Assembly: GCF_014197795.1 (NCBI RefSeq)
Contig: NZ_JACIGI010000008.1
Coordinates: 62,001-126,000 of the forward strand
Length of the DNA: 64,000 bases
Source of the DNA: Roseospira goensis
GTDB lineage: Bacteria > Pseudomonadota > Alphaproteobacteria > Rhodospirillales > Rhodospirillaceae
Direction of reading: 5' to 3'
The notes beneath the pieces were generated by a model. It worked only from the letters and a program-made list of their open reading frames with translations, ran no database searches and was not told the DNA's origin. The translations under genes and the position numbers were made by a program. Positions 1 through 64,000 of this stretch are shown in pieces (position 1 is the first letter of the stretch; the number at the start of each line of letters is the position of its first letter).

Positions 1-250
1 CCAGGACCGCCGCGGTCTGGGCCATGGCCTCGATGACCAGGACGCCCGGCATCACCGCCATGTTGGGGAAGTGGCCCTGAAAATGAGGCTCGTTGCTGGT
101 GACGTTCTTGACGCCCACGGCACTGTGGTCCAGATGCACATCCACGACCCGGTCCACCATCAGGAACGGGTAGCGATGGGGGATCATATCACGCACACGG
201 TCGGCCTCGATGACCATGCTTTCGTCCTGGACCTTGCCGAAGTCGTCCAT
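1..250 (-). CDS. fabZ: 3-hydroxyacyl-ACP dehydratase FabZ, C-terminus cut by window edge
   Basis: Cytosolic dehydratase of type II fatty-acid synthesis that converts (3R)-hydroxyacyl-ACP to trans-2-enoyl-ACP. Only the first 83 codons are present; the gene runs off position 1. The translation has the hot-dog-fold signatures [11 protein letters not shown] (His25 onward) and [12 protein letters not shown] followed by IEAMAQ. His60 and Glu74 correspond to the catalytic His/Glu pair of the family, with the same 14-residue spacing. It is the last visible gene of the minus-strand envelope block. In many proteobacteria lpxD lies directly upstream; here skp does, after 196 bp without a convincing gene. 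The start is the first ATG of the conserved frame; its Shine-Dalgarno is weak, so a start at Met12 is possible. Identification is firm. Confidence 0.95.
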
Positions 251-446
251 CCCGCTCAAACCTTCCTCGTATCCCCCGGTTTGGGTCCGGGGACTGTCCC
301 ATGGTTCTCCAGCGCGCGGCCTGTCGAGAACCAGGCCGTGGGCGAGCCGGGCCGCCGGCCCGCCACCGTCCTTCATCGCCGCGCCCACCATATATCAGTC
401 GCCGATCAAGACAAGCCTGCGGCCCCCGCTCCCGCCGCGATCTGCC

Positions 447-1058
447 CTAGTTGGCGCCCGCCTGGCCGCTCGCGGACAGCGTGGACGGATCGGGGAAGTC
501 GATCGACGGTAGGCGTTCGTTGAGCCGGGTCAGCACGGCGTCCGTCATTTCCATGCGCGGATCGAACAGCGGCACCTGGGAGCGGTAGAGCACCAGGTTG
601 ATGCCGCGCTCCGCCGCCACCTCGTCGGCGATGGCGGTCACCATCTGCTGGAATTCCGACAGGGCGATCGAAAGGGCGCGCTCCAGCTTGCGGCGGCGCT
701 CGCCCACCCGCTGCTCGAAGGCTGCAACCTTGCCGCGAAAGGCCCGGGCACGCTCTTCCATCTCGGGGGTCGGCGTCTGGTTGGGGCCGATCGCCAGGGT
801 GCGCTGTTCCTCGCGCAGCTTCTGTTCCTCGGCGGCGGTTTCCTTGTTGTAGGTCTCCAGATACGCCTGCCGGTCGCGATCCACCCCCTGCGCGGCGGTG
901 GACTCGCGCTGGATTCGCTGCATGTCGATGATCCCGATGGCCGCGTTCGGAAACGACTCCTGGGCGCGGGCATGGAGCGGCGGCAGCATGGCGGCCAGCG
1001 CCAGCGCGATCAGCAGGGCCGCCAGCGGCCGGCGCGGGACAGGAAACGACGGATGCAT
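447..1058 (-). CDS. skp: OmpH/Skp family periplasmic chaperone
   Basis: Periplasmic holdase chaperone of outer-membrane proteins (OmpH/Skp family), 203 aa. A signal peptide is evident (RRPLAALLIALALAAML followed by HARAQ, cleavage near residue 33). The mature part starts IGIIDMQRIQRES and continues as a charged, heptad-like helix (about residues 60-140, rich in E, K, R and Q), as expected for the tentacle helices. ATG 1058 is chosen because GAGG sits 5 nt upstream; ATG 1061 is immediately adjacent and possible. The longer open frame to 1247 is rejected because it enters a palindromic repeat and lacks coding character. It lies downstream of bamA on the same strand, the usual bamA-skp order, but the two are separated by about 500 bp of repeat DNA that may affect mRNA processing. 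Confidence 0.9.
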   Translation of the reverse strand: MHPSFPVPRRPLAALLIALALAAMLPPLHARAQESFPNAAIGIIDMQRIQRESTAAQGVDRDRQAYLETYNKETAAEEQKLREEQRTLAIGPNQTPTPEMEERARAFRGKVAAFEQRVGERRRKLERALSIALSEFQQMVTAIADEVAAERGINLVLYRSQVPLFDPRMEMTDAVLTRLNERLPSIDFPDPSTLSASGQAGAN

Positions 1059-1554
1059 CATCACCTCGGATCGACGGGGGTTCGACGGGGAGTCAACGGT
1101 GTGGGGGTGGGTGTGGGGGTGTCGGGCCGGCGGGACCGCGGCAGCCCGCCGCCGCGGCACTGTAGAGCCGATGGTTCGAAATTGGAACCGCGCGTTACAG
1201 CCGATTGCGACAAACCGGACTCGTGGCGCGAGTTCGGTATGTCGCAATAGAGCGGAACGCCCGAATACGGACTCGCATGGTGATTTCGAATTCGGGCGTT
1301 CCGCTCTGAAACCAACAGATCGCGCCGATTCACGCTCGAAATCGGCCCCACCCCGGTGGTTCCGACTTCGAGCGATCGGCGCTAATCGGCTGCGACTCTT
1401 CCATTTCGCGCGGAGTCACGTGATCAATCTGGACCATGGCGTGATTCAGTTCGATCACGATCTGCTGATCTGCTGTGGGTCCCCGTGCGCGCATGAGCCA
1501 CGGCGGGACGGTCCAGCCGGGCGGGGGCGGGCGCCGGAGGGATGCGGCCGCGGC
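1059..1554. other. Gene-free interval between bamA and skp
   Basis: This 496-bp gap inside an otherwise tight operon holds no plausible gene. Most of it is the composite palindromic element described at 1196-1460. The stretch 1085-1125 is a G/T-rich run of repeated GTGGG/GTGTGGG units just upstream of skp. No terminator with a T tract is visible. Confidence 0.6.
1196..1460 (+). repeat. Composite palindromic intergenic element, copy 1 (four hairpins)
   Basis: Four successive inverted repeats fill this gap. H1: 19-nt imperfect arms 1204-1222 and 1230-1248, core TTGCGAC/GTCGCAA. H2: perfect 18-bp arms 1249-1266 and 1290-1307. H3: arms 1322-1329 with 1375-1382 and 1336-1345 with 1362-1371. H4: CGTGATC 1419-1425 with GATCACG 1453-1459. 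An outer pair CAGCCGAT 1198-1205 and ATCGGCTG 1385-1392 encloses H1-H3. A second, shorter copy lies in opposite orientation at 10633-10769. Positions 1196-1231 match its reverse complement at 35 of 36 bases, and 1407-1429 at 22 of 23. Copy 2 lacks H2 and H3. The family resembles REP/mosaic intergenic elements, but I do not recognise a named one. Confidence 0.8.
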
Positions 1555-3870
1555 TCAGAAGCGGGATCCGAAGCTGATCCGGAACAGCTCTTCCTCGTCG
1601 TAGGACTGCTTGAGGATCGGGGTCGCAACCTCGACGTTGACGGGCCCGAGCGGGGAGGACCAGAGGACACCGATGCCGATCGACCCGCGCAGCGCGACGT
1701 CGTGGTCCAGGTCCTCGTCCGGGATGCCGTCCGGCTCGCCCGACAGACCCCAGTCGGTGAACACCTTGGCCCCCAGCCCCAACTCCTCAGGCAGGCCGAG
1801 GGGGAACCGGACCTCCAGGCTGCCGTCGGCCATCCAGTTGCCGCCGAGGGCATCGTCCGTGGCCGTGTCGCGCGGCGCAGCGCCCGAGGGCGCGAAACCG
1901 CGCAGGTTGTTGCCGCCCAGGAAATAGCGGTGGCGGATCGAGACGTCCTCGCCCAGTCCGAGGATGTAGCCCACATGGCCGCGCACCCCGACCACCCATT
2001 CGGGACTCCAGTTCATCTCGTCGCCGAGCGGATAGTGGTAGGAGGCGTCCACGTCGGTGCGCAGGAAGCGGGCATCGCCGCCCAGCCCGGCCAGGTCGTT
2101 GGCGATCTGGAGGCGGTAGCCTTCGGTCGGGATCAGGCGGGAATCGCGCGTGTCGTAGGTGAGCGAGTGCCCGATCATGGACAGCACCTCGACGCCTTCC
2201 TGCTCCTTGATGAACAGGGATGCGTCGTCCTCGACGTCGAAGATGTCCTGGCGTTGCAGCGTGTACTTGAAGTCGTGGCGCCAGCGGCTCGAATAGCGGT
2301 AGCCGAAGCGCAGCGAGGCGCCTTGCAGACGCACCTGGTGGGAGCTTTCGTCCTCCAGGTCGCGCTCGATCGCGAACAGGTCGAAGCCGGCGGAGATCGG
2401 CCGATCCAGGAAGTACGGTTCGGTGAAGCTCAAATCCAGCTCGGTCCGGCGCTCGGCCCAGCTCAGGCGGGCCGATAGGTCCTGACCCCGGCCCAGGAGG
2501 TTGCGCTCCCGCACGCCGACCTCGACCATGGCGCCCAGGTTCGACGACCAGCCGACGCCGAACGACAACTCGCCGGTGGACTGCTCCTCGACCTCGACGT
2601 TGATGACCGTGCGGTCGGGCTTGTCGATGACCGGTTCGTTGGTCACCTCGACGGTCTCGAAGAAGCCCAAGTCGCGGATGCGCTGACGCGAGCGGCGCAG
2701 CTTGGCGGAGTTGAAGGCGTCGCCCTCGACGAGCTGGATCTCGCGGCGGATGACCTCGTCGAGGGTGCGCACGTTGCCCTCGATCTCGATGCGCTCGACG
2801 AACACCCGCGGTCCTTCGCGCACGTCGAAGGTGAGGTTGATGACGTTGGCCTCGCGGTCGCGCTCCACCTGCGGGCGCACATCCACAAAGGCGTAGCCGA
2901 GCGCCCCCACGCTCTGGGTGATGTTCTGGACCGTCTCCTCGATGCGCTCGGCATCGTACCAGTCGCCTTCCTCGATCTCCAGGGACGGCCGCAGCAACTC
3001 GGGCGTCAGGTCCTCCAGCGAGGTCTGGATGTCGACACTGCCGACGCGGTAGCGGTCGCCCTCGTCCACGGTGAAGGTGATGAAGAAGCTCTCGCGGGCC
3101 GGCGTCAGCTCGGCGACGGCCGAGCGCACCTCGAAGTCGGCATAGCCGTTCGACAGGTAGAATCGGCGCAGCAGTTCGCGGTCGAAGGTCAGGCGATCCG
3201 GATCGAAGGTGTCGGAGCTGCTGAGCAGGCGGTACCAGCGTTCTTCCTTGGTGGCGATGACCTCGCGCAGGCTGGAGTCGCTGAAGGCCGTGTTGCCCAC
3301 GAAGGTGATGCGACGCACGTAGGTTGCGGGGCCTTCGTCGATCTCGAACACCAGGTCGACCCGGTTCTGCGGCAGTTCGATGATCTTCGGGTCCACGGCC
3401 ACGGCGTAGCGGCCGGAGCGGCGGTAGACCTCCAGGATCCGCTTGACGTCCTCCTGGACCTTGGCCCGGGTGTAGACCACGCGGGGGCGGAGTTGCACCT
3501 CGCGCGCCAGGGTTTCGTTCTCGATGCGCTTGTTTCCCTCGAAGGCGACCCGGTTGATGATCGGGTTCTCGACCACGACCACGACCAGATCGTTGCCCTC
3601 GCGGCGCAGCGATACGTCGGCGAACAGGCCGGTGCCGAACAGCGCCTTCAGCGACTGGTCGATCGCCTCTCTGTCGAACGAATCGCCTTCCGTGACGCGC
3701 AGGTAGGTGCGGATGGTGTCGGGTTCGATGCGCTGCGCGCCCTCGACCAGAATGCGTTCAACGACAGGCGTTCCCTGGGCGCGCACCAGTCCGGTGCCGC
3801 CGATCAGGGTCATGACGACCACCGCCACCGCAAGCAGCAGCGGGGAGAGACCTGTGCACCGCGCTCTCAA
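1555..3870 (-). CDS. bamA: Outer-membrane protein assembly factor BamA
   Basis: Omp85-family outer-membrane insertase of the BAM complex, 771 aa, the usual length. A signal peptide (LLLAVAVVVMTLIGG, then VRAQG) is followed by five POTRA domains (about residues 35-375; repeated strands such as VERILVEGAQRI, NRVAFEGNKRI, VRRITFVGNTAF, VERIEIEGNVRT). A C-terminal 16-strand barrel ends in aromatic FRISFGSRF, a typical terminal beta-signal. The loop-6 motif reads LRGF (residues NNLRGFAPSG), a mild variant of VRGF. The start is TTG 3870: GGGGGG lies 5 nt upstream. An out-of-frame ATG-CGT-TGA mini-frame overlaps the TTG and is probably not used. It follows rseP with 56 bp of AT-rich spacer, which may hold a separate promoter. 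Confidence 0.96.
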   Translation of the reverse strand: MRARCTGLSPLLLAVAVVVMTLIGGTGLVRAQGTPVVERILVEGAQRIEPDTIRTYLRVTEGDSFDREAIDQSLKALFGTGLFADVSLRREGNDLVVVVVENPIINRVAFEGNKRIENETLAREVQLRPRVVYTRAKVQEDVKRILEVYRRSGRYAVAVDPKIIELPQNRVDLVFEIDEGPATYVRRITFVGNTAFSDSSLREVIATKEERWYRLLSSSDTFDPDRLTFDRELLRRFYLSNGYADFEVRSAVAELTPARESFFITFTVDEGDRYRVGSVDIQTSLEDLTPELLRPSLEIEEGDWYDAERIEETVQNITQSVGALGYAFVDVRPQVERDREANVINLTFDVREGPRVFVERIEIEGNVRTLDEVIRREIQLVEGDAFNSAKLRRSRQRIRDLGFFETVEVTNEPVIDKPDRTVINVEVEEQSTGELSFGVGWSSNLGAMVEVGVRERNLLGRGQDLSARLSWAERRTELDLSFTEPYFLDRPISAGFDLFAIERDLEDESSHQVRLQGASLRFGYRYSSRWRHDFKYTLQRQDIFDVEDDASLFIKEQEGVEVLSMIGHSLTYDTRDSRLIPTEGYRLQIANDLAGLGGDARFLRTDVDASYHYPLGDEMNWSPEWVVGVRGHVGYILGLGEDVSIRHRYFLGGNNLRGFAPSGAAPRDTATDDALGGNWMADGSLEVRFPLGLPEELGLGAKVFTDWGLSGEPDGIPDEDLDHDVALRGSIGIGVLWSSPLGPVNVEVATPILKQSYDEEELFRISFGSRF

Positions 3871-3926
3871 CGCATCCCCCCAAAAACTAAGGTGACACCT
3901 GAATATATTCTCTTAATTCTCTGGCG
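3871..3926 (-). promoter_or_regulatory. AT-rich spacer upstream of bamA, possible promoter
   Basis: This is an abrupt AT-rich island in GC-rich surroundings. It contains the perfect palindrome GAATATATTC (3901-3910) and a short inverted repeat AGGTG-A-CACCT (3890-3900). On the minus strand it supplies TATATT as a possible -10, but I see no good -35. It may allow bamA transcription independent of rseP, or be a regulator site. Low certainty. Confidence 0.3.
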
Positions 3927-5018
3927 TCACCCGTTTATTAGGCGTACGAGATCGTTCCAGGTCACGAACACCATCAGGCCGACGATGAACGCCAGGCCGA
4001 GCCGGAAGCCGTATTCCTGGGCGCGTTCCCCCAGGGGTTCCCCCCGGACCGCCTCGATGGCGTAGAACACCAGATGGCCGCCGTCCAGGACCGGGATCGG
4101 CAGCAGGTTGATGAGCCCCAGATTGACGGACAGGAACGCGGTGAACAACAGCAAGCTGATGACGCCCAGTTCCGCGACCTGCCCCGACATTTGCGCGATG
4201 CGCACCGGACCCCCGAGGTCCTCGGTGCCGCGCTCGCCCGAGATCATCTGTCCAACGGTCACGACCGTTGCCTCGACAAGCTGATAGGCCTGACCGAACG
4301 CGGTCCCCACCGCTTCGATCGGCCCCAACTGGACGATGTCCTGTTCGCTGGCGCTGGCGGTGATGCCCAGCACCGCCTGGCGCCGCACCTCGCCGAGCGC
4401 GTCCTCCACCTCCTGGATGCGCGGCGTCGCGGTCAGGGTCAGCGTCTCCGCGCCGCGCTCGACCGTCAGGGTGAGGGTGGCGCCGTTGGTCAGGGGAATC
4501 CGGTGCTGAAGGTCCTCGAACCGCTGCACCGGCTCGCCATCCACGGCGACGATGCGGTCGCCGGGCTCCAGGCCGGCCTCCGCGGCCGCGCTGTCGGGCT
4601 GCACCGACGCCACCACCGGCGGCGTCACAGCCTGACCGATGGCCCCGTAGACCGCCGCGAAGACGGCAATGGCGAACACCAGGTTGGCCGCCGGCCCGGC
4701 GAACACGATGGCGATACGCTGCCAGACCGACTTGTGATGGAACGAGACCGCCTTTTCGGCCGGCGTCATGTCCTGCCCGTCGGCGGTGGCGCTGCTGGCG
4801 TCGCTGTCGCCGAAAAACTTGACGTAGCCGCCGAGCGGGATGGCCGCGAACTTCCAGCGTGTGCCGTGGCGGTCGTTGAATCCGACCAGCTCGGGGCCGA
4901 AGCCGATGGAGAACACGTCGACGCGCACCTTGTTCCAGCGCGCGACCAGGAAGTGTCCCATCTCATGCACGAACACGACGATGGTCAGGACGACCAGAAA
5001 GGCAATGACGGTCAACAC
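3927..5018 (-). CDS. rseP: Site-2 zinc metalloprotease RseP
   Basis: Inner-membrane intramembrane protease (S2P family) that cleaves anti-sigma factors and remnant signal peptides. The zinc motif HEMGH lies in the first transmembrane segment. The third zinc ligand is in LDGGH near the C-terminal membrane segments, preceded by NLLPIPVLDGGH. One PDZ domain is visible in the middle (PDSAAAEAGLEPGDRIVAVDGEPV), where E. coli RseP has two. Start: GTG 5018, preceded by GGAAAGAG at good spacing, gives the family-like N-terminus MLTVIAFLVVLTIVVFVHEMGH. The frame stays open to GTG 5084, adding 22 basic residues with no family counterpart. It lies between dxr and bamA, the standard proteobacterial order. 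Confidence 0.93.
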   Translation of the reverse strand: MLTVIAFLVVLTIVVFVHEMGHFLVARWNKVRVDVFSIGFGPELVGFNDRHGTRWKFAAIPLGGYVKFFGDSDASSATADGQDMTPAEKAVSFHHKSVWQRIAIVFAGPAANLVFAIAVFAAVYGAIGQAVTPPVVASVQPDSAAAEAGLEPGDRIVAVDGEPVQRFEDLQHRIPLTNGATLTLTVERGAETLTLTATPRIQEVEDALGEVRRQAVLGITASASEQDIVQLGPIEAVGTAFGQAYQLVEATVVTVGQMISGERGTEDLGGPVRIAQMSGQVAELGVISLLLFTAFLSVNLGLINLLPIPVLDGGHLVFYAIEAVRGEPLGERAQEYGFRLGLAFIVGLMVFVTWNDLVRLING

Positions 5019-5132
5019 GGCGATGGGCTCTTTCCTTGGAGCGGCGGTGGAGCGGCGTTTGGCACCCCGCCGCGTGAGCGCCACCCATGATGGCGCCCAT
5101 GATGGCGCCCATGTATGGCGCAGGACGACGGA

Positions 5133-6422
5133 TCAGGCCGCCAGGGCGCCGATCAGGTCGGTGCAGACGGCGCGCGCCTCGCGGTCGGCCTCCAGCACGT
5201 CCTGGAGGCTAGAGAGCGGGCCGCCGCCGGACATGCGGTCGACCGTGCGCGCGACCAGCGACGTGATGTCCAGGAACCCGATGCGGCGCCCCAGGAACGC
5301 GGCCACCGCCACCTCGTTGGCGGCATTGAGGATAGTGGGGCCCGCACCGCCGGCCTTCAAGACGTCGCGCACCAGGGCGAGGGCCGGGAACCGGGTGTCG
5401 TCCGGGGTCTCGAACTGAAGGGTGCCGATGGTGCCCAGGTCGAGGCGCGCGGTCGGGGCCGCCATGCGCTCCGGCCAACCCAGGGTGAAGGCGATCGGGG
5501 TGCGCATGTCGGGGCTGCCGAGCTGGGCCAGCACCGAGCCATCGACGTAGGACACCATGGAGTGGACGACCGACTGCGGATGGATCAGGACCTCGATGCG
5601 GTCGGTCGGCATCGCGAAAATGTGGTGGGCCTCGATGAACTCCAGGCCCTTGTTCATCATGGTGGCGGAGTCCACGGAGATCTTGGCGCCCATCGACCAG
5701 TTGGGATGGGCCACCGCCTGTTCGGGGGTGACGGAGGCCATGGCCTCGCGCGTCCAGGTGCGGAACGGGCCGCCCGAAGCGGTCAGGATGATGCGGTCGA
5801 TGCGCGCCTTCTGGTCGAAGTCGAAGACCTGAAAGATGGCATTGTGCTCGCTGTCCACCGGCAGCAGGGTGGCGCCGTGGGTGGCCACCGCGCGCATGAA
5901 CAGCTCGCCGGCGCAGACCAGGCACTCCTTGTTGGCGAGCGCCACCGTGGCACCGCGGTGCACCGCCTCCAGGGTCGGCTCCAGGCCGGCGGCGCCGACG
6001 ATGGCGGCCATGACCCAGTCGGCCGGGCGCGCCGCCGCCTCGCGCAGCGCCTCCGGTCCCGCCGCCACCTCGGTGTCGGTGCCCGCCAGGGCGGCCTTGA
6101 GGTCGGCGTAGCGGTCCGGATCGGCCACCACGGCCAGACGGGCGGAGAAGCGGCGGGCCTGCTCGGCCAGGGTGTCGACGCGGCCGTTGGCGGTGAGCGC
6201 CTCGACCCTGTAGGCGCCGGGGTTGCGGCCGATCAGGTCCAGCGTGTTGGTGCCGATCGAGCCGGTGGACCCCAGGATGGTGACGGGCCGCGGCCCGTCC
6301 GCCGCCGCGCGTGCTCCCGGTGCTCGGGGCTCCGGCGCCGGTGCCAGCATGGCCACGTCCGTTCCCGATCCGTCCGCCCCGCGCCTTGCCGGTCCCGGAC
6401 CCGCCCCAAGCTTGCCTACCAC
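5133..6422 (-). CDS. dxr: 1-deoxy-D-xylulose 5-phosphate reductoisomerase
   Basis: NADPH-dependent second enzyme of the MEP isoprenoid pathway, making 2-C-methyl-D-erythritol 4-phosphate in the cytosol. The NADPH-binding GSTGSIGTNTLDLI motif is near residue 50, GPFRTW is in the middle, and the metal/substrate motif SVDSATMMNKGLEFIEAH follows. The 429-aa frame is about 30 residues longer than typical owing to an Ala/Pro-rich N-terminal extension. GTG 6422 is preferred because AGGGGG lies 9 nt upstream and it overlaps the cdsA stop by 7 nt, implying coupling. ATG 6350 would give a family-length protein. Part of the uppS-cdsA-dxr-rseP operon. Confidence 0.95.
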   Translation of the reverse strand: MVGKLGAGPGPARRGADGSGTDVAMLAPAPEPRAPGARAAADGPRPVTILGSTGSIGTNTLDLIGRNPGAYRVEALTANGRVDTLAEQARRFSARLAVVADPDRYADLKAALAGTDTEVAAGPEALREAAARPADWVMAAIVGAAGLEPTLEAVHRGATVALANKECLVCAGELFMRAVATHGATLLPVDSEHNAIFQVFDFDQKARIDRIILTASGGPFRTWTREAMASVTPEQAVAHPNWSMGAKISVDSATMMNKGLEFIEAHHIFAMPTDRIEVLIHPQSVVHSMVSYVDGSVLAQLGSPDMRTPIAFTLGWPERMAAPTARLDLGTIGTLQFETPDDTRFPALALVRDVLKAGGAGPTILNAANEVAVAAFLGRRIGFLDITSLVARTVDRMSGGGPLSSLQDVLEADREARAVCTDLIGALAA

Positions 6423-7240
6423 GTCGTGAGTCCCCCTTGCATCAGGAGCACGGCGAGCGCCACAACCGGCGTCGCCGCAATCAGCCCGTCGGCCCGGTCC
6501 AGCAGGCCGCCGTGACCGGGAATCAGGTCGCCGCTGTCCTTGACCCGGAACCGGCGTTTGAAGGCCGATTCAAACAGATCCCCCCCTTGCGACACAATGC
6601 CGAGCACCAGGCCGAAGGCCAGAACCGCTCCCAGGGCCGACGCCCCCAGGGCCAGCGCCACCAGCGTGCCGGCCACGCCGGCGCTGACGACGCCGCCGAT
6701 CAGGCCGGCCCAGGTCTTCTTGGGGCTCACGCGTGGCCACAGCCGCGGTCCCCCGATCTGGCGCCCGAAGGCGTAGGCGGCGATGTCCGTGGTCCACACC
6801 ACGATGAACAGCCACAGGACGGTTTCCCAGCCGGCCTCCAGGCGCACCCAGGCCATGGCGATCGCCGGCAGGCCGATGTACAGGCTGCCCGCCGCCATCC
6901 ACAGCGGGCGGCTGTGTTCCACCCGCACCCGGTACAGCGCCGGCAGCAGTCCGGCCACCGGGACCAGCAGCGACCAGGCGCCCAGCGGCTCGACCATCAA
7001 CGGGGCCACCGTGACCACCACGATCAGGATGGCGCCGCGCCGGCCGCGCCGGCCGCAACAGACGGTGCTCCATTCCCAGGCCATGACGGCGGCGCAGCCG
7101 GCCACCAGGAGATCGAACCATGGCCAGCCCAGCGCCACGGCGGCCAGCACCAGCGGACCCAGCACCAGCGCCGAGACGATTCTCAACCGAAGGGCATCGC
7201 GCCGCGTCGCCTCGCCCATGGGGTCGCAATCCGTGCTCAC
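6416..7240 (-). CDS. cdsA: Phosphatidate cytidylyltransferase CdsA
   Basis: Integral membrane enzyme that makes CDP-diacylglycerol from phosphatidic acid and CTP, the branch point of phospholipid synthesis. It is a 274-aa protein with about seven to eight hydrophobic segments. The family signature near the C-terminus is clear: SPKKTWAGLIGGVVS, then QGGDLFESAFKRRFRVKDSG and LIPGHGGLLDRADGL (catalytic acidic residues). GTG 7240 overlaps the uppS stop in a GTGA junction, which supports this start over the longer frame reaching 7366 inside uppS. ATG 7219 is an alternative. Confidence 0.94.
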   Translation of the reverse strand: MSTDCDPMGEATRRDALRLRIVSALVLGPLVLAAVALGWPWFDLLVAGCAAVMAWEWSTVCCGRRGRRGAILIVVVTVAPLMVEPLGAWSLLVPVAGLLPALYRVRVEHSRPLWMAAGSLYIGLPAIAMAWVRLEAGWETVLWLFIVVWTTDIAAYAFGRQIGGPRLWPRVSPKKTWAGLIGGVVSAGVAGTLVALALGASALGAVLAFGLVLGIVSQGGDLFESAFKRRFRVKDSGDLIPGHGGLLDRADGLIAATPVVALAVLLMQGGLTTW

Positions 7241-7974
7241 ACCGGCACGGCGCCGAAGCGCCGGTGCCGGCTGCGGTAGTCGGCCAGGGCGGCGGCCAGG
7301 TGCTCCTCGGTGAAATCGGGCCAGGCGATGTCCAGGAACACCATTTCGGCATACGCCAGTTGCCACAGCAGGAAGTTGCTGAGGCGCTGCTCGCCGCTGG
7401 TGCGGATCAGCACGTCGGGATCGGGCAGGTCCGGCGCGTACAGCGCCCCGGCCAGCGTGTCCTCGTCGATGCGGGCCGGATCGAGCGTCCCTTCGGCGGC
7501 GGCGGTGGCCAGCCGGCGCGCGGCCCGCGCCAGTTCGGCGCGGCCGCCATAGTTCAGCGCGACCGTCAACTCCAGGCGCCGATTGTCGGCCGTGCGGGCC
7601 TCGGCGTCCTCGATCAGGCGCACGATATCCCCGCTCAGGCGGTCGCGCTCGCCGATGACGCGGAGGCGCACTCCCTCGTCGTCCAACTCCGCCAGTTCGT
7701 TGCGCAGGTACAGCCGCAACAGCCCCATCAGGGCCGAGACCTCGTCGGCCGGGCGGCGCCAGTTCTCCGACGAGAAGCCGAACAGCGTCAGATGCGTCAC
7801 CCCGAGGCGCACGGCGCCGCGCACGCAGGCCCGCACCGCCTCGGCCCCCTTGCGGTGACCGGCGGTGCGCGGCAGGCCCCTGGCCAGCGCCCAGCGGCCA
7901 TTGCCGTCCATGATGACGGCCACATGAAGCGGCGGCGGCGGGGCGTCGGGCTGGGAGGCAACGAGCTGGGACAT
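7237..7974 (-). CDS. uppS: Undecaprenyl diphosphate synthase
   Basis: Cytosolic cis-prenyltransferase (isoprenyl transferase) that extends FPP with IPP to the C55 carrier lipid for peptidoglycan and polysaccharide synthesis. The 245-aa length is typical. The catalytic Asp23 is in VIMDGNGRW. Other family motifs are GHRKGAE, LTLFGFSSENWRRP, NYGGRAEL and the C-terminal LIRTSGEQRLSNFLLWQLAYAE with WPDF. It opens the uppS-cdsA-dxr-rseP run and lies 59 bp after frr on the same strand. The Shine-Dalgarno before ATG 7974 is weak. Confidence 0.96.
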   Translation of the reverse strand: MSQLVASQPDAPPPPLHVAVIMDGNGRWALARGLPRTAGHRKGAEAVRACVRGAVRLGVTHLTLFGFSSENWRRPADEVSALMGLLRLYLRNELAELDDEGVRLRVIGERDRLSGDIVRLIEDAEARTADNRRLELTVALNYGGRAELARAARRLATAAAEGTLDPARIDEDTLAGALYAPDLPDPDVLIRTSGEQRLSNFLLWQLAYAEMVFLDIAWPDFTEEHLAAALADYRSRHRRFGAVPV

Positions 7975-8033
7975 GCGGGGTCCAGACGACGGAAACGCGG
8001 GGATCGCGACGGGCAGGGCGAGCGGGCGACCGC

Positions 8034-8609
8034 TCAGACCTGCATGATCTCCTGCTCCTTGTGGTGCAGGGCCTCGTCCACGTGCTTGATGGCGTCGTCG
8101 GTCAGGGCCTGCACGTCGGAACTGTTCTTCTTGTGTTCATCCTGTGAGATGTCGCCGTCCTTTTCCATCCGCTTCAGATGGTCCATGCCGTCGCGGCGGA
8201 CGTTGCGGATCGCCACGCGGGCCTGTTCGGCGTACTTGCCGGCCACCTTGGTCAGCTCGGTACGGCGCTCCTCGTTCAGCGGCGGGATCGGCACCCGGAT
8301 GGTCTGGCCCTCGCCCGCCGGGTTGAGACCGAGGCCGGCGTCACGGATTGCCTTCTCCACCGCCTTGGCCATGGAGCGGTCCCACACCTGCACGGTCAGC
8401 ATCCGCGGCTCGGGGACGCTAACGTTCGCCACCTGGTTGAGCGGCATGGTCGATCCGTAGGCCTCGACCACCACCGGCTCCAGCAGGCTGGCGTGGGCGC
8501 GGCCGGCGCGCAATCCGGCGAACTCCTTGCGCAGGACTTCCAGCGTGTTGTCCATCCGGTGCTTGAGGTCCTTCTTCAGGGCCGCAGGGTCCGCTGGTTT
8601 GTCACTCAC
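8034..8609 (-). CDS. frr: Ribosome recycling factor
   Basis: RRF splits post-termination ribosomes together with EF-G. The 191-aa product has the conserved core [31 protein letters not shown] in the usual place (residues 18-48). The C-terminal helix contains [22 protein letters not shown]. The start is GTG 8609, with GAGGAG 8 nt upstream and a one-base gap after the pyrH stop. The longer frame to 8729 runs inside pyrH and is rejected. Confidence 0.97.
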
Positions 8610-8610
8610 G

Positions 8611-9474
8611 TCAGGTCTCCTCGCGAATGATGGTATACCGCCCGGTGCCGCGCATGATCTCGGCCAGCGCGCCGGCCTGTTGCAGCGAGAACACGAGGAT
8701 AGGTATCCCATTGTCCCGCGCCAAGGCAATCGCGGAGGTGTCCATGACCTTCAGGTCCTGGCGCAGCACATCGCCGAAGCTGAGGGTGTCGTAGCGGTGG
8801 GCGTCGGGATGGGTCTTGGGATCGGCGTCGTAGACGCCGTCCACCTGCGTGGCCTTCAGCAACGCATCGCAGTTCATCTCGACCGCGCGCAGGGCCGCCG
8901 CCGTGTCGGTGGTGAAGAAGGGGTTGCCGGTGCCGGCGGCGAAGATCACCACGCGGCCCTTCTCCATGTGGCGGATGGCGCGCCGGCGCACGTAGGGTTC
9001 GCAGATGGCGGCCATCGGGATCGCGGACTGAACCCGGGTCGGGACGCCGATCTTCTCCAGGAAGTTCTGCACCGCCAGCGCGTTCATGACGGTGGCGAGC
9101 ATGCCCATGTAGTCGGCGCTGGTGCGGTCCATCCCGTTGGCCGCCTGCGACAGCCCGCGAAAGATGTTGCCGCCGCCGATGACGAGGCACAGCTCCAGGC
9201 CGGCGGCGTGAACTTCCTTGATCTCCTGGGCGAGGCGCTGCACCACCTCGAGGTCGAGGCCGTAGTTCTGGCCGCCCATCAGGCCCTCGCCGGAGAGCTT
9301 CAGGAGCACCCGGCGCAGGCGCGCCGGCTGCGGCGGGGCGGACAGGCTCGCGGCGGGGCGTGCCGAGGCGTCGGTCTCCGCCGTGTTGGTCTCCGTGGGG
9401 GCCTCCGCCGGGGTGTCCGGGGCGGACGCCACCGACCGTGCGTCCGTGCTGGCCAGGGCTTCGGGCTTCGCCAT
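8611..9474 (-). CDS. pyrH: UMP kinase with a low-complexity N-terminal extension
   Basis: Hexameric bacterial UMP kinase (amino-acid-kinase fold) of pyrimidine nucleotide synthesis. The core begins around residue 52 ([15 protein letters not shown]) and includes [10 protein letters not shown], the [12 protein letters not shown] helix, [16 protein letters not shown] and [12 protein letters not shown]. The first 50 residues (Ala, Ser, Thr, Pro and acidic) are absent from typical 235-245-aa homologues. No alternative ATG lies between them and the core. ATG 9474 is preceded by AAGGA at 7 nt; a GTG at 9477 is adjacent. It sits between tsf and frr, a near-universal order. Confidence 0.95.
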
Positions 9475-9569
9475 CACACCGTCCTTCCCGTTGTGGGGCG
9501 GGCGGCGCCGCCGACCGGTTGGGGCGCGCCCGCACCGCGCGCGCCGGGGGCGCGCCGTCGCAGTCGGAC

Positions 9570-9591
9570 GGGGGCGCGGGTGCGCGCCCCC
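9570..9591 (-). terminator. Strong hairpin downstream of tsf
   Basis: Perfect 9-bp stem GGGGGCGCG / CGCGCCCCC (9570-9578 and 9583-9591) with a GGTG loop, starting 15 nt after the tsf stop. There is no T tract, so it may act as a Rho-assisted terminator, an attenuator or an mRNA-stabilising end that separates abundant rpsB-tsf message from pyrH-frr. Confidence 0.55.
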
Positions 9592-9605
9592 GCGTCTCCC
9601 GGAGC

Positions 9606-10532
9606 CTACTTGTTGAGCTGCTGCGCCACCTCGGCGGCGAAGTCCTTGTCTTCCTTCTCGATGCCTTCGCCAAGGTTGAAGCGGACGAAGCCGGCGAGCG
9701 TGACCGGGGCGCCCATGTCCTTGCCGGCCGCCTCGACCACTTTGCCGACCTTGCTCTCGTTGTCCATGACGTAGGTCTGGTCGAGCAGGCAGACTTCCTC
9801 GTAGAACTTGCGCAGGCGCCCCTCGACCATCTTTTCAATGATGTTCTCGGGCTTGCCGGACTCGCGCGCCTGCTCGGTGAGAACGGCGCGCTCGCGGTCG
9901 AGTGCCGCGGTGTCCACCTCGTCGCGGGTCAGGTACTGCGGGGCCGCGGCGGCGACGTGCATGGCGATGCTCTTGCCCAGCTCGGCCAGCTTGGCCGCAT
10001 CGCCGGCGGACTCCAGCGCCACCAGCACGCCGATGCGGCCCAGGCCCGGGCGCACCGCGTTGTGCACGTAGCCGGCGACGATGCCCTGGCCCACCTCCAG
10101 GCGCGCGGCGCGGCGCAGGTTCATGTTCTCGCCGATGGTGGCGACCTGGTGGGTCAGCTCCTCCTCGACCGTGCGGTCGGTGCCCGGATAGGGCTTGCCC
10201 TTGAGCGCCTCGATGTCGGCCCCCTCGGTCAACGCCAGCTTGGCCAGGGTCTCGACGAGATCCTGGAAGGTCTCGTTGCGGGCGACGAAGTCGGTCTCGG
10301 CGTTCAGCTCCAGGGCGGCGCCGCGGGTGCCGTCGGTGGTCACCGCGACCAGGCCCTCGGCGGCGACGCGGCCGGCCTTCTTGGCGGCGGCGGCGAGGCC
10401 CTTCTTGCGCAGCCAGTCCACGGCCGCGTCGAGGTCGCCGTCGGTTTCCTTCAGCGCCTTCTTGCAGTCCATCATGCCCGCGCCGGTCTTTTCGCGCAGG
10501 TCCTTGACCAGGGAGGCGGTGATCTCGGCCAT
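9606..10532 (-). CDS. tsf: Elongation factor Ts
   Basis: Guanine nucleotide exchange factor for EF-Tu, 308 aa, typical length. The N-terminal signature [27 protein letters not shown] is complete (UBA-like domain with the [12 protein letters not shown] motif). The core has [14 protein letters not shown] and the C-terminal dimerisation region ends VAQQLNK. ATG 10532 is fixed by homology; the frame extending to 10649 reads into repeat DNA. It follows rpsB but is separated from it by a 385-bp gap that contains a palindromic element. Confidence 0.97.
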
Positions 10533-10917
10533 GACTAGTCCTCTTCGTTGGCGATGATCCGGTCGGTGCCGCCTCCGGCGCGGCACCGCCTGTCGTATCT
10601 CCGATGTCGCCGGCCTGGCGATCGGTCTCTTAGCGCGGATCGCGATCAATCGGAACCACGATGTGGTTCGGATTGATCGCGTGACTCCGCGCGACCTATA
10701 TGATTCTCAGCCGATTTTTGCGGCAAACTGAAATCGCGCCGCGAGTCCGGTTTGTCGCAATCGGCTGTAGCTGTCGCCGGGGCGGCGACCCCTCTCGTCT
10801 CCTGTCGCCGGCGTGGCGACGGGATCGGGCAGGTCCGGGCGCGGGGACGCCCCTCAAACACCTAAAACAATGGCGGCAACCGTGGTCGCCGCCATCGTCG
10901 GTGCCGGCCCGGCGGGC
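10533..10917. other. Gene-free interval between rpsB and tsf
   Basis: This 385-bp gap holds no credible gene. It contains the palindromic element at 10633-10769 and, at 10770-10815, repeated CGCCGG/GTCGCC-type GC-rich units that can pair with each other (CTGTCGCCGGGGCGGCGAC and CCTGTCGCCGGCGTGGCGAC). These may act as a terminator-like structure downstream of rpsB. Frames crossing it lack coding character. Confidence 0.6.
10633..10769 (-). repeat. Composite palindromic intergenic element, copy 2 (two hairpins)
   Basis: Reverse-oriented, shorter relative of the element at 1196-1460. One hairpin pairs 10641-10659 with 10663-10681 (18 of 19 bases, 3-nt loop), extended by GCGCGGA/TCCGCGC outside. 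The second pairs TTGCGGCAAAC (10718-10728) with GTTTGTCGCAA (10750-10760), extended by CAGCCGAT 10708-10715 and ATCGGCTG 10760-10767. The outer arms are the same sequence that encloses the extra hairpins in copy 1. It lies in the rpsB-tsf gap; transcripts of this operon would carry both stems. Confidence 0.8.
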
Positions 10918-11766
10918 TCAGCCGGCGGCGGTTTCGCCGGCCTGCGTCTCACCGGCGGGAGCGGTCGTTTCCGCTCCGGCCTCGGCGGGGGCCTCGCCCG
11001 TCGCCTCCGCGTCGTCCTCGACGGCGGGTTCGGACACCTGCTCCATGGCGCCCACGTCCACGCCGGCGGCGGTCATCTCAGCGTGGATGCCGTCCAGAGC
11101 GGCGCCGCTGATCAGCTCGCAATAGGTCTGGATGGCGCGGATGGCGTCATCGTTGCCGGGGATCGGGAACGACACGCCGTCCGGGTCGCTGTTGCTGTCC
11201 AGCACCGCGACGACCGGGATGCCGAGCTTGTTGGCCTCGTTGACGGCGAGGTCTTCCTTGACCGTGTCGATGATGAAGAGGATGTCGGGCAGCCCGCCCA
11301 TCTCCTTGATGCCGCCCAGGGCCAGGTCCAGCTTGTCCTTCTCGCGGTTGAGGTTCAGCAGTTCCTTCTTGGTCAGCGCCGACAGCTCACCCGAGTCCAG
11401 CTTGTCCTCCAGTTCCCGCAGGCGCCGGATGGAGTGCGAGATGGTCTTCCAGTTCGTCAGCATGCCGCCGAGCCAGCGGTGGTTGACGTAATACTGGCCG
11501 CAACGCCGCGCGCCGTCCGCCACGATCTCCTGCGCCTGGCGCTTGGTGCCCACGAACAGCACGCGGCCGCCGCCGGCGACCACCTCGCGCACCGCCTGCA
11601 TGGCGCGGTGCATCAGCGGGACGGTCTGCTGGAGGTCGATGATGTGCACGTTGTCGCGCACCCCGAACAGGTACGGGGCCATCTTGGGGTTCCAGCGACG
11701 GGTGTTGTGTCCGAAGTGGCAGCCGGCCTCGATGAGCTGGCGCATGGTGAAGCTGGGCATCGTCAT
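10918..11766 (-). CDS. rpsB: 30S ribosomal protein S2
   Basis: Ribosomal protein S2, 282 aa. The N-terminus [20 protein letters not shown] matches the family, as do [40 protein letters not shown] and the C-terminal [18 protein letters not shown]. After about residue 235 it carries an acidic Ala/Glu/Thr tail, as in many alphaproteobacterial S2 proteins. ATG 11766 has GAGG upstream, and ATG 11760 is a close alternative. It begins the rpsB-tsf-pyrH-frr block. The long overlapping frame to 12691 is a shadow of the neighbouring gene. Confidence 0.96.
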
Positions 11767-12000
11767 GAGACGCGAATCCTCGGTCTTTTCCGGTTGGGCC
11801 GCCGCGGGACATGAGCCGGTCCAGCGGGCCGCCCAGGGGCGGCGCCGCCATGCCGACACCGGAACGACCCGCTGACCCCTTCCGTCGTGGACGGAACGGT
11901 GCCCGGGCCGCGCTCCCGCGTGTGGGTTGGTGGGCGGGTTCTAACGTCTCACAGGGCGCTTGACAAGGCCCTACGGGCTGGTGTCGCGGGGCCACGGTCC

Positions 12001-13254
12001 TCACGCGAGGCGGATCACCGCCTGCTTGGAAAACGGGCTGACGCCGAGGATCTCGGGGCGCCAGCCATGGTGCGCGACGGCCTTCTGGAAGGCCCGATAC
12101 TCGTCGGCGCGCCAGTCCGGGTTCATCAGGTATTCGTCGAACGCCAGCACGCTGCCCGGCCGCAGCCGCGGCGCCAGCAGCGTCAGCACGTCGCGGGTCG
12201 ACTCGTACAGGTCGCAGTCGATGTTGGCGAATCGCACCGCTGCGCCCGGGTGCGCCGCCAGCACACCGGGCAGGGTGTCCGCGAACAGCCCGGCATGCAG
12301 GGTGACGTCCGGGGGCATGGCCGGCAGCACGCCGCCGGTGGAGTACAGGCCGGGCGCGTGGCCGTACCAGGCGCGGGGCAGACCGGTGAAGGTATCGAAC
12401 CCGTGCACGTGCTGGCCCGCGCGGGCGGCGATGGCGCGCAGGGAGTGGCCGAAGCGCACCCCGAACTCCAGCACCAGCCCGGGTTCGTGCGCGTGCTCCA
12501 GGGCAAAGGCGAGGCCGCCGATGGTGCTGCCCAGCAGGCGTGCGCCGTCCTCGACCAGCCATGGGCGCATGGTCTGGGCGCTGTCCAGCAGCGCGGCGGC
12601 CGATGCCCCCAGTTCCGCCACCACGGCCAGCGCGGCGTCCGCGGCGTCCGTCGCGCCGCGCGCCGCCCGCAGCATGGCCAGCGCGATCCACGCCAGCGCG
12701 TGGTCCGGGGCCAGCGTCACGGCCTCGGTCACCGCGCGTTCGGCCACCGCCGGGCCGACACGGTCCAGCAGCAGGGCATGCTGGTTGTACAGCACCTCGG
12801 CGCGGGCGCGGCCCGTCGCGTGGTCCAGCGCGCGGTCGAACAGCGCCAGCGCCGCCGTGGCCTGGTCCAGGTCGGTGAGCGTGTTGCCCAGGTTGTTGAG
12901 GGCCGCCACCTCGTCCGGGGCGCGGGCCAGCGCGTGGCGATAGTGCGTCTCGGCCCGTTCCAGGTCGCCCAGGTCCTGGTGGAGGGTGCCCAGGTTGATG
13001 CGCGCCGGCACGGCGTCGGGTGCCACGCGGCAGGCCCGGTCGAGCAGGGCCAGGGCCGCGTCCACCTCGCCGCGTTGGTAATGCGCCAGACCGAGCAGGT
13101 TCAGGGCGTCCGCTTCGGCGGGGTCGGCCGCCAGCGCGGCCCGGTAGCCGTCCGTCGCGGCCGGCAGGTCGCCCGCCGCATGGGCCGCCAAAGCGCGGTC
13201 GAGGCGGTCCGCCGCCGTCGCCGCTCTGTCCAGCGCCGGCCGGGACACCGTCAC
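12001..13254 (-). CDS. TPR-repeat protein fused to a TylF-like methyltransferase domain
   Basis: 417-aa protein in two parts. Residues 1-210 contain about five tetratricopeptide repeats (for example ALNLLGLAHYQRGEVDAALALLDRA and the following NLGTLHQDLGDLERAETHYRHAL), a protein-interaction solenoid. Residues 240-417 look like a class I SAM-dependent methyltransferase of the macrocin O-methyltransferase (TylF) type: VLEFGVRFGHSLRAIA as SAM motif I, GFDTFTGLP, FANIDCDLYEST and LAFDEYLMNP. The substrate is unknown; related domains methylate sugars or natural products. GTG 13254 overlaps the dnaE stop (GTGA), so it is translationally coupled to dnaE, a surprising partner. Architecture moderately sure, role unknown. 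Confidence 0.8.
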   Translation of the reverse strand: MTVSRPALDRAATAADRLDRALAAHAAGDLPAATDGYRAALAADPAEADALNLLGLAHYQRGEVDAALALLDRACRVAPDAVPARINLGTLHQDLGDLERAETHYRHALARAPDEVAALNNLGNTLTDLDQATAALALFDRALDHATGRARAEVLYNQHALLLDRVGPAVAERAVTEAVTLAPDHALAWIALAMLRAARGATDAADAALAVVAELGASAAALLDSAQTMRPWLVEDGARLLGSTIGGLAFALEHAHEPGLVLEFGVRFGHSLRAIAARAGQHVHGFDTFTGLPRAWYGHAPGLYSTGGVLPAMPPDVTLHAGLFADTLPGVLAAHPGAAVRFANIDCDLYESTRDVLTLLAPRLRPGSVLAFDEYLMNPDWRADEYRAFQKAVAHHGWRPEILGVSPFSKQAVIRLA

Positions 13255-16200
13255 ACCTCCCGCACGTCGAGCACGCCCGGCACGTCCCGCAACGCCATCA
13301 GCGTGTCGGCGGTCAGGCGGTGACGCCGGTCCAACTCCAGTTCCACCTCGCGGTCGGGCGTGCGCGGGACCACGAACACCTTTTTCTGGCCCTGCGGGTC
13401 GGCGGCCAGGATCTCGCGCACGCGGGCCAGCGGTCCGGGCTCGCTGACGTAGATCTTGAGTTGCTCGACGGTGCGGGCCACCGCGGCGTCGAGGGCGTCC
13501 ACGGACTGCACCATCAGGCGCAGTTCGTCGTCCCCCTCCTGGCGCACGTCCACGGACATCAGCAGCGGCTGTTGGCTGTCCAGCAACTCCCGCGACGCCG
13601 CCAGCACCTCGGAGAACACCACCGCCTCGACCGTCCCGGTGGCGTCCGACAGTTCCACGAAGGCGTAGCGGTTGCCGGTCTTGCCGGTGCGCTCCTTGCG
13701 GGCGCCGGCGATGACGGCGATGCGCACCGACCCGCGCCCGCTGTGGCGGATGTGGCGGGCCAGGTCGCCCAGGGGGACGACGGACAGGCGCTCCAGGCCC
13801 TTGCCGTAGCTGTCCAGGGGATGGGCCGACAGATAGAAGCCGAGCGCCTCGCGCTCCATGCGCAGGCGCTCCATCGGCGCCCAGTCCGAGCGGTTGGGCA
13901 GCGGCAGCGCCGGGGTTTCGTCGGCGCCGCCGAACAGGCTGACCTGGTTCGAGGTGCGGGCCTCAGCGGCGGCCTGGGCGTGGCGCAGGATGGTGTCGAT
14001 GGCCTCGAACACCTGGGCCCGGTTCGGGTTGAGGCTGTCCAGCGCGCCCGCCTTCACCAGGTTCTCCAGCAGCCGCTTGTTGACCGCGCGGGCGTCCAGG
14101 CGGTGCGCGAAATCGGCCAGATCCTGGAACGGGCCACCGCGCGCGCGCTCCTCGATCAGCGCCGCCATCGCCGCCTCGCCGACGTTCTTGATCGCCGCCA
14201 GGGCGTAGCGCACAGCCCCGCCCTCGACCGAGAACGCCACCTCGGAGCGGTTGACGTCCGGCCCCAGCAGGGTGATGCCCAGGCGGGTCAGCTCGGTCTT
14301 GAAGGCGCCCAGCTTGTCGGTGTTGTGCATGTCGTAGGTCATGGTCGCGGCCATGAACTCGACCGGGAAGTTGGCCTTCATGTAGGCGGTCTGGTAGGCC
14401 ACCAGGGCATAGGCGGCGGCGTGCGACTTGTTGAAGCCGTAGCCGGCGAACTTGGCGATCTGGTCGAAGATCTCGGAGGCATTGGCGGCCGTGATCCCAC
14501 GCGCTTCCGCGCCCTGGCAGAACATGGCGCGCTGCTTGTCCATTTCCGCCTGGATCTTCTTGCCCATGGCCCGGCGCAACAGGTCGGCGCCGCCTAGGCT
14601 GTAGCCCGCCAGCACCTGCGCGGCCTGCATGACCTGCTCCTGATAGATCATGATGCCGTAGGTCTCGCGCAGGATCGGCTCGAGCTTCTCGTGCATGTAG
14701 TGCACCGGCTCCAGGCCCTGCTTGCGCTTGATGTAGCTGGGGATGTTGTCCATCGGTCCGGGCCGGTACAGGGCCACGACGGCGATGATGTCCTCCAGCG
14801 TATCCGGTTTCATGTTGCGCAGCACGTCGCGCATGCCGGTGCTTTCCAACTGGAACACGCCGGCGGTCTCGCCGCGCCCCAGCATGTCGTAGCTCGGCCG
14901 GTCGTCCAGCGGCAGCGCCGACAGGTCGGGGGTGATGCCGCGCGGCGCCAACAGGGCCACGGCCCGGTTGAGCACCGTCAGGGTCTTGAGGCCGAGGAAG
15001 TCGAACTTCACCAGCCCGGCCTGTTCGACCCATTTCATATTGTATTGGGTCACCGGCATGTCGGCGTGCGGATCGCGGTACAGCGCGACCAGGTCCGACA
15101 GCGGGCGGTCGCCGATCACCACGCCGGCGGCATGGGTCGAGGCGTGGCTGTACAGGCCCTCCAGCTTGACGCCGATGTCGAGCATGCGCGCCACCTGCTC
15201 GTTCTCGCGCTGCAACTCCTGCAGGCGCGGCTCGCCCTGGATGGCCTGGGGCAGGGTGACCGGATTGGCCGGGTTGTTCGGCACCATCTTGCAGATCTTG
15301 TCGACGAAGCCGAGCGGCATCTGCAACACCCGCCCGACCGAGCGCAGCACGGCGCGGGCCTGGAGTTTCCCGAAGGTGATGATCTGCGCCACCTTGTCGG
15401 CGCCGTAGGTCTCCTGGACGTAGTGGATGACCTCGCCGCGACGGTCCTGGCAGAAGTCGATGTCGAAGTCCGGCATCGACACGCGCTCGGGGTTCAGAAA
15501 GCGTTCGAACAGCAGGTTGAATCGGATCGGGTCCAGGTCGGTGATGGTCAGCGCCCAGGCCACCACCGAGCCGGCGCCGGAGCCGCGCCCCGGTCCCACC
15601 GGGATATCGTGTTCCTTGGCCCACTGGATGAAGTCGGCGACGATCAGGAAGTAGCCGGGAAAGCCCATGGACTCGATGGTGCCGAGTTCGTAGTCCAGCC
15701 GCTCCCGGTAGGGCGTCGCCGCCGCGGCGCGGGCGGCCTCGTCCATCTCGGCATCGAAGACATGCTTGGCGAGGCGGGCGTCCAGGCCCTCGCGCGCAAG
15801 GTCACGGAGCGCCTCGGCTTCGGTGCGGTCGCCGGCGCGGCGGGCGTGCGGCAGGATGGGCTTGCGCTTCTCCGCCATCACCGCGCAGCGCCGCGCGATG
15901 ACCAGGGTGTTGTCGCAGGCTTCCGGCAGGTCCCGGAACAGCTCGCGCATGTCGGGCGCGCTTTTGAAATGGTGCTCCGGCGTCAGGCGGCGGCGGTCGG
16001 CCTCGTCGACGAAGGTCTTCTCGGCCATGCAGATGAGGACGTCGTGGGCCTCGTACATGTCGCGGGACGGGAAGAACGGCTCGTTGGTGGCCACCAGGGG
16101 CAGGTCCTGGGCATAGGCCAGGTCGATCAGGGCCGGTTCGATACGGTCTTCCGCGGCCATGCCGTGGCGCTGGATCTCCACGTAGCAGCGACCCTCGAAC

Positions 16201-16718
16201 GCCGCCGCCAGCCGGGCCAGCATCGCCGCCGCCTCGTCGGGGCGCTCCTCGCTCAGCAGCCGTCCGACCGGCCCGCCGACGCCGCCGGTCAGCAGGAGCA
16301 GGCCGGCGTTGCGCGCCTCCAGGTCCTCCACCCCGACCTGCGGCTTCTCGCCCGAGGGTGTCTCCAGAAACGCCGCGCTGACCAGCGCCTGCAGGTTGGC
16401 GAGCCCGGCCTCGCTCTGGGCCAGCAGCACCACGGCGTCCGGCTCGGGGCGGCGCAGATCGCGCATCCCGGCGCCGCGCCGGCGCGGCTCGTCACTGTTG
16501 CGGACCGCGACCTGGCATCCCACGATCGGCTGCACGCCGGCGTCGGCGCAGGCAACGGAGAACTCCAGCGCGCCGAAAAGGTTGCCCGTGTCCGTGATCG
16601 CCACCGCCGGCATGTCCTGGGCCGTGCATAGCCGGACCAGATCCTTGACCTGGATTGCCCCCTCGGACATGGAATAGGCGGTATGAACGCGCAGATGGAC
16701 GAAATCGGCATGCGGCAT
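13251..16718 (-). CDS. dnaE: DNA polymerase III subunit alpha
   Basis: Replicative polymerase alpha subunit, 1155 aa, the normal length for dnaE1. The N-terminal PHP domain begins FVHLRVHTAYSMSEGAI. The palm region has GPGRGSGAGSVVAWAL and the catalytic aspartates in PDFDIDFCQD (about residues 415-421). The fingers and beta-clamp region (YGFNKSHAAAYALVAYQTAY) are present, followed by a C-terminal OB fold (VRIAVIAGARKER, GRYAFVELSD-like segment). ATG 16718 is fixed by homology and has GAAGG upstream; the open frame to 17231 overlaps the divergent plus-strand gene and is not coding. It is divergent from the binding-protein gene at 16778 across only 59 bp. Confidence 0.97.
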   Translation of the reverse strand: MPHADFVHLRVHTAYSMSEGAIQVKDLVRLCTAQDMPAVAITDTGNLFGALEFSVACADAGVQPIVGCQVAVRNSDEPRRRGAGMRDLRRPEPDAVVLLAQSEAGLANLQALVSAAFLETPSGEKPQVGVEDLEARNAGLLLLTGGVGGPVGRLLSEERPDEAAAMLARLAAAFEGRCYVEIQRHGMAAEDRIEPALIDLAYAQDLPLVATNEPFFPSRDMYEAHDVLICMAEKTFVDEADRRRLTPEHHFKSAPDMRELFRDLPEACDNTLVIARRCAVMAEKRKPILPHARRAGDRTEAEALRDLAREGLDARLAKHVFDAEMDEAARAAAATPYRERLDYELGTIESMGFPGYFLIVADFIQWAKEHDIPVGPGRGSGAGSVVAWALTITDLDPIRFNLLFERFLNPERVSMPDFDIDFCQDRRGEVIHYVQETYGADKVAQIITFGKLQARAVLRSVGRVLQMPLGFVDKICKMVPNNPANPVTLPQAIQGEPRLQELQRENEQVARMLDIGVKLEGLYSHASTHAAGVVIGDRPLSDLVALYRDPHADMPVTQYNMKWVEQAGLVKFDFLGLKTLTVLNRAVALLAPRGITPDLSALPLDDRPSYDMLGRGETAGVFQLESTGMRDVLRNMKPDTLEDIIAVVALYRPGPMDNIPSYIKRKQGLEPVHYMHEKLEPILRETYGIMIYQEQVMQAAQVLAGYSLGGADLLRRAMGKKIQAEMDKQRAMFCQGAEARGITAANASEIFDQIAKFAGYGFNKSHAAAYALVAYQTAYMKANFPVEFMAATMTYDMHNTDKLGAFKTELTRLGITLLGPDVNRSEVAFSVEGGAVRYALAAIKNVGEAAMAALIEERARGGPFQDLADFAHRLDARAVNKRLLENLVKAGALDSLNPNRAQVFEAIDTILRHAQAAAEARTSNQVSLFGGADETPALPLPNRSDWAPMERLRMEREALGFYLSAHPLDSYGKGLERLSVVPLGDLARHIRHSGRGSVRIAVIAGARKERTGKTGNRYAFVELSDATGTVEAVVFSEVLAASRELLDSQQPLLMSVDVRQEGDDELRLMVQSVDALDAAVARTVEQLKIYVSEPGPLARVREILAADPQGQKKVFVVPRTPDREVELELDRRHRLTADTLMALRDVPGVLDVREV

Positions 16719-16777
16719 GGGAGACCTTCGTGGGATGGCCCGCGGCGGCCCGGCCGGACCGGGGGGCGAGGGAGCGC

Positions 16778-18403
16778 ATGGTAGCGGACGAGGGCGCGCG
16801 TGTCGCGCATCCGGCGCGTCGGACGCGGCGGGTCCGGTGTGCCGGGCGATCGGTCCCGGCGCCGGTGACGCGGGTCCTCGTGCTCCTGGTCGCCGGAGCC
16901 GTCTCCGGCGCCGCCTGGGCCGCGACCGACGAGCCGGCCGAGGCGGCCGGCGCGGACCGCCCGGCCGACCCGCCGCTGACCCTGTGCACCGCGCCCTGGC
17001 CGCCGTTTGTGGAGACCGTGCCGCCGCCGCGCCCGCCGTCCGACAAGCCCGATCCCGATGCGCTCGGCTTCCGCGAGACGGCGGCCGGGCTGCCGGGCCG
17101 CGCCCTGGCTTCGGGCGTGCCGGCGGCCGGGGACGACCACGGGCCGGTGCGCCCCCCGCCGCTGCCGGAGGCCCTCGCCGACGCGGAGGCCGCCGGCCCG
17201 GCCGCGCCGGCCAACGTGTCCGATCCGACACCCGAGACCGCCCGGTCCGCGCCCGTGCCGCAGGACACCCGGCTGCCGGTGCTGGCCGTCACGCCGCTGT
17301 CGGAGGTGGAGGTTGTGCCACCACCGGCCCCGGTCGAGAAGCGGGCGGGTCGGATCGCGCAGACTCTGGCCGCGGCCCGGCGCGGCCTCGCCGGCGCGGG
17401 GGCGGACTCGGCGGAGCCCGACGCCCCGGTTCCGATGGACGGACCGCTGGCGGATGACACCGCCGCGGAGGCCGAGACGGACCCCGAGATCGCCCCCACC
17501 ACCGAGACCGGCGCCGGCCCCGTCGATCCGCCGGATCCGGCCGAGACCGAGGCGCCCGCAGCCACAGTGGCTGCGGCCGACGCGAATCAGGATCCCGGCC
17601 GGGAGCCGGAACCGGAACCGGGACCGGGGACGGGGACGGGGACGGGAGGCGAGGGCGACCTGGCCCCGTCGGCGGCGCCCGAGGCGGATTCAGAGGCCAC
17701 CACCGGCCGCGACGGGCGCCCGACCCTGCGGTCGTTGCAGATGCCCACGGCGCGCGCCCTGATGCCGCAGGGTCGGGCCGGCGGTCCGCTGGCCGAGGTG
17801 GTGCAGGCAGCGTGCCGGGAAGCCGGCCTCGACTGCCGCATCGCCCTGGTGCCGTGGATGCGGCCGCGCAGTCACCTGGAGGCCGGCACCTGCGACGCCG
17901 TGTTCCCCGTCGAGGACACCGCCGAGAGCCGCCCCTACATGACGTTTTCCGATCCCCTGGTGGAGAGCGAGTTGGCGTTCTTCACCATGAACACCGGGAT
18001 CCGATCGGTCTCCGACCTCACGGAGTACATCGTGCTGGCGCGCGGCCCCTCCCAGGCGGCGCGCCACGCCGAGGCGGCGGTCGGCCCCCTGTACCGGACC
18101 GCGCTGGTGCTGGGGCCCGATCTGGACAGCCTGATCCGCCGCCTGAGCGCCCTCGATCCCGCCGATCGCGTCGCCCTGTATGGCAACTACCACGTGGTGA
18201 CGCGGGCCATGGACGATCTCGACGTGCCCATCCCGGCCCTGAACGTGGTGCGTCACCGCGGCCAGGTGTTCCGCGTCGGGTTTGCGCGCAACCGCGTGCC
18301 GGGTCCGGTGCGGGAGGCGTTCGACGACGGGCTGGCGCGCATCCGCCAGACCCGCGAGTGGCAGGAGATCCTGGAGATCGGGGCGCTGGCGCCACTGAAT
18401 TGA
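16778..18403 (+). CDS. Periplasmic substrate-binding protein (family 3-like) interrupted by a long disordered insert
   Basis: 541-aa exported protein. A signal peptide (TRVLVLLVAGAVSGAAWA) precedes LTLCTAPWPPFVE (residues 67-79), the usual first strand of a bacterial extracellular solute-binding protein family 3 domain. The domain then breaks off. Residues 80-330 are Pro/Ala/Glu/Asp-rich low-complexity sequence with acidic EPEPEPGPGTGTGTGG runs. Typical sequence resumes with GGPLAEVVQAACREAGLDCRI, VPWMRPRSHLEAGTCDAVFPVEDTAESRPYMTFSDPLVESELAFF and continues to the end. Substrate unknown; no permease or ATPase gene is adjacent, so a signalling or ligand-sensing role is possible. ATG 16778 has GGGAG upstream. 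Whether the insert is translated intact needs protein-level support. Confidence 0.75.
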   Translation: MVADEGARVAHPARRTRRVRCAGRSVPAPVTRVLVLLVAGAVSGAAWAATDEPAEAAGADRPADPPLTLCTAPWPPFVETVPPPRPPSDKPDPDALGFRETAAGLPGRALASGVPAAGDDHGPVRPPPLPEALADAEAAGPAAPANVSDPTPETARSAPVPQDTRLPVLAVTPLSEVEVVPPPAPVEKRAGRIAQTLAAARRGLAGAGADSAEPDAPVPMDGPLADDTAAEAETDPEIAPTTETGAGPVDPPDPAETEAPAATVAAADANQDPGREPEPEPGPGTGTGTGGEGDLAPSAAPEADSEATTGRDGRPTLRSLQMPTARALMPQGRAGGPLAEVVQAACREAGLDCRIALVPWMRPRSHLEAGTCDAVFPVEDTAESRPYMTFSDPLVESELAFFTMNTGIRSVSDLTEYIVLARGPSQAARHAEAAVGPLYRTALVLGPDLDSLIRRLSALDPADRVALYGNYHVVTRAMDDLDVPIPALNVVRHRGQVFRVGFARNRVPGPVREAFDDGLARIRQTREWQEILEIGALAPLN

Positions 18404-18538
18404 CGCCCGGCGGGAGCGGCGCAATGCACCGCTGCCGTGGATCCGATTGCGCCCTGTCAATGACACACATTCTCAAACTCGGCTATCCATGGCTGCGCCG
18501 GGGTCGGTTCCCCGGGGGCGACCTGTCACGGACATCGG

Positions 18539-18994
18539 GTGAAGAGAATGCTGATGCGCAGAGGGCTTGTTGGGCTGGTCATGGGAGGGCTGGCGTGGGC
18601 CGTGCTGGCGCTGCCGGCGTATGCGGCGGGTGGCGCGACCGTGACGCTGCGGTGCGCTGATGCCGCCGACGACCCCGTGGACCTGCGCGCCTGCTTCGCC
18701 GATTCCCGGCTCGAGATCAGCCGCGAGGGCACCAAGACCGCCTATACGGCCGCCGATCTGGCGTCCCTGGGCGCGGTGTCGGACGGGGTCCTGACCCTCG
18801 CCATGCCGCACAATTTCTCGGTGCGGGCGCGCAACAGCGGTGAGGGCCTGACGCTGGCGCTCACGGTGACGGCGCCGGGCGGTCGCGTTGTGCACACCGC
18901 CGAAGCGGGCCGGCTGGGCGTGGTGCAGTTCTACCACTGCGGACCGTCGGTCGATCCGCAGTGCCGCGAGTACAATTACTCCGAACCCCAATGA
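18539..18994 (+). CDS. Small exported protein of unknown function
   Basis: 151-aa protein with an N-terminal signal peptide (GLVGLVMGGLAWAVLALPAYAAGG, cleavage probably after AYA). The mature part is beta-rich with four cysteines (TLRCADA, LRACFAD, FYHCGP, PQCREY) that could form two disulfides. I do not recognise the family. GTG 18539, ATG 18548 and ATG 18554 are all possible starts; GAAGAGA upstream of 18554 favours the last. It follows the binding-protein gene by 135 bp on the same strand, so co-transcription is possible but unproven. Confidence 0.65.
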   Translation: MKRMLMRRGLVGLVMGGLAWAVLALPAYAAGGATVTLRCADAADDPVDLRACFADSRLEISREGTKTAYTAADLASLGAVSDGVLTLAMPHNFSVRARNSGEGLTLALTVTAPGGRVVHTAEAGRLGVVQFYHCGPSVDPQCREYNYSEPQ

Positions 18995-19029
18995 CGGTGC
19001 CCAGGTGATCGGCTTCCAGGTGTTCAGCT

Positions 19030-19446
19030 TTACGTGATCTTCTGCAACAGGCTCATCAGGTCGTGACGCTCCTCGGGTGACAGCGGCGCCAGGGTCTCCT
19101 CGCATGCCGTGGCCGCGCAGGTCTTGGCCCGTTGCAGCACGGTGCGGCCGGTGTCGGTCAATCCGATCACGGTCATGCGCCGATCCTCGGGCACGCGGCG
19201 CTTCTCGACCATGCCGCGGCCCTGCAACCGCCCGACCACACCCTTGACGGTGGCGACATCCATCGCCGTGAGGCGTCCGAGACGGTTCTGGGAGGTCTCG
19301 CCGACCTCCTCCAGCTTGGCCAGGGTCGCGAACTGCATCGCGGTCAAGTCCTCCACCATCATGCTGGAGAACAGACCAAGATGGCGCTGATACGCGCGCC
19401 GGAGCAGAAATCCCACCTGACCGTCCAGTTGAAATGGCTGCACCAT
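19030..19446 (-). CDS. MarR-family transcriptional regulator
   Basis: 138-aa winged-helix regulator. The MarR fold is visible: N-terminal helix QVGFLLRRAYQRHLGLFSS, the recognition region LTAMQFATLAKLEEVGETSQNRLGRLTAMDVATVKGVVGRLQGRGMVEKRRVPEDRRMTVIGLTDTGR (helix-turn-helix plus wing), and a C-terminal dimerisation helix. ATG 19446 is chosen; an upstream TTG at 19611 overlapping the livF stop would add 55 residues with no family similarity. It lies downstream of the liv operon on the same strand, 161 bp after livF. Its ligand is unknown; control of the neighbouring transporter is a guess from position only. Confidence 0.85.
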   Translation of the reverse strand: MVQPFQLDGQVGFLLRRAYQRHLGLFSSMMVEDLTAMQFATLAKLEEVGETSQNRLGRLTAMDVATVKGVVGRLQGRGMVEKRRVPEDRRMTVIGLTDTGRTVLQRAKTCAATACEETLAPLSPEERHDLMSLLQKIT

Positions 19447-19607
19447 CGGCCCGCCGCCCTCAGTATGGTACACAAGTGCCGTCGCCGCGTCTGAAAGACG
19501 GGGCGCGAACCTGTGCAAACATATCGGGTCACGGTTCGGAAGGAAAGCCTCGGCACGCAAAAGGAAGGCGATGACGTGCCCCAGATCAGCCGGCGACCAC
19601 GCCTCTC

Positions 19608-20318
19608 TCAAATCGCGAGATACCTGTCCTTCACGTCCTTTGCGCCGTCGAACGTCGCCATCGTGCCCTCGAACCGCAGCCGTCCCTTTTCAAGAATGCA
19701 CACCCGGTCAACAACGGAACGCGCGAAATGCAGGTTCTGTTCCGAGACGATCAAGGTGAGGCCCTCGGCCTTCATGGTCCGCAGCACCGCCGCCATTTGC
19801 GCCACGATGCGCGGCGCCAGGCCCTCGGCGGGCTCGTCGAGCAGGATCACAGAGGGGTTGCCCATCAGGGTGCGGGCGATGGTCAACATCTGCTGTTCGC
19901 CGCCCGACATCTGCCCGGCCCGGCGGTGGCGCAGGTCGGCCAGATTGGGGAACAGGTCGAACAGCGCCGCCGGGGTCCAGGCCGGCACCCCGGGGCGCGG
20001 CGGCTGGCGTCCGACGGCCAGGTTCTCGGCGACCGTCAGGTCGGAGAAGATGCGCCGGTCCTCCGGCACGTAGCCCAGGCCGAGGCGGGCGATGCGGTGC
20101 GCGGGCAGGCCGGCGATCGGGACCCCGTCCAGGATGACGTCGCCCGTGACGGCCGGCACAAGGCCCATGAGGCTGGCGAGCGTGGTCGTCTTGCCGGCCC
20201 CGTTGCGGCCCAGCAGGGCGAGGACCTCACCGCCGGCGACGGACAGCGTGACGTCGAACAGGATGTGGGCGCGGCCGTACCAGGCGTTGAGGCCGCGCAC
20301 GACAAGCTTGGCGGTCAT
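19608..20318 (-). CDS. livF: Branched-chain amino-acid ABC transporter ATPase LivF
   Basis: 236-aa ATP-binding subunit of a HAAT-type importer. Walker A is GRNGAGKTTT, the signature is MSGGEQQMLTIARTL, Walker B is VILLDEPAEGL, and the switch His is replaced in IVSEQNLHFARS, as is usual for LivF (EQN). It overlaps livG by four bases (ATGA) as the last gene of a SBP-permease-ATPase-ATPase operon. The actual substrate (leucine/isoleucine/valine, amides or urea-like compounds) cannot be told from sequence. Confidence 0.92.
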   Translation of the reverse strand: MTAKLVVRGLNAWYGRAHILFDVTLSVAGGEVLALLGRNGAGKTTTLASLMGLVPAVTGDVILDGVPIAGLPAHRIARLGLGYVPEDRRIFSDLTVAENLAVGRQPPRPGVPAWTPAALFDLFPNLADLRHRRAGQMSGGEQQMLTIARTLMGNPSVILLDEPAEGLAPRIVAQMAAVLRTMKAEGLTLIVSEQNLHFARSVVDRVCILEKGRLRFEGTMATFDGAKDVKDRYLAI

Positions 20319-21067
20319 GCGCCGTCCTCCTCCCCCAGATAGAGGGCGCGCACGGCGGGGTCCGTCCGGACCGCGTCCGGCGGCCCCTCCGCCACCAGCC
20401 GGCCGCGGTCCAGGACCAGGATGCGGTCGGCATGGCGGAACACCACGTCCATGTCGTGCTCGGTGAACAGCACCGCCAGCGCGCGCGCGGCCGCCACCTC
20501 GGTGGTCAGCGCCATCAGCCGGGTCCGCTCGGCCGGGGCCATGCCGGCGGTGGGCTCGTCCATCAGCAGCAGGCGCGGCGCGTTGGCGAGGGCGACGGCC
20601 AGTTCCAGCCGCTTCAGGTCGCCGTAGGCCAGCATGCCGCAGGCCCGTTCAGCCTGGTCGCCCATTCCCACCAGGTCCAGCAGGTCCCAGGCCTCGTCGC
20701 GGTACAGGCGGTCGGCGCGCGACCACGGCCGCCAGGCGCGGCGGTGATACGAGATCAGGGCGGTCTGGACGTTCTCGATCACCGTCATCGACCCGAAGGT
20801 GGCGGTGACCTGGAACGTGCGCCCGACGCCCAGGCGCCAGATGCGGCGCGGGGGCAGGCCGGTGACCTCGCGCCCGAACAGGCGGATGGTGCCGGCATCG
20901 GGGCGGCGCTGGCCGCTCAGCATGTCGAACAGGGTGCTCTTGCCGGCGCCGTTGGGACCGATCAGCGCCAGCCGCTCGGTGGCGCCGAGGCTGAAGCCGA
21001 CGCCGTCGACCGCGCGCACGCCGCCATACGCCTTGCACAGGTCGCGCACCTCCAGCGCCGCGGTCAC
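20315..21067 (-). CDS. livG: Branched-chain amino-acid ABC transporter ATPase LivG
   Basis: 250-aa ATPase paired with LivF. Walker A is GPNGAGKSTL, followed by LivG-type GRTFQVTATFGSMTVIENV. The signature region is LAYGDLKRLELAVALA, and Walker B is LLLMDEPTAGMAPAE with FTEHDMDVVF as switch region. GTG 21067 is preferred because GGAGGG lies 8 nt upstream, just after the permease stop. Longer starts at 21085 or 21115 would run back into the permease gene. Acts at the cytoplasmic face of the LivHM fusion. Confidence 0.92.
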   Translation of the reverse strand: MTAALEVRDLCKAYGGVRAVDGVGFSLGATERLALIGPNGAGKSTLFDMLSGQRRPDAGTIRLFGREVTGLPPRRIWRLGVGRTFQVTATFGSMTVIENVQTALISYHRRAWRPWSRADRLYRDEAWDLLDLVGMGDQAERACGMLAYGDLKRLELAVALANAPRLLLMDEPTAGMAPAERTRLMALTTEVAAARALAVLFTEHDMDVVFRHADRILVLDRGRLVAEGPPDAVRTDPAVRALYLGEEDGA

Positions 21068-21071
21068 GGGG

Positions 21072-22943
21072 TCAGCCCTCCGCATCCGGGCGTTCGGCCC
21101 GCAACGGCGCCACACGCCGGCGCCAGATGCCGACGATGCCTTCGGGGAACGCGATCACCAGGGCGACGATGAAGCCGCCCAGCACCAGTTGCCACAGTTC
21201 GGTCTCGCTCGACATGTGGATGGACAGCGCCTTGAACACCCCGGCGCCGACCAGCGGTCCGGCCACCGTCTGGATGCCGCCCAGCAGCACCATGACCAGC
21301 CCGTCGATGGACACCGGGATCGACAGCACCTCCGGGAACACGCTGCCCTTCAGGTAGGCATAGAGCGCCCCGGCCAGACCCGCGAACCCGCCGGCCAGGG
21401 TGAAACACAGCCACTGCGTCCGCAGCCGGTCCAGCCCGATCGCCCCGGCGCGGCGCACGCTGTCCCGGCACGCCCGCACGGCGTAGCCGAAGGGCGAGAA
21501 GATCAGATGCCGGACGGCGGTCAGCGCGGCCGCGCACAGCGCCAGGGTCAGCAGGTAGAACAGGGCCGGGTCGGCGGCCCACGGGCTGGGCCAGACCCCG
21601 AGAATGCCGTTGTCGCCGCCGGTGACCGGGGTCCACTGGAACGCCACCGACCAGATGATCTGCGCGAAGGCCAGGGTCAGCATCGCCAGGTACACCCCCG
21701 ACAGGCGCACGCAGAACCACCCGAACAGCGCCGCCCCGGCCAGCGCCAGCAGTGGCCCGGCCAGCAGCCCCAGGCTCATGGGGGCTTCCAGGAAGCGCAC
21801 CAGCAGCGCGGCGCCGTACGCCCCCAGCCCGAAGTAGGCGGCGTGACCGAACGAGACCATGCCGCCCACCCCCATCATCAGGTGCAGGCTGGCGGCGAAC
21901 AGGGCGAAGATCAGGATCTCGCTCAGCACCGACAGGGTGTAGTCGCCGGCGAACAGGGGCAGCGCCGCCAGCGCCCCGACCAGGGCCAGCACGGCCCCGC
22001 CGGCGGCGCGGCCCAGCGGTCGCCACGGCGTCTGCGCCAGCCCGGGCGCCGGGCGCGGCGCCTCTTCGGCCCGGCCCAGCAGGCCGTGGGGGCGCAGCAC
22101 CAGCACCACCGCCATGACCAGGAACAGCAGCACCAGCGAGATCTTGGGGAACAAGAGGATCCCGAAGGCGTTCAGCTCGGCCACGATCACGGCGGCCAGG
22201 AAGGCGCCGGGCACGCTGCCCAGGCCGCCGATCACCACGATGACGAAGGCCTCGACGATGATCTGCATGTCGAGCGCGTGGTGCACGGCCTCGCGCGGGA
22301 TCTGGACCGCCCCGCCCAGCGCCGCCAGGAACGCCCCCAGGGTGAACACCCCGGTGAACAGCCGCGCCTGGTTGACCCCCAGGGCGGCCACCATGGCGCG
22401 GTCCTGGGTCGCCGCCCGCACCAGCACGCCCCAGCGCGTGCGGTGCAGCAAGAGCCACAGCAGCCCCAGCACCGCCGGCCCCAGCGCGATCAGCACCAGG
22501 TCGTAGGCCGGGAACGGCTGGCCCAGGATGGACACCGCGCCCTCCAGCCCGGGGGCGCGCGGTCCCAGCAGGTCCTCGGGTCCCCAGATCAGGGTGACGA
22601 TGTCCTCGACCATCAGCGCCAGGCCGAAGGTCGCCAGCAGCGGGAACAGCTCGGGGGCGCCGTAGATGCGGCGCAGGATGAGGATCTCGACCAGCGCGCC
22701 GACCACGGCCACCACCGCCGCCGCCGCCAGCAGTCCGCCCCAGAACCCCAGCACGGCGCCGAGCGGGCCGCTCCAGGCGGTGGTGAGGGTATAGGCGACG
22801 TAGGCCCCCAGCATGAAGAACGAGCCGTGCGCGAAGTTCACGATCCGGGTGACGCCGAAGATGATCGACAGCCCGCTGGCCACCAGGAACAGCGACGACG
22901 CGCTGGCCAGGCCGGTCAGGGCCTGGATGACGAAGAACTCCAT
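21072..22943 (-). CDS. Fused LivH-LivM branched-chain amino-acid permease
   Basis: 623-aa inner-membrane protein containing both permease subunits that are normally separate. Residues 1-295 are LivH-like (MEFFVIQALTGLASASSLFLVASGLSIIFGVTRIVNFAHGSF, then VIGGLGSVPGAF). A Pro/Ala linker (RAEEAPRPAPGLAQTPWRPLG) joins residues 320-623, which are LivM-like (MMGVGGMVSFGHAAYFGLGAYGAA, SVRRAGAIGLDRLRTQWLCFTLAGGFAGLAGALYAYLKG). There is no stop or frameshift sign in the linker. One polypeptide would form the complete transmembrane channel with LivG and LivF. ATG 22943 starts directly with the family N-terminus. Confidence 0.93.
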   Translation of the reverse strand: MEFFVIQALTGLASASSLFLVASGLSIIFGVTRIVNFAHGSFFMLGAYVAYTLTTAWSGPLGAVLGFWGGLLAAAAVVAVVGALVEILILRRIYGAPELFPLLATFGLALMVEDIVTLIWGPEDLLGPRAPGLEGAVSILGQPFPAYDLVLIALGPAVLGLLWLLLHRTRWGVLVRAATQDRAMVAALGVNQARLFTGVFTLGAFLAALGGAVQIPREAVHHALDMQIIVEAFVIVVIGGLGSVPGAFLAAVIVAELNAFGILLFPKISLVLLFLVMAVVLVLRPHGLLGRAEEAPRPAPGLAQTPWRPLGRAAGGAVLALVGALAALPLFAGDYTLSVLSEILIFALFAASLHLMMGVGGMVSFGHAAYFGLGAYGAALLVRFLEAPMSLGLLAGPLLALAGAALFGWFCVRLSGVYLAMLTLAFAQIIWSVAFQWTPVTGGDNGILGVWPSPWAADPALFYLLTLALCAAALTAVRHLIFSPFGYAVRACRDSVRRAGAIGLDRLRTQWLCFTLAGGFAGLAGALYAYLKGSVFPEVLSIPVSIDGLVMVLLGGIQTVAGPLVGAGVFKALSIHMSSETELWQLVLGGFIVALVIAFPEGIVGIWRRRVAPLRAERPDAEG

Positions 22944-22960
22944 ACCAGAGGTGTCCTGTT

Positions 22961-24211
22961 CTATTCAGGGCGGCGCGCCGCGGCTTCCTCCTCGGGCGGC
23001 AACACGGCGGCGCCGTCCACATAACGGATATCGACCATCACCCCCCGGCCGTCGCGCACCGCGGTGCGGCCGACGAAGGCGCCCATGGTGGACTGATGGT
23101 CGGCGGCGCGGAAGGTAATGCGGCCGAACGGCGTCTCTACGGCGATGCCACGCGCGGCCTTGATGAGGGCGTCGGTGTCGGTCGAGCCGGCTTTCTCGAT
23201 CACCGCCGCGACCGCCTTCATGGCGTTGTAGCCGACCACCGAGCCCAGGCGCGGATAGTCGTCCCAGCGCGCCCGGTACGCCTCCAGGAAGGCGTCATGC
23301 TCCGGCGTGTCGATGGCGTACCAGGGGTAGCCGGTGACGATCCAGCCCTCGGGGGCCTCGGCGCCCAGCGGGTCCAGGTACTCGGGCTCGCCGGTCAGCA
23401 GGCTGACCACGGCGCGGCCCTCGAACAGCCCGCGCGTCGTGCCCTCGCGGACGAACCGGGCCACGTCGGGGCCGAAGGTGACGTTGAAGATGGCGTCCGG
23501 CTCGGCGCGCAGCAGGGCCTGCACCGTGGCGCCGGCGTCGATCTTGCCCTGCGGCGGCCACTGCTCGTCGACCCACTCCACGTCGGGGCGCAGGGCGGAC
23601 AGCGCCGCCTTGAACGCCGCCACCGCCGAGGTGCCGTACTCGTAGTTGGGGGCGATGGTGGCCCAGCGCGTGGCGTCGAGTTTGGCGGCCTCCTCGGCCA
23701 GCATGTTGGCCTGCATGGAAGTGCTGGGGCGCAGCCGGAAGGTGTAGTCGTTGCCCTTCGACCAGACGAGCGCGTCGGTCAGCGGTTCGGCGGCCATGAA
23801 GAACACCCGCCGCTGCTTGGCGTAGTCCGAGACTGCCAGGCCGATATGCGAGAAGAAGGTGCCCATCAGGAGGTCCACGCCCTCGCGGGTGACCAGCTCG
23901 TTCGCGGCGGTGACCGCGTCGCCCGGGTTGCCGGCGTCGTCGCGGTCGATGACCGCCAGCGGCCGGCCCAGGACGCCGCCGGCGGCGTTGATCTCCTCCA
24001 GCGCCAGGGTCCAGCCGTTGCGGTAGGGCAGGGTGAAGGCGGGCAGCCGGGTGTAGCTGTTGATCTCGCCCACCCGAATCGGCTCCTGTGCGGCGGCCGG
24101 CGGCGCGGTCGCGAGACCAGCGACGGTGAGGGTGGCGAGGGCGGCGAGGGCGACGAGGGCCGGGGCGGCGGTGGTCAGCGCGCGGCGGCTGAGGCGGCGG
24201 GTCCGGACCAT
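22961..24211 (-). CDS. Branched-chain amino-acid-type ABC substrate-binding protein
   Basis: 416-aa periplasmic binding protein (type 1 periplasmic-binding fold, Leu/Ile/Val family). A twin-arginine-like, very basic N-terminus (RTRRLSRRALTTAAPALVALAALATL) ends with a PPAAAQ cleavage site. The mature protein starts PIRVGEINSYTRLPAFTLPYRNGWTLALEEINAAGGVLGRPL, with DDAGNPGDAVTAANELV and MGTFFSHIGLAVSDYA, typical of lobe 1. It heads the operon 17 bp before the LivHM fusion. The ligand is not predictable. The upstream 280 bp contain the divergent promoter region shared with degP. Confidence 0.92.
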   Translation of the reverse strand: MVRTRRLSRRALTTAAPALVALAALATLTVAGLATAPPAAAQEPIRVGEINSYTRLPAFTLPYRNGWTLALEEINAAGGVLGRPLAVIDRDDAGNPGDAVTAANELVTREGVDLLMGTFFSHIGLAVSDYAKQRRVFFMAAEPLTDALVWSKGNDYTFRLRPSTSMQANMLAEEAAKLDATRWATIAPNYEYGTSAVAAFKAALSALRPDVEWVDEQWPPQGKIDAGATVQALLRAEPDAIFNVTFGPDVARFVREGTTRGLFEGRAVVSLLTGEPEYLDPLGAEAPEGWIVTGYPWYAIDTPEHDAFLEAYRARWDDYPRLGSVVGYNAMKAVAAVIEKAGSTDTDALIKAARGIAVETPFGRITFRAADHQSTMGAFVGRTAVRDGRGVMVDIRYVDGAAVLPPEEEAAARRPE

Positions 24212-24312
24212 GGCGGCATCTCCTGGGACGGGGCCTGGGGCAGGGGCGGCGCCGGTCGAGCGGCGCCCGGCACCGGCGATGTGCGGCCCACTTGATCGGA
24301 AGCGCGTGCCGC

Positions 24313-24346
24313 GCGCAAGCCCCCCGAACCGCGGGGGGTTTTGCGC
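24313..24346 (+). terminator. Two-part hairpin with T4 in the degP leader region
   Basis: CCCCCC 24320-24325 pairs with GGGGGG 24333-24338, extended by GCGCAA 24313-24318 with TTGCGC 24341-24346. The inner stem is followed by TTTT (24339-24342), so on the plus strand it resembles an intrinsic terminator. No plus-strand gene precedes it within 4.9 kb; it lies about 145 bp before degP, so an attenuator in a long degP leader, or a structure in the divergent liv promoter region, are the options. Confidence 0.4.
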
Positions 24347-24491
24347 CCACCGATGCGCCGCGGGGGGCGGCCGGCCGGGACGCGCGATTGCCGCACCGGC
24401 GGGCGCGTCCTAGATCTGGGGCGCGCACCGGAGTCGCGGACCGTTGCGTCCCGTCCGCTGCGTCGATCTCCGTCCTGCCCAGAGAGGGCCC

Positions 24492-25928
24492 ATGCCGTTG
24501 TCCCGCTCCGCTCCCCCGGTCCTGGCCGCCGGCCTCGCCCTGCTGGTCGCCCTGGTGCTGGCGCTGGCCCTGCCGCCGGCCGCGCAGGCCCAGCAGGTGC
24601 CGCAGTCCCGCGCGGAGATCGCGCTGTCGTTTGCGCCGGTGGTGGAGCGGGCCGCGCCCGCCGTGGTCAACATCTACAGCCGCCGGGTGGTGCGCGACCG
24701 GCGCGTGCCGCCGCTGTTCGACGATCCCTTCTTTCGCCATTTCTTCGGCCGCGATTTCGGGCCGGCGCGGCCGCGCGAGCGGGTCGAGAACGCGCTGGGC
24801 TCGGGCGTGATCGTGCGCACCGACGGCGTCATCCTGACCAACCGCCATGTCATCGAGGGCGCCGACGAGATCACCGTGGTGCTCAACGACCGGCGCGAGT
24901 TCGACGCCCGCGTGCTGGGCGAGGACGAACGGTCCGATCTGGCGGTGCTGACCATCGACACGGGGGGCGAGTCGCTGCCGGCCCTGCCGCTGGGGGATTC
25001 CGAGGCGCTCCAGGTGGGCGATCTGGTGCTGGCCATCGGCAACCCGTTCGGCGTCGGTCAGACGGTGACGATGGGGATCGTTTCGGCGCTGGCGCGGACC
25101 ACGGTGGGCATCAGCGACTACCGCTCCTTCATCCAGACCGACGCCGCCATCAACCCCGGCAATTCCGGCGGCGCGCTGGTCGACATGGCCGGCCGCCTGG
25201 TCGGCATCAACACCGCCATCTACAGCCAGGACGGCGGCAGCGTCGGCATCGGCTTCGCGGTGCCCGCGACCATGGCGCGGATGGTGGTCGACAGCCTGCT
25301 GGCCGGGGGGACCGTCACCCGGCCGTGGCTGGGCATCGACGGCCAGACCGTCACCGGCGACATCGCCCGCTCGCTGGGACTGTCCCGGCCGGTGGGCGTG
25401 CTGGTCACCGAGGCGCTGTCGCAGGGGCCGGCACGGGCCGCCGGCCTGCGGCGGGGCGACGTGATCCTGGCCTACAACGGCCGCGCGGTCGACGGCGAGG
25501 AGGTGCTGCGCTATCGCATCGGCACCAGCCCGGTGGGCGGGACCGCGACCCTGCGGGTCTGGCGCGACGGGGACACGCGCGATATCAGGGTCGACCTGCG
25601 CCCGCCGCCCGAGGACCCGCCGCGCACCCCCACCCGCCTGCGCGGCCGTCATCCCCTGAACGACGTGACCGTCGCTAACCTCAACCCGGCGCTGGCCGAG
25701 GAGATGCGCCTGCCGCATGGCCAGGGGTCGGTGGTGGTGCTGGATCTCGGCCGCACCAGTGTGGCCGGCCGCTTCGGGCTCCGGCCCGGCGACGTCATCC
25801 GGGCCGTCAACGGCCGCGAGCCCACCGACGTGCGCGACCTGGACCGTCTGATGCGGCGCACCGGGCCGCCGTGGCGGCTGGAGATCCTGCGCGAGGGACG
25901 GCCCGCCCGGGTCGTCATCGGCGGATGA
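24492..25928 (+). CDS. degP: DegP/Do-type periplasmic serine protease
   Basis: 478-aa HtrA-family protease/chaperone for misfolded envelope proteins. It has a signal peptide (residues 8-33, PPAAQAQ), a trypsin-like domain with catalytic His119 (TNRHVI), Asp149 (RSDLAVL) and Ser225 (GNSGGALV), then two PDZ domains (about 290-375 and 395-475; LRRGDVILAYNGRAV and LRPGDVIRAVNGREP). The segment VPPLFDDPFFRHFFG is the LA-loop region. ATG 24492 has GAGAGGG upstream; the extension to 24444 is not needed. The stop overlaps the rarA start (ATGA). Could equally be called degQ; paralogues are not distinguishable here. Confidence 0.93.
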   Translation: MPLSRSAPPVLAAGLALLVALVLALALPPAAQAQQVPQSRAEIALSFAPVVERAAPAVVNIYSRRVVRDRRVPPLFDDPFFRHFFGRDFGPARPRERVENALGSGVIVRTDGVILTNRHVIEGADEITVVLNDRREFDARVLGEDERSDLAVLTIDTGGESLPALPLGDSEALQVGDLVLAIGNPFGVGQTVTMGIVSALARTTVGISDYRSFIQTDAAINPGNSGGALVDMAGRLVGINTAIYSQDGGSVGIGFAVPATMARMVVDSLLAGGTVTRPWLGIDGQTVTGDIARSLGLSRPVGVLVTEALSQGPARAAGLRRGDVILAYNGRAVDGEEVLRYRIGTSPVGGTATLRVWRDGDTRDIRVDLRPPPEDPPRTPTRLRGRHPLNDVTVANLNPALAEEMRLPHGQGSVVVLDLGRTSVAGRFGLRPGDVIRAVNGREPTDVRDLDRLMRRTGPPWRLEILREGRPARVVIGG

Positions 25929-27301
25929 GCGATCTGTTCGGCGAGGCGGCGCCGGCCGCCACCGCGACCGATCGGGCGCCGGCCCCGGCGCCGGCGGACG
26001 ATCCCTCGCGCCCGCTGGCCGACCGGCTGCGGCCGCGCACCGTGGCGGACGTGGTGGGCCAGGATCACCTGCTCGGTGCCGATGGCCCGCTGCGCCAGAT
26101 GCTGGACGCCGGGCGGCTGGCGTCGCTGGTGTTCTGGGGGCCGCCCGGCTGCGGCAAGACCACCATCGCCCGGCTGCTGGCGGATCACGTCGATCTGCAC
26201 TTCGAGCCGCTGTCGGCGGTGTTCTCCGGGGTGGCCGACCTGCGCAAGGTGTTCCACGCCGCGCGCGACCGGCGCGCCCGCCAGGGGCGCGGCACTCTCT
26301 TGTTCGTCGACGAGATCCACCGCTTCAACCGCGCCCAGCAGGACGGCTTCCTGCCCTATGTGGAGGACGGCACGGTCGTGCTGGTGGGGGCCACCACCGA
26401 GAACCCCAGTTTCGAACTGAACGCGGCGCTGCTGTCGCGGATGCGGGTGTTCGTGCTGCGCCGGCTGGACGACGCCGGCCTGGAGCGGCTGCTGGCGCGC
26501 GCCGAGGCGGCAATGGGGGCGTCCTTGCCGCTGACCGATGCCGCGCGGACCAGCCTGCGGGCGATGGCGGACGGCGACGGCCGCTACCTGCTGACCCTGG
26601 CCGAGGCGCTGTTCGCGCTGGCCCAGGCCGCGCCCGGCGGCCCGGCGGGCATGGCGCCGCTGGACCCGGAGGGACTGGCGCAGGTGGCGCAGCGCCGGGC
26701 ACCGGTCTACGACAAGGACCGGGAGGAGCACTACAATCTCATTTCTGCGCTGCACAAGTCGCTGCGCGGCTCCGATACCGACGCGGCGCTGTACTGGTTC
26801 GCCCGCATGCTGCACGGCGGCGAGGATCCGGCCTACATCCTGCGCCGGCTGACCCGCTTCGCGGTCGAGGACGTCGGTCTGGCCGATCCGGCGGCGGTCG
26901 AGCAGGCGATCGCGGCGTGGGAGACCTACGACCGCCTGGGCAGCCCGGAGGGCGACCTCGCCATCGCCCAGCTCGTCGTCTACCTGGGCACGGCGCCCAA
27001 GAGCAACGCTGCCTACGTGGCGTTCAAGGGGGCCCAGAAGGCGGCGCGCCAGACCGGCAGCCTGATGCCGCCGATGCACATCCTCAATGCGCCCACCACG
27101 TTGATGAAGGACCTGGGCTACAGCGCCGGCTACCGGTACGACCACGACGCGGAGGACGGGTTCTCGGGCCAGGACTACTTCCCCGAGGGCATGGCGCGGG
27201 TGCGCTTTTACGACCCGCCGGAGCGCGGCTTCGAGCGCGAGGTGCGCAAGCGCCTGGCCTACTGGGACAAGCTGCGGGCGAAGCGGCAGGGCGAGGGGTA
27301 G
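25925..27301 (+). CDS. rarA: Replication-associated recombination protein A (RarA/MgsA)
   Basis: 458-aa AAA+ ATPase related to clamp-loader subunits and WRNIP1, acting at stalled forks and ssDNA gaps. Walker A is GPPGCGKTT with Lys78, Walker B is LLFVDEIHRFN, sensor 1 is VGATTENPSFELN. A C-terminal tetramerisation region has YDKDREEHYNLISALHKSLRGSD, DPAYILRRLTRFAVEDVGLADP and GYRYDHD. It is coupled to degP by the ATGA overlap, an arrangement common in alphaproteobacteria. Tandem hairpin repeats begin 9 bp after its stop and may serve as its transcript end. Confidence 0.95.
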   Translation: MSDLFGEAAPAATATDRAPAPAPADDPSRPLADRLRPRTVADVVGQDHLLGADGPLRQMLDAGRLASLVFWGPPGCGKTTIARLLADHVDLHFEPLSAVFSGVADLRKVFHAARDRRARQGRGTLLFVDEIHRFNRAQQDGFLPYVEDGTVVLVGATTENPSFELNAALLSRMRVFVLRRLDDAGLERLLARAEAAMGASLPLTDAARTSLRAMADGDGRYLLTLAEALFALAQAAPGGPAGMAPLDPEGLAQVAQRRAPVYDKDREEHYNLISALHKSLRGSDTDAALYWFARMLHGGEDPAYILRRLTRFAVEDVGLADPAAVEQAIAAWETYDRLGSPEGDLAIAQLVVYLGTAPKSNAAYVAFKGAQKAARQTGSLMPPMHILNAPTTLMKDLGYSAGYRYDHDAEDGFSGQDYFPEGMARVRFYDPPERGFEREVRKRLAYWDKLRAKRQGEG

Positions 27302-27310
27302 GTCGCCCGT

Positions 27311-27556
27311 GGTCCCACGCGGGAGCGTGGGACCGAGAAAGGGGACTCAGAAGGAGGGGCTCTCGCGCCCACGCTCCTGCGTGGGCGCCGGTCTGGCCCG
27401 GGGTCCCACGCGGGAGCGTGGGACCGAGAAAGGGGACCCAGAAAGAGGGGTCTCGCGCCCACGCTCCTGCGTGGGCGCCGGTCTGGCGCGGGGTCCCACG
27501 CGGGAGCGTGGGACCGAGAAAGGGGTGGCTCGCGCTCCCGCTCCTGCGTGGGCGCC
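27311..27556. repeat. Tandem 90-91 bp repeat, each unit with two hairpins (about 2.7 copies)
   Basis: Units start at 27311, 27402 and 27492 (periods 91 and 90). Each contains GGTCCCACGC-GGGA-GCGTGGGACC, a perfect 10-bp stem with 4-nt loop. About 40 nt later comes GCGCCCACGC-TCCT-GCGTGGGCGC, a second 10-bp stem with the same CCCACGC core. The third unit is shortened and its last hairpin degenerate. Between the stems is a conserved CGAGAAAGGGG spacer. It has no unique spacers, so it is not CRISPR. The family is REP-like; it separates rarA from the opposing DUF3096 gene and could end transcription from both sides. Confidence 0.85.
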
Positions 27557-27579
27557 CGACCGACGCTGAGGGGTGTGGC

Positions 27580-27726
27580 TCAGAGGTTGAGGATTCCGAG
27601 GCCGAGCAGTCCCACCAGGATCAGGTAGCCGGCGACGATGTAGTTCAGCAGCTTGGGGACGATCAGGATCGCGACGCCGGCGGCGATGGCGAGGATGGGC
27701 TCCAGGCTGGCAATGGTGATGGTCAT
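27580..27726 (-). CDS. DUF3096-family small membrane protein (48 aa)
   Basis: 48-aa protein consisting of two short hydrophobic segments: LEPILAIAAGVAILIVPKLL and NYIVAGYLILVGLLGLGIL. The pattern (PILA.IAGVLIL..PKLLNYIVA.YLI..GL.GL) is that of DUF3096 proteins, small inner-membrane proteins of unknown function. AAGAGGAG is 10 nt upstream of ATG 27726, so translation is well supported despite the size. A GGAAC-N17-CGTT promoter motif lies 52-77 nt upstream, suggesting general-stress induction. Function unknown. Confidence 0.85.
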   Translation of the reverse strand: MTITIASLEPILAIAAGVAILIVPKLLNYIVAGYLILVGLLGLGILNL

Positions 27727-27777
27727 GGGGGGTGGGCTCCTCTTGCTGTTGGGCCGGTGATGACACCGCGTCCCCTA

Positions 27778-27803
27778 AACGCGGGAGCCGGCCGCGCCGT
27801 TCC
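27778..27803 (-). promoter_or_regulatory. Candidate EcfG-type promoter for the DUF3096 gene
   Basis: Read on the minus strand: GGAAC (27803-27799), 17-nt spacer, CGTT (27781-27778). This fits the published GGAAC-N16/17-CGTT consensus of alphaproteobacterial EcfG sigma factors. It lies between the SDR stop and the DUF3096 start and points at DUF3096. Confidence 0.6.
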
Positions 27804-27807
27804 GCCC

Positions 27808-28611
27808 CTACAGCAGGCGTTGGCCGCCGTCCACGAACACCTCGTTGCCGGTGACGTAGCTGAAATCGGCATCGCACAGCCGGAACACGACCCCGGCCAC
27901 GTCGGCCACCGTGCCCATGCGGTCCAGCGGGATACGCGGGATCAGGGCCTCGTATTCCTCGCTGATCATCTCGGTGGCGATCTCGCCGGGCGCGACTGCG
28001 TTCACCCGCACGCCGAGTTGCGCGAACTCCGCCGCCATCTCCCGCGTCAGGCCGGACAGGCCGGCCTTGGAGGTCGAATAGGCCGAGCCGGCGAACGGGT
28101 GCACGTAGTGGCCGGCGATGGAGGTGATGTTGATCACCGTCCCCTTGCCGCGCGACAGCTTGACGCTCATGGCCCGGGCCAGGCGCAGCGGGGCGAAGAA
28201 GTTCAGCTCGAACACCTCGTGCCAGCCGTCGATGGACCCGTTGAGGATCCCCAGGCGTTCCTTGTACGGCGTCTTGGGCGACACACCGGCGTTGTTGATG
28301 AGCGCGTGCAGGGGTTCGTCGCCCAGGGCCTCGATGGCGCTGGCGGCGAAGGCATCCAGGCTGTCCGCGTCGCCCAGGTCGGCGACGAAGTGGTGCGTCC
28401 ACAACGGATCGCGGCGGCAGTGGGCCGGCACGTCGCGCCGGGCGCAGGTGATGACCCGCCAACCCTCGGCCATGAAGCGGGCGGCGATGGCGTGGCCGAT
28501 GCCCTGGCTGGCGCCGGTGATCAACACCGAGCGGCCGGTGTGGTGCGGGGCGATCTTTTCGGCGGCGGTGTGGTCCACGGGGCAGGCGAGGGAATCGTGC
28601 GGGTCGGTCAT
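27808..28611 (-). CDS. SDR-family oxidoreductase (FabG-like)
   Basis: 267-aa classical short-chain dehydrogenase/reductase. The NAD(P)-binding motif is LITGASQGIGHAIA, with NNAG (ALINNAGVSP) and the catalytic Ser and Tyr-x-x-x-Lys in INITSIAGHYVHPFAGSAYSTSKAG; PGEIATEM follows as the PG motif. The C-terminus NEVFVDGGQRLL is usual for FabG-like enzymes. An N-terminal extension of about 25 residues (DPHDSLACPVDHTAAEK) precedes the Rossmann fold. Substrate unknown. It is divergent from the SRAP gene across 84 bp. Confidence 0.88.
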   Translation of the reverse strand: MTDPHDSLACPVDHTAAEKIAPHHTGRSVLITGASQGIGHAIAARFMAEGWRVITCARRDVPAHCRRDPLWTHHFVADLGDADSLDAFAASAIEALGDEPLHALINNAGVSPKTPYKERLGILNGSIDGWHEVFELNFFAPLRLARAMSVKLSRGKGTVINITSIAGHYVHPFAGSAYSTSKAGLSGLTREMAAEFAQLGVRVNAVAPGEIATEMISEEYEALIPRIPLDRMGTVADVAGVVFRLCDADFSYVTGNEVFVDGGQRLL

Positions 28612-28695
28612 CGGCGGTGTCCTCGGGACCGGGGCCGGGGCGGGCGCCGGCGGGCGGTCTTGCGGGTGGGGGCGGGGCGTCCCATTCTACCCGGC

Positions 28696-29337
28696 ATGTG
28701 CGCGCGTTTCGAACTCAATGTGGCGCCGGCCGATCTCCTGGCGCGGTTCGGCCTGACGGCGCCGCCGGAAGACGATGCGGTCACCGGGGCCGCGCTGGAC
28801 CGGCTGCCCCGGGCCGAGATCCGGCCGACCGACCGGGTGCCGGTGATCGGGCCGCGCCGGGTGCCGGTGGCGCTGTCCTGGGGGGTCCGGGTGGACTGGG
28901 ACCCCAAGCCGCTCATCAATGCCCGCGCCGAGACGCTGGCCGCGAAGCCCACCTTCCGTCCGTTCGTCGGCAACCGCTGCCTGGTGCCGGCGACCGCCTT
29001 CTTCGAGTGGACCGACCCGCCCGCAGGCGCCCCGCGGGGACGCAAGCGGCGTCATCGCATCGGCCGCGACGACGCCCCGCTGTACGCCATGGCCGGGCTG
29101 GTAGACGACCGGGGCAGGTTCACCGTCATCACCCGCCCGGCGACCGACCGGATGGCGGCGCTGCATCATCGCATGCCGGCGATTCTGGCCGGTCCGGATG
29201 CGGAGGTGGCGTGGCTGGACCCGGCACGGCCGTTCGCGGACGTGCAGGGCCTGCTGACCGACTGGGACGGACCACTGGTGATCACCGACGATGGGGCGCC
29301 GGAGGGGGCGGCGGGTCAGGCCGACCTGTTCGCATGA
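28696..29337 (+). CDS. SRAP-domain protein (HMCES/YedK family)
   Basis: 213-aa SOS response-associated peptidase-like protein that forms a stable thiazolidine crosslink to abasic sites in ssDNA. All family residues are visible: Cys2 (exposed after Met removal, MCARFE), Asn75 (LINARAE), Glu104 (AFFEW) and His157/His158 (LHHRMP). ATG 28696 is fixed by the need for Cys at position 2. It is not preceded by an obvious LexA box. Neighbouring rarA suggests, by context only, a DNA-damage-tolerance theme. Confidence 0.93.
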   Translation: MCARFELNVAPADLLARFGLTAPPEDDAVTGAALDRLPRAEIRPTDRVPVIGPRRVPVALSWGVRVDWDPKPLINARAETLAAKPTFRPFVGNRCLVPATAFFEWTDPPAGAPRGRKRRHRIGRDDAPLYAMAGLVDDRGRFTVITRPATDRMAALHHRMPAILAGPDAEVAWLDPARPFADVQGLLTDWDGPLVITDDGAPEGAAGQADLFA

Positions 29338-29444
29338 TCTGCCGGTCGCCCCGGCTTGAATTGGCGCCGGGGCGTCGAATCTAGTAGGACAGTGGCGGCC
29401 GGTCCTGTGCCGCCTGTCTGTCCGTTCCGTGGAGAGTGCCGTCC

Positions 29445-30878
29445 ATGCCCCATGATGCCCAGGCCGAAGCCCTGTTCTTTGACCGCGCCGGCCTTGACCG
29501 GACCCGCGTGACCGCCCTGGTGGACGAGGCCCTGGCGGGCTGCGACGACGGCGCCCTGTTCCTCGAATACAAGCAGTCGGAGAGCTTCGCGCTGGACGAC
29601 GGCCGCATCCGCAGCGCCTCGTTCGACACTGCCCAGGGTTTCGGGCTGCACGCCGAGCAGGGCGAGACCGTCGGCTTCGCCCACGCGACACTGCTGGACG
29701 AGCAGGCCATCGCCCGCGCCGCCGAGACCGTCAAGGCGGTGCGCACCGGCTCGGGCGGGACGTTGGCGCTGCCGCCGCAGCGCACCAACCGGCACCTGTA
29801 CACGAACGACAACCCCATCGACGGTCCGGGCATGGACCGCAAGGTGGCGGTGCTGTCGGCCATCGACGCCTACGCCCGCGCCAAGGATCCACGCGTGGCC
29901 CAGGTCATGGCCAGCCTCACGGGTTCCTGGCAGGCGGTCACCATCCTGCGCGCCGGCGGGGTGGCGGTCTCCGACATCCGCCCGCTGGTGCGCCTGAACG
30001 TGGCCGTGGTCACCCGCCAGGGCGAGCGCATGGAGAGCGGCAGTTACGGCTGCGGCGGCCGCATGGGCTATGAAACCTTCGTGACCGAGGAACGCTGGCA
30101 GGCGGCGGTGGACGAGGCGCTGCGCCAGGCCCTGGTGAACCTGGAGAGCATCGACGCGCCGGCCGGCGAGATGCCGGTGGTGCTCGGCCCCGGCTGGCCC
30201 GGGGTGATGCTGCACGAAGCGGTCGGCCACGGCCTGGAGGGCGACTTCAACCGAAAGAAGACGTCGGCGTTCGCCGGCCGCATCGGCGAGCGCGTGGCCG
30301 CACCCGGCGTCACCGTGGTGGACGACGGCACGCTGCCGGACCGGCGCGGGTCGCTGTCGGTCGACGACGAGGGCACGCCGAGCGGGCGCACCGTGCTGAT
30401 CGAGGACGGCATCCTGAAGGGGTACATGCAGGACCGTATGAACGCGCGTCTGATGGGGGGGGCGCCCACCGGCAATGGCCGCCGCCAGTCGCACGCCCAC
30501 CCGGTGCTGCCGCGCATGACCAATACCACCATGGAACCGGGGGACAAGGACCCGGAGGAGATCCTCCGTTCGGTCAAGAATGGCCTCTATGCCGTCAACT
30601 TCGGCGGCGGGCAGGTGGACATCACGTCGGGCAAGTTCGTGTTCTCGGCCTCCGAGGCCTACCTGATCGAGGACGGCAAGGTCGGTCCGGCGGTGAAGGG
30701 CGCCACCCTGATCGGCCACGGCCCGGAAGCCATGACCCGCGTCTCGATGCTCGGCACCGACCTGGCCCTGGATCCCGGCATCGGCACCTGTGGTAAGGAC
30801 GGCCAGGGGGTGCCGGTCGGTGTGGGGCAGCCGACGATGCTGATCGACCGCCTCACCGTGGGCGGCACCAGCGCGTAG
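29445..30878 (+). CDS. tldD: Metalloprotease TldD
   Basis: 477-aa subunit of the TldD/TldE (PmbA) peptidase, which degrades unfolded peptides and matures some RiPPs such as microcin B17. The zinc motif HEAVGH is at about residues 257-262, within PGWPGVMLHEAVGHGLEGDFNRK. The family motifs LIEDGILKGYMQDRMNARLMG and MTNTTMEPGDKDPEEILRSVKNGLYAVNFGGGQVD are intact. The partner tldE/pmbA is not in the window, as is common. ATG 29445 has GGAGAG 8 nt upstream; GTG 29436 is possible. A small membrane-protein gene follows 50 bp downstream. Confidence 0.95.
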   Translation: MPHDAQAEALFFDRAGLDRTRVTALVDEALAGCDDGALFLEYKQSESFALDDGRIRSASFDTAQGFGLHAEQGETVGFAHATLLDEQAIARAAETVKAVRTGSGGTLALPPQRTNRHLYTNDNPIDGPGMDRKVAVLSAIDAYARAKDPRVAQVMASLTGSWQAVTILRAGGVAVSDIRPLVRLNVAVVTRQGERMESGSYGCGGRMGYETFVTEERWQAAVDEALRQALVNLESIDAPAGEMPVVLGPGWPGVMLHEAVGHGLEGDFNRKKTSAFAGRIGERVAAPGVTVVDDGTLPDRRGSLSVDDEGTPSGRTVLIEDGILKGYMQDRMNARLMGGAPTGNGRRQSHAHPVLPRMTNTTMEPGDKDPEEILRSVKNGLYAVNFGGGQVDITSGKFVFSASEAYLIEDGKVGPAVKGATLIGHGPEAMTRVSMLGTDLALDPGIGTCGKDGQGVPVGVGQPTMLIDRLTVGGTSA

Positions 30879-30928
30879 CGCATGACGCCCAAGCGGACGA
30901 CCCGGGAGCCGCGGGAGCCGATGATTCG

Positions 30929-31108
30929 ATGATGCTGGAGACCGCGGAAGCCCAGACCATGCAGGTGCTGGTTCTGGTCGCCCTGGCGCTGTTCATCGGC
31001 GTGCAGGCCTTTCCCATCGGTCCGGTGTGGCGGCGGCGCGGCCTGATCCTCGGTGCCGTCTGCCTGGCCGTGGCGGTCGTGTTCACCGTGGTGGCCTGGT
31101 ACACCTGA
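30929..31108 (+). CDS. Small membrane protein, 59 aa, unknown function
   Basis: 59-aa frame with two predicted membrane helices (MQVLVLVALALFIGVQAFPIG and a second, LILGAVCLAVAVVFTVVAW) separated by a VWRRRG basic turn, giving a hairpin with the loop on the cytoplasmic side. GGGAG lies upstream of tandem ATGs at 30929 and 30932. It follows tldD by 50 bp on the same strand and is followed by a strong inverted repeat. I do not recognise a family. Confidence 0.65.
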   Translation: MMLETAEAQTMQVLVLVALALFIGVQAFPIGPVWRRRGLILGAVCLAVAVVFTVVAWYT

Positions 31109-31111
31109 TCC

Positions 31112-31172
31112 CAAGCTGCGATAAGCGCATCTCGACGAGCGCATCTCGACGAGCGCATCTCATCGCAGCTTG
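31112..31172. terminator. Inverted repeat enclosing tandem 14-mers, between convergent genes
   Basis: Perfect 11-bp arms CAAGCTGCGAT (31112-31122) and ATCGCAGCTTG (31162-31172). The loop holds GCGCATCTCGACGA twice (31125-31138, 31139-31152) plus a partial third copy. It starts four bases after the stop of the 59-aa gene and faces the ggt terminus, so a bidirectional transcription end is likely. No T tract. Confidence 0.55.
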
Positions 31173-31214
31173 AGTCTCGCGTCACGAGGCGTGACGGCCG
31201 GTCGGTGTTGCCTT

Positions 31215-31242
31215 CCTGCAATGAGGTCCAGCCCATTGCAGG
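31215..31242 (-). terminator. Hairpin just after ggt
   Basis: Perfect 9-bp stem CCTGCAATG (31215-31223) / CATTGCAGG (31234-31242) with a 10-nt loop, 8 bp beyond the ggt stop. No T tract. Confidence 0.5.
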
Positions 31243-31250
31243 CAGGGTCC

Positions 31251-33029
31251 CTATCCCCCCAGGGCGACGCCCTCGCGGCGCGGGTCGGCGCCCCCCACAA
31301 GCGTGCCGTCCGGCATGATCTGGATGGCGTGCAGGCCCGACTCCAGCGGCCGGATCACCACCTCGTGGCCCAGGCCCTCCAGCCGGCGCGCCAGCCCGGT
31401 GACGGCGGTGCCGCGCTCCAGCTCGGTCGGGCCGTTGCGGTTGACCACATGGCCCATCGACACCGCCGCCTGCGGGTCCAGGCCCCAGTCCAGGATCCCG
31501 ACCAGCGCGTTGGCGACGTAGTTGATGATGCGCGACCCGCCGGGCGAGCCGATCAGCAGCACCGGATCCCCATCCCGGAACACGATGGTCGGGGACATGG
31601 AGGAGCGCGGCCGCTTGCCGCCCTCGACCCGGTTGGCGACCGGGCGGCCGTCGACCTCGGGGTCGCGCGCGAAGTCGGTCAGCTCGTTGTTGAGCAGGAA
31701 GCCGCGCGCCATCACCCGGCTGCCGAAGCCGGTCTCGATGGTCGTGGTCATCGACAGCATGTTGCCGTACGCGTCCACGATGGCGAAGTGGCTGGTGCCC
31801 GGGCGCTCCGGCTGGGTGTCCGGCGCGCGTCCCTCGGCGTCGTCCCACGGCGGATGGCCCGGCTCGGCACGGGTCATGGCGCGCACCGGGTCGATCAGCG
31901 CGGCGCGCCGGGCCAGATAGTCCCGGTCCAGCAGGCCGGCGGTGGGCATCGCGACGTAGTCCGAATCGGCCATGTACAGCCCGCGGTCGGCGTAGGCCAG
32001 CCTGGCGGCCTCGGCGTACAGGTGCCAGGCTCGCGCCGACGGCCCCATCGCAGGCAGGTCGAAGCCCTCCAGCAGGCCCAGGATCTGGCCCACCGTCAGC
32101 CCGCCGGAGGTGGGCGGCCCCATGCCGCAGACGTCGTAGCCCCGGTAGACGAGGCAGACCGGCGCGCGCTCGACCACCGTATAGGCCGCCAGATCCTCCA
32201 GCGTCAGAATGCCTGGGTTGATGTCGGTCTTGACCGCGGCGACGATGTCGGCGGCGATCTCTCCGGTGTAGAACGGGGCCGAGCCTTCGGCCGCGATCCG
32301 GCGCAGGGTATCGGCGAAGGCCGGGTTGGTCAGCACCGTGCCGGCGACCTTGGGCGACCCGTCGGGCTCGAAGAAGTAGGCCCGCGCGGCCTCGAAACGG
32401 TCCAGCTCGCGGGCCTGCGCGGCGGCGATCGACTCGGCGAGGCGGGGCGAGATGACGAAGCCCTGTTCGGCGGTGTCGATGGCCGGTTGCAGCAGGTCGG
32501 CCCAGGGTTGGCTGCCGTAACGGCCGTGCAGGGTCTCCAGCAGCTTCAGGGTGCCGGGCACGCCGACCGAGCGGCCGCCCACGACGGCCTCCCACCAGCC
32601 CAGCGGCTCCCCGGCCTCGTCCAGCCAATAGGTTTCGTCCGCCGCCAGGGGCGCCCGCTCGCGGCCGTCCAGGGTGATCAGGCGCTGTTCGGCGGCATCC
32701 CAGTACAGCGCGAAGGCGCCGCCGCCGATGCCCGACGACTGCGGTTCCACGAGGTTCAGCATGGTCTGGACCGCCACGGCGGCGTCGGCCGCGGTGCCGC
32801 CGGCGGCCAGCACGGCGCGGCCGGCCTCGGCGGCCAGCGGGTTCGCGGCGGCCACCATGTACGGGCCGGGCAGGGCCGGCCCCGCGTCGGCGGCGGGCGC
32901 CTCCGTCACGGCCGGCTCGGTCGCGGCGGGCGGGGTGGCGCGGCCGGCGACGAACGTGAACCAGACCACGCCGGCGGCCACGAACCCGCCGAGCACTAGC
33001 AGGCTGGTGCGGTTCTTGATCTCCATCAT
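31251..33029 (-). CDS. ggt: Gamma-glutamyltransferase
   Basis: 592-aa Ntn-hydrolase precursor that cleaves gamma-glutamyl bonds of glutathione in the periplasm. The N-terminal hydrophobic segment (SLLVLGGFVAAGVVWFTFVAG) is a signal or anchor. The nucleophile for autocleavage is the Thr of GTSHFAIVD (about residue 412), splitting large and small subunits. Also present are GIGGGAFALYWD, DGRERAP, NNELTDF, RPRSSMSPTIVF and the oxyanion GSPGGSRIINYV. The start has GGGAG upstream of tandem ATGs. Two hairpins lie downstream. The next gene upstream is a 31-codon membrane protein. Confidence 0.94.
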   Translation of the reverse strand: MMEIKNRTSLLVLGGFVAAGVVWFTFVAGRATPPAATEPAVTEAPAADAGPALPGPYMVAAANPLAAEAGRAVLAAGGTAADAAVAVQTMLNLVEPQSSGIGGGAFALYWDAAEQRLITLDGRERAPLAADETYWLDEAGEPLGWWEAVVGGRSVGVPGTLKLLETLHGRYGSQPWADLLQPAIDTAEQGFVISPRLAESIAAAQARELDRFEAARAYFFEPDGSPKVAGTVLTNPAFADTLRRIAAEGSAPFYTGEIAADIVAAVKTDINPGILTLEDLAAYTVVERAPVCLVYRGYDVCGMGPPTSGGLTVGQILGLLEGFDLPAMGPSARAWHLYAEAARLAYADRGLYMADSDYVAMPTAGLLDRDYLARRAALIDPVRAMTRAEPGHPPWDDAEGRAPDTQPERPGTSHFAIVDAYGNMLSMTTTIETGFGSRVMARGFLLNNELTDFARDPEVDGRPVANRVEGGKRPRSSMSPTIVFRDGDPVLLIGSPGGSRIINYVANALVGILDWGLDPQAAVSMGHVVNRNGPTELERGTAVTGLARRLEGLGHEVVIRPLESGLHAIQIMPDGTLVGGADPRREGVALGG

Positions 33030-33097
33030 CTCACTCCCTGTGGGGATCGTTGCGTCCCCTTTCCGTTAGGAACCACAGGGCATATGGGGATGACGGG

Positions 33098-33193
33098 TCA
33101 GATCGGCAGGCCACCCGAGGACAGCGCCATGAGAATTTTCGACAGCAGCACGGCGCCGAGAATGATGTAGCCGGACGGGGTGAGGGTATCCAT
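33098..33193 (-). CDS. 31-aa single-pass membrane microprotein
   Basis: 32-codon frame (with stop) encoding one hydrophobic helix, GYIILGAVLLSKILMALSSGG, after a short polar MDTLTPS. The Shine-Dalgarno AGGAGGTG six bases before ATG 33193 is the strongest in the region, which is the main reason to believe it is translated. It lies between the transporter gene (stop 33306) and ggt (start 33029) on the same strand. No family recognised; too short for most gene callers. Confidence 0.6.
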   Translation of the reverse strand: MDTLTPSGYIILGAVLLSKILMALSSGGLPI

Positions 33194-33305
33194 GCGGCAC
33201 CTCCTGGACAGGGGATGGATCGGGTCGGGACACGGCCGGCCGACCCGGACCGGTCCAGGAATGTTACCGCGCCGGTATCCGGGTCGCCAGCACGTCGGCG
33301 CGCCG

Positions 33306-35219
33306 TCACAGGCTCCAGTACCAGGGCGCGAACAGGCTGAAGGCGGCCCAGATGGCCAGCAGGAGCGGCAGCCCGGCGCGGGTGTAGTCGCTGAAGGTGT
33401 AGTGCCCCGGACCCATGATCAGCAGGTTTGTCTGGTAGCCCACGGGCGAGGCGAACGAGCAGTTGGCCGCCAGCACCGTGGTGATGGCGAAGATGTGCGG
33501 CTCCACCCCCAGCTTGGCCGCCAGGTTGATGCCGATGGGCGTGAACAGCACCGCGCAGGCGTTGTTGGTCAGCACATTGGTGAAGCCGGCCACGATCAGG
33601 AAGAACAGCGACAGGATCACCGCCGGCCCCAGGTCCGCGAACAGCCCGACCGCGGCGGTGGCGACGAAGGCCGCCCCTCCGGTGGCCTCCAGCGCCTGCC
33701 CGAGGGCCAGCGCGGCCACCACCACCAGCAGGATCTTGCGGTCCAGCGCGCGCGTGGCCTGGCGCAGGTTGAGCGCGCGAATGGCGATCATCAGGGTGGC
33801 GGCGACGATGGCCGCGACCACGATCGGCACCAGGCCGAGCGCCGCCAGCCCGACCGCCACGGCGAAGATGCCGGCGGCCTGTCCGGCGTGATGGCGCCGG
33901 GGCAGGGTCCCCGTGGTCCCTGACAGCACCACCAGATCGCGCTCGCGCCCGAGGGCGTCGATGTCGGCCTGCCGGCCCATGATGAGCAGGTTGTCGCCGG
34001 CCTCCAGGCGGATCTGGGTCATGCTGGCGCGGATCATGCGGGCGCGGCGCTGGATGCCGATGACCAGGCAGCGATAGCGTTGCCGGAAGGCGAGCTGTTG
34101 CAGGTTGGGGCCGATCAGGCGCGACGACGGCGTGATCATGGCCTCGACCATCACCTGTTCGGTCTGGCGCCCGCGGTCGCCGTTGCCGGCGTCCTTGTCC
34201 TTGCCCTCACGGCGCGGGGCGTCGGTCGCCGCGCCGTCGCCCTCGCGCAGGCGGTCACGGGCGCGGTCCTCCTCGCCCGGGCGGCGCGGCGGATACAGCA
34301 GGCCCGGGTTGCGTCCGGCCAGTTCGGTCAGGGCGCTGCGGGTGGCGGCGATGACCAGGGTGTCGCCGGCGCGGATGGGGAAGTCGTCGAACGGCGGCAA
34401 CTCGGCGTGCTCGCCGCGCTGGATCATGCGCACGGTGATGTCGGGCAGCGACTTGAAGGTGCCCGCCACCGCCTTCTCGCCGACAAGGTGGGAATCCGAC
34501 GGCACCACGATTTGCGAGATGTACTGCTTGCCGTGGTGGGTGATGCGGCTGGCCATGCTGGCCCGCTCGGGCAGCAGCCGGGGCAGCACCAGGACCACGT
34601 AGGCCATGCCGAGGCTCGCCATCACCAGGCCGGGGGCGGTGATCTCGAAGAAGCCGAGCGGCTCCTGGCCGAGGTCGATGAGGGCGCTGGAGACCAGCAG
34701 GTTGGTCGACGAGCCGATCAGCGTGGTCATGCCCCCCAGGATGGCGGCATAGCTGAGCGGCATCATGACCCGGCTGGGGTTGACCTTCAGGCGCATCGCC
34801 ATGGCCTGGAGGATGGGGATGAAGATCACCACCACCGGGGTGTTGTTCAGGAACGCCGACAGGCCCAGCACGATCACCAGGATCAGGACCACCGAGGCGC
34901 CGGCCGATAAGCGCGGATGCGCGGCCCAGTGGGCGACGCTGTCCAGGGCCCCGGTGCGGATCAGGCCCTCGCCCACCACCAGCAGCGCCATGACCGTGAG
35001 CAGCGCCGGGTTGGAGAACCCGGCCAGCAGGTCGGCCGCGGTGATCAGCCGCGTGCCGTCGGGGCCGACCGCGGGGAAGACGTGGAACACCACCAGCAGC
35101 ACGGCGAGCGTGCCCAGGGAGGTCATCTCCAGCGAGACCCACTCGGTCACGTAGAGCGTCACCACCCCGGCGGTCAGCGCCAGCGTCAGCCACATGAGGA
35201 CGTCGATCGGAAGCGCCAA
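33306..35219 (-). CDS. SLC13/CitT-like transporter with internal TrkA-C (RCK_C) domains
   Basis: About 637-aa membrane transporter of the divalent anion:Na+ symporter/ArsB-NhaD superfamily. The N-terminal half has LSAFLNNTPVVVIFIPILQA and LGGMTTLIGSSTNLLVSSAL; the C-terminal repeat has VAGFTNVLTNNACAVLFTPIGINLA and NCSFASPVGYQTNLLIMGPGHY. Between the halves are two soluble RCK_C domains (about residues 205-275 and 340-425; IRAGDTLVIAATRSAL and LEAGDNLLIMGRQADI), often ligand-gating. Substrate unknown (sulfate, dicarboxylate or similar). TTG 35219 with upstream AGGACGGCAGG is chosen; ATG 35195 is equally plausible. The frame to 35342 is low-complexity. Confidence 0.87.
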   Translation of the reverse strand: MALPIDVLMWLTLALTAGVVTLYVTEWVSLEMTSLGTLAVLLVVFHVFPAVGPDGTRLITAADLLAGFSNPALLTVMALLVVGEGLIRTGALDSVAHWAAHPRLSAGASVVLILVIVLGLSAFLNNTPVVVIFIPILQAMAMRLKVNPSRVMMPLSYAAILGGMTTLIGSSTNLLVSSALIDLGQEPLGFFEITAPGLVMASLGMAYVVLVLPRLLPERASMASRITHHGKQYISQIVVPSDSHLVGEKAVAGTFKSLPDITVRMIQRGEHAELPPFDDFPIRAGDTLVIAATRSALTELAGRNPGLLYPPRRPGEEDRARDRLREGDGAATDAPRREGKDKDAGNGDRGRQTEQVMVEAMITPSSRLIGPNLQQLAFRQRYRCLVIGIQRRARMIRASMTQIRLEAGDNLLIMGRQADIDALGRERDLVVLSGTTGTLPRRHHAGQAAGIFAVAVGLAALGLVPIVVAAIVAATLMIAIRALNLRQATRALDRKILLVVVAALALGQALEATGGAAFVATAAVGLFADLGPAVILSLFFLIVAGFTNVLTNNACAVLFTPIGINLAAKLGVEPHIFAITTVLAANCSFASPVGYQTNLLIMGPGHYTFSDYTRAGLPLLLAIWAAFSLFAPWYWSL

Positions 35220-35529
35220 GATGCCTGCCGTCCTGTCTCCGTCATGGCGGTCCCGGTCGCCCCGGTCGCCCCGGTCGTCGGCTGTGCAGTCCGACGCCGG
35301 GTGCGGGCCGCGGGGCCGCACACGGAGGCCGATCATAGGCACCCCGGGCCGGTCTCGCCAAGAGGGGGCCGCGCGGTCGAGGGTGACTCCTGCATCGCCT
35401 GCTGGTCACGGACCGGCCGGGCCCCCGCGCCATCGGGGTCGGCCGCTGAACCGCTTCGACGGTCAGGGGGACTCACCGAGCCCAGCGCCACCGCGCTCTT
35501 CCGAAGCCGGCACGGCGCCCGCGCGGGGG
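35220..35529. other. Gene-free interval
   Basis: 310 bp between the transporter start and the alaX stop. It has a tandem GGTCGCCCC/CGGTCGCC run (about 35245-35280) and GC-rich self-complementary stretches but no convincing gene or promoter that I can defend. Confidence 0.4.
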
Positions 35530-36246
35530 TCAGGCCGGGTCAGCGAAGGCGAGGTTGATGCGCCGGTTGTGCTTGCCCTTCTTCTCGATCTTAGTGACCA
35601 CGACCGGCCCGATCTCGCCGGTGCGGGCCACGTGCGTGCCGCCGCAGGGTTGTAGGTCGATGCCTTCAACCTCCAAGAGCCGCACCCGGCCGCCGCCCCG
35701 GGGCGGCTGCACGGACATGGTGCGCACCAGCTCGGGCTGGGCGTCCAGCTCGGCGTCCGTGATCCAGCGCATGGAGACCGGGGCGTTGCGGGCGATCATG
35801 TCGTTGAGGGCGGCGGTGATCTCCTGCTTGTCCAAGGTCTTCTCCGGCAGGTCGAAGTCGAGCCGGCCCTTGCCGTCGCCCACGCCGCCGCCGGTCACAC
35901 CGCCGGCCACCAGCGCGCTGAGCAGGTGCAGGCAGGTGTGCATGCGCATCAGGCGGTGCCGGCGGTCCCAGTCGAGGGCGGCGGTGACCCGTGTCCCGGG
36001 GGCGGGCAGGGCGGTGCCCTCGGCGGGGATGTGCAGGATGGCCCCGCTGTCCGGGTCCTTGCAGGTGTCGGAGATGGCGATGGGGGGACCGTCGCCCGGG
36101 GTCAGACGGCCGCTGTCGCCGGGCTGGCCACCGCCCATGGGGTAGAACACCGTGCGGTCGAGCCGGATGCCCTCCGGGCCGGCGGCGACCACCGTGGCCT
36201 CGCAGGACTTCAGGTACGAGTCGGTGCGGAACAGCTCTTCGGTCAT
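35530..36246 (-). CDS. alaX: Alanyl-tRNA editing protein AlaX
   Basis: 238-aa free-standing editing domain that deacylates mischarged Ser-tRNA(Ala) (and Gly-tRNA(Ala)). The zinc-binding editing motifs are HTCLH (in RMHTCLHLLSAL) and CGGTHV (in DLQPCGGTHVARTGEIG). FYPMGGGQPGDSG in the N-terminal beta barrel is the AlaX-type start. It lies 17 bp after the PLP dehydratase gene on the same strand, so the two probably share a transcript; both act on hydroxy-amino-acid (Ser/Thr) metabolism or its errors. Confidence 0.93.
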   Translation of the reverse strand: MTEELFRTDSYLKSCEATVVAAGPEGIRLDRTVFYPMGGGQPGDSGRLTPGDGPPIAISDTCKDPDSGAILHIPAEGTALPAPGTRVTAALDWDRRHRLMRMHTCLHLLSALVAGGVTGGGVGDGKGRLDFDLPEKTLDKQEITAALNDMIARNAPVSMRWITDAELDAQPELVRTMSVQPPRGGGRVRLLEVEGIDLQPCGGTHVARTGEIGPVVVTKIEKKGKHNRRINLAFADPA

Positions 36247-36263
36247 CGTCGATTGCTCCTCCC

Positions 36264-37280
36264 TTACGGTGTCGCCCGCGACAGCACGTCCGCGAACAGC
36301 GCCCGGTCGGCATTGCCGCCGGACAGGATCAGCCCGACCCGCTTGCCGGCCAGCCCGAGAGCATCACGGTAGCGCCGCAGGGCGGCCAGGGGCGCCGCCC
36401 CGGCGCCCTCGGCCACATTGTGCGTGGCGGTGAAGTAGAGCCCCATGGCGGCGCGGATCTCGTCGTCGGTCACGGTCAGCACGTCCTCGGCGCCGCCCAG
36501 GATGGCCTCCAGCGCGTCCGGGTGGGGCACCCGCACGGCGATGCCGTCGGCGATGGTGTCGGCGCTGTCGCAGGACACCGGGGTACCGGCCAGGAACGAG
36601 CGGCGGTAGGCGTCCACTGTCTCCGACACCACGCCGTAGATGCGCGTGCTCAGGCCCAGGGCGTTGCGGGCCGAGATCAGCCCGCAGATGCCGGAGCCCA
36701 TGCCGATGGGCACGAACACCGCGTCGAGATCGGGGGCGGCGGTGAACAGTTCCAGGCCGTAGGTGCCGACCCCGGCCACCAGCCAAGGGTGGAAGGATGG
36801 CACCGGATGCAGGCCCTGCTCGGCGGCCCGCGCGCGGGCGTGCTCCGACGCCGCCACGAAGTCGTCGCCGTGCTCGATCAGGGTGGCGCCGTAGGCCCGC
36901 ATGGCGGCGTTCTTCTCCGGGTTGTTGCCGTGCGGGACCACGATGGTCGCCGACAGCCCGACCCGCCGCGCCGCCAGCGCGATGCTCTGCCCGAAGTTGC
37001 CACGGGTGGCGCAGACCACGCCGGTCAGGCCGGGCCGTTCGGCCTTCAGGTGGGTGGTATAGACCAGGCCGCCGCGCACCTTGAAGGCGCCGGTCGGGTT
37101 GTGGTTCTCGTGCTTGACCGACACCGAACACCCGGTCGCCGCGTCCAGAAGCGGCCAAGAATGCTGGGCCGTCGGTGCCAGCAGGTCGGCCAGCATGTCG
37201 CGGGCCGCCTCCAGGCCAGCACGGCCGACCAGGGCACCGGTGGAGCGGGCGAGCGGGTGACGGACGAGCGCGGCGGTCAT
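36264..37280 (-). CDS. Fold-II PLP-dependent threonine/serine dehydratase-like enzyme
   Basis: 338-aa enzyme of the tryptophan-synthase-beta fold. The Schiff-base Lys67 is in KHENHNPTGAFKVRGG, the phosphate-binding loop is around PIGMGSGICGL, and the C-terminal SGGNAD contacts the pyridine ring. RGNFGQSIALAARR is the conserved Asn loop. No C-terminal ACT domain. Threonine dehydratase, serine racemase/dehydratase and hydroxyaspartate dehydratase are all possible. It is divergent from a MocR regulator, which often controls PLP or amino-acid genes, and precedes alaX. Confidence 0.87.
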   Translation of the reverse strand: MTAALVRHPLARSTGALVGRAGLEAARDMLADLLAPTAQHSWPLLDAATGCSVSVKHENHNPTGAFKVRGGLVYTTHLKAERPGLTGVVCATRGNFGQSIALAARRVGLSATIVVPHGNNPEKNAAMRAYGATLIEHGDDFVAASEHARARAAEQGLHPVPSFHPWLVAGVGTYGLELFTAAPDLDAVFVPIGMGSGICGLISARNALGLSTRIYGVVSETVDAYRRSFLAGTPVSCDSADTIADGIAVRVPHPDALEAILGGAEDVLTVTDDEIRAAMGLYFTATHNVAEGAGAAPLAALRRYRDALGLAGKRVGLILSGGNADRALFADVLSRATP

Positions 37281-37437
37281 GGCGGGGCCTCTCCGGTCAG
37301 GTCGGGCGCGGGCCGGGGCGCCCGCGATCCGAAGTGTACAATGTGACGGGCTGCGGCGGTGTCTCTAACATTGTCATCCGGACAAATGATTTTCTTGACC
37401 GTGTCATGCTGTCAATGTCTTTATTGTCCTACATACA
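37281..37437. promoter_or_regulatory. Divergent control region with TTGTC/GACAA inverted repeats
   Basis: 157-bp region between the dehydratase and mocR that becomes AT-rich near mocR. It contains the inverted repeat CATTGTC-ATCCG-GACAAATG (37369-37388), a second one ATTGT-CCTACAT-ACAAT (37423-37439) that overlaps the mocR start, and related single sites GTACAATGTGAC (37335-37346) and GTCAATGTC (37411-37419). Repeated ATTGTC half-sites are what a dimeric GntR/MocR regulator would bind, suggesting autoregulation and control of the dehydratase-alaX pair. TTGACC at 37395-37400 is a possible -35 for mocR. Confidence 0.5.
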
Positions 37438-38919
37438 ATGACCCCATGGGAGCCGCCGTTGACCGACTCCAGTTGGCGTCCGCCGGTCCTGGCGCCGGAC
37501 CGGCCCGTCTACCGCGCCATCGCCGAGGCCCTGGCGGCTGACATCGCCGCGGGCCGGCTGGCGGTCGGTGCCCGTCTGCCCACCCACCGCGCCCTGGCCG
37601 AGTCGCTTGGGGTCACCGTGACCACCGTCACACGGGCCTATGCCGAAGCCGCCCGGCGCGGCCTGGTGGATGGCACGGTCGGTCGCGGCACCTTCGTGCG
37701 GGCCGCCGCCGCGCCCGACTCGGATCCCGTGTCCGAGTCCGAGCCCGAGACCGCGACCGGCGAAATCGCCCTGCGCATTCCGCCGCCGCCGGCCGGCGGC
37801 GTCGATGCCGCGCGCCGCCCCGTGGACCTGGGGCCCAACCTGCCCGCGCCGGTCGGCGCCGAGGCGCTGCTGGCCGAGACCCTGGCGACGCTGGGCGCCG
37901 ATCCGGCGGGACTGGCGCCGTTCCTGGGCTACCAGCCCGACCTGGGCGCGCCCTCTCACCGCGCCGCCGGTGCCGCCTGGATCGCCCGCGCCGGCCTGCC
38001 CGAGGATCCGGCGTCGGTGGCGGTGACGGCGGGTGTACAGCACGGCATCGCCTGCGCCCTGATGACCCTGGTGCGGCCGGGCGAGCCCCTGCTGTGCGGG
38101 GCGGTGACCTATCCGGGGTTGCGCCTGCTGGCCGACCGCCACGGGGCGCGCCTGATCGGGGTGGCGCTGGACGAGGACGGCCTGGTGCCGGAGGCGCTGG
38201 ACGAGGCCGCCCGGCGCCACGGTGCCCGCGCGGTGTTCTGTGTCCCGACGTTGCAGAACCCCACCGGGGTTGTGGTGTCGGCGCGGCGGCGCGAGGCCCT
38301 GGCCGCGGTGGCGGCGCGGCGGGGTTTGACCGTGATCGAGGACGACGTCTACGGGCTGCTGCCGGCGCGGCGCCCGCCCCCCATCGCGGCCCTGATCCCC
38401 GAGCGTACGGTGTTCCTGACCGGGACCGCCAAGGCGCTGGCCCCCGGCCTGCGGGTCGGCTTTGCACGGGTGCCGCCGGGCCTGCGGGCCAGCTTCGGCG
38501 CCACCCTCAGGGCGACGATGTGGATGGCACCGGCGCTGATGGTCGAGGTGGCGGCGCGTTGGATCGCCGACGGCCGCGCCGAGACGCTGTTGGCGGCGCA
38601 GCGCCGCGCGGTGGCGGCGCGCCAGGCGATCGCCGCCGACACGCTGGCCGGCCTGGGCTGGCACGGTCCGGAGGGGGCCATCCACCTCTGGGTGCGCCTG
38701 CCAGCCCCGTGGCGCGCCGAGGCCCTGCGCGATGCGCTGGCCGAGCGCGGGGTCCTGGTCCTGCCAGCGGCCACCTTCCATGTGGGAGAGCAGGCGCCGC
38801 CGGAGGCGGTGCGCCTGTGCCTGGGGGCGGAACCCGATCCGGAGCGGTTGCGTGGTGCCCTGGCCCTGGTCCGCGAGGTGATCGAGACCGGCCCCGCCGC
38901 CACCACGACGGGGCCGTGA
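37438..38919 (+). CDS. MocR-family (GntR-HTH plus aminotransferase) regulator
   Basis: 493-aa transcription factor. Residues 20-90 form a GntR winged helix (YRAIAEALAADIAAGRLAVGARLPTHRALAESLGVTVTTVTRAYAEAARRGLVDGTVGRGTFV). A Pro-rich linker leads to an aminotransferase-fold effector domain (about 130-490) with PTLQNPTGVVV, EDDVYGLL and the PLP lysine at about 332 in TGTAKALAPGLRVGF. Such proteins sense PLP or PLP-amino-acid adducts. ATG 37438 lies within a palindrome, without a clear Shine-Dalgarno, so a nearly leaderless mRNA is possible. Likely target: itself and the divergent dehydratase. Confidence 0.92.
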   Translation: MTPWEPPLTDSSWRPPVLAPDRPVYRAIAEALAADIAAGRLAVGARLPTHRALAESLGVTVTTVTRAYAEAARRGLVDGTVGRGTFVRAAAAPDSDPVSESEPETATGEIALRIPPPPAGGVDAARRPVDLGPNLPAPVGAEALLAETLATLGADPAGLAPFLGYQPDLGAPSHRAAGAAWIARAGLPEDPASVAVTAGVQHGIACALMTLVRPGEPLLCGAVTYPGLRLLADRHGARLIGVALDEDGLVPEALDEAARRHGARAVFCVPTLQNPTGVVVSARRREALAAVAARRGLTVIEDDVYGLLPARRPPPIAALIPERTVFLTGTAKALAPGLRVGFARVPPGLRASFGATLRATMWMAPALMVEVAARWIADGRAETLLAAQRRAVAARQAIAADTLAGLGWHGPEGAIHLWVRLPAPWRAEALRDALAERGVLVLPAATFHVGEQAPPEAVRLCLGAEPDPERLRGALALVREVIETGPAATTTGP

Positions 38920-39007
38920 GGGCGGCCGTCGATGGCTTACCACTCCGGCGGAAATCCGGTAGGGTGCGGGCAGTGTGCGCCCGTCCGATCGGAGGATGAA
39001 CATCGCC

Positions 39008-39475
39008 ATGCGCCGAGGCCCGCCGATTCCCCCCGCCGTCGTCTGGCTCGGCGGCACCGGTCTGCTGCCCTTCCTGGCCGGCACCACCCTGGCCTGGGTC
39101 GGGGACGGGGCGGCGGCGGAGACGGGCCGCTTCGCGGTGCTCACCTACGGCGCGGTGATCCTGTCCTTCCTGGGCGGCATCGTCTGGGGCGTGGCCGCCG
39201 CCGAGACGCATCGTCTGGACCGCGACGGCAGCGTCGAGCTGTTCGCGCTCAGCGTGCTGCCGCCCCTGGTCGGCTGGTCGGCGCTGTTCCTGCACGGGCC
39301 GCACGGATTCACCCTGCTGGGGCTGGCGTTCCTGGGCCAGCTCGCGCTCGACAAGCGCATGCGGGATCTGAACCTGGTTCCGCCCTGGTGGATCGGGCTG
39401 CGGCTGGTCCTGACCACCGGCGTCATTCTGTGCCTGGCGCTGACCGCCGCGGCCGAGCTGGGCAACGGGGTTTAG
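39008..39475 (+). CDS. DUF3429-family membrane protein
   Basis: Approximately 155-aa inner-membrane protein with four to five hydrophobic segments (VVWLGGTGLLPFLAGTTLAW, AVLTYGAVILSFLGGIVWGVA, LFALSVLPPLVGWSALFL, WWIGLRLVLTTGVILCLALT). YGAVILSFLGGIVWG and DLNLVPPWWIGLRLVLT are typical of DUF3429, whose function is unknown. GGAGG lies 12 nt before ATG 39008; ATG 38996 is directly adjacent to it and less likely. It is followed within 7 bp by the photolyase gene, so the two are probably one operon. Confidence 0.8.
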   Translation: MRRGPPIPPAVVWLGGTGLLPFLAGTTLAWVGDGAAAETGRFAVLTYGAVILSFLGGIVWGVAAAETHRLDRDGSVELFALSVLPPLVGWSALFLHGPHGFTLLGLAFLGQLALDKRMRDLNLVPPWWIGLRLVLTTGVILCLALTAAAELGNGV

Positions 39476-39482
39476 CCCGCCG

Positions 39483-41078
39483 ATGGCCGGGAGCGGGGCC
39501 GGCGGTGTGCTGCGCCCGGTGCTGGGGGACCAACTGACCCGCGGCCTGGCCAGCCTGCGCGACCTGGATGCGGCGCGCGACACGGTGCTGATGGCCGAGG
39601 TGATGGCCGAGTGCACCTATGTGCCGCACCACCCCCGCAAGATCGTGCTGGTGCTCGCGGCCATGCGCCAATTCGCCGCCGCCCTGGCGGCGGAGGGCGT
39701 GCGGGTGCGCTATGTCACGCTCGATGATCCGGACAACACGGGAACACTGACCGGCGAGGTGTCGCGGGCCGCCGCCGCCCTGGCCCCGGCGCGCGTCGTC
39801 GCGACCGAACCCGGCGAGTGGCGGGTGCAGGAGGCCATGCAGGGGTGGGGCGAGGCCGCGGGCTGCCCGGTCGACATCCGCGCCGATACCCGCTTCATCG
39901 CGGCGCGGGACGACTTCGCGCGCTGGGCGCACGGCCGCAAGACGCTGCGCATGGAGCTGTTCTACCGTCAGATGCGGCGACGCACCGGCCTGCTGATGAC
40001 CGCCGACGGCGCGCCGGAGGGCGGGCGGTGGAATCTGGACGCCGAGAACCGCAAGCCGCCACCGCCCGGCGCGCGGGCGTTCCCGCTGCCCCCGTCGTTT
40101 CCGCCGGACGAGACCACCCGCGCGGTCATGGACCTGGTGGCGGCCCGCTTCGGGACCCACTTCGGCGACATGGCCGGGTTCGACCTACCGGTGACCGCGG
40201 CCCAGGCCGAGACCGCCCTGGAGCGTTTCATTGCCGCGCGGCTGCCGCGCTTCGGCGACCTCCAGGACGCGATGGTCGACGACGCGCCCTACCTGTTCCA
40301 TGCCGTCCTCAGTCCGGCGCTCAACATCGGCCTGCTCGATCCCCTCGACGTGTGCCGGCGGGCGGAGGCGGCGTGGCACGCCGGGGCGGCCCCCCTGAAT
40401 GCGGTCGAGGGCTTCATCCGCCAGATCCTGGGCTGGCGCGAGTACGTGCGCGGGCTGTACTGGCACAAGATGCCGGGCTACCGGGACACCAACGCGCTCG
40501 ACGCCCGCCGCCCGCTGCCGGCCTTCTTCTGGACCGGCGAGACGCCGATGCGCTGCCTCGCCCAGGCCATCGGCCAGACCCGGCGGCTGGCCTACGCCCA
40601 CCACATCCAGCGCCTGATGGTGATCGGCAACTTCGCGCTCTTGGCCGGGCTCGACCCGACGGCCGTCAATGCCTGGTACATGGTCGTCTACGCCGATGCC
40701 TTCGAATGGGTCGAACTGCCCAACACCCACGGCATGGCGCTGTTCGCCGACGGCGGGGTGGTCGCGTCCAAGCCCTACGCCGCCAGCGCCAAGTACATCC
40801 AGCGCATGTCCACCTATTGCGACGGATGCCGCTACGATCCCGGGCGGCGCAGCGGCCCGGGGGCCTGTCCCTACAACGTCCTGTACTGGACGTTCCTGGA
40901 GCGGCACCGCGACCGCTTCGCCCGCAATCCGCGCATGGCGATGATCTACCGCACGCTCGACCGGCTGGACCCCGCCGAACGTGTCGCGATGGCGGAGCAG
41001 GCGGCCGCGTTTCTGGACGGGCTGGACCGCGATGCCTGGCCGGCGGCACCGGGCGGACAGGACCGCCTGCCGCTATGA
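39483..41078 (+). CDS. Fe-S cluster photolyase/cryptochrome (PhrB/CryPro class)
   Basis: 531-aa flavoprotein of the bacterial (6-4) photolyase class. N-terminal Rossmann-like antenna domain starts LRPVLGDQLTRGLASL; the FAD domain includes GFIRQILGWREYVRGLYW, YAHHIQRLMVIGNFALL, DAFEWVELPNTHGMALFADG and SKPYAASAKYIQRMSTYCDGCRYDP. Four cysteines at residues 358, 446, 449 and 462 have spacing 88, 3 and 13, exactly that of the [4Fe-4S] ligands of PhrB (350, 438, 441, 454), so a cluster is very likely. Function: light-driven repair of (6-4) photoproducts, or photoreception. ATG 39483 is 7 bp after the DUF3429 stop. Confidence 0.93.
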   Translation: MAGSGAGGVLRPVLGDQLTRGLASLRDLDAARDTVLMAEVMAECTYVPHHPRKIVLVLAAMRQFAAALAAEGVRVRYVTLDDPDNTGTLTGEVSRAAAALAPARVVATEPGEWRVQEAMQGWGEAAGCPVDIRADTRFIAARDDFARWAHGRKTLRMELFYRQMRRRTGLLMTADGAPEGGRWNLDAENRKPPPPGARAFPLPPSFPPDETTRAVMDLVAARFGTHFGDMAGFDLPVTAAQAETALERFIAARLPRFGDLQDAMVDDAPYLFHAVLSPALNIGLLDPLDVCRRAEAAWHAGAAPLNAVEGFIRQILGWREYVRGLYWHKMPGYRDTNALDARRPLPAFFWTGETPMRCLAQAIGQTRRLAYAHHIQRLMVIGNFALLAGLDPTAVNAWYMVVYADAFEWVELPNTHGMALFADGGVVASKPYAASAKYIQRMSTYCDGCRYDPGRRSGPGACPYNVLYWTFLERHRDRFARNPRMAMIYRTLDRLDPAERVAMAEQAAAFLDGLDRDAWPAAPGGQDRLPL

Positions 41079-41153
41079 CCCCGGCCCTCTGACTCCGGTT
41101 GCCGTGTCCGCTCCGGCGTGTCCCCAGCGGTCAAAAAATCTTGGTGACGGCCT

Positions 41154-41178
41154 GGAACCTGGGAGCGCCTCGCGTGTT
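41154..41178 (+). promoter_or_regulatory. Candidate EcfG-type promoter for the DUF4168 gene
   Basis: GGAAC (41154-41158), 16-nt spacer, TGTT (41175-41178). The -10 differs from CGTT at its first, least conserved base. It is 75 bp upstream of the DUF4168 start. Weaker than the sites at 44.8-46.1 kb but in the right place. Confidence 0.45.
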
Positions 41179-41253
41179 GGGGGGATGTGGTGTCTGTGTG
41201 CCCAGACTCCCACCGCACACCCGTTTGGTTCCGCAGCAAGGAGAAACCGGACC

Positions 41254-41667
41254 GTGACGACCCTCATTTCCGCGCCCCGTCGCCCCGCCCGTTTCGCCGC
41301 CCTGGCCGGCGCCGTCGGCCTCGCCGTGACCGCCCTTGCGGGCGCGCCGCACCCCGCGATCGCCCAGTCGGGCGGCGCGCAACCGCAGGCCACCGCTCCG
41401 GCGACCGACGTTTCCACACAGGAGGTGCAGCAGATCGCGCAGATCTCCGCCGACTTGATGCAGCTCAACGAGTCGGTGCGCGGTCAGATGGCCGAGGCCG
41501 GCACCGACGCCGAACGCGCCAGCATCCGCCAGCAGGCCCAGACCGAGGCCGTGGAGACCATCCGCGAGAATGGCCTGTCGGTGGACCGCTACAACGCCAT
41601 CGTGGCCGCCGCCCGTCAGGACGAGGCGCTGATGGAGCGCATCCGCAAGACCATCCAGGGCCTGTGA
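41254..41667 (+). CDS. DUF4168-domain exported protein
   Basis: 137-aa secreted protein. The signal peptide (FAALAGAVGLAVTALAGAPHPAIAQ) is followed by a low-complexity stretch and a helical domain: VSTQEVQQIAQISADLMQLNESVRGQMAEAGTDAERASIRQQAQTEAVETIRENGLSVDRYNAIVAAARQDEALMERI. The motif ENGLSVDRYN.I..AA..D..L..RI is characteristic of DUF4168, of unknown function. GTG 41254 is preceded by AAGGAG at 10 nt. Possibly transcribed from the stress-type promoter at 41154-41178 together with the gene at 41700. Confidence 0.85.
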   Translation: MTTLISAPRRPARFAALAGAVGLAVTALAGAPHPAIAQSGGAQPQATAPATDVSTQEVQQIAQISADLMQLNESVRGQMAEAGTDAERASIRQQAQTEAVETIRENGLSVDRYNAIVAAARQDEALMERIRKTIQGL

Positions 41668-41699
41668 GTCCATCGCCGAGTCCGAGGGAGGGGCGGCCC

Positions 41700-42161
41700 A
41701 TGACCTGCATGACCTCCATGCGTTCGTTGGTGTCTTCGCGCCCCGCGTGGCATCCGGCCTCCGGCCGGGTGCGCGCGCCGGCGGCCCGGGGCCGGCTGGG
41801 ACGTCTGGTCCTGGCGGCCGGCGCCGTGGTCGGGATGGCGCTTCCGGCGGCGGCCCAGTCGCCGCCGGACACGGATGCCCCCACGGCCTGCGCCAAGCCG
41901 TTGTGGCCGATGTGCGCCAGCGACACGCTGGCCTTTGACGATTCGCTGGCGGGCCAGCGCTGCGCGCAGGACCTGCGCCGCTATATCGCCGATGCCGAAC
42001 GCTATCGGGACTGCCTGGCCGCCCAGGTCGAGGCGGTGCGCACGCAGATCGAGGAGGCCCGCACGCTGGAGACCTGCCTGGGGCAGGGCGACGGCGGTCC
42101 GTGCGCCGACGACGTGCGGCCCGACGGCGCAGACGGGCAGGCCGGGCAAACCGGGCAATAG
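41700..42161 (+). CDS. Small cysteine-containing exported protein, unknown
   Basis: 153-aa protein with a long basic N-region, then a signal-like segment (LGRLVLAAGAVVGMALPAAAQ). The mature part has six cysteines (TACAKPLWPMCASD, GQRCAQDL, RDCLAAQ, ETCLGQ, GPCADD) flanking a helix RRYIADAERYRDCLAAQVEAVRTQIEEARTL, suggesting a disulfide-stabilised helical hairpin. No family recognised, though PLWP.C..D....... resembles small conserved alphaproteobacterial proteins. GGGAGGGG is 7 nt upstream of ATG 41700. It follows the DUF4168 gene by 32 bp. Confidence 0.75.
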   Translation: MTCMTSMRSLVSSRPAWHPASGRVRAPAARGRLGRLVLAAGAVVGMALPAAAQSPPDTDAPTACAKPLWPMCASDTLAFDDSLAGQRCAQDLRRYIADAERYRDCLAAQVEAVRTQIEEARTLETCLGQGDGGPCADDVRPDGADGQAGQTGQ

Positions 42162-42181
42162 GGGGGCGCCGCGCGTCCCCC

Positions 42182-43210
42182 TCAGCGGACCGTCTGCACC
42201 GTCACGGCAAGGGCGTACAGGCCGAGGATGCCGACGCTCTCGAAGCCGATGCCGGCGATCCCCCGGCGTTCGCGCACGATCAGGCCAAGCAGCAGCACGG
42301 CCGTCATCGCCAGTCCCACCACCAGCCAGAACACGGCGTCGCTGTCGATGGCGTGATACAGCGACCCGGGCCGGTAGGCCACGTCCGAGGCCGTCAGGAA
42401 CAGCACGTCGAAGCAGTTGCCGCCGATGATGCCGCCCACGGCGAGTTGCAGGGCGCCGCGCCGCACCGCCGCCAGCGTGGTGATGAGTTCGGGCAGCGAG
42501 GTGGTGACGGCGGTCAGCAACGCGCCCACCGCCGTCTCCGACACCCCGACGGCGTCCGACAGCCGACCGCCGGTCTTGGAGATCACCCAGCCGGCCAGCC
42601 CCATCGCCAGCGCCAGCACCGCGAACCGGGCCAGCAGGGCGCCGATGCCGGCGGACCCGGCCTGCGCCGTCTCGGGCGCGTCGACGCGGGTGTCGCGCGT
42701 GGCCACCGGGCGCCACATCGGCGCCTCGCGCACCTTGGCGGTGGCCCGCACCCCCAGCACGTACACCACCGCCAGCACCGGCGAGACCGGGTGGATGCCC
42801 CAGAGGGCCACCTCCGGGCCGGTGATCGCCAGCAGCGGCAGGCTCAGCAACAGGCACAGCAGCGCGGCCTGCACCACGCTCGACAGGTCGGCGGCGGCGT
42901 GCTCCATGTTGACGCGCCGGAACAGCAAGTCGGCCAGGGCCAGGAACGCGGTCTGGGCGGCGATGCCGCCAACCCCGTTGGCGAAGGCCAGCGCGGGACG
43001 GTCGTCGAGGGCCGCCGTGATCGACACCACCGTGCCCGACAGCGACGTCGCCAGGCCCAGCAGCACGCCCCCGACCACCGCCTCGCCCAGGCCGGTGCGG
43101 TCGCCGAGCTGGTCGGCCAGCCCGGTCATGCGCACGCCGCAGACCGCGACCACGCCCGCTGCAAGCACGAACAGCGCCACCACCAGCGGCAGCGAGAGGG
43201 TCGAGACCAT
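42182..43210 (-). CDS. CaCA-family (sodium/calcium exchanger-like) membrane protein with atypical first alpha-repeat
   Basis: 342-aa inner-membrane protein with about ten helices in two inverted halves. The second alpha-repeat is canonical: ALLTAVTTSLPELITTLAAVRRGALQLAVGGIIGGNCFD, with the ion-binding Glu. The first repeat, GLATSLSGTVVSITAALDDRPALAFANGVGGIAAQ, aligns well but has LSGT where PEL-Val/Ile is expected, so its acidic ligand is missing. Ion specificity or even exchange activity is therefore uncertain. ATG 43210 is preferred: GGAGG lies 5 nt upstream. It converges with the exported-protein gene across 20 bp. Confidence 0.87.
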   Translation of the reverse strand: MVSTLSLPLVVALFVLAAGVVAVCGVRMTGLADQLGDRTGLGEAVVGGVLLGLATSLSGTVVSITAALDDRPALAFANGVGGIAAQTAFLALADLLFRRVNMEHAAADLSSVVQAALLCLLLSLPLLAITGPEVALWGIHPVSPVLAVVYVLGVRATAKVREAPMWRPVATRDTRVDAPETAQAGSAGIGALLARFAVLALAMGLAGWVISKTGGRLSDAVGVSETAVGALLTAVTTSLPELITTLAAVRRGALQLAVGGIIGGNCFDVLFLTASDVAYRPGSLYHAIDSDAVFWLVVGLAMTAVLLLGLIVRERRGIAGIGFESVGILGLYALAVTVQTVR

Positions 43211-43234
43211 GCAGTCCTCCGCGCCGGACACACG

Positions 43235-43280
43235 TCACCCCGGCGCGGGCCGCAGCGGGTGGCGGCCTGCACCGGGGTGA
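43235..43280 (-). terminator. Two-part hairpin downstream of the OmpA-family gene
   Basis: Outer perfect 9-bp arms TCACCCCGG (43235-43243) and CCGGGGTGA (43272-43280), with inner GGCCGC/GCGGCC pairing. It lies 36 bp beyond the stop of the OmpA-type gene. No T tract. Confidence 0.5.
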
Positions 43281-43316
43281 TCCACCGTCACGAACGTATC
43301 GGGATCGGCCCCATGT

Positions 43317-44264
43317 CTACCACAGTGTCGATTCCAGAACCGGCAGCTCGCCGTCGCGGGCCACGATGACGGCCGGGCCGTCGCGGCCGACCGCGCGCAC
43401 CACGACGCGCCGGTTGCGCGGCTCGCGCACGCCATCCCCGGTGGCGACGGCCGGAGCGGTCTCCCCTTCGGCTTGCAGCGCCAGGGTGTCGATCTCCTCG
43501 ACGGTCAGACCCATGTCCGTGAGGGCGTCCGCGACCGCGACGGCGCGGCGCTCGGACAGGCGCCGGTTGTAGTCCGTCGGACCGGCGCGGTCGGCGTGGC
43601 CGACCACCTGCATGGCGACCGCGGCCGGATCATCCAGCTCGGCCTCCAGGTCGCCGAGGATCGTCCGGGCCTCCGGCGTCAGGGTGGCCTGGTCGAACCC
43701 GAAGTAGACCACGGCTTCGGCCACGATGTCGGCGTCGGTCGCCTCGCCCAGGGCGGCCAACACCGTCATGGCGTCCCGGAACTGGGCGCGGCAGGCCTGA
43801 ATGTGATCCTCCTGATGCCCCTCCTGGGCCTGCTCGACCCAGCAGTCGTAGCTGACCAGGGCATAGGCGCTCGCCTTCGGGGCCACCTCGGGGCCGTCGC
43901 TGGACAGCACGGCCATCAGCGCGGCGCGCGCCTGATCAAGCCGGGCACGGCGGACGGGATCGGCGATGCCCTGTTCGCTGGCGACTTCGGGGCGCACGGC
44001 CTGACCGTGGCCGAGCGCCGTGGCCTTCTCGGCGAAGTACTCGGCGTCGTACCAATCCTCCATGGCGTCCGCCTCGAACAGGCTGAACTGGCTGTAGTAG
44101 CGGATCGCCTGTTCGGTGAAGGTGGTGGCATCGGCGGGGATGTCGACGGCGCGCATGGCCTTGACGTCGTCGAAGCCGCCGAACAGCGCCTGCGCCGGCG
44201 TGGCGAGGCCGATCCCGAGTGCGGCGGCCGCGGCCAGGGTCACGGTCGATCGGAAGCGGGTCAT
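43317..44264 (-). CDS. OmpA-family C-terminal domain envelope protein
   Basis: 315-aa exported protein. The signal peptide (STVTLAAAAALGIGLATPAQA) is followed by a unique N-terminal region of about 180 residues rich in helices, with two Cys. The C-terminal peptidoglycan-binding OmpA-like domain (about 200-300) contains AVVYFGFDQATLTPEARTILGDLEAEL and VVGHADRAGPTDYNRRLSERRAVAVADALTDMG, with the Asp and Arg that bind diaminopimelate. There is no beta-barrel, so it is periplasmic. ATG 44264 has GGAGGAG upstream. It is downstream of the glycine-zipper lipoprotein on the same strand but separated by a strong palindrome. Confidence 0.9.
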   Translation of the reverse strand: MTRFRSTVTLAAAAALGIGLATPAQALFGGFDDVKAMRAVDIPADATTFTEQAIRYYSQFSLFEADAMEDWYDAEYFAEKATALGHGQAVRPEVASEQGIADPVRRARLDQARAALMAVLSSDGPEVAPKASAYALVSYDCWVEQAQEGHQEDHIQACRAQFRDAMTVLAALGEATDADIVAEAVVYFGFDQATLTPEARTILGDLEAELDDPAAVAMQVVGHADRAGPTDYNRRLSERRAVAVADALTDMGLTVEEIDTLALQAEGETAPAVATGDGVREPRNRRVVVRAVGRDGPAVIVARDGELPVLESTLW

Positions 44265-44410
44265 GCGGTTCTCCTCCTGTCGGCAGGCCCGCACCTCTGC
44301 CGCGCCGCGCGGCCCGGCATGGCCCCGCGCCGATGGATCGCGGCGGGCGGAAGAGGGGGGTGTCGTCGAGGGCATTCGGTGCGGGATGGGGTGGCGCACC
44401 GGCGGCTTGT

Positions 44411-44434
44411 GGGATCCCGGGGGCCCGGGATCCC
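44411..44434 (-). terminator. Perfect 24-bp near-palindrome after the lipoprotein gene
   Basis: GGGATCCCGGG - GG - CCCGGGATCCC, 11-bp arms with a two-base centre, 13 bp beyond the lipoprotein stop. As RNA it forms a hairpin that could end the transcript; as DNA the GATCCCGGG arms could also be a protein-binding site. Confidence 0.5.
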
Positions 44435-44447
44435 GCCCGCGGGGGTG

Positions 44448-44687
44448 TTAGCGCGGCTCGCGCAGTTCTTCCTTGAGGAAGCCGGCGGCGGCGCCGGCGG
44501 CCCCGCCGATCGCGGCCCCGGCGGCCGGCACGCCGCCGGTGATGGCCGCGCCCGCCGCGCCAGCGCCGGCCCCGATGGCCCCGCCGCTGAGCGTGCTTTG
44601 CTGCTGGGCGGTCATGTTGGAGCAGGCGCCCAGGGCCAGAGGTGCGGCGACGGCCAGGGCGGCGGCCAGAGAGGTCCGGTACGGCAT
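44448..44687 (-). CDS. Small glycine-zipper lipoprotein
   Basis: 79-aa predicted lipoprotein. The lipobox LALGAC is at residues 16-21 after MPYRTSLAAALAVAAPLALGAC, and NMTAQQQSTLSGGA follows. The rest is a Gly/Ala-rich zipper (GAIGAGAGAAGAAITGG, AAIGGAAGAAAG), like OsmB or YMGG-type proteins that are stress-inducible in other bacteria. The C-terminus FLKEELREPR is charged. A palindromic GGAAC-type promoter at 44794-44820 lies upstream. The longer frame to 44864 has no coding character. Confidence 0.82.
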   Translation of the reverse strand: MPYRTSLAAALAVAAPLALGACSNMTAQQQSTLSGGAIGAGAGAAGAAITGGVPAAGAAIGGAAGAAAGFLKEELREPR

Positions 44688-44793
44688 CGGTCTGACTCCC
44701 GTGTCGTCTCGTCGAAGGGGGACCGGTCGATGCCCGCCGACAGGTGTCGCGGCCCGGCGGCGGACATGTGCGACCGAGGATGTGATGTGGGAG

Positions 44794-44820
44794 GGAACGC
44801 GACAGGCGCGCCGGCGTTCC
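44794..44820. promoter_or_regulatory. Palindromic EcfG-type promoter motif, readable on both strands
   Basis: GGAACG (44794-44799) and CGTTCC (44815-44820) form an inverted repeat. On the minus strand this gives GGAAC-N16-CGTT (44820 to 44796), pointing at the lipoprotein gene 109 bp away. On the plus strand it gives GGAAC-N16-CGTT (44794 to 44818), pointing antisense into ecfG. Confidence 0.6.
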
Positions 44821-44844
44821 CGGCGCCGGTCGCAGCCGGCGCCG

Positions 44845-45417
44845 TCAGGAGGCGGCCAGCCCAAGCTGGCGGTCGATGTCCGCCATCACGCCGTCGCCGG
44901 CCGAGGGCTCTCCGGCCGGCGCGCGCGGGTCCGGGATCGCGTCCTGGTCGAGGCGATCCTTCACGTCGCGGCGCCCGCGCGAGACCCGGCTCTTGATGGT
45001 ACCGGGCGCGCATCCGGCGATCTCGGCCGCCTGCTCGTACTCGAAGCCGCAGGCCCCGACGAGGACCATGGCCTCGCGCTGTTCCGCCGGCAAGCGGGCG
45101 AAGGCGCGCTTGAAGTCGTCCATTTCCAGGCTGGCCTGTTGGCCGCTGGGCTCGCCGGCCTGAAGCATGGCGTCCTCGTCCGCCTTCTCCGTCTTGCGCC
45201 ACTTGCGCCGGAACTCGGAGTAGAAGGCGTTGCGCAGGATGGTGAACACCCAGCCCCGGAAGTTGGTGCCGGGCTGGTAGCTGTCCCGGTTGGCCAGCGC
45301 CCGGGTCGCGGCTTCCTGGGCCAGGTCGTCCGCCAGGGCCCGGTCGTTGGTCAGCGAATGAGCGAAGGCCCGCATGTGCGGCAGGGCCTGGATCAGCTCC
45401 TGATCGAAGGACGGCAT
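44845..45417 (-). CDS. ecfG: General stress response sigma factor EcfG (ECF15-type)
   Basis: 190-aa ECF sigma factor. Region 2 is LPHMRAFAHSLTNDRALADDLAQEAATRALANRDSYQPGTNFRGWVFTILRNAFYSEFRRKWRK. Region 4 is DDFKRAFARLPAEQREAMVLVGACGFEYEQAAEIAGCAPGTIKSRVSRGR. LPHMRAFA.SL and FRGWVFTILRN are typical of EcfG. In alphaproteobacteria this sigma is held by NepR and released by phosphorylated PhyR. AGGAGG precedes ATG 45417. It is 43 bp downstream of nepR on the same strand, forming one operon with a self-type promoter at 45931-45955. Confidence 0.95.
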   Translation of the reverse strand: MPSFDQELIQALPHMRAFAHSLTNDRALADDLAQEAATRALANRDSYQPGTNFRGWVFTILRNAFYSEFRRKWRKTEKADEDAMLQAGEPSGQQASLEMDDFKRAFARLPAEQREAMVLVGACGFEYEQAAEIAGCAPGTIKSRVSRGRRDVKDRLDQDAIPDPRAPAGEPSAGDGVMADIDRQLGLAAS

Positions 45418-45460
45418 GGGTTGCCTCCTGGCTTGGCGCGGATCCGCCGAGGGATCCGCG

Positions 45461-45760
45461 TCATGAGGTTTCGCCCCCCTGGTCCCCGTTGCGATGGGTC
45501 AGCTTGTGCAACAGGGAGCGGAACGTGTCCGGCAGAGGTTCGCGCGCGATCTCGCTGTAGGCGCGGCGGACATGGGTTGCGACCCAGTGTTCGTCGCGAT
45601 GCTCCGGCTCCAGGGACGCCGCCGGTCGTGAAACCGGCACCTCCCGGGCCGGGGCGTCCTCTTCGGCACGGCGGGACGCGGTGTCTCGCTCCGGGCGTTG
45701 CCGCCCGTTGCCACCGCCGGGGGCGCGCGGAAGGGTTCGTTCCGCTGGGTTCTGCCACAT
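45461..45760 (-). CDS. nepR: Anti-sigma factor NepR
   Basis: 99-aa protein. The N-terminal half is Pro/Arg/Glu-rich and disordered. The C-terminal half carries the NepR core: HVRRAYSEIAREPLPDTFRSLLHKL, corresponding to the two helices that bind sigma-EcfG or PhyR. ATG 45760 has GGAG 7 nt upstream. The adjacent ecfG supports the assignment strongly. PhyR, which often lies next to this pair, is not in the window. Confidence 0.92.
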   Translation of the reverse strand: MWQNPAERTLPRAPGGGNGRQRPERDTASRRAEEDAPAREVPVSRPAASLEPEHRDEHWVATHVRRAYSEIAREPLPDTFRSLLHKLTHRNGDQGGETS

Positions 45761-45825
45761 GGCTGCGCTCCGCGTTCGCGTTTGACCGACGTTGCGGGGC
45801 GGCGCAGGGCCCGGAGCTTGGCCTT

Positions 45826-45867
45826 CGGGCCGGTGTTCTCGGGCCGGTGTTCTCGGGCCGGTGTTCT
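45826..45867. repeat. Three perfect tandem copies of a 14-bp unit
   Basis: CGGGCCGGTGTTCT occurs at 45826-45839, 45840-45853 and 45854-45867 without mismatch. It falls in the predicted 5' leader of nepR-ecfG. It could be a replication-slippage product or a repeated binding site. Confidence 0.85.
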
Positions 45868-45930
45868 CGCGGCCGCCCCGTCTGCCTCCGGTCGAGGCTG
45901 TGACCCGCTGGCACGGGCCACGTCTCCGGT

Positions 45931-45955
45931 AACGCGGGCCGATGTGGTCCGTTCC
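45931..45955 (-). promoter_or_regulatory. EcfG-type promoter driving nepR-ecfG
   Basis: On the minus strand: GGAAC (45955-45951), 16-nt spacer, CGTT (45934-45931). It is a perfect match to the EcfG consensus, about 170 bp before nepR, implying autoregulation of the stress operon. Confidence 0.75.
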
Positions 45956-46048
45956 GTTCTGTGTCTTGCGCCCCCAGAGATGGGCCCCTGTCCGCCGGTG
46001 TGAAAGGGGGGTCCTTCGTCCGAAGGAGGACCCCGACCGGACCCGGGC

Positions 46049-46073
46049 GGAACCCGAGGGCCGCTGCCGCGTT
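46049..46073 (+). promoter_or_regulatory. EcfG-type promoter driving the PRC-barrel/psiE pair
   Basis: GGAAC (46049-46053), 16-nt spacer, CGTT (46070-46073), a perfect consensus match 60 bp before the PRC-barrel start. Confidence 0.75.
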
Positions 46074-46132
46074 TCTGTGGCCGAAGCGGATCGAGCCCGG
46101 TTCGCTGCGGATCGTGAAATCAGGAGGTGGCC

Positions 46133-46849
46133 ATGGTGCGCTCGACAACGCCCGCTGTGCTCTGCGTCGGTGTCCAGGGGGTGCGGCCGTCCGCTCTGCT
46201 GTCCCTGGCGCTGGCGATGGTCCTGGCGGTGGCTGGTTTCGGTGTCATGCCCGGGGGCGTGGACGCGCGGGCCTCGGGTCCGGATCTGGAGACCTGGGAC
46301 ACCACCGCCCTGACCGACGACAGGCGGCTGTCCCGCGTGCTGGGCGGTGCGGTCCTCAGTCGGGGCGGCGACCGGGTCGGCACCGTCCACGACATCACCA
46401 TCGGCGCGGCGGGGCGGCTGGAGACCGTCGTCGTCCGCGTACCGGTGCCGGGCGAGGACCCGCGCTTCTTCGAGGTCGCCTGGGGCACGGCGGAGGTCGA
46501 TCCGGCCCGGGGGGCGGTGGTCCTCGGCCTCGATGGCGACACCCTGGCCGCGCGCACCAAGCTGGAGACGGATGTCATCGCCGAGACCGCAGACTGGAAC
46601 GCGAAGGACCTGCTGGCGCTGCATGTCCGGCTCGCGGGGGCCGACGTCAGTGGCCAGGTGGACGATCTGCTGTTCGACCCCGCCGGCCGCCTGAGCGCCT
46701 ACGTGGTGGACCTGGAGGGCACGCCGGACCTGTACGCGCTGCCCTGGGCCGCCGGCGCCCTGGAGCGCGGGGACCGCGTGGTGACCTTCCCCTTCGCGCG
46801 GGGGGCCGTCGTCGCGATCGTGCCGTGGGGGGCCGCCGACGGGCGCTGA
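46133..46849 (+). CDS. Exported PRC-barrel domain protein
   Basis: 238-aa protein. A hydrophobic signal (PSALLSLALAMVLAVAGFGVMPGGVDARA) precedes two PRC-barrel-like units: LSRVLGGAVLSRGGDRVGTVHDITIGAAGRLETVVVRV (about residues 65-105) and LLALHVRLAGADVSGQVDDLLFDPAGRLSAYVVDL (about 162-196). PRC barrels of this sort occur in many alphaproteobacterial stress-induced envelope proteins. AGGAGG is 5 nt upstream of ATG 46133. The perfect EcfG-type promoter 60 bp upstream makes it a likely general-stress gene, with psiE 48 bp downstream. Confidence 0.85.
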   Translation: MVRSTTPAVLCVGVQGVRPSALLSLALAMVLAVAGFGVMPGGVDARASGPDLETWDTTALTDDRRLSRVLGGAVLSRGGDRVGTVHDITIGAAGRLETVVVRVPVPGEDPRFFEVAWGTAEVDPARGAVVLGLDGDTLAARTKLETDVIAETADWNAKDLLALHVRLAGADVSGQVDDLLFDPAGRLSAYVVDLEGTPDLYALPWAAGALERGDRVVTFPFARGAVVAIVPWGAADGR

Positions 46850-46897
46850 CCCGGGCGGTCGAGGCAATCAGGAGCCGGAGGAGAGGAGACGCCGTTC

Positions 46898-47386
46898 ATG
46901 GCCTTCGCCCGCGCCATGACCGTGATCGAACGGGGTGTGCTGGCCCTCGTGGTGGTGCTCACCCTGGCCGCGATCGGCCTGGAGATGGCGGCGGTGTACG
47001 CGCAGCGCACCGTCGCCCTTGCCGACATTCTGCTGCTGTTCCTGTACGCCGAGGTCCTGAGCATGGTGAAGGTGTACTATGCGCGCGAGCGGTCGGCGTT
47101 CCTCTATCCGATCCTGATCGCGATGACGGCGCTGTCGCGGCTCATCGTGCTCCAGGGCAAGGAGATGGACCCGAAGTCCATCCTGTTCGAGTCCGTGGCC
47201 ATCCTGATCCTGGCCGGGGCGCTGGTGCTGATGCGCTCGCCGGTGCTGCGTGGCCTGGTGGACCGCGGCCTGGGGGACCGTCCCACGGGCGCACCCCACA
47301 TGCGGGACGGAACGCCGGAGGCCGACCGTGGGGCGGCCGGCGGGCCCGCCGCCGAGAGCGCCGCCGACGCCGACGGGGCGCGTTGA
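46898..47386 (+). CDS. PsiE-family membrane protein
   Basis: 162-aa protein with four membrane segments: IERGVLALVVVLTLAAIGLEMAAV, VALADILLLFLYAEVLSMV, LYPILIAMTALSRLIVL and ILFESVAILILAGALVLM. LLFLYAEVLSMVKVYY and AMTALSRLIVLQGKEM.P are typical of the phosphate-starvation-inducible E family, whose function is not known. A disordered acidic tail follows (residues 130-162). GGAGGAGAGGAG lies before ATG 46898. It probably belongs to the EcfG-driven transcript of the PRC-barrel gene. Confidence 0.88.
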   Translation: MAFARAMTVIERGVLALVVVLTLAAIGLEMAAVYAQRTVALADILLLFLYAEVLSMVKVYYARERSAFLYPILIAMTALSRLIVLQGKEMDPKSILFESVAILILAGALVLMRSPVLRGLVDRGLGDRPTGAPHMRDGTPEADRGAAGGPAAESAADADGAR

Positions 47387-47483
47387 CGCGGCTTCCGCCG
47401 GTAGCCTACACACGCGGGCAGCGCCCCAGGCTGAGCGACCCGGGGGTCAGCCCCGAGATCAGGAGTGAGGAGGCCGCCGCGTC

Positions 47484-48449
47484 ATGTCCGATCCCACCCC
47501 CCTTGCGGCCGCCGGCGCCGCGCTCGATGCCTACACGCTGGAGGGTATCGCCGCCGGCGGGAAGGTGGCGCTGGCCCGCGCCCTGGCGCAGATGGAGAGC
47601 GACCCGGACGGCACGCCCACGGCCGACCTGCTGAGCGCCGCCTATGCCGCGCCGCGCGCGCATGTGCTGGGCATCACCGGGCCGCCCGGCGTGGGCAAGT
47701 CCACCTTGCTGAACGCACTGATCGCGACCTGGCGCAAGCAGGGGCGCACGGTCGGCGTGATCGCCGTCGATCCGTCGTCGCGGCGCTCCGGCGGCGCGTT
47801 GCTGGGCGACCGCACCCGGCTGAAGAACGACCCAGAGGACCAGGGCGTGTTCGTGCGGTCGATGGCGGCGCGCGACCATCTGGGTGGGCTGGCCGGGTTG
47901 ACCACGGCGGCGATGGTGCTGATGCGCGCGCTCTACGACGTGGTGCTGGTGGAGTCCGTCGGCGTCGGCCAGTCCGAGACCGAGATCGTGGGGGTCGCCG
48001 ACACCGTGCTGTTCTGCGTCCAGCCCGGCTCCGGCGACAGCCTCCAGTTCATGAAGGCCGGGATCGCCGAGATCCCCCACATCATCGCGGTCACCAAGGC
48101 CGACATGGCGGTGGCGGCCGAGCGTGCCCGGGCCGACGTGACCGGCGCGCTCAGCCTGGGCGAGCACTGGAGCGACTGGGAGGTGCCGGTCCTCAAGCTT
48201 TCGGCCAGCCGCCACCAGGGCATTGATGATCTGGTCGCGACCATCGACGCCCACGCCGCCCACCTGGACGCCGACAACCGCCGCCGCGGTGCCCGCCATG
48301 CCCAGGCCGAATCCTGGCTGGTGGAGTTTGTGCGCGAACGCTTCGGGCGCGAGGGCCTGCGCCGGGCCGGCGATCTGACGCTGGCGGACGGCGAGTCCCC
48401 GTTCGCGCGCCTGGCCCGGATCGCCGAAGACCTCGGTTGCGCGCCATGA
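47484..48449 (+). CDS. meaB: MeaB/ArgK-family G3E GTPase
   Basis: 321-aa GTPase chaperone that loads and protects B12-dependent acyl-CoA mutases such as methylmalonyl-CoA mutase. Walker A is GPPGVGKST (Lys72), with AVDPSSRRSGGALLGDRTRL, VESVGVGQSE and the base-specificity motif TKAD. No mutase gene is adjacent, unlike in many genomes. Its stop overlaps the start of the glycosyltransferase (ATGA). The mutase partner must be elsewhere. Confidence 0.93.
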   Translation: MSDPTPLAAAGAALDAYTLEGIAAGGKVALARALAQMESDPDGTPTADLLSAAYAAPRAHVLGITGPPGVGKSTLLNALIATWRKQGRTVGVIAVDPSSRRSGGALLGDRTRLKNDPEDQGVFVRSMAARDHLGGLAGLTTAAMVLMRALYDVVLVESVGVGQSETEIVGVADTVLFCVQPGSGDSLQFMKAGIAEIPHIIAVTKADMAVAAERARADVTGALSLGEHWSDWEVPVLKLSASRHQGIDDLVATIDAHAAHLDADNRRRGARHAQAESWLVEFVRERFGREGLRRAGDLTLADGESPFARLARIAEDLGCAP

Positions 48450-50017
48450 CCACACCGCCGGGACCGGTCGGCGGGCCGCTCGCCCGTGCACCGGTCCGGT
48501 GGGGCCTGGGTCTGGCGCTGCTGCTGCTCCACGTTGCGCTGACCGTCGGGCTGTCGACCGGCCTGGCGCGCGACGAGCTGGAAAGCATGCTGTTCGCGCA
48601 GGGCTGGGCCTGGGGCTACGACCCGGAACAACCGCCGCTCTACAACTGGCTCCAGATGGCGCTGGTCGAGATCACCGGGCCGTCGCTGGCAGGCTCGATC
48701 CTGCTGCGCTGGGCGGTGATCGCGGGCGGCGTGCTGGCGCTGTATGACGCCGTCCGCCGCATGGCGCGGGGGGACGGCGCGCTGGCCGCCGGGGCGGTGA
48801 CCGGCATGGCCGGCACCGCGCTGTTCGGCTTCGAGGGCGCGCGCCACTTCACCCACACCACGCTGCTGTTGACCACGCTGGCGCTGCTGCTGTGGGCCAT
48901 GGTGCGCGTGGTCGAGCGGCCGACGGCGCCCCGTTATCTGCTTCTGGGGGCGACGCTGGCGGCGGCGCTGCTGGCCAAGTACACGGTGGCGGTGTTCGCG
49001 CTGGCCCTGCTGGCCGGGGCTCTGGCCGATCCGGCGACCCGCGCCCGGGTGCTGGACCGGCGTCTTCTGTGGGCCGGGGTGGTGCCGCTGCTGGTGCTGC
49101 CGGGCCATCTGCTGTGGCGGATCGGGCAGGACATGAGCCTGGCCGACCGCGTCGCCACCATCACCGATCGGGGCGCCGAGACCTGGACAACGACCGTCCC
49201 GAGCCTGTTGCGCACGGTGGTGGCGGATCCGCTGGCGGCGATGGCGCCGCCGCTGCTGCTCCTGGCCCTGCTTGTGCTGCCCCTGCGTCTCCGGCAAGCG
49301 CCGTCGCCGTCGCCGTCGCCGGCGGCGCCGCGCTGGGACCGGGTGTTGCTGGTCTACGTGGGGGCGGCCATGGCGCTGACCTTCGCGATCGTGCTGGCGG
49401 TCGGGGGCGAGCGGCTGCGCTACCACTACATGATGCCGGCCGCCCTGGTGATGCCGGCGATTCCGCTGCTGTGGGCGCAGGCGCGCGGTCTGCGCCTCGC
49501 GCCGTGGCGCCGCAGCGCCCTGGGCTGGGGACTGGCCGGGCTGGCGGTGCTGTTCGCCGTCGGCGGTGCCATTGATCGGGTGTGGATCGAGCCGGCGCGC
49601 TGCGACCGCTGCCTGCCGCTGCTGCCGACGGAACGGGCGGCGGCGGCGGTGCGGACGGCCGGATTCAGGGACGGGACCATCGTTGCGGCGACCCTGGACT
49701 GGGGCGCCAACCTGCGGCTGGCGTTTCCGGAGGCCCGCATGGTCGCCCGGCACTACCCCGACTGGACGCCGCCGCGCGCCCCGGGCGAGGGCGCCTGCCT
49801 GATCCTGCTGTCGCGGCGCGAGGCGGCGGCGGTCCGGTCGGGCCTGCTGGACCCCGCGCCGATCGCGGCGACCCTGGCCGCCATGCTGGACGCCGCCCCG
49901 CCGGACGACTGGCTGGCGCGATTGTCGGTCCATGACCTGCCCCTGAGCCGGGCGCCCGAGCGCACCGTGCCGTTCGGGTTCGTGCTGCTCCCGGAGGGGC
50001 TCGGGACCTGTCGGTGA
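48446..50017 (+). CDS. GT39/ArnT-like integral membrane glycosyltransferase
   Basis: 523-aa polytopic protein with about 10-12 helices in the first 375 residues, then a soluble C-terminal region. The first large periplasmic loop has the acidic pair in LARDELESMLFAQGWAWGYDPEQPPLYNWLQ, which fits the PMT/ArnT (GT39/GT83) superfamily that transfers sugars from polyprenyl-phosphate donors. The segment RHFTHTTLLLTTLALLLWAMVRVV is also typical. Acceptor unknown (lipid A, glycan or protein). ATG 48446 overlaps the meaB stop by four bases. Confidence 0.85.
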   Translation: MTTPPGPVGGPLARAPVRWGLGLALLLLHVALTVGLSTGLARDELESMLFAQGWAWGYDPEQPPLYNWLQMALVEITGPSLAGSILLRWAVIAGGVLALYDAVRRMARGDGALAAGAVTGMAGTALFGFEGARHFTHTTLLLTTLALLLWAMVRVVERPTAPRYLLLGATLAAALLAKYTVAVFALALLAGALADPATRARVLDRRLLWAGVVPLLVLPGHLLWRIGQDMSLADRVATITDRGAETWTTTVPSLLRTVVADPLAAMAPPLLLLALLVLPLRLRQAPSPSPSPAAPRWDRVLLVYVGAAMALTFAIVLAVGGERLRYHYMMPAALVMPAIPLLWAQARGLRLAPWRRSALGWGLAGLAVLFAVGGAIDRVWIEPARCDRCLPLLPTERAAAAVRTAGFRDGTIVAATLDWGANLRLAFPEARMVARHYPDWTPPRAPGEGACLILLSRREAAAVRSGLLDPAPIAATLAAMLDAAPPDDWLARLSVHDLPLSRAPERTVPFGFVLLPEGLGTCR

Positions 50018-50090
50018 GGGCCTGCGGGTTGCCGGCGCGGGGCGAAAGGGGCTACACACCCGGGGCGGACGCCGCCGGCGGCGCCCGCCG

Positions 50091-50130
50091 GATTCCCCCG
50101 GATGCCCCCGGATTCCTCCGGATTCTCCTG
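50091..50130. repeat. Four tandem 10-bp units upstream of hisZ
   Basis: GATTCCCCCG, GATGCCCCCG, GATTCCTCCG and GATTCTCCTG in tandem, ending 16 bp before the hisZ start. Short direct repeat with drift toward the 3' side; it could reflect slippage. Confidence 0.7.
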
Positions 50131-50146
50131 ACCCGACGGACCGACC

Positions 50147-51298
50147 ATGACCGAGTCCCTGCATCCCGCCCTGCTGCCCAACGGCCTCAGCGACGGCCTG
50201 CCGCCCCGCGCCGAGCGCGAGGCCGATACCGTCGACCACCTGATGACCTTCGTCCGTGGGCACGGCTATCGGCGGGTCAAGCCGCCGCTGATCGAGTTCG
50301 AGGACGGCCTGCTGGGCGGGGCCGGCGCGGCGCTGGGGCGCGATACCTTCCGTGTCATGGACCCGGTCTCGCAGCGCATGATGGGGGTCCGCCCGGACTT
50401 CACGGTGCAGATCGGCCGCATCGCCACCACCCGCCTGCGCCGCGAGCCGCGCCCGCTGCGGCTGTGCTACGCCGGCCAGGTGCTGCGGGTGCGCGGCACC
50501 CAGCTCCGGCCGGAGCGCCAGTTCACGCAGGCCGGCGCGGAGCTGATCGGGGCCGACGGCCCGGCCGCCGAGGCCGAGGTGATCGTCCTGGCGGCGGAGG
50601 CGCTGGCCGCCGCGGGGGTGACGTCGGCGACCATCGACCTGAACCTGCCGACCCTGCTCGACGTCCTGTTCGACGCCCATGGCGTGGCGGCCGACGATCG
50701 GCCGGGCCTGCGGGCGGCGGTGGATCACAAGGACGTCGCGGCGGTGCGCGAGCGGGCCGACCCGGCCCTGGGGGCCTGCCTGGTGGCGCTGATCGGCGCC
50801 ACCGGACCGGCGGCGGAGGCGCTGGCCGAGATCGCCGCCGTGGCGCTGCCGTCCGAGGCGGCGGCCCGGGTGGCGGCGCTGGCCGATCTGGCGGCGCGCA
50901 TCGAGGCGGCGCATCCCGGCCTGACCCTGACGGTGGACGTTCTGGAGGGGCGCGGGTTCGAGTACTACACCGGGGTCGGTTTCTCGGTGTTCGCGCCCGG
51001 CGCCCGCGGCGAGCTGGCGCGCGGCGGCCGCTATCGCGCCGGGCCGCCGGAGATGGGTGAGCCGGCGGTGGGATTCACGTTGATGATGGACGCCGTGCTG
51101 GACGCGGTGCCCGAAGCGGTGCCGGCGCCGCGCGTGCTGGCGCCCGCAGGGCACGACCGCGCCCTTGCCCAGCGGCTGCGGGACGACGGCTGGGTGGTGC
51201 TGTCGGCGCTGGACGCGGCGGCCGATCCGACGGCGGAGGCGGTGCGGCTGGGGTGCGGCTATGTCCTCGGTGGCGGCGGTCCTGAGGCGGTCGGGTAG
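50147..51298 (+). CDS. hisZ: ATP phosphoribosyltransferase regulatory subunit HisZ
   Basis: 383-aa HisRS-like protein without synthetase activity that forms the active HisG-HisZ complex in the first step of histidine synthesis. The fold is recognisable from LIEFEDGLLGGAG, FRVMDPVSQRMMGVRPDFTVQIGRIATTRL, RLCYAGQVLRVRG, ERQFTQAGAELIGADGP and the motif-3-like GRGFEYYTGVGFSVFAPG with GGRYRAG. hisG is not nearby. Its short-form hisG should exist elsewhere in the genome. It converges with cbbR across 7 bp. Confidence 0.93.
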   Translation: MTESLHPALLPNGLSDGLPPRAEREADTVDHLMTFVRGHGYRRVKPPLIEFEDGLLGGAGAALGRDTFRVMDPVSQRMMGVRPDFTVQIGRIATTRLRREPRPLRLCYAGQVLRVRGTQLRPERQFTQAGAELIGADGPAAEAEVIVLAAEALAAAGVTSATIDLNLPTLLDVLFDAHGVAADDRPGLRAAVDHKDVAAVRERADPALGACLVALIGATGPAAEALAEIAAVALPSEAAARVAALADLAARIEAAHPGLTLTVDVLEGRGFEYYTGVGFSVFAPGARGELARGGRYRAGPPEMGEPAVGFTLMMDAVLDAVPEAVPAPRVLAPAGHDRALAQRLRDDGWVVLSALDAAADPTAEAVRLGCGYVLGGGGPEAVG

Positions 51299-51305
51299 CG
51301 GCGCG

Positions 51306-52226
51306 CTACACCCGCGGCAAGAAGGCGCCGTCCAGACCGATGACGAAGTCCCGGAACACCGTCGCCGCCGGGGTCAGCATCTCGTCGGCCAGATGGATCA
51401 GGAACCAGTGGCGCATCACCGGCAGTCCGGGCACCGCCAGGGCCACCAGCTTGCCCTCGGCCAACTCGGTGTGAACGGTGTGCGCCGATAGCAGGGCGAT
51501 GCCCAGGCCCGCCATGACGGCCTGCTTGATGGTCTCGTTGGAGGCCATCTCGACCACCCGGTAGGCGCGGCCGTTGCCGAGCCGGTCCAGTTCGCGGATC
51601 ATGAGGGTGCGCGTACCCGACCCTGCCTCGCGGGCCAGGAAGGTTTCCTGCAGCAGGATGTCCGCCGGGACCGACTCGAGGCCGGCCAGGCGATGGCCCG
51701 GGGGCGCGATCATCACATAGGGATGCGGCCCCAGGCGGCGGGCGACCACATCCAGGGCCTCCGGCGGGCGGCCCATCACCGCGATGTCGATGTCGCGCGC
51801 GCCCAGCGCCTCGACGATGTCGTCGCGGTTGCCAATGGTCAGGTGCAGGGTGATGCCCGGGGCCGCCGCGTTGAAGCGCGCCACCAGGCCGGGCGCGAAG
51901 TACTTGCCGGTGCTGACGACGCCCAGCCGCACGAGTCCCGCCGCACCGGCGCGGAGAGCGCCGATGCGCTCGTCGCAGCGCATCAGCGCGGTCTCGATCA
52001 GGCGGGCGGTGCGCAGCAGCTCGTCCCCGACCTCGGTCGGGCGCAGCGCCTCGCCCGACCGGTCCAGCAACGGCGCCCCAACCAGGCGTTCGAGCGTCTT
52101 GAGCTGCGTCGAAACCGCCGGTGCCGTGACGTGCAACCGCTCGGCGGCGCCTGCGATGGTGCCGCGGCGCAACACCTCAGCGAAGCCGCGCAGTTGGCGC
52201 AGGGTAACATCGCGCGCAAGAGACAT
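51306..52226 (-). CDS. cbbR: LysR-type regulator CbbR
   Basis: 306-aa LysR-type transcription factor. The winged helix-turn-helix is at residues 5-65 (LRQLRGFAEVLRRGTIAGAAERLHVTAPAVSTQLKTLERLVGAPLLDR). The effector domain has VRLGVVSTGKYFAPGLVARF, NRDDIVEALGARDIDIAVMGRPP and the C-terminal GKLVALAVPGLPVMRHWFLIHLADE, typical of CbbR. It is divergent from cbbF, the standard arrangement for control of the cbb operon by NADPH or phosphorylated sugars. The start ATG 52226 has no Shine-Dalgarno; an AT-rich run lies directly upstream. Confidence 0.92.
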   Translation of the reverse strand: MSLARDVTLRQLRGFAEVLRRGTIAGAAERLHVTAPAVSTQLKTLERLVGAPLLDRSGEALRPTEVGDELLRTARLIETALMRCDERIGALRAGAAGLVRLGVVSTGKYFAPGLVARFNAAAPGITLHLTIGNRDDIVEALGARDIDIAVMGRPPEALDVVARRLGPHPYVMIAPPGHRLAGLESVPADILLQETFLAREAGSGTRTLMIRELDRLGNGRAYRVVEMASNETIKQAVMAGLGIALLSAHTVHTELAEGKLVALAVPGLPVMRHWFLIHLADEMLTPAATVFRDFVIGLDGAFLPRV

Positions 52227-52337
52227 TAATTTAATTTACGCCAGAGAAGAAAACTTTCAATCGCTTTTTCGGCCCGGCTCCGTCATGGTGAATACCCAGA
52301 ACCCAAGCAGGGACACCCGAGGGGAGGATACGCGCCA
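52227..52337. promoter_or_regulatory. cbbR-cbbF divergent control region
   Basis: 111-bp region with the sharply AT-rich run TTAATTTAATTTA (52226-52238) at the cbbR start, where T-N11-A LysR boxes can be drawn. The second AT-rich patch AAAACTTTCAATCGCTTTTT lies at 52250-52269. GGGGAGGA at 52320-52328 is the cbbF ribosome site. CbbR most likely binds the AT-rich arm and represses its own gene while activating cbbF. Confidence 0.5.
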
Positions 52338-53354
52338 ATGGCCGACCGACAGACGCTCACCGACTGGCTGACCGCCCAGACCGAAGGCCGCGACGGCGGG
52401 GCCTCGCTGGCGGCGGCGCTGACCGTGATCGCCGACGGCTGCGCGCGCATCAGTGCCCTTCTGCGGGGGGCGCCGCTGGCCACGAACGGCAACGGCGTCA
52501 ACGCCATCCACACCGTGGTGGAGGACGGCGCCGCGGCCATCCTGGAAGAGGCGGCGCGCGACGCGCCGATCGCCTACCTCGCGTCGGAGGATCATCCGGA
52601 CGTGGTGGTGCTGGACGAGAGCGCGCCTCTGGCGCTGGCCGTCGATGCGCTGGACGGTGCTTCGAACATCGACGCCAACGTCTCCACGGGAACCATCTTT
52701 TCGGTGTTCCCGCGCGCCGGCCTGCCGCTGGCGTCGTTCCTGCGACCAGCGCGCGAGCAGCTGGCGGCCGGCTACGTGATGTACGGTCCCTACACCGTGC
52801 TGGTGCTGACGCTGGGGCGCGGGACGGCGATGTTCGCCCTGGACACCGATGGTGTAACTTTCCGGCTTGTCGACCCCGAGTTGCGCACGCCGGAGGATGC
52901 CGCGACCTACGCCATCAACGCGGCCAACTACCGGCACTGGGAGCCGCCGGTGCGGGCCTACATCGACGACTGCGTCGAGGGCCGCGCCGGGCCGCGCGAC
53001 AAGGACTTCAAGATGCGCTGGGTCGCGACCCTGACCGCGGAGACCCACCGCATCCTGACCCAGGGCGGCGTGTTCCTGTACCCGCGCGACGCCCGGCCCG
53101 GCCACGAGCGCGGCACGCTGCACCGCGTGTTCGATGCGGTGCCGATCGCCTTCATCGCCGAACAGTGCGGCGGCGGCGCCACCGACGGCGCCAACCGGAT
53201 CCTCGACTCGGTGCCGGAGAGCCTGCACGCCCGCGCGCCACTGGTGTTCGGGTCGCGCAAGAAAGTGGCGCGGGTGCAGCGCTACCACGAGGACCCGGAC
53301 TTCGTCTGCGACCAGGCGCCGCTGTTCGGCGTTCGTGGACTGTTCCGCGGCTGA
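52338..53354 (+). CDS. cbbF: Class I fructose-1,6-bisphosphatase CbbF
   Basis: 338-aa FBPase (also acting on sedoheptulose bisphosphate in many autotrophs). The metal site is LAVDALDGASNIDANVSTGTIFSVF; canonical sequence is DPLDGSSNI, so Pro and one Ser are replaced by Ala. Further motifs are YLASEDHP, YVMYGPYTVLVLTLG, KMRWVATLTAETHRILTQGGVFLYPRDARPG and the C-terminal ADQCGG.ATDG-like IAEQCGGGATDGANRILD. GGGGAGGA is 9 nt upstream. First gene of the cbb operon. Confidence 0.94.
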   Translation: MADRQTLTDWLTAQTEGRDGGASLAAALTVIADGCARISALLRGAPLATNGNGVNAIHTVVEDGAAAILEEAARDAPIAYLASEDHPDVVVLDESAPLALAVDALDGASNIDANVSTGTIFSVFPRAGLPLASFLRPAREQLAAGYVMYGPYTVLVLTLGRGTAMFALDTDGVTFRLVDPELRTPEDAATYAINAANYRHWEPPVRAYIDDCVEGRAGPRDKDFKMRWVATLTAETHRILTQGGVFLYPRDARPGHERGTLHRVFDAVPIAFIAEQCGGGATDGANRILDSVPESLHARAPLVFGSRKKVARVQRYHEDPDFVCDQAPLFGVRGLFRG

Positions 53355-53475
53355 GGCGGCCACCGGGCCCGGTCCTTCCCCGCACCATCGGGACGACCCA
53401 TCGCACGGACGCGCGAGTTGCGCGACGCGGGCGTCCGCACACGCCGACACGACAAGACCAAGGGAGCCATCCCAG

Positions 53476-55915
<2,440 letters not shown>

Positions 55916-55961
55916 TCGGTGTCCCCGGACGACAAGAGACGACAAGACTGGAGACTGACCC

Positions 55962-56381
55962 ATGCGCCTCACCCAGGGCACCTTTTCCTTCCTGCCCGAC
56001 CTGACCGACGAGCAGATCAGCAAGCAGGTGCAGTACTGCATCGACAACGGCTGGGCCGTCAGCCTGGAGTTCACCGACGATCCGCATCCCCGTAATACCT
56101 ACTGGGAGATGTGGGGCCACCCGATGTTCGACAATCCGGACGCGGCCGCGCTGATGTACGAACTGGCCGAGTGCCGCAAGGTGTACGGCGACCGCTACAT
56201 CCGCGTCGTGGCCTTCGACGCCACCCACGGCTGGGAGTCGCTGCGGCTGTCGTTCATCGTCAACCGCCCCAAGGAGGAGCCGGGCTTCCGCCTGGCCCGG
56301 CAGGAGATGGCGGGACGCAACACGCGCTACTCCACCCTGTCCTATGCCACCGACAAGCCGGCAGGCGCGCGCTACGCCTGA
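55962..56381 (+). CDS. cbbS: RuBisCO small subunit, form IC
   Basis: 139-aa small subunit. MRLTQGTFSFLPDLTDEQISKQVQYCIDNGWAVSLEFTDDPHPRNTYWEMWGHPMFD and the longer C-terminal red-type extension (RLARQEMAGRNTRYSTLSYATDKPAG) are diagnostic. The extension forms a beta-hairpin in the solvent channel that replaces the betaA-betaB loop of green-type enzymes. It starts 46 bp after cbbL. Confidence 0.97.
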   Translation: MRLTQGTFSFLPDLTDEQISKQVQYCIDNGWAVSLEFTDDPHPRNTYWEMWGHPMFDNPDAAALMYELAECRKVYGDRYIRVVAFDATHGWESLRLSFIVNRPKEEPGFRLARQEMAGRNTRYSTLSYATDKPAGARYA

Positions 56382-56469
56382 CGCCGGGCCCACCGTCGCC
56401 GCCCCCGCTGCCGTGCCGGGCACGAGGGCGGCGGCGGCGGGCCGCCCCGTCCCAGGCACCGGACGGGTG

Positions 56470-56507
56470 GGGTGGAGGCGGCTTCTCCCTCCCGGCCGCC
56501 TCCACCC
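56470..56507 (+). terminator. Hairpin between cbbS and cbbX
   Basis: Perfect 13-bp stem GGGTGGAGGCGGC (56470-56482) / GCCGCCTCCACCC (56495-56507) with a 12-nt pyrimidine-rich loop, in a 226-bp gap. No T tract. It could be a processing or partial-termination site that keeps CbbX message below cbbLS message. Confidence 0.55.
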
Positions 56508-56607
56508 GCCGGCCCGATCCTGGGTGTGGCCGCCATGCGCCGTGCCCGCCCGCCGGCGCGGACCCCGCGACCGGTTCGAACCCTGGTCCCGAAGGGAGAC
56601 ATGACCG

Positions 56608-57573
56608 ATGCAGGACGGTAACGCGACCGACACCGTCGTGGCCGACGAGGCCGCCCCCCAGGCGGTCGATCTGCAACAGGAATACGAGACCTCCGGCGTC
56701 AAGGAGGTGTTGGAGGATCTGGACGCCACCCTGATCGGCCTGGCGCCGGTCAAGCAGCGCATCCGCGAGACCGCGGCGCTGCTGCTGGTGGAGCGGGCGC
56801 GCAAGCGCCTCGGCCTGGCCCACGAGACGCCGACGCTGCACATGAGCTTCACGGGCAACCCGGGCACCGGCAAGACCACCGTGGCCTTGCGCATGGCCAA
56901 CCTGCTGCACCGCCTCGGCTACATCCGCAAGGGGCACCTGGTGTCGGTGACGCGCGATGACCTGGTCGGGCAGTACATCGGCCACACCGCGCCGAAGACC
57001 AAGGAAATCCTCAAGAAGGCCATGGGCGGCGTGCTGTTCATCGACGAGGCGTACTATCTGTACCGCCCCGAGAACGAACGCGACTACGGCCAGGAGGCGA
57101 TCGAGATCCTCCTTCAGGTGATGGAGAACAACCGCGACGACCTGGTGGTGATCCTGGCGGGTTACGGCGACCGCATGGAAAAGTTCTTCGAGAGCAACCC
57201 GGGTTTCCGCTCGCGCATCGCCCACCACATCGACTTCCCGGACTACACAGACGACGAGCTGTTCCACATCGCCGAATTGATGCTGCGGGAGCAGAACTAT
57301 ACGCTCACGCCGGAGGCCGCCAAGGCGCTGCATGAATACGTCGGCCTGCGGCGCAAGCAGCCCCACTTCGCTAACGCGCGCTCGATCCGCAACGCCCTCG
57401 ACCGGGCCCGCCTGCGCCAGGCCAACCGCCTGTTCCAGACCGCGACCGGGCCGCTGGACGCCGCCGCGCTGTCGGCCATCGATGCGCCCGATATCCGCGC
57501 CAGCCGTGTCTTCCGGGGCGGCCTCGACTCCGACACGGACGCCACCGCCAGCCAGGGACCCGTCACACCATGA
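56608..57573 (+). CDS. cbbX: Red-type RuBisCO activase CbbX
   Basis: 321-aa AAA+ hexameric motor that removes inhibitory sugar phosphates from form IC RuBisCO by pulling the large-subunit C-terminus. Walker A is [11 protein letters not shown] (Lys89) and Walker B is [25 protein letters not shown]; sensor 1 is [11 protein letters not shown], and the Arg finger is in [16 protein letters not shown]. Present only with red-type enzymes, which fits cbbLS directly upstream. The stop overlaps the rpe start (ATGA). Confidence 0.96.
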
Positions 57574-58265
57574 CCGTCGACCGCTCGCTGAAGATCGCCC
57601 CCTCCATCCTGTCCGCCGACTTCGCCAACTTCGGCGCCGAGTGCCGCGCCATCGAGGCCGAGGGCTGCGACTGGGTCCACGTGGACGTGATGGACGGCCA
57701 TTTCGTGCCCAACATCACCTTCGGCCCCGCCATGTGCAAGGCGATCCGCCCGCACGTGAAGACGGTGATGGACGTCCACCTCATGATCGCCCCGGCGGAT
57801 CCGTTCCTGGAAGACTTCGCCAAGGCCGGTGCCGACGTGCTGACGATCCACCCGGAGGCCGGCCCGCACCTGGACCGCTCGCTCCGCCTGATCCGCTCCC
57901 TCGGCTGCAAGGCCGGCGTGGCACTCAACCCGGCCACCCACGAAAGCGCCATCGAGCACGTGCTGGACACGGTCGATCTGGTGCTGGTGATGAGCGTCAA
58001 CCCCGGCTTTGGCGGCCAGAGCTTCCTGCACAGTGCGGTCGAGAAGGTGCGCCGGGTGCGCCAGATGATCGGCGACCGCCCGATTCACATCGAGGTGGAC
58101 GGCGGCATCACCCCGGAGACCGCGCCCCTGGTCACCGCCGCCGGCGCCGATGTGCTGGTGGCCGGCTCGGCGGTGTTCAAGGGCGGCTCGGTGGACAACC
58201 CGGGCGTCTACGGCGCCAACATGCGCGCCATCCGCGACAGCGTGCGGAAGGCCGAGGCGGCCTGA
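57570..58265 (+). CDS. rpe: Ribulose-phosphate 3-epimerase
   Basis: 231-aa TIM-barrel epimerase linking xylulose 5-phosphate and ribulose 5-phosphate. The N-terminal [14 protein letters not shown], metal-binding [36 protein letters not shown] and IEVDGGI with the phosphate site AGSAVF are all intact. Coupled to cbbX by four-base overlap, it serves regeneration of RuBP with cbbP; in such operons it is also called cbbE. Last gene of the cluster. Confidence 0.96.
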
Positions 58266-58377
58266 TCCGCACCGCGCCGTCGCGCTGTTCCGCGGCCGGG
58301 ACGAGTGCTATCCTTCGGGTCGCGGGGCGACGGCGTCCCGCGCCCGCACCCGCACCCGTGGACCAGGATGGCGCCCC

Positions 58378-59076
58378 ATGCTCGTCACCGGCCGCGCCGC
58401 CGCGTCGGCCCTGCTGTCGACCGGCACACCGAAGCCGTCGTCCGCCCCGCCCGGGCGGCGTGCTGCGGCCCACCCCTTGGTGGACGTCGTCCGCGCCCGC
58501 GATCCGTCCCGGGCGGCCGCGCTGGAAGACGGCTTCGCCCTGGGCGAGCAGGCCGTCGACCAGCTTGATGCCGCCAGGGAAGCCATGAAGGAGGGCCGCA
58601 AGGAGGCCGCCCGCCAGAAGGTGGAGCGGCTCAAGGCCCAGCTTCAGGCGCTGCACCTGCTGGCCACCACCGACCCGGAGGCCGCCGCGCGCGAGGCCGC
58701 GCGGCTGGCGCGGCAACTCGCCTCGGCGGTCCGGGCGTACGTGCAGTCGGGCGGCCAGGCTGGCGCGGTCTCGGGCGCCGGCGCAGGCGCGGCGCCCCCG
58801 CTCACCGGCACCGACAGCCGGGCGGGCGGGTCCGCCGGGTCGTCCCTCGCGGATCCCGACGCCGCGTTCGCCGCCGCCGCGCGCGACGCCATGGCGCGCC
58901 TCAAGGCGATCCTGGAGGCCGCCCGTGCCGCCCATGCGGACCGTGAGGACGGGCGCGACCCCACCGCGACCGACCGGCGGGACGCGTCCCGGCGGCTTGC
59001 GGGTGCCGAGGCCACGCTGGCCGGGCCGCGCTTCGCGCCCGCGTCGGCCGGGCCGCGGCTCAGCCTGCTGGTCTGA
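58378..59076 (+). CDS. Uncharacterised Ala-rich coiled-coil protein
   Basis: 232-aa protein with no signal peptide or membrane helix. Residues 45-125 form a long charged amphipathic helix region (EDGFALGEQAVDQLDAAREAMKEGRKEAARQKVERLKAQLQALHLLA, then DPEAAAREAARLARQLASAVRAYV). A low-complexity Gly/Ala/Ser hinge (about 125-158) leads to a second helix, AFAAAARDAMARLKAILEAARAAHADRED, and a disordered tail. No family recognised. It is 113 bp downstream of rpe on the same strand, and the GGAT of its likely ribosome site is weak. Strong codon bias supports coding. Confidence 0.7.
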   Translation: MLVTGRAAASALLSTGTPKPSSAPPGRRAAAHPLVDVVRARDPSRAAALEDGFALGEQAVDQLDAAREAMKEGRKEAARQKVERLKAQLQALHLLATTDPEAAAREAARLARQLASAVRAYVQSGGQAGAVSGAGAGAAPPLTGTDSRAGGSAGSSLADPDAAFAAAARDAMARLKAILEAARAAHADREDGRDPTATDRRDASRRLAGAEATLAGPRFAPASAGPRLSLLV

Positions 59077-59151
59077 GCCCGGCGGCGGGCGACGGATGGC
59101 GCCGGACGGCGATTCCGTTCGTGCGCCAAGTGCTCTACAGTCTTCCTCCGA

Positions 59152-59186
59152 GATCCACGATCCGCGATCCGCGATCCACGATCCAC
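59152..59186. repeat. Five tandem 7-bp units GATCC(A/G)C
   Basis: GATCCAC, GATCCGC, GATCCGC, GATCCAC, GATCCAC in tandem, ending 27 bp before the efflux adaptor start. Five copies at 7-bp steps would not lie on one DNA face; slippage is the simple explanation. Confidence 0.8.
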
Positions 59187-59212
59187 GTCCGTAACCGGGG
59201 AGAACCCGTCTC

Positions 59213-60316
59213 ATGAGCATGCGCCGGGGCCTGCTGGTCCTGGCCGGGGTGCTGCTTCCGCTCGCCCTGGCCGCCTGTGACGACGCGCCGCAACAGAGCG
59301 CCGCCGCGCGCGATCCGGACATGGTCCGGCCCGCCCGCCTCGCCGAGGCGCGCCCGGCCGACGGCACCGAGGTGCACGCGTTCGCGGCCCGCACCGAGGC
59401 GGTGCAGGTGGTCGATCTGTCGTTCCGGGTGCCCGGGCTGTTGCAGGACCTGCCTGTCAACGAGGGCGAATTGGTCAGCGCGGGGAGCGTCATCGCCCGC
59501 CTCGACCCCACGGACTATGAGCGGCGGGTGCGCGAGGCCGAGGTCAACCTGACGTCGGCGCGTCAGGACTTCGAGCGCAAGCGCCAGCTCGTCGGCCAGA
59601 ACGCGGTCTCGCGCCAGGCCTTCGACGATGCCCGCAACGCCCTGGACCTGGCCGAGGTGGCGCTGGAGGAGGCGCAGCAGAACCTGGAGTACACCATCCT
59701 GACGGCGCCGTTCGACGCCATCGTCAGCCGCCGCCTGCTCGAATCCTATACCAACGTCCAGGCCGGGCAGCCGGTCGTCCGCGTGCAGGATGTCAGCGAG
59801 ATCCGGGTCTCCGCCGACATTCCGGAATACCTCGTGGCCCTGACGCGCGGCGATCAGGCCGCCGCGGTCGAGGCCGTGTTCCCCTTCCTGGCCGAACGCA
59901 GCTTCCCGCTGGCGTTCCGGGAGCTGTCGACCGAGGCCAACGACGTCGCCCAGACCTACCGCATCGAGTTCGGCATGCCGCGGCCGGAGGATGTGAACAT
60001 CCTGCCCGGCATGACCGCCACGCTCCGGGCGCGGACCGTGCATGCCGCGCGCCCGGAAGGGGCCGTGACGATCCCCCCCGGCGCCCTGGTGCCGGCCGAT
60101 CCCGGGTCGGGTGCCGAGAGCAACGACGCGGGCTTCTTCGTCTGGGTGGTCGCCGGCCCGGACGGCGCGGTCGCGCGCCGTCCCGTGACCGTCTCCGACC
60201 TGACCAATGATACCGCCGTCGTCACCGCCGGCCTGGAGCCGGGCGACAGGGTGGTCACCGCCGGCGTGCACCACTTGCGCGAGGGCATGCGGGTGCGCCC
60301 CCTGGAGACGGAGTAG
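59213..60316 (+). CDS. RND efflux periplasmic adaptor (membrane fusion lipoprotein)
   Basis: 367-aa adaptor. Lipobox LALAAC puts the acylated Cys at residue 22. The lipoyl half-motifs VPGLLQDLPVNEGELVSAGSVIARLDPTDYERRVREAEVNL and TILTAPFDAIVSRRLLESYTNVQAGQPVVRVQDVSEIRVSADIPE flank a coiled-coil hairpin (about 105-150). The beta-barrel and membrane-proximal domains follow. It pairs with the pump 10 bp downstream. No outer-membrane channel gene is adjacent. Substrates unknown. Confidence 0.92.
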   Translation: MSMRRGLLVLAGVLLPLALAACDDAPQQSAAARDPDMVRPARLAEARPADGTEVHAFAARTEAVQVVDLSFRVPGLLQDLPVNEGELVSAGSVIARLDPTDYERRVREAEVNLTSARQDFERKRQLVGQNAVSRQAFDDARNALDLAEVALEEAQQNLEYTILTAPFDAIVSRRLLESYTNVQAGQPVVRVQDVSEIRVSADIPEYLVALTRGDQAAAVEAVFPFLAERSFPLAFRELSTEANDVAQTYRIEFGMPRPEDVNILPGMTATLRARTVHAARPEGAVTIPPGALVPADPGSGAESNDAGFFVWVVAGPDGAVARRPVTVSDLTNDTAVVTAGLEPGDRVVTAGVHHLREGMRVRPLETE

Positions 60317-60326
60317 GACCGGCCCC

Positions 60327-63300
60327 ATGGACGTTGCACGCACCTCGATCGAAAAGCCGGTCAACACCTGGCTCATCGTGCTCATCTGCCTTCTGGGCGG
60401 GATCTACGGTCTGCTGTCCGTGGGCCGCCTGGAAGACCCCGATTTCACCATCAAGGAGGCGAAGGTCATCACGGCCTATCCGGGCGCCAGCGCCCGGGAG
60501 GTGGAGGAGGAGGTCACCGAACCCCTGGAATCGGCCATCCAGCAGATGGCCCAGCTCGACGAGATCGTGTCGGTCTCCAAGCCGGGCGTGTCCGAGATCA
60601 CGGTCCGCATCCAGGACACCTACAAGAGCGACGCGCTGCCGCAGATCTGGGATGAACTGCGGCGCAAGGTCACCGATGCCCGCGGCCGCCTGCCCAACAA
60701 CGTGGGCGTGCCCCAGGTCAACGACGACTACGGCGATGTCTTCGGCCTGTACTACGCCATCACTGCGCCCGGCTACGCCGACCTGGAGATCATCGAGATC
60801 GCCAAGTCCCTGCGCCGGGAACTGCTGACCGTGCCCGGCGTCGCCAAGGTGGAGACCGCCGGCGAGCCCGATCCGCACGTGCACATCGAGATCGCCCAGG
60901 ACAAGCTGGCGCGGCTCGGCGTCTCCCTCGGCACCGGCCTCCAGCTCCTCGACGTGGAAAACGCCGTGCAGCCCAACGGCGTGGTCACGGTGGGGGACGA
61001 GCGGGTGCGCATCGCCGTCGACGACGCCTTCGAAACCGTCGACGCCATCGAGACCCTGATGCTGGGCACCGCCGGCAGCACGGCCATGGTCCGGTTGAGC
61101 GACGTCGCCGACGTCAGCCTCGGCCGCAAACAGCCACCGGACCACATCATCCGCTTCAACGGCCAACCCGCCGTGACCCTGGCGATCGCCGCCGTGGCCG
61201 ACGCCAACATCGTCGAGGTCGGCGCCGCCGTGGACCGTAAGCTGGCGAGCCTGGAGGCGGCCCTGCCGGTCGGGGTGACGTTGCACACCATCTACGATCA
61301 GGCGGCGGTGGTGGACGACGCGGTGCGGGGGTTCCTCGTCAACCTGCTGGCCTCGGTGTCGATCGTCATCGCCGCGCTGTGCCTGTTCATGGGCTGGCGC
61401 GCCGGCGTGGTGGTGGGCACGATCCTGTTCCTGACCGTGCTCGGCACCATCTTCGTCATGTGGCTGGCCGGCATCCAGCTCCAGCGCATTTCGCTGGGGG
61501 CGCTCATCATCGCCATGGGGATGCTGGTCGACAACGCCATCGTGGTGGCCGAAGGCATGCTCATCAACATGCGCCGCGGCAAGACGGCGGTGCAGGCGGC
61601 GAGCGCGGTCACGGCCCAGACCCAGTGGCCCCTGCTGGGCGCCACCATCATCGGCATCATGGCGTTCTCGGGCATCGGCCTGTCGCCCGACACCACCGGC
61701 GAGTTCCTGTTCTCCCTGTTCGCGGTCATCGGAATTTCGCTGCTGCTGAGCTGGGTGCTGGCGATCATGGTCACGCCGCTGTTCGGGGCCTATCTGTTCA
61801 AGCGCGGCGAGGCCGGGGCGGAGGACCTCTACGGCGGCCGCCTGTTCGGCGCCTATCGCGGGCTGCTGCGCGGGGCGCTGCGCCAGCGCCTGCTGACGGT
61901 GGCCGCGCTGGTCGGCGTCACCGCCGGGGCGGTCTACGGCTTCGGGTTCATGAAGGAGGGGTTCTTCCCCAATTCCAACACGCCCCTGTTCTACGTGCAC
62001 GTCTGGGCGCCGCAGGGCACGGACATCCGGGTGCTGGATCAGACCATGGCCGAGGCCGAGGACGTCGTGCTGGGCCTGGACGGCGTCGAGGCGGTCAGCA
62101 CCTTCGTCGGCCAGGGCGCCACCCGGTTCATGCTGACCTACGCGCCGGAGCCGCCCAACCCCTCCTACGGCCACATGATCGTGCGGGCGCGCAGCCTGGA
62201 GGCGATCCCGGGCCTGGTCGACACCGTCCGCACCGAGCTGGCGCCGCGGTTCCCGTCGACGCGGATGTTCACGGAACGCCTGATGTTCGGCCCCGGTGGC
62301 AGCGGCAAGCTGGCGGCGCGCTTCTCGGGGCCGGATCCGGACGAACTGCGCCGCCTGGCCGGGGAGGTCGAGGCGATCCTGTACCAGGACGGGGGCATCG
62401 TCGACATCCGCACCGACTGGCGCCAGCGCGAGAAGGTGATCCGGCCCGACTTCGCCGAATCGCGCGCCCGCATCGCCGGGGTCAGCCGCAACGACCTGGC
62501 CCACACCCTGCAATTCTTCACCGATGGGGTGCCGGTCGCCACCTTCCGGCACGGGGACGAACTGATCCCCATGATCCTGCGGGCGCCGCCGGCGGAGCGC
62601 GGCGACCTGTCCGCCCTGCCGGACCGCCTGGTGTGGAGCCAGGGTCAGAGCCAGTACGTGCCGGTGGGACAGATCCTCGACGGCTTCGAGGTGGTGGCGG
62701 AGGACACCCTCATCCGCCGCCTTGATCGGGTGCGCACCCTGACTGTGCTGGCGCGCCCGGCCGGCGACCAGAGCGTGGCGCAGATCCACGCCCGGGTCGC
62801 GGCCGCGGTCGAGAGCGTGCCGCTGCCGCGCGGCTACACCTTCGAATGGGGCGGCGAGATCGAGGACACCGCCGAGGCCCAGGCCGGCCTGCTCGGGCAG
62901 GTGCCGGTCGGGTTCCTCATCATGGTGCTCATCACCGTGGTGCTGTTCGGCACCGTGCGCGAGCCGCTGATCATCTGGTTGGTGGTGCCCATGTCCATCT
63001 GCGGCGTCACGGTCGGGCTGCTGGCCACGGGGCTGCCGTTCGACTTCCCGTCGCTGCTGGGTGTGCTCAGCCTGTCGGGGATGCTGATCAAGAACGCCAT
63101 CGTGCTGGTCGAGGAGATCGACCTGCAGCTTCAGGAACAGCCCGACCGCTTCACCGCCCTGGTGCAGGCCAGCGTCAGCCGTCTGCGGCCGGTGGTGCTG
63201 GCGGCGGGGACCACGATCCTGGGCATGCTGCCGCTCCTGATGGATGCCTTTTTCGCCTCCATGGCCGTGACCATCTCCAGCGGCCTCGCCTTCGCGACCG

Positions 63301-63386
63301 TCCTGACCCTGGTGGCGGTGCCGGTGCTGTACAGCCTGTTCTACGGCATCCGGCCGGGCGAGCAGCGTCAGCGGGCGGGGGCCTGA
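60327..63386 (+). CDS. RND-family efflux pump permease
   Basis: 1019-aa inner-membrane proton antiporter of the AcrB/HAE1-like class. N-terminal helix SIEKPVNTWLIVLICLLGG is followed by the porter domain (EAKVITAYPGASAREVEEEVTEPLESAIQQM). The TM4 proton-relay motif is GMLVDNAIVVAEGM with a single acidic position of the usual DD pair. TM10-12 contain LSLSGMLIKNAIVLVEEID and VVLAAGTTILGMLPLLMDAFF. ATG 60327 follows the adaptor stop closely. The 3' end overlaps the convergent pirin gene by 19 bp. Confidence 0.95.
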   Translation: MDVARTSIEKPVNTWLIVLICLLGGIYGLLSVGRLEDPDFTIKEAKVITAYPGASAREVEEEVTEPLESAIQQMAQLDEIVSVSKPGVSEITVRIQDTYKSDALPQIWDELRRKVTDARGRLPNNVGVPQVNDDYGDVFGLYYAITAPGYADLEIIEIAKSLRRELLTVPGVAKVETAGEPDPHVHIEIAQDKLARLGVSLGTGLQLLDVENAVQPNGVVTVGDERVRIAVDDAFETVDAIETLMLGTAGSTAMVRLSDVADVSLGRKQPPDHIIRFNGQPAVTLAIAAVADANIVEVGAAVDRKLASLEAALPVGVTLHTIYDQAAVVDDAVRGFLVNLLASVSIVIAALCLFMGWRAGVVVGTILFLTVLGTIFVMWLAGIQLQRISLGALIIAMGMLVDNAIVVAEGMLINMRRGKTAVQAASAVTAQTQWPLLGATIIGIMAFSGIGLSPDTTGEFLFSLFAVIGISLLLSWVLAIMVTPLFGAYLFKRGEAGAEDLYGGRLFGAYRGLLRGALRQRLLTVAALVGVTAGAVYGFGFMKEGFFPNSNTPLFYVHVWAPQGTDIRVLDQTMAEAEDVVLGLDGVEAVSTFVGQGATRFMLTYAPEPPNPSYGHMIVRARSLEAIPGLVDTVRTELAPRFPSTRMFTERLMFGPGGSGKLAARFSGPDPDELRRLAGEVEAILYQDGGIVDIRTDWRQREKVIRPDFAESRARIAGVSRNDLAHTLQFFTDGVPVATFRHGDELIPMILRAPPAERGDLSALPDRLVWSQGQSQYVPVGQILDGFEVVAEDTLIRRLDRVRTLTVLARPAGDQSVAQIHARVAAAVESVPLPRGYTFEWGGEIEDTAEAQAGLLGQVPVGFLIMVLITVVLFGTVREPLIIWLVVPMSICGVTVGLLATGLPFDFPSLLGVLSLSGMLIKNAIVLVEEIDLQLQEQPDRFTALVQASVSRLRPVVLAAGTTILGMLPLLMDAFFASMAVTISSGLAFATVLTLVAVPVLYSLFYGIRPGEQRQRAGA

Positions 63387-64000
63387 GCGGCCATGTCGAA
63401 CACCAGCACCTCGGCGTCCTCCGTGCCCTGGGCGGTCAGGGTCACGTCGGGCGCCTCGGACAGCCCCAGGCCGTCGCCGGGACCCAGACGCAGGCCGGTG
63501 TTGGCCCGCACGACGCCGCGCGCCACCTGCACCCAGGCGATCCGGCCCGGCCGCAGGGCCAGGGACACGGCCTCGCCGTGCGTCAACAGCGTGCCGTAGA
63601 GGTCGACGTCCTGGTGCACGGTCACGGCGCCGTCGCGGCCGTCGCGCGCCGCCAGGAGGCGCAGGCGGCCGCGCCGCTCGGTCTCGGGGACCGCGATCTG
63701 CTCGTAGGACGGCGCCAGGCCGGCGGCCTCTGGCAGGATCCAGATCTGGAGAAAGTGCACCGGCTCCGTCGCGGAGGCGTTGTACTCGCTGTGGCGGATG
63801 CCGGTGCCGGCCGTCATGCGCTGGATCTCGCCCGGGCGGATCACCGAGCCGGTGCCCAGGCTGTCCTCATGCCGCAACGCCCCCGCCAGGACGTAGGACA
63901 GGATCTCCATGTCGCGGTGGCCGTGGGTGTCGAAGCCGGCCCCCGGGCGCACCCGGTCCTCGTTGATGACCCGCAGAGGGCCGAAGCCCATGTGCGCCGG
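63368..64000 (-). CDS. Pirin-family cupin protein, N-terminus cut by window edge
   Basis: At least 211 codons of a two-domain cupin. The visible N-terminal part reads AHMGFGPLRVINEDRVRPGAGFDTHGHRDMEILSYVLAGALRHEDSLG, with metal-binding His-x-His (HGH) and later HSEYN and LQIWI, typical of pirins, some of which have quercetin 2,3-dioxygenase activity. The internal Met at 63991 is not the true start because the preceding conserved residues (PAH) continue in frame to the window end. It converges on the RND pump with a 19-bp overlap of coding ends. Confidence 0.93.
   Translation of the reverse strand, partial: PAHMGFGPLRVINEDRVRPGAGFDTHGHRDMEILSYVLAGALRHEDSLGTGSVIRPGEIQRMTAGTGIRHSEYNASATEPVHFLQIWILPEAAGLAPSYEQIAVPETERRGRLRLLAARDGRDGAVTVHQDVDLYGTLLTHGEAVSLALRPGRIAWVQVARGVVRANTGLRLGPGDGLGLSEAPDVTLTAQGTEDAEVLVFDMAAQAPAR

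What the first reader, a model, noticed from the sequence alone, without database searches (positions are those of the whole stretch)
1196..1460. Composite palindromic intergenic element in two orientations inside core operons
Directly seen: the gap between bamA and skp holds four consecutive inverted repeats. A shorter reverse-oriented relative lies at 10633-10769 in the rpsB-tsf gap. Shared blocks match at 35/36 bases (1196-1231) and 22/23 bases (1407-1429). In copy 1 the outer arms CAGCCGAT/ATCGGCTG have two extra hairpins (1249-1382) between them that copy 2 lacks, as if one palindromic module were inserted into another. REP/BIME-type elements in other bacteria are known to affect mRNA stability and to move with RAYT transposases. 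I infer a mobile, modular, non-autonomous family here.
Basis: partly seen in the sequence, partly recalled or inferred. Interest (0 to 1): 0.75.

Follow-up and report, generated by a model that had tools for sequence, protein, structure and literature searches.

The report
Stop-codon-landing palindromic mobile elements
The two odd intergenic palindromes are copies of a small, gene-less mobile element, one nested inside another, that lands on short TA sites (often a gene's own stop codon, leaving the gene intact) and whose ends resemble those of a group of bacterial transposons carrying a cell-cycle DNA-methylation motif at a fixed position.

Summary
Window 1196-1468 is a two-hairpin element with a second one (1248-1384), free-standing elsewhere, inserted in it; 10631-10769 is an uninterrupted copy. 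I counted 187 distinct hairpins in fetched stretches (about 9%) of this genome; a hairpin model also matches five of six congeners and 17 of 289 sampled alphaproteobacterial genomes. The architecture (hairpin, linker, inverted hairpin, TA ends, GANTC) is that of Caulobacter CIR repeats, whose mobility a 2007 review left open. New here: target Y-TA-R with TA doubled; 30 of 68 two-hairpin elements lie exactly on a gene's stop codon, rebuilt by the element's terminal TAG; an IS630 group in Alphaproteobacteria has the same TAGAGC ends, the same YTAR target (19 of 19 copies) and GANTC at positions 23-27 of its left end (15 of 15 distinct), where 56 of 65 elements carry it. The RAYT idea is not supported: the genome's one Y1 gene has its own, different repeat. 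Best reading: CIR-type satellites (MITEs) of an IS630 group. Against: no IS630 gene found in this genome, end similarity is short, no movement observed; a role of CcrM methylation is inference.

The parts
1196..1247 (+). outer element, left-end hairpin up to the insertion point (starts TACAGCC; GANTC at its position 23 = 1218-1222)
   Evidence: sequence, model hit 1206-1246, GANTC list
1248..1384 (+). inner two-hairpin element, nested in the outer one; TA copies at 1248-1249 and 1383-1384
   Evidence: free-standing copies at 88-99% identity elsewhere
1248..1308 (+). inner hairpin P1 (left-end type, GANTC at position 23 = 1270-1274)
   Evidence: model R1 hit, E 1.4e-9
1320..1384 (-). inner hairpin P2 (right-end type, GANTC 1327-1331 at its bulge)
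   Evidence: model R1 hit, E 1.7e-17
1385..1392 (+). rest of the outer hairpin P1 (ATCGGCTG), split off by the insertion
   Evidence: sequence; uninserted copies
1393..1405 (+). outer linker (contains GACTC 1394-1398)
   Evidence: sequence
1406..1468 (-). outer hairpin P2; its right arm is diverged or of another subfamily and its terminal TA is lost
   Evidence: model R1 hit, E 3e-9
10631..10769 (-). second copy of the outer element, uninterrupted, reverse orientation, TA at both ends
   Evidence: sequence, blast family
10631..10694 (+). copy 2 hairpin P2
   Evidence: model R1 hit, E 2.1e-19
10706..10769 (-). copy 2 hairpin P1 (GANTC at position 23 from its TA end = 10743-10747)
   Evidence: model R1 hit, E 1.9e-13
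1555..3828 (-). bamA, upstream gene of the first gap
   Evidence: TIGR03303 E 5.2e-230
447..1061 (-). skp/ompH, downstream gene of the first gap (start inferred)
   Evidence: PF03938 E 2.6e-18; no NCBIfam match
9606..10532 (-). tsf
   Evidence: TIGR00116 E 8.5e-101
10918..11859 (-). rpsB (start as listed ORF)
   Evidence: TIGR01011 E 1.8e-97

Best explanation
These are CIR-type miniature transposable elements: two inverted hairpins of about 64 nt joined by a short linker. They insert into Y-TA-R sites, doubling the TA, and were most likely mobilised in trans by an IS630-type (Tc1/mariner-like DDE) transposase whose own transposon has the same TAGAGC ends, target and left-end GANTC. Most ends read TAG, so an insertion into the TA of a TAA or TAG stop codon rebuilds a TAG stop at once and the gene stays intact; this helps explain why so many copies sit at gene 3' ends. 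In the window, an inner-subfamily copy landed on the TA in the bulge of an outer copy's hairpin. Shown: the sequence family, nesting, target, TA doubling (by comparing filled and unfilled repeat copies), stop-codon positions, shared ends. Inferred: which transposase moved them, and any role of CcrM methylation at the GANTC.
For: Nesting: the window copy and L002 in one orientation and L018 in the other lie at GC(A/G)A-TA-ATCGGCTG; L030, by another subfamily, at the same place with a diverged right side. Unfilled copies read CGCGATAATCGGCTG (15) or CGCAATAATCGGCTG (L046). Target: in 41 two-hairpin elements with TA at both ends the symmetrised base at -1 is C 48%, T 39%, A 11%, G 2%; for the 20 not on a stop codon G is 0 of 40 although the window is 71% GC. 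Stop codons: 45 of 132 neighbouring gene 3' ends stop exactly at the element's first bases, 5 inside it, where random in-gene insertion would give about 1:2 (inference for the ratio); 32 sides, i.e. 30 of 68 two-hairpin clusters. Genes look intact: in 8 of 20 proteins tested (of 44 sides) a model matched to within 2 positions of its end stops within 5 residues of the protein end (infC, purB, tolB, pyk, proA, metY, proX and a RhtB-type exporter, the last below its model's cut-off). L005 and L146 carry the stops of two convergent genes on one element. IS630: TAGAGC at both ends in 18 of 52 IS630 loci, 12 of 36 genomes; no other of 256 TA-words exceeds 3 genomes; shuffles mean 0.64 loci, maximum 4. 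YTAR flanks in 19 of 19 copies. GANTC at 23-27 in 15 of 15 distinct left ends and 0 of 15 right ends, against 56 of 65 elements here and 12 of 27 elsewhere in the class with automatic boundaries.
Against: No PF13358 (IS630) match in this genome, nor in 5 of 16 hairpin-carrying genomes of other genera. Co-occurrence is not shown: in the 27 genomes of one draw that had strong IS630 matches, TAGAGC-ended copies were found in 3 of 4 with hairpin matches and 6 of 23 without (Fisher p 0.09). Beyond TAGAGC and GANTC the ends are only loosely alike, and two end subfamilies here start TACAGC and TAGCGC. A left/right profile without the GANTC columns agrees for 46 of 55 own elements (few subfamilies, not independent) but goes the other way for the G003 subfamily. 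TA doubling cannot by itself be told from an element that carries TA at one end and needs TA in the target. The stop-codon excess over available non-genic YTAR sites is modest and rests on few sites (30 of 68 against 2 of 15, Fisher p 0.04). No orthologous empty site was fetched.
Confidence: 0.8

Rival explanations
1. REP/BIME-like elements moved by a RAYT (Y1, single-strand hairpin) transposase.
For: Inverted hairpin pairs at gene 3' ends, stems with a bulge, one RAYT-like gene in the genome, and one weak hairpin-model match (21.5 bits) beside the Y1 gene of congener G005 (L085).
Against: The genome's Y1 gene has its own GTAG repeat and no model match beside it; G precedes the TA in only 2% of 82 ends; Y1 presence does not follow the number of model matches among congeners.
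Confidence: 0.07
2. Elements are not mobile now; they are 3'-UTR hairpins (mRNA stabilisers or attenuators) kept by selection and spread long ago.
For: Positions in the bamA-skp and rpsB-tsf gaps and at gene 3' ends; strong folding.
Against: Near-identical copies within one species, no match in the 34 other genera of a 41-genome search at sequence level, nesting in both orientations. Does not exclude a secondary RNA role.
Confidence: 0.08
3. The fixed GANTC is only part of the transposase-binding site or of the transposase promoter, not a methylation switch.
For: It is on the left end only, upstream of the gene. CcrM effects were not tested.
Against: Satellites with no gene to control keep it (56 of 65). 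All four N occur among 15 distinct IS left ends (A 12, T 1, G 1, C 1), as expected of GANTC. IS630 elements with another end type (TACC, 3 of 3 loci) have a left-end GANTC at 21-25 and none on the right; 6 of 6 other IS630 elements examined, 4 of them from genomes under 2 Mb, have none on the left.
Confidence: 0.5

Closest known systems
CIR (Caulobacter CcrM-associated intergenic repeats; Chen and Shapiro 2003, not held; known here through passages of Delihas 2007, PMC2229807)
   Same: Intergenic, two long inverted repeats joined by a linker, TA at the termini, GANTC at or near the loop of one hairpin, Alphaproteobacteria.
   Different: Elements here are about 137-139 bp against about 110; nesting and mosaic hairpins; target, TA doubling, stop-codon landing and IS630-like ends are shown here, where that review's table gives TIR '-' and TSD '?' for CIR. 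Sequences could not be compared.
IS630 family transposons, TAGAGC-ended group
   Same: Terminal TAGAGC, YTAR target, GANTC at 23-27 of the left end.
   Different: About 1.05 kb with a DDE_3 transposase; no hairpin-model match in 7 IS630 loci tested.
RUP of Streptococcus pneumoniae, Correia/NEMIS, ERIC (TA-inserting MITEs; PMC2229807, passages)
   Same: Small gene-less elements with TA ends; RUP is proposed to be moved by IS630-Spn1.
   Different: One stem formed by the two ends rather than two hairpins with a linker; no GANTC noted there.
REP/BIME with RAYT (recalled)
   Same: Inverted pairs of hairpins at gene ends.
   Different: No GTAG foot, TA doubling, no matching RAYT.
RIME of rhizobia (recalled; only a search listing seen)
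   Same: Recalled as a roughly 108-bp element with two large palindromes.
   Different: Sequences not compared.

Membership tests
CIR-type repeats | two long inverted repeats joined by a linker | tested here: met
   65 of 68 two-hairpin clusters are head-to-head; 91.8% of cells paired and 15 of 28 pairs with two-sided change in 7 hand-picked seeds
CIR-type repeats | GANTC motif near the loop of a hairpin | tested here: met
   56 of 65 elements at position 23 from an end
CIR-type repeats | TA at the termini, intergenic | tested here: met
   41 of the 65 head-to-head elements keep TA at both ends; gene ends at or before the element in 127 of 132 cases
CIR-type repeats | sequence homology to published CIR1-4 | not testable with these tools
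   the 2003 paper is not held
CIR-type repeats | host has CcrM | tested here: met
   N6_N4_Mtase and RAMA domains over cut-off; CcrM model E 9e-188 but 623 bits against a cut-off of 830
IS630-derived MITE | ends shared with an IS630 transposon | tested here: met
   TAGAGC and GANTC at 23-27; short, and end subfamilies TACAGC and TAGCGC deviate
IS630-derived MITE | TA target duplicated | tested here: met
   nested copies against unfilled copies; TA at both ends in 41 of 65
IS630-derived MITE | cognate transposase in the same genome | tested here: not met
   no PF13358 match in G000; congeners have 1-3 each
REP/BIME-RAYT | RAYT gene flanked by the same repeat | tested here: not met
   own repeat beside L083, no model match there; a weak match beside the Y1 gene of G005
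REP/BIME-RAYT | GTAG at the foot of the hairpin (recalled) | tested here: not met
   G at -1 in 2% of 82 ends

The most novel reading that the evidence does not exclude
An alphaproteobacterial IS630 group and its palindromic satellites are wired to the host cell cycle: a CcrM site at a fixed place in the left end licenses transposition on hemimethylated, just-replicated DNA, and a YTAR target rebuilt as TAG lets the elements settle on stop codons without harm. This would be the CcrM counterpart of Dam control of IS10 and IS50 (recalled) and would explain what the GANTC of CIR repeats is for.
Probability: 0.35. Interest if true: 0.82.

Novelty: new member of a known kind. Interest (0 to 1): 0.66.

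Why it matters
CIR repeats were described in 2003; [quoted passage not shown] The shared ends, target rule and fixed GANTC give a concrete enzyme and a licensing hypothesis to test, and a simple route by which gene-less elements reach gene 3' ends without breaking genes.

Tried and rejected
RAYT partner: not supported, see rivals. A multi-copy transposon found beside single hairpins at contig ends (L060, L147, L096) looked like the autonomous partner; the 20 fetched junctions show it mostly in short A/T-rich runs, only a few of them in these elements, so I take it as an unrelated IS. Rfam: no match in the window at gathering scores. Fuzzy TIR search on IS630 loci: not significant alone (17 of 30 shuffled loci also gave a hit at 14 of 22), so I rely on the TAGAGC word test; the ends needed 16 of 22 matches, a threshold without its own shuffle control. 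G.T against A.C pairs in stems (194 and 122) did not settle DNA against RNA selection. Genome-contig pattern scan: 7 stretches, 2 in Rhodospira; the other 5, in unrelated organisms, were not examined. Paper searches for a link between IS630 or transposon ends and CcrM/GANTC: searches (2 papers; PMC9296519 passages incidental, PMC4592238 listing only; 3 papers; listing, PMC2229807 passages; 0 papers) showed no such link. A search on IS630, stop codon, CTAG and MITE (10 of 45 listed) led to MITEPsy1 of Pseudomonas, which duplicates CTAG or YTAA and is likened to an IS5-type element (PMC3189936, passages). Searches on palindromes or MITEs at stop codons listed 11 papers, of which I read passages of PMC2229807 only. 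Ten paper searches in all.

Full report
What is there. The bamA-skp gap holds an outer two-hairpin element (1196-1468) split by a complete inner two-hairpin element (1248-1384); the rpsB-tsf gap holds an uninterrupted outer copy (10631-10769, reverse). Each element is hairpin P1, a linker of about 11-13 nt and hairpin P2, the two hairpins being inverted relatives of one 64-nt unit with TA ends and, in most, a 3-nt bulge. Seven hand-picked hairpins from two species keep 91.8% of cells paired with 15 of 28 pairs changed on both sides; no shuffle of 500 reached either value.

Copies. Blast in the window's genome (4.18 Mb, 81 contigs) found the inner module at 19 further full-length places besides L002 and the outer element at 20. 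The hairpin model R1 gives 150 matches there (a cap), 68 in G003, 30 in G006, 20 in G004, 9 in G002, 6 in G001, none in G005 and none in three other genera tested, at E 0.01; these are matches, and one palindrome can match on both strands. From fetched stretches, using the 150 best matches of each of two searches, I counted 187 distinct, non-overlapping hairpins in 111 clusters: 68 with two hairpins (65 head-to-head, 3 in tandem), 39 with one, 4 with three. Many of the 39 are two-hairpin elements whose weaker hairpin fell below the cap. In 289 genomes drawn from the class 17 (own included) have matches, in 14 of 224 genera, with stricter filters.

Nesting and target. The inner element lies at the TA of the outer hairpin's bulge in the window and in L002, reversed at the same TA in L018, and a third subfamily does nearly the same in L030. 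Unfilled outer copies have that TA (15 by a strict pattern; L046). In 41 two-hairpin elements with TA at both ends the target is Y-TA-R. YTAR is rare: 23 sites in the 64-kb window outside the elements, 2 in stop codons, 13 intergenic, 8 in genes, by a simple GC3-based gene call.

Stop codons. With the same kind of gene call, 45 of 132 gene 3' ends near elements stop exactly on the element's first three bases, 5 inside the element, 13 within 30 bp before it and 69 further off; of the 32 such sides in two-hairpin clusters 31 read TAG and 1 TAA. Genes ending more than 30 bp away from such clusters use TGA 31, TAG 5, TAA 1. Of 44 such sides in all clusters I tested 20 proteins: in 8 a model, matched to within 2 positions of its end, stops within 5 residues of the protein's end; L17 and CcrM match their models to the end but have tails of 25 and 45 residues; the other 10 have no model that decides. 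ccrM itself ends on an element (L105). In L005 and L146 one element supplies the stop of two convergent genes, which before insertion would have shared one TA. Elsewhere in the class 16 of 27 fetched hairpins have an open frame of 60 or more codons ending on their TAG, in 9 of which it is also the longest candidate. Against availability (2 of 15 non-genic YTAR sites in the window) the excess is 30 of 68, Fisher p 0.04; so the target rule, tolerance and perhaps selection together may suffice.

Who moves them. The genome has one Y1 match, with its own repeats, and no IS630 match. All six congeners have PF13358 matches, five over the cut-off. Among 52 IS630 loci from 36 genomes, 18 loci in 12 genomes have TAGAGC at both ends 950-1120 bp apart; no other of 256 TA-words exceeds 3 genomes; shuffles give 0.64 loci on average, at most 4. 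Many of these loci came from genomes chosen for having hairpins. In the one draw not so chosen, TAGAGC-ended copies occur in 3 of 4 genomes with hairpin matches and 6 of 23 without, p 0.09. A nineteenth copy (L239, one base off in the left end) was added for the end analysis. All 19 are flanked YTAR. Of 15 distinct left ends (L239 counted as one) all 15 have GANTC at 23-27 with N = A 12, T 1, G 1, C 1, while positions 7-22 are variable; 0 of 15 right ends have it there, though 4 distinct right ends have one at 8-12. Three loci with another end type (TACC) have a left-end GANTC at 21-25 counted from that TA; four elements from genomes under 2 Mb, one TATCGTC and one TACAAT element have none on the left; L228, whose right end is degenerate, has it at 23. 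In the window's genome 56 of 65 elements have GANTC at 23 from an end, 55 on one end only. With automatic boundaries 12 of 27 class-wide elements, in 9 of 15 genomes, do too; several second hairpins were mis-bounded and a few more appear by eye. Left/right profiles without the GANTC columns agree for 46 of 55 own elements but not for G003.

A hypervariable base. In 20 inner copies at 91% identity or more, every one of 137 columns has at most 3 minor bases except two, the N of the two GANTC motifs: C 11: A 9, and G 11: T 8 with one copy (L017) lacking the second motif through a deletion. The combinations are CG 6, CT 4, AG 5, AT 4 (the one row dropped beforehand is L019, 89% identical). A/C at N recurs in 5 of 6 hairpin clusters of this genome but in neither of the two clusters of the other species. 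N free within a kept GANTC fits a methylation site; why only A and C are common is unexplained.

Limits. Gene calls are heuristic, elements are related by descent, the seed set was chosen by hand, and one assembly from unknown reads was used. The function of CcrM at these sites, transposition and RNA effects were not tested.

Noticed in passing
inner element columns 25 and 82 (window 1272 and 1329): The N of both GANTC motifs is close to 50:50 A/C (or G/T) among 20 near-identical copies, in all four combinations, while all other columns are nearly invariant.
   Followed up: partly
L137 1167-1197, L140 1185-1215, L148 2604-2634: Three loci share a P2 shortened to the same 31-nt hairpin, so a deletion derivative that lost the inner stem seems to have moved as well.
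   Followed up: no
L178-L197: A multi-copy transposon (end GGTTCATCACGGAATTCC) sits mostly in short A/T-rich runs, including parts of these elements, and marks many contig ends.
   Followed up: partly
L083 1354-1923 (-): RAYT-like Y1 gene flanked by its own GTAGGTTGGGGTGAGCG repeats; congener locus L084 is similar.
   Followed up: partly
L085 1993-2052: A repeat beside the Y1 gene of congener G005 weakly matches the hairpin model (21.5 bits); whether this is chance or a link between the two kinds of repeat is open.
   Followed up: no
L036, L025, L022, L120: Hybrid and tandem elements joining hairpins or hairpin halves of different subfamilies.
   Followed up: no
L105 715-1914 (+): The ccrM gene itself ends on the TAG of one of these elements.
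   Followed up: partly
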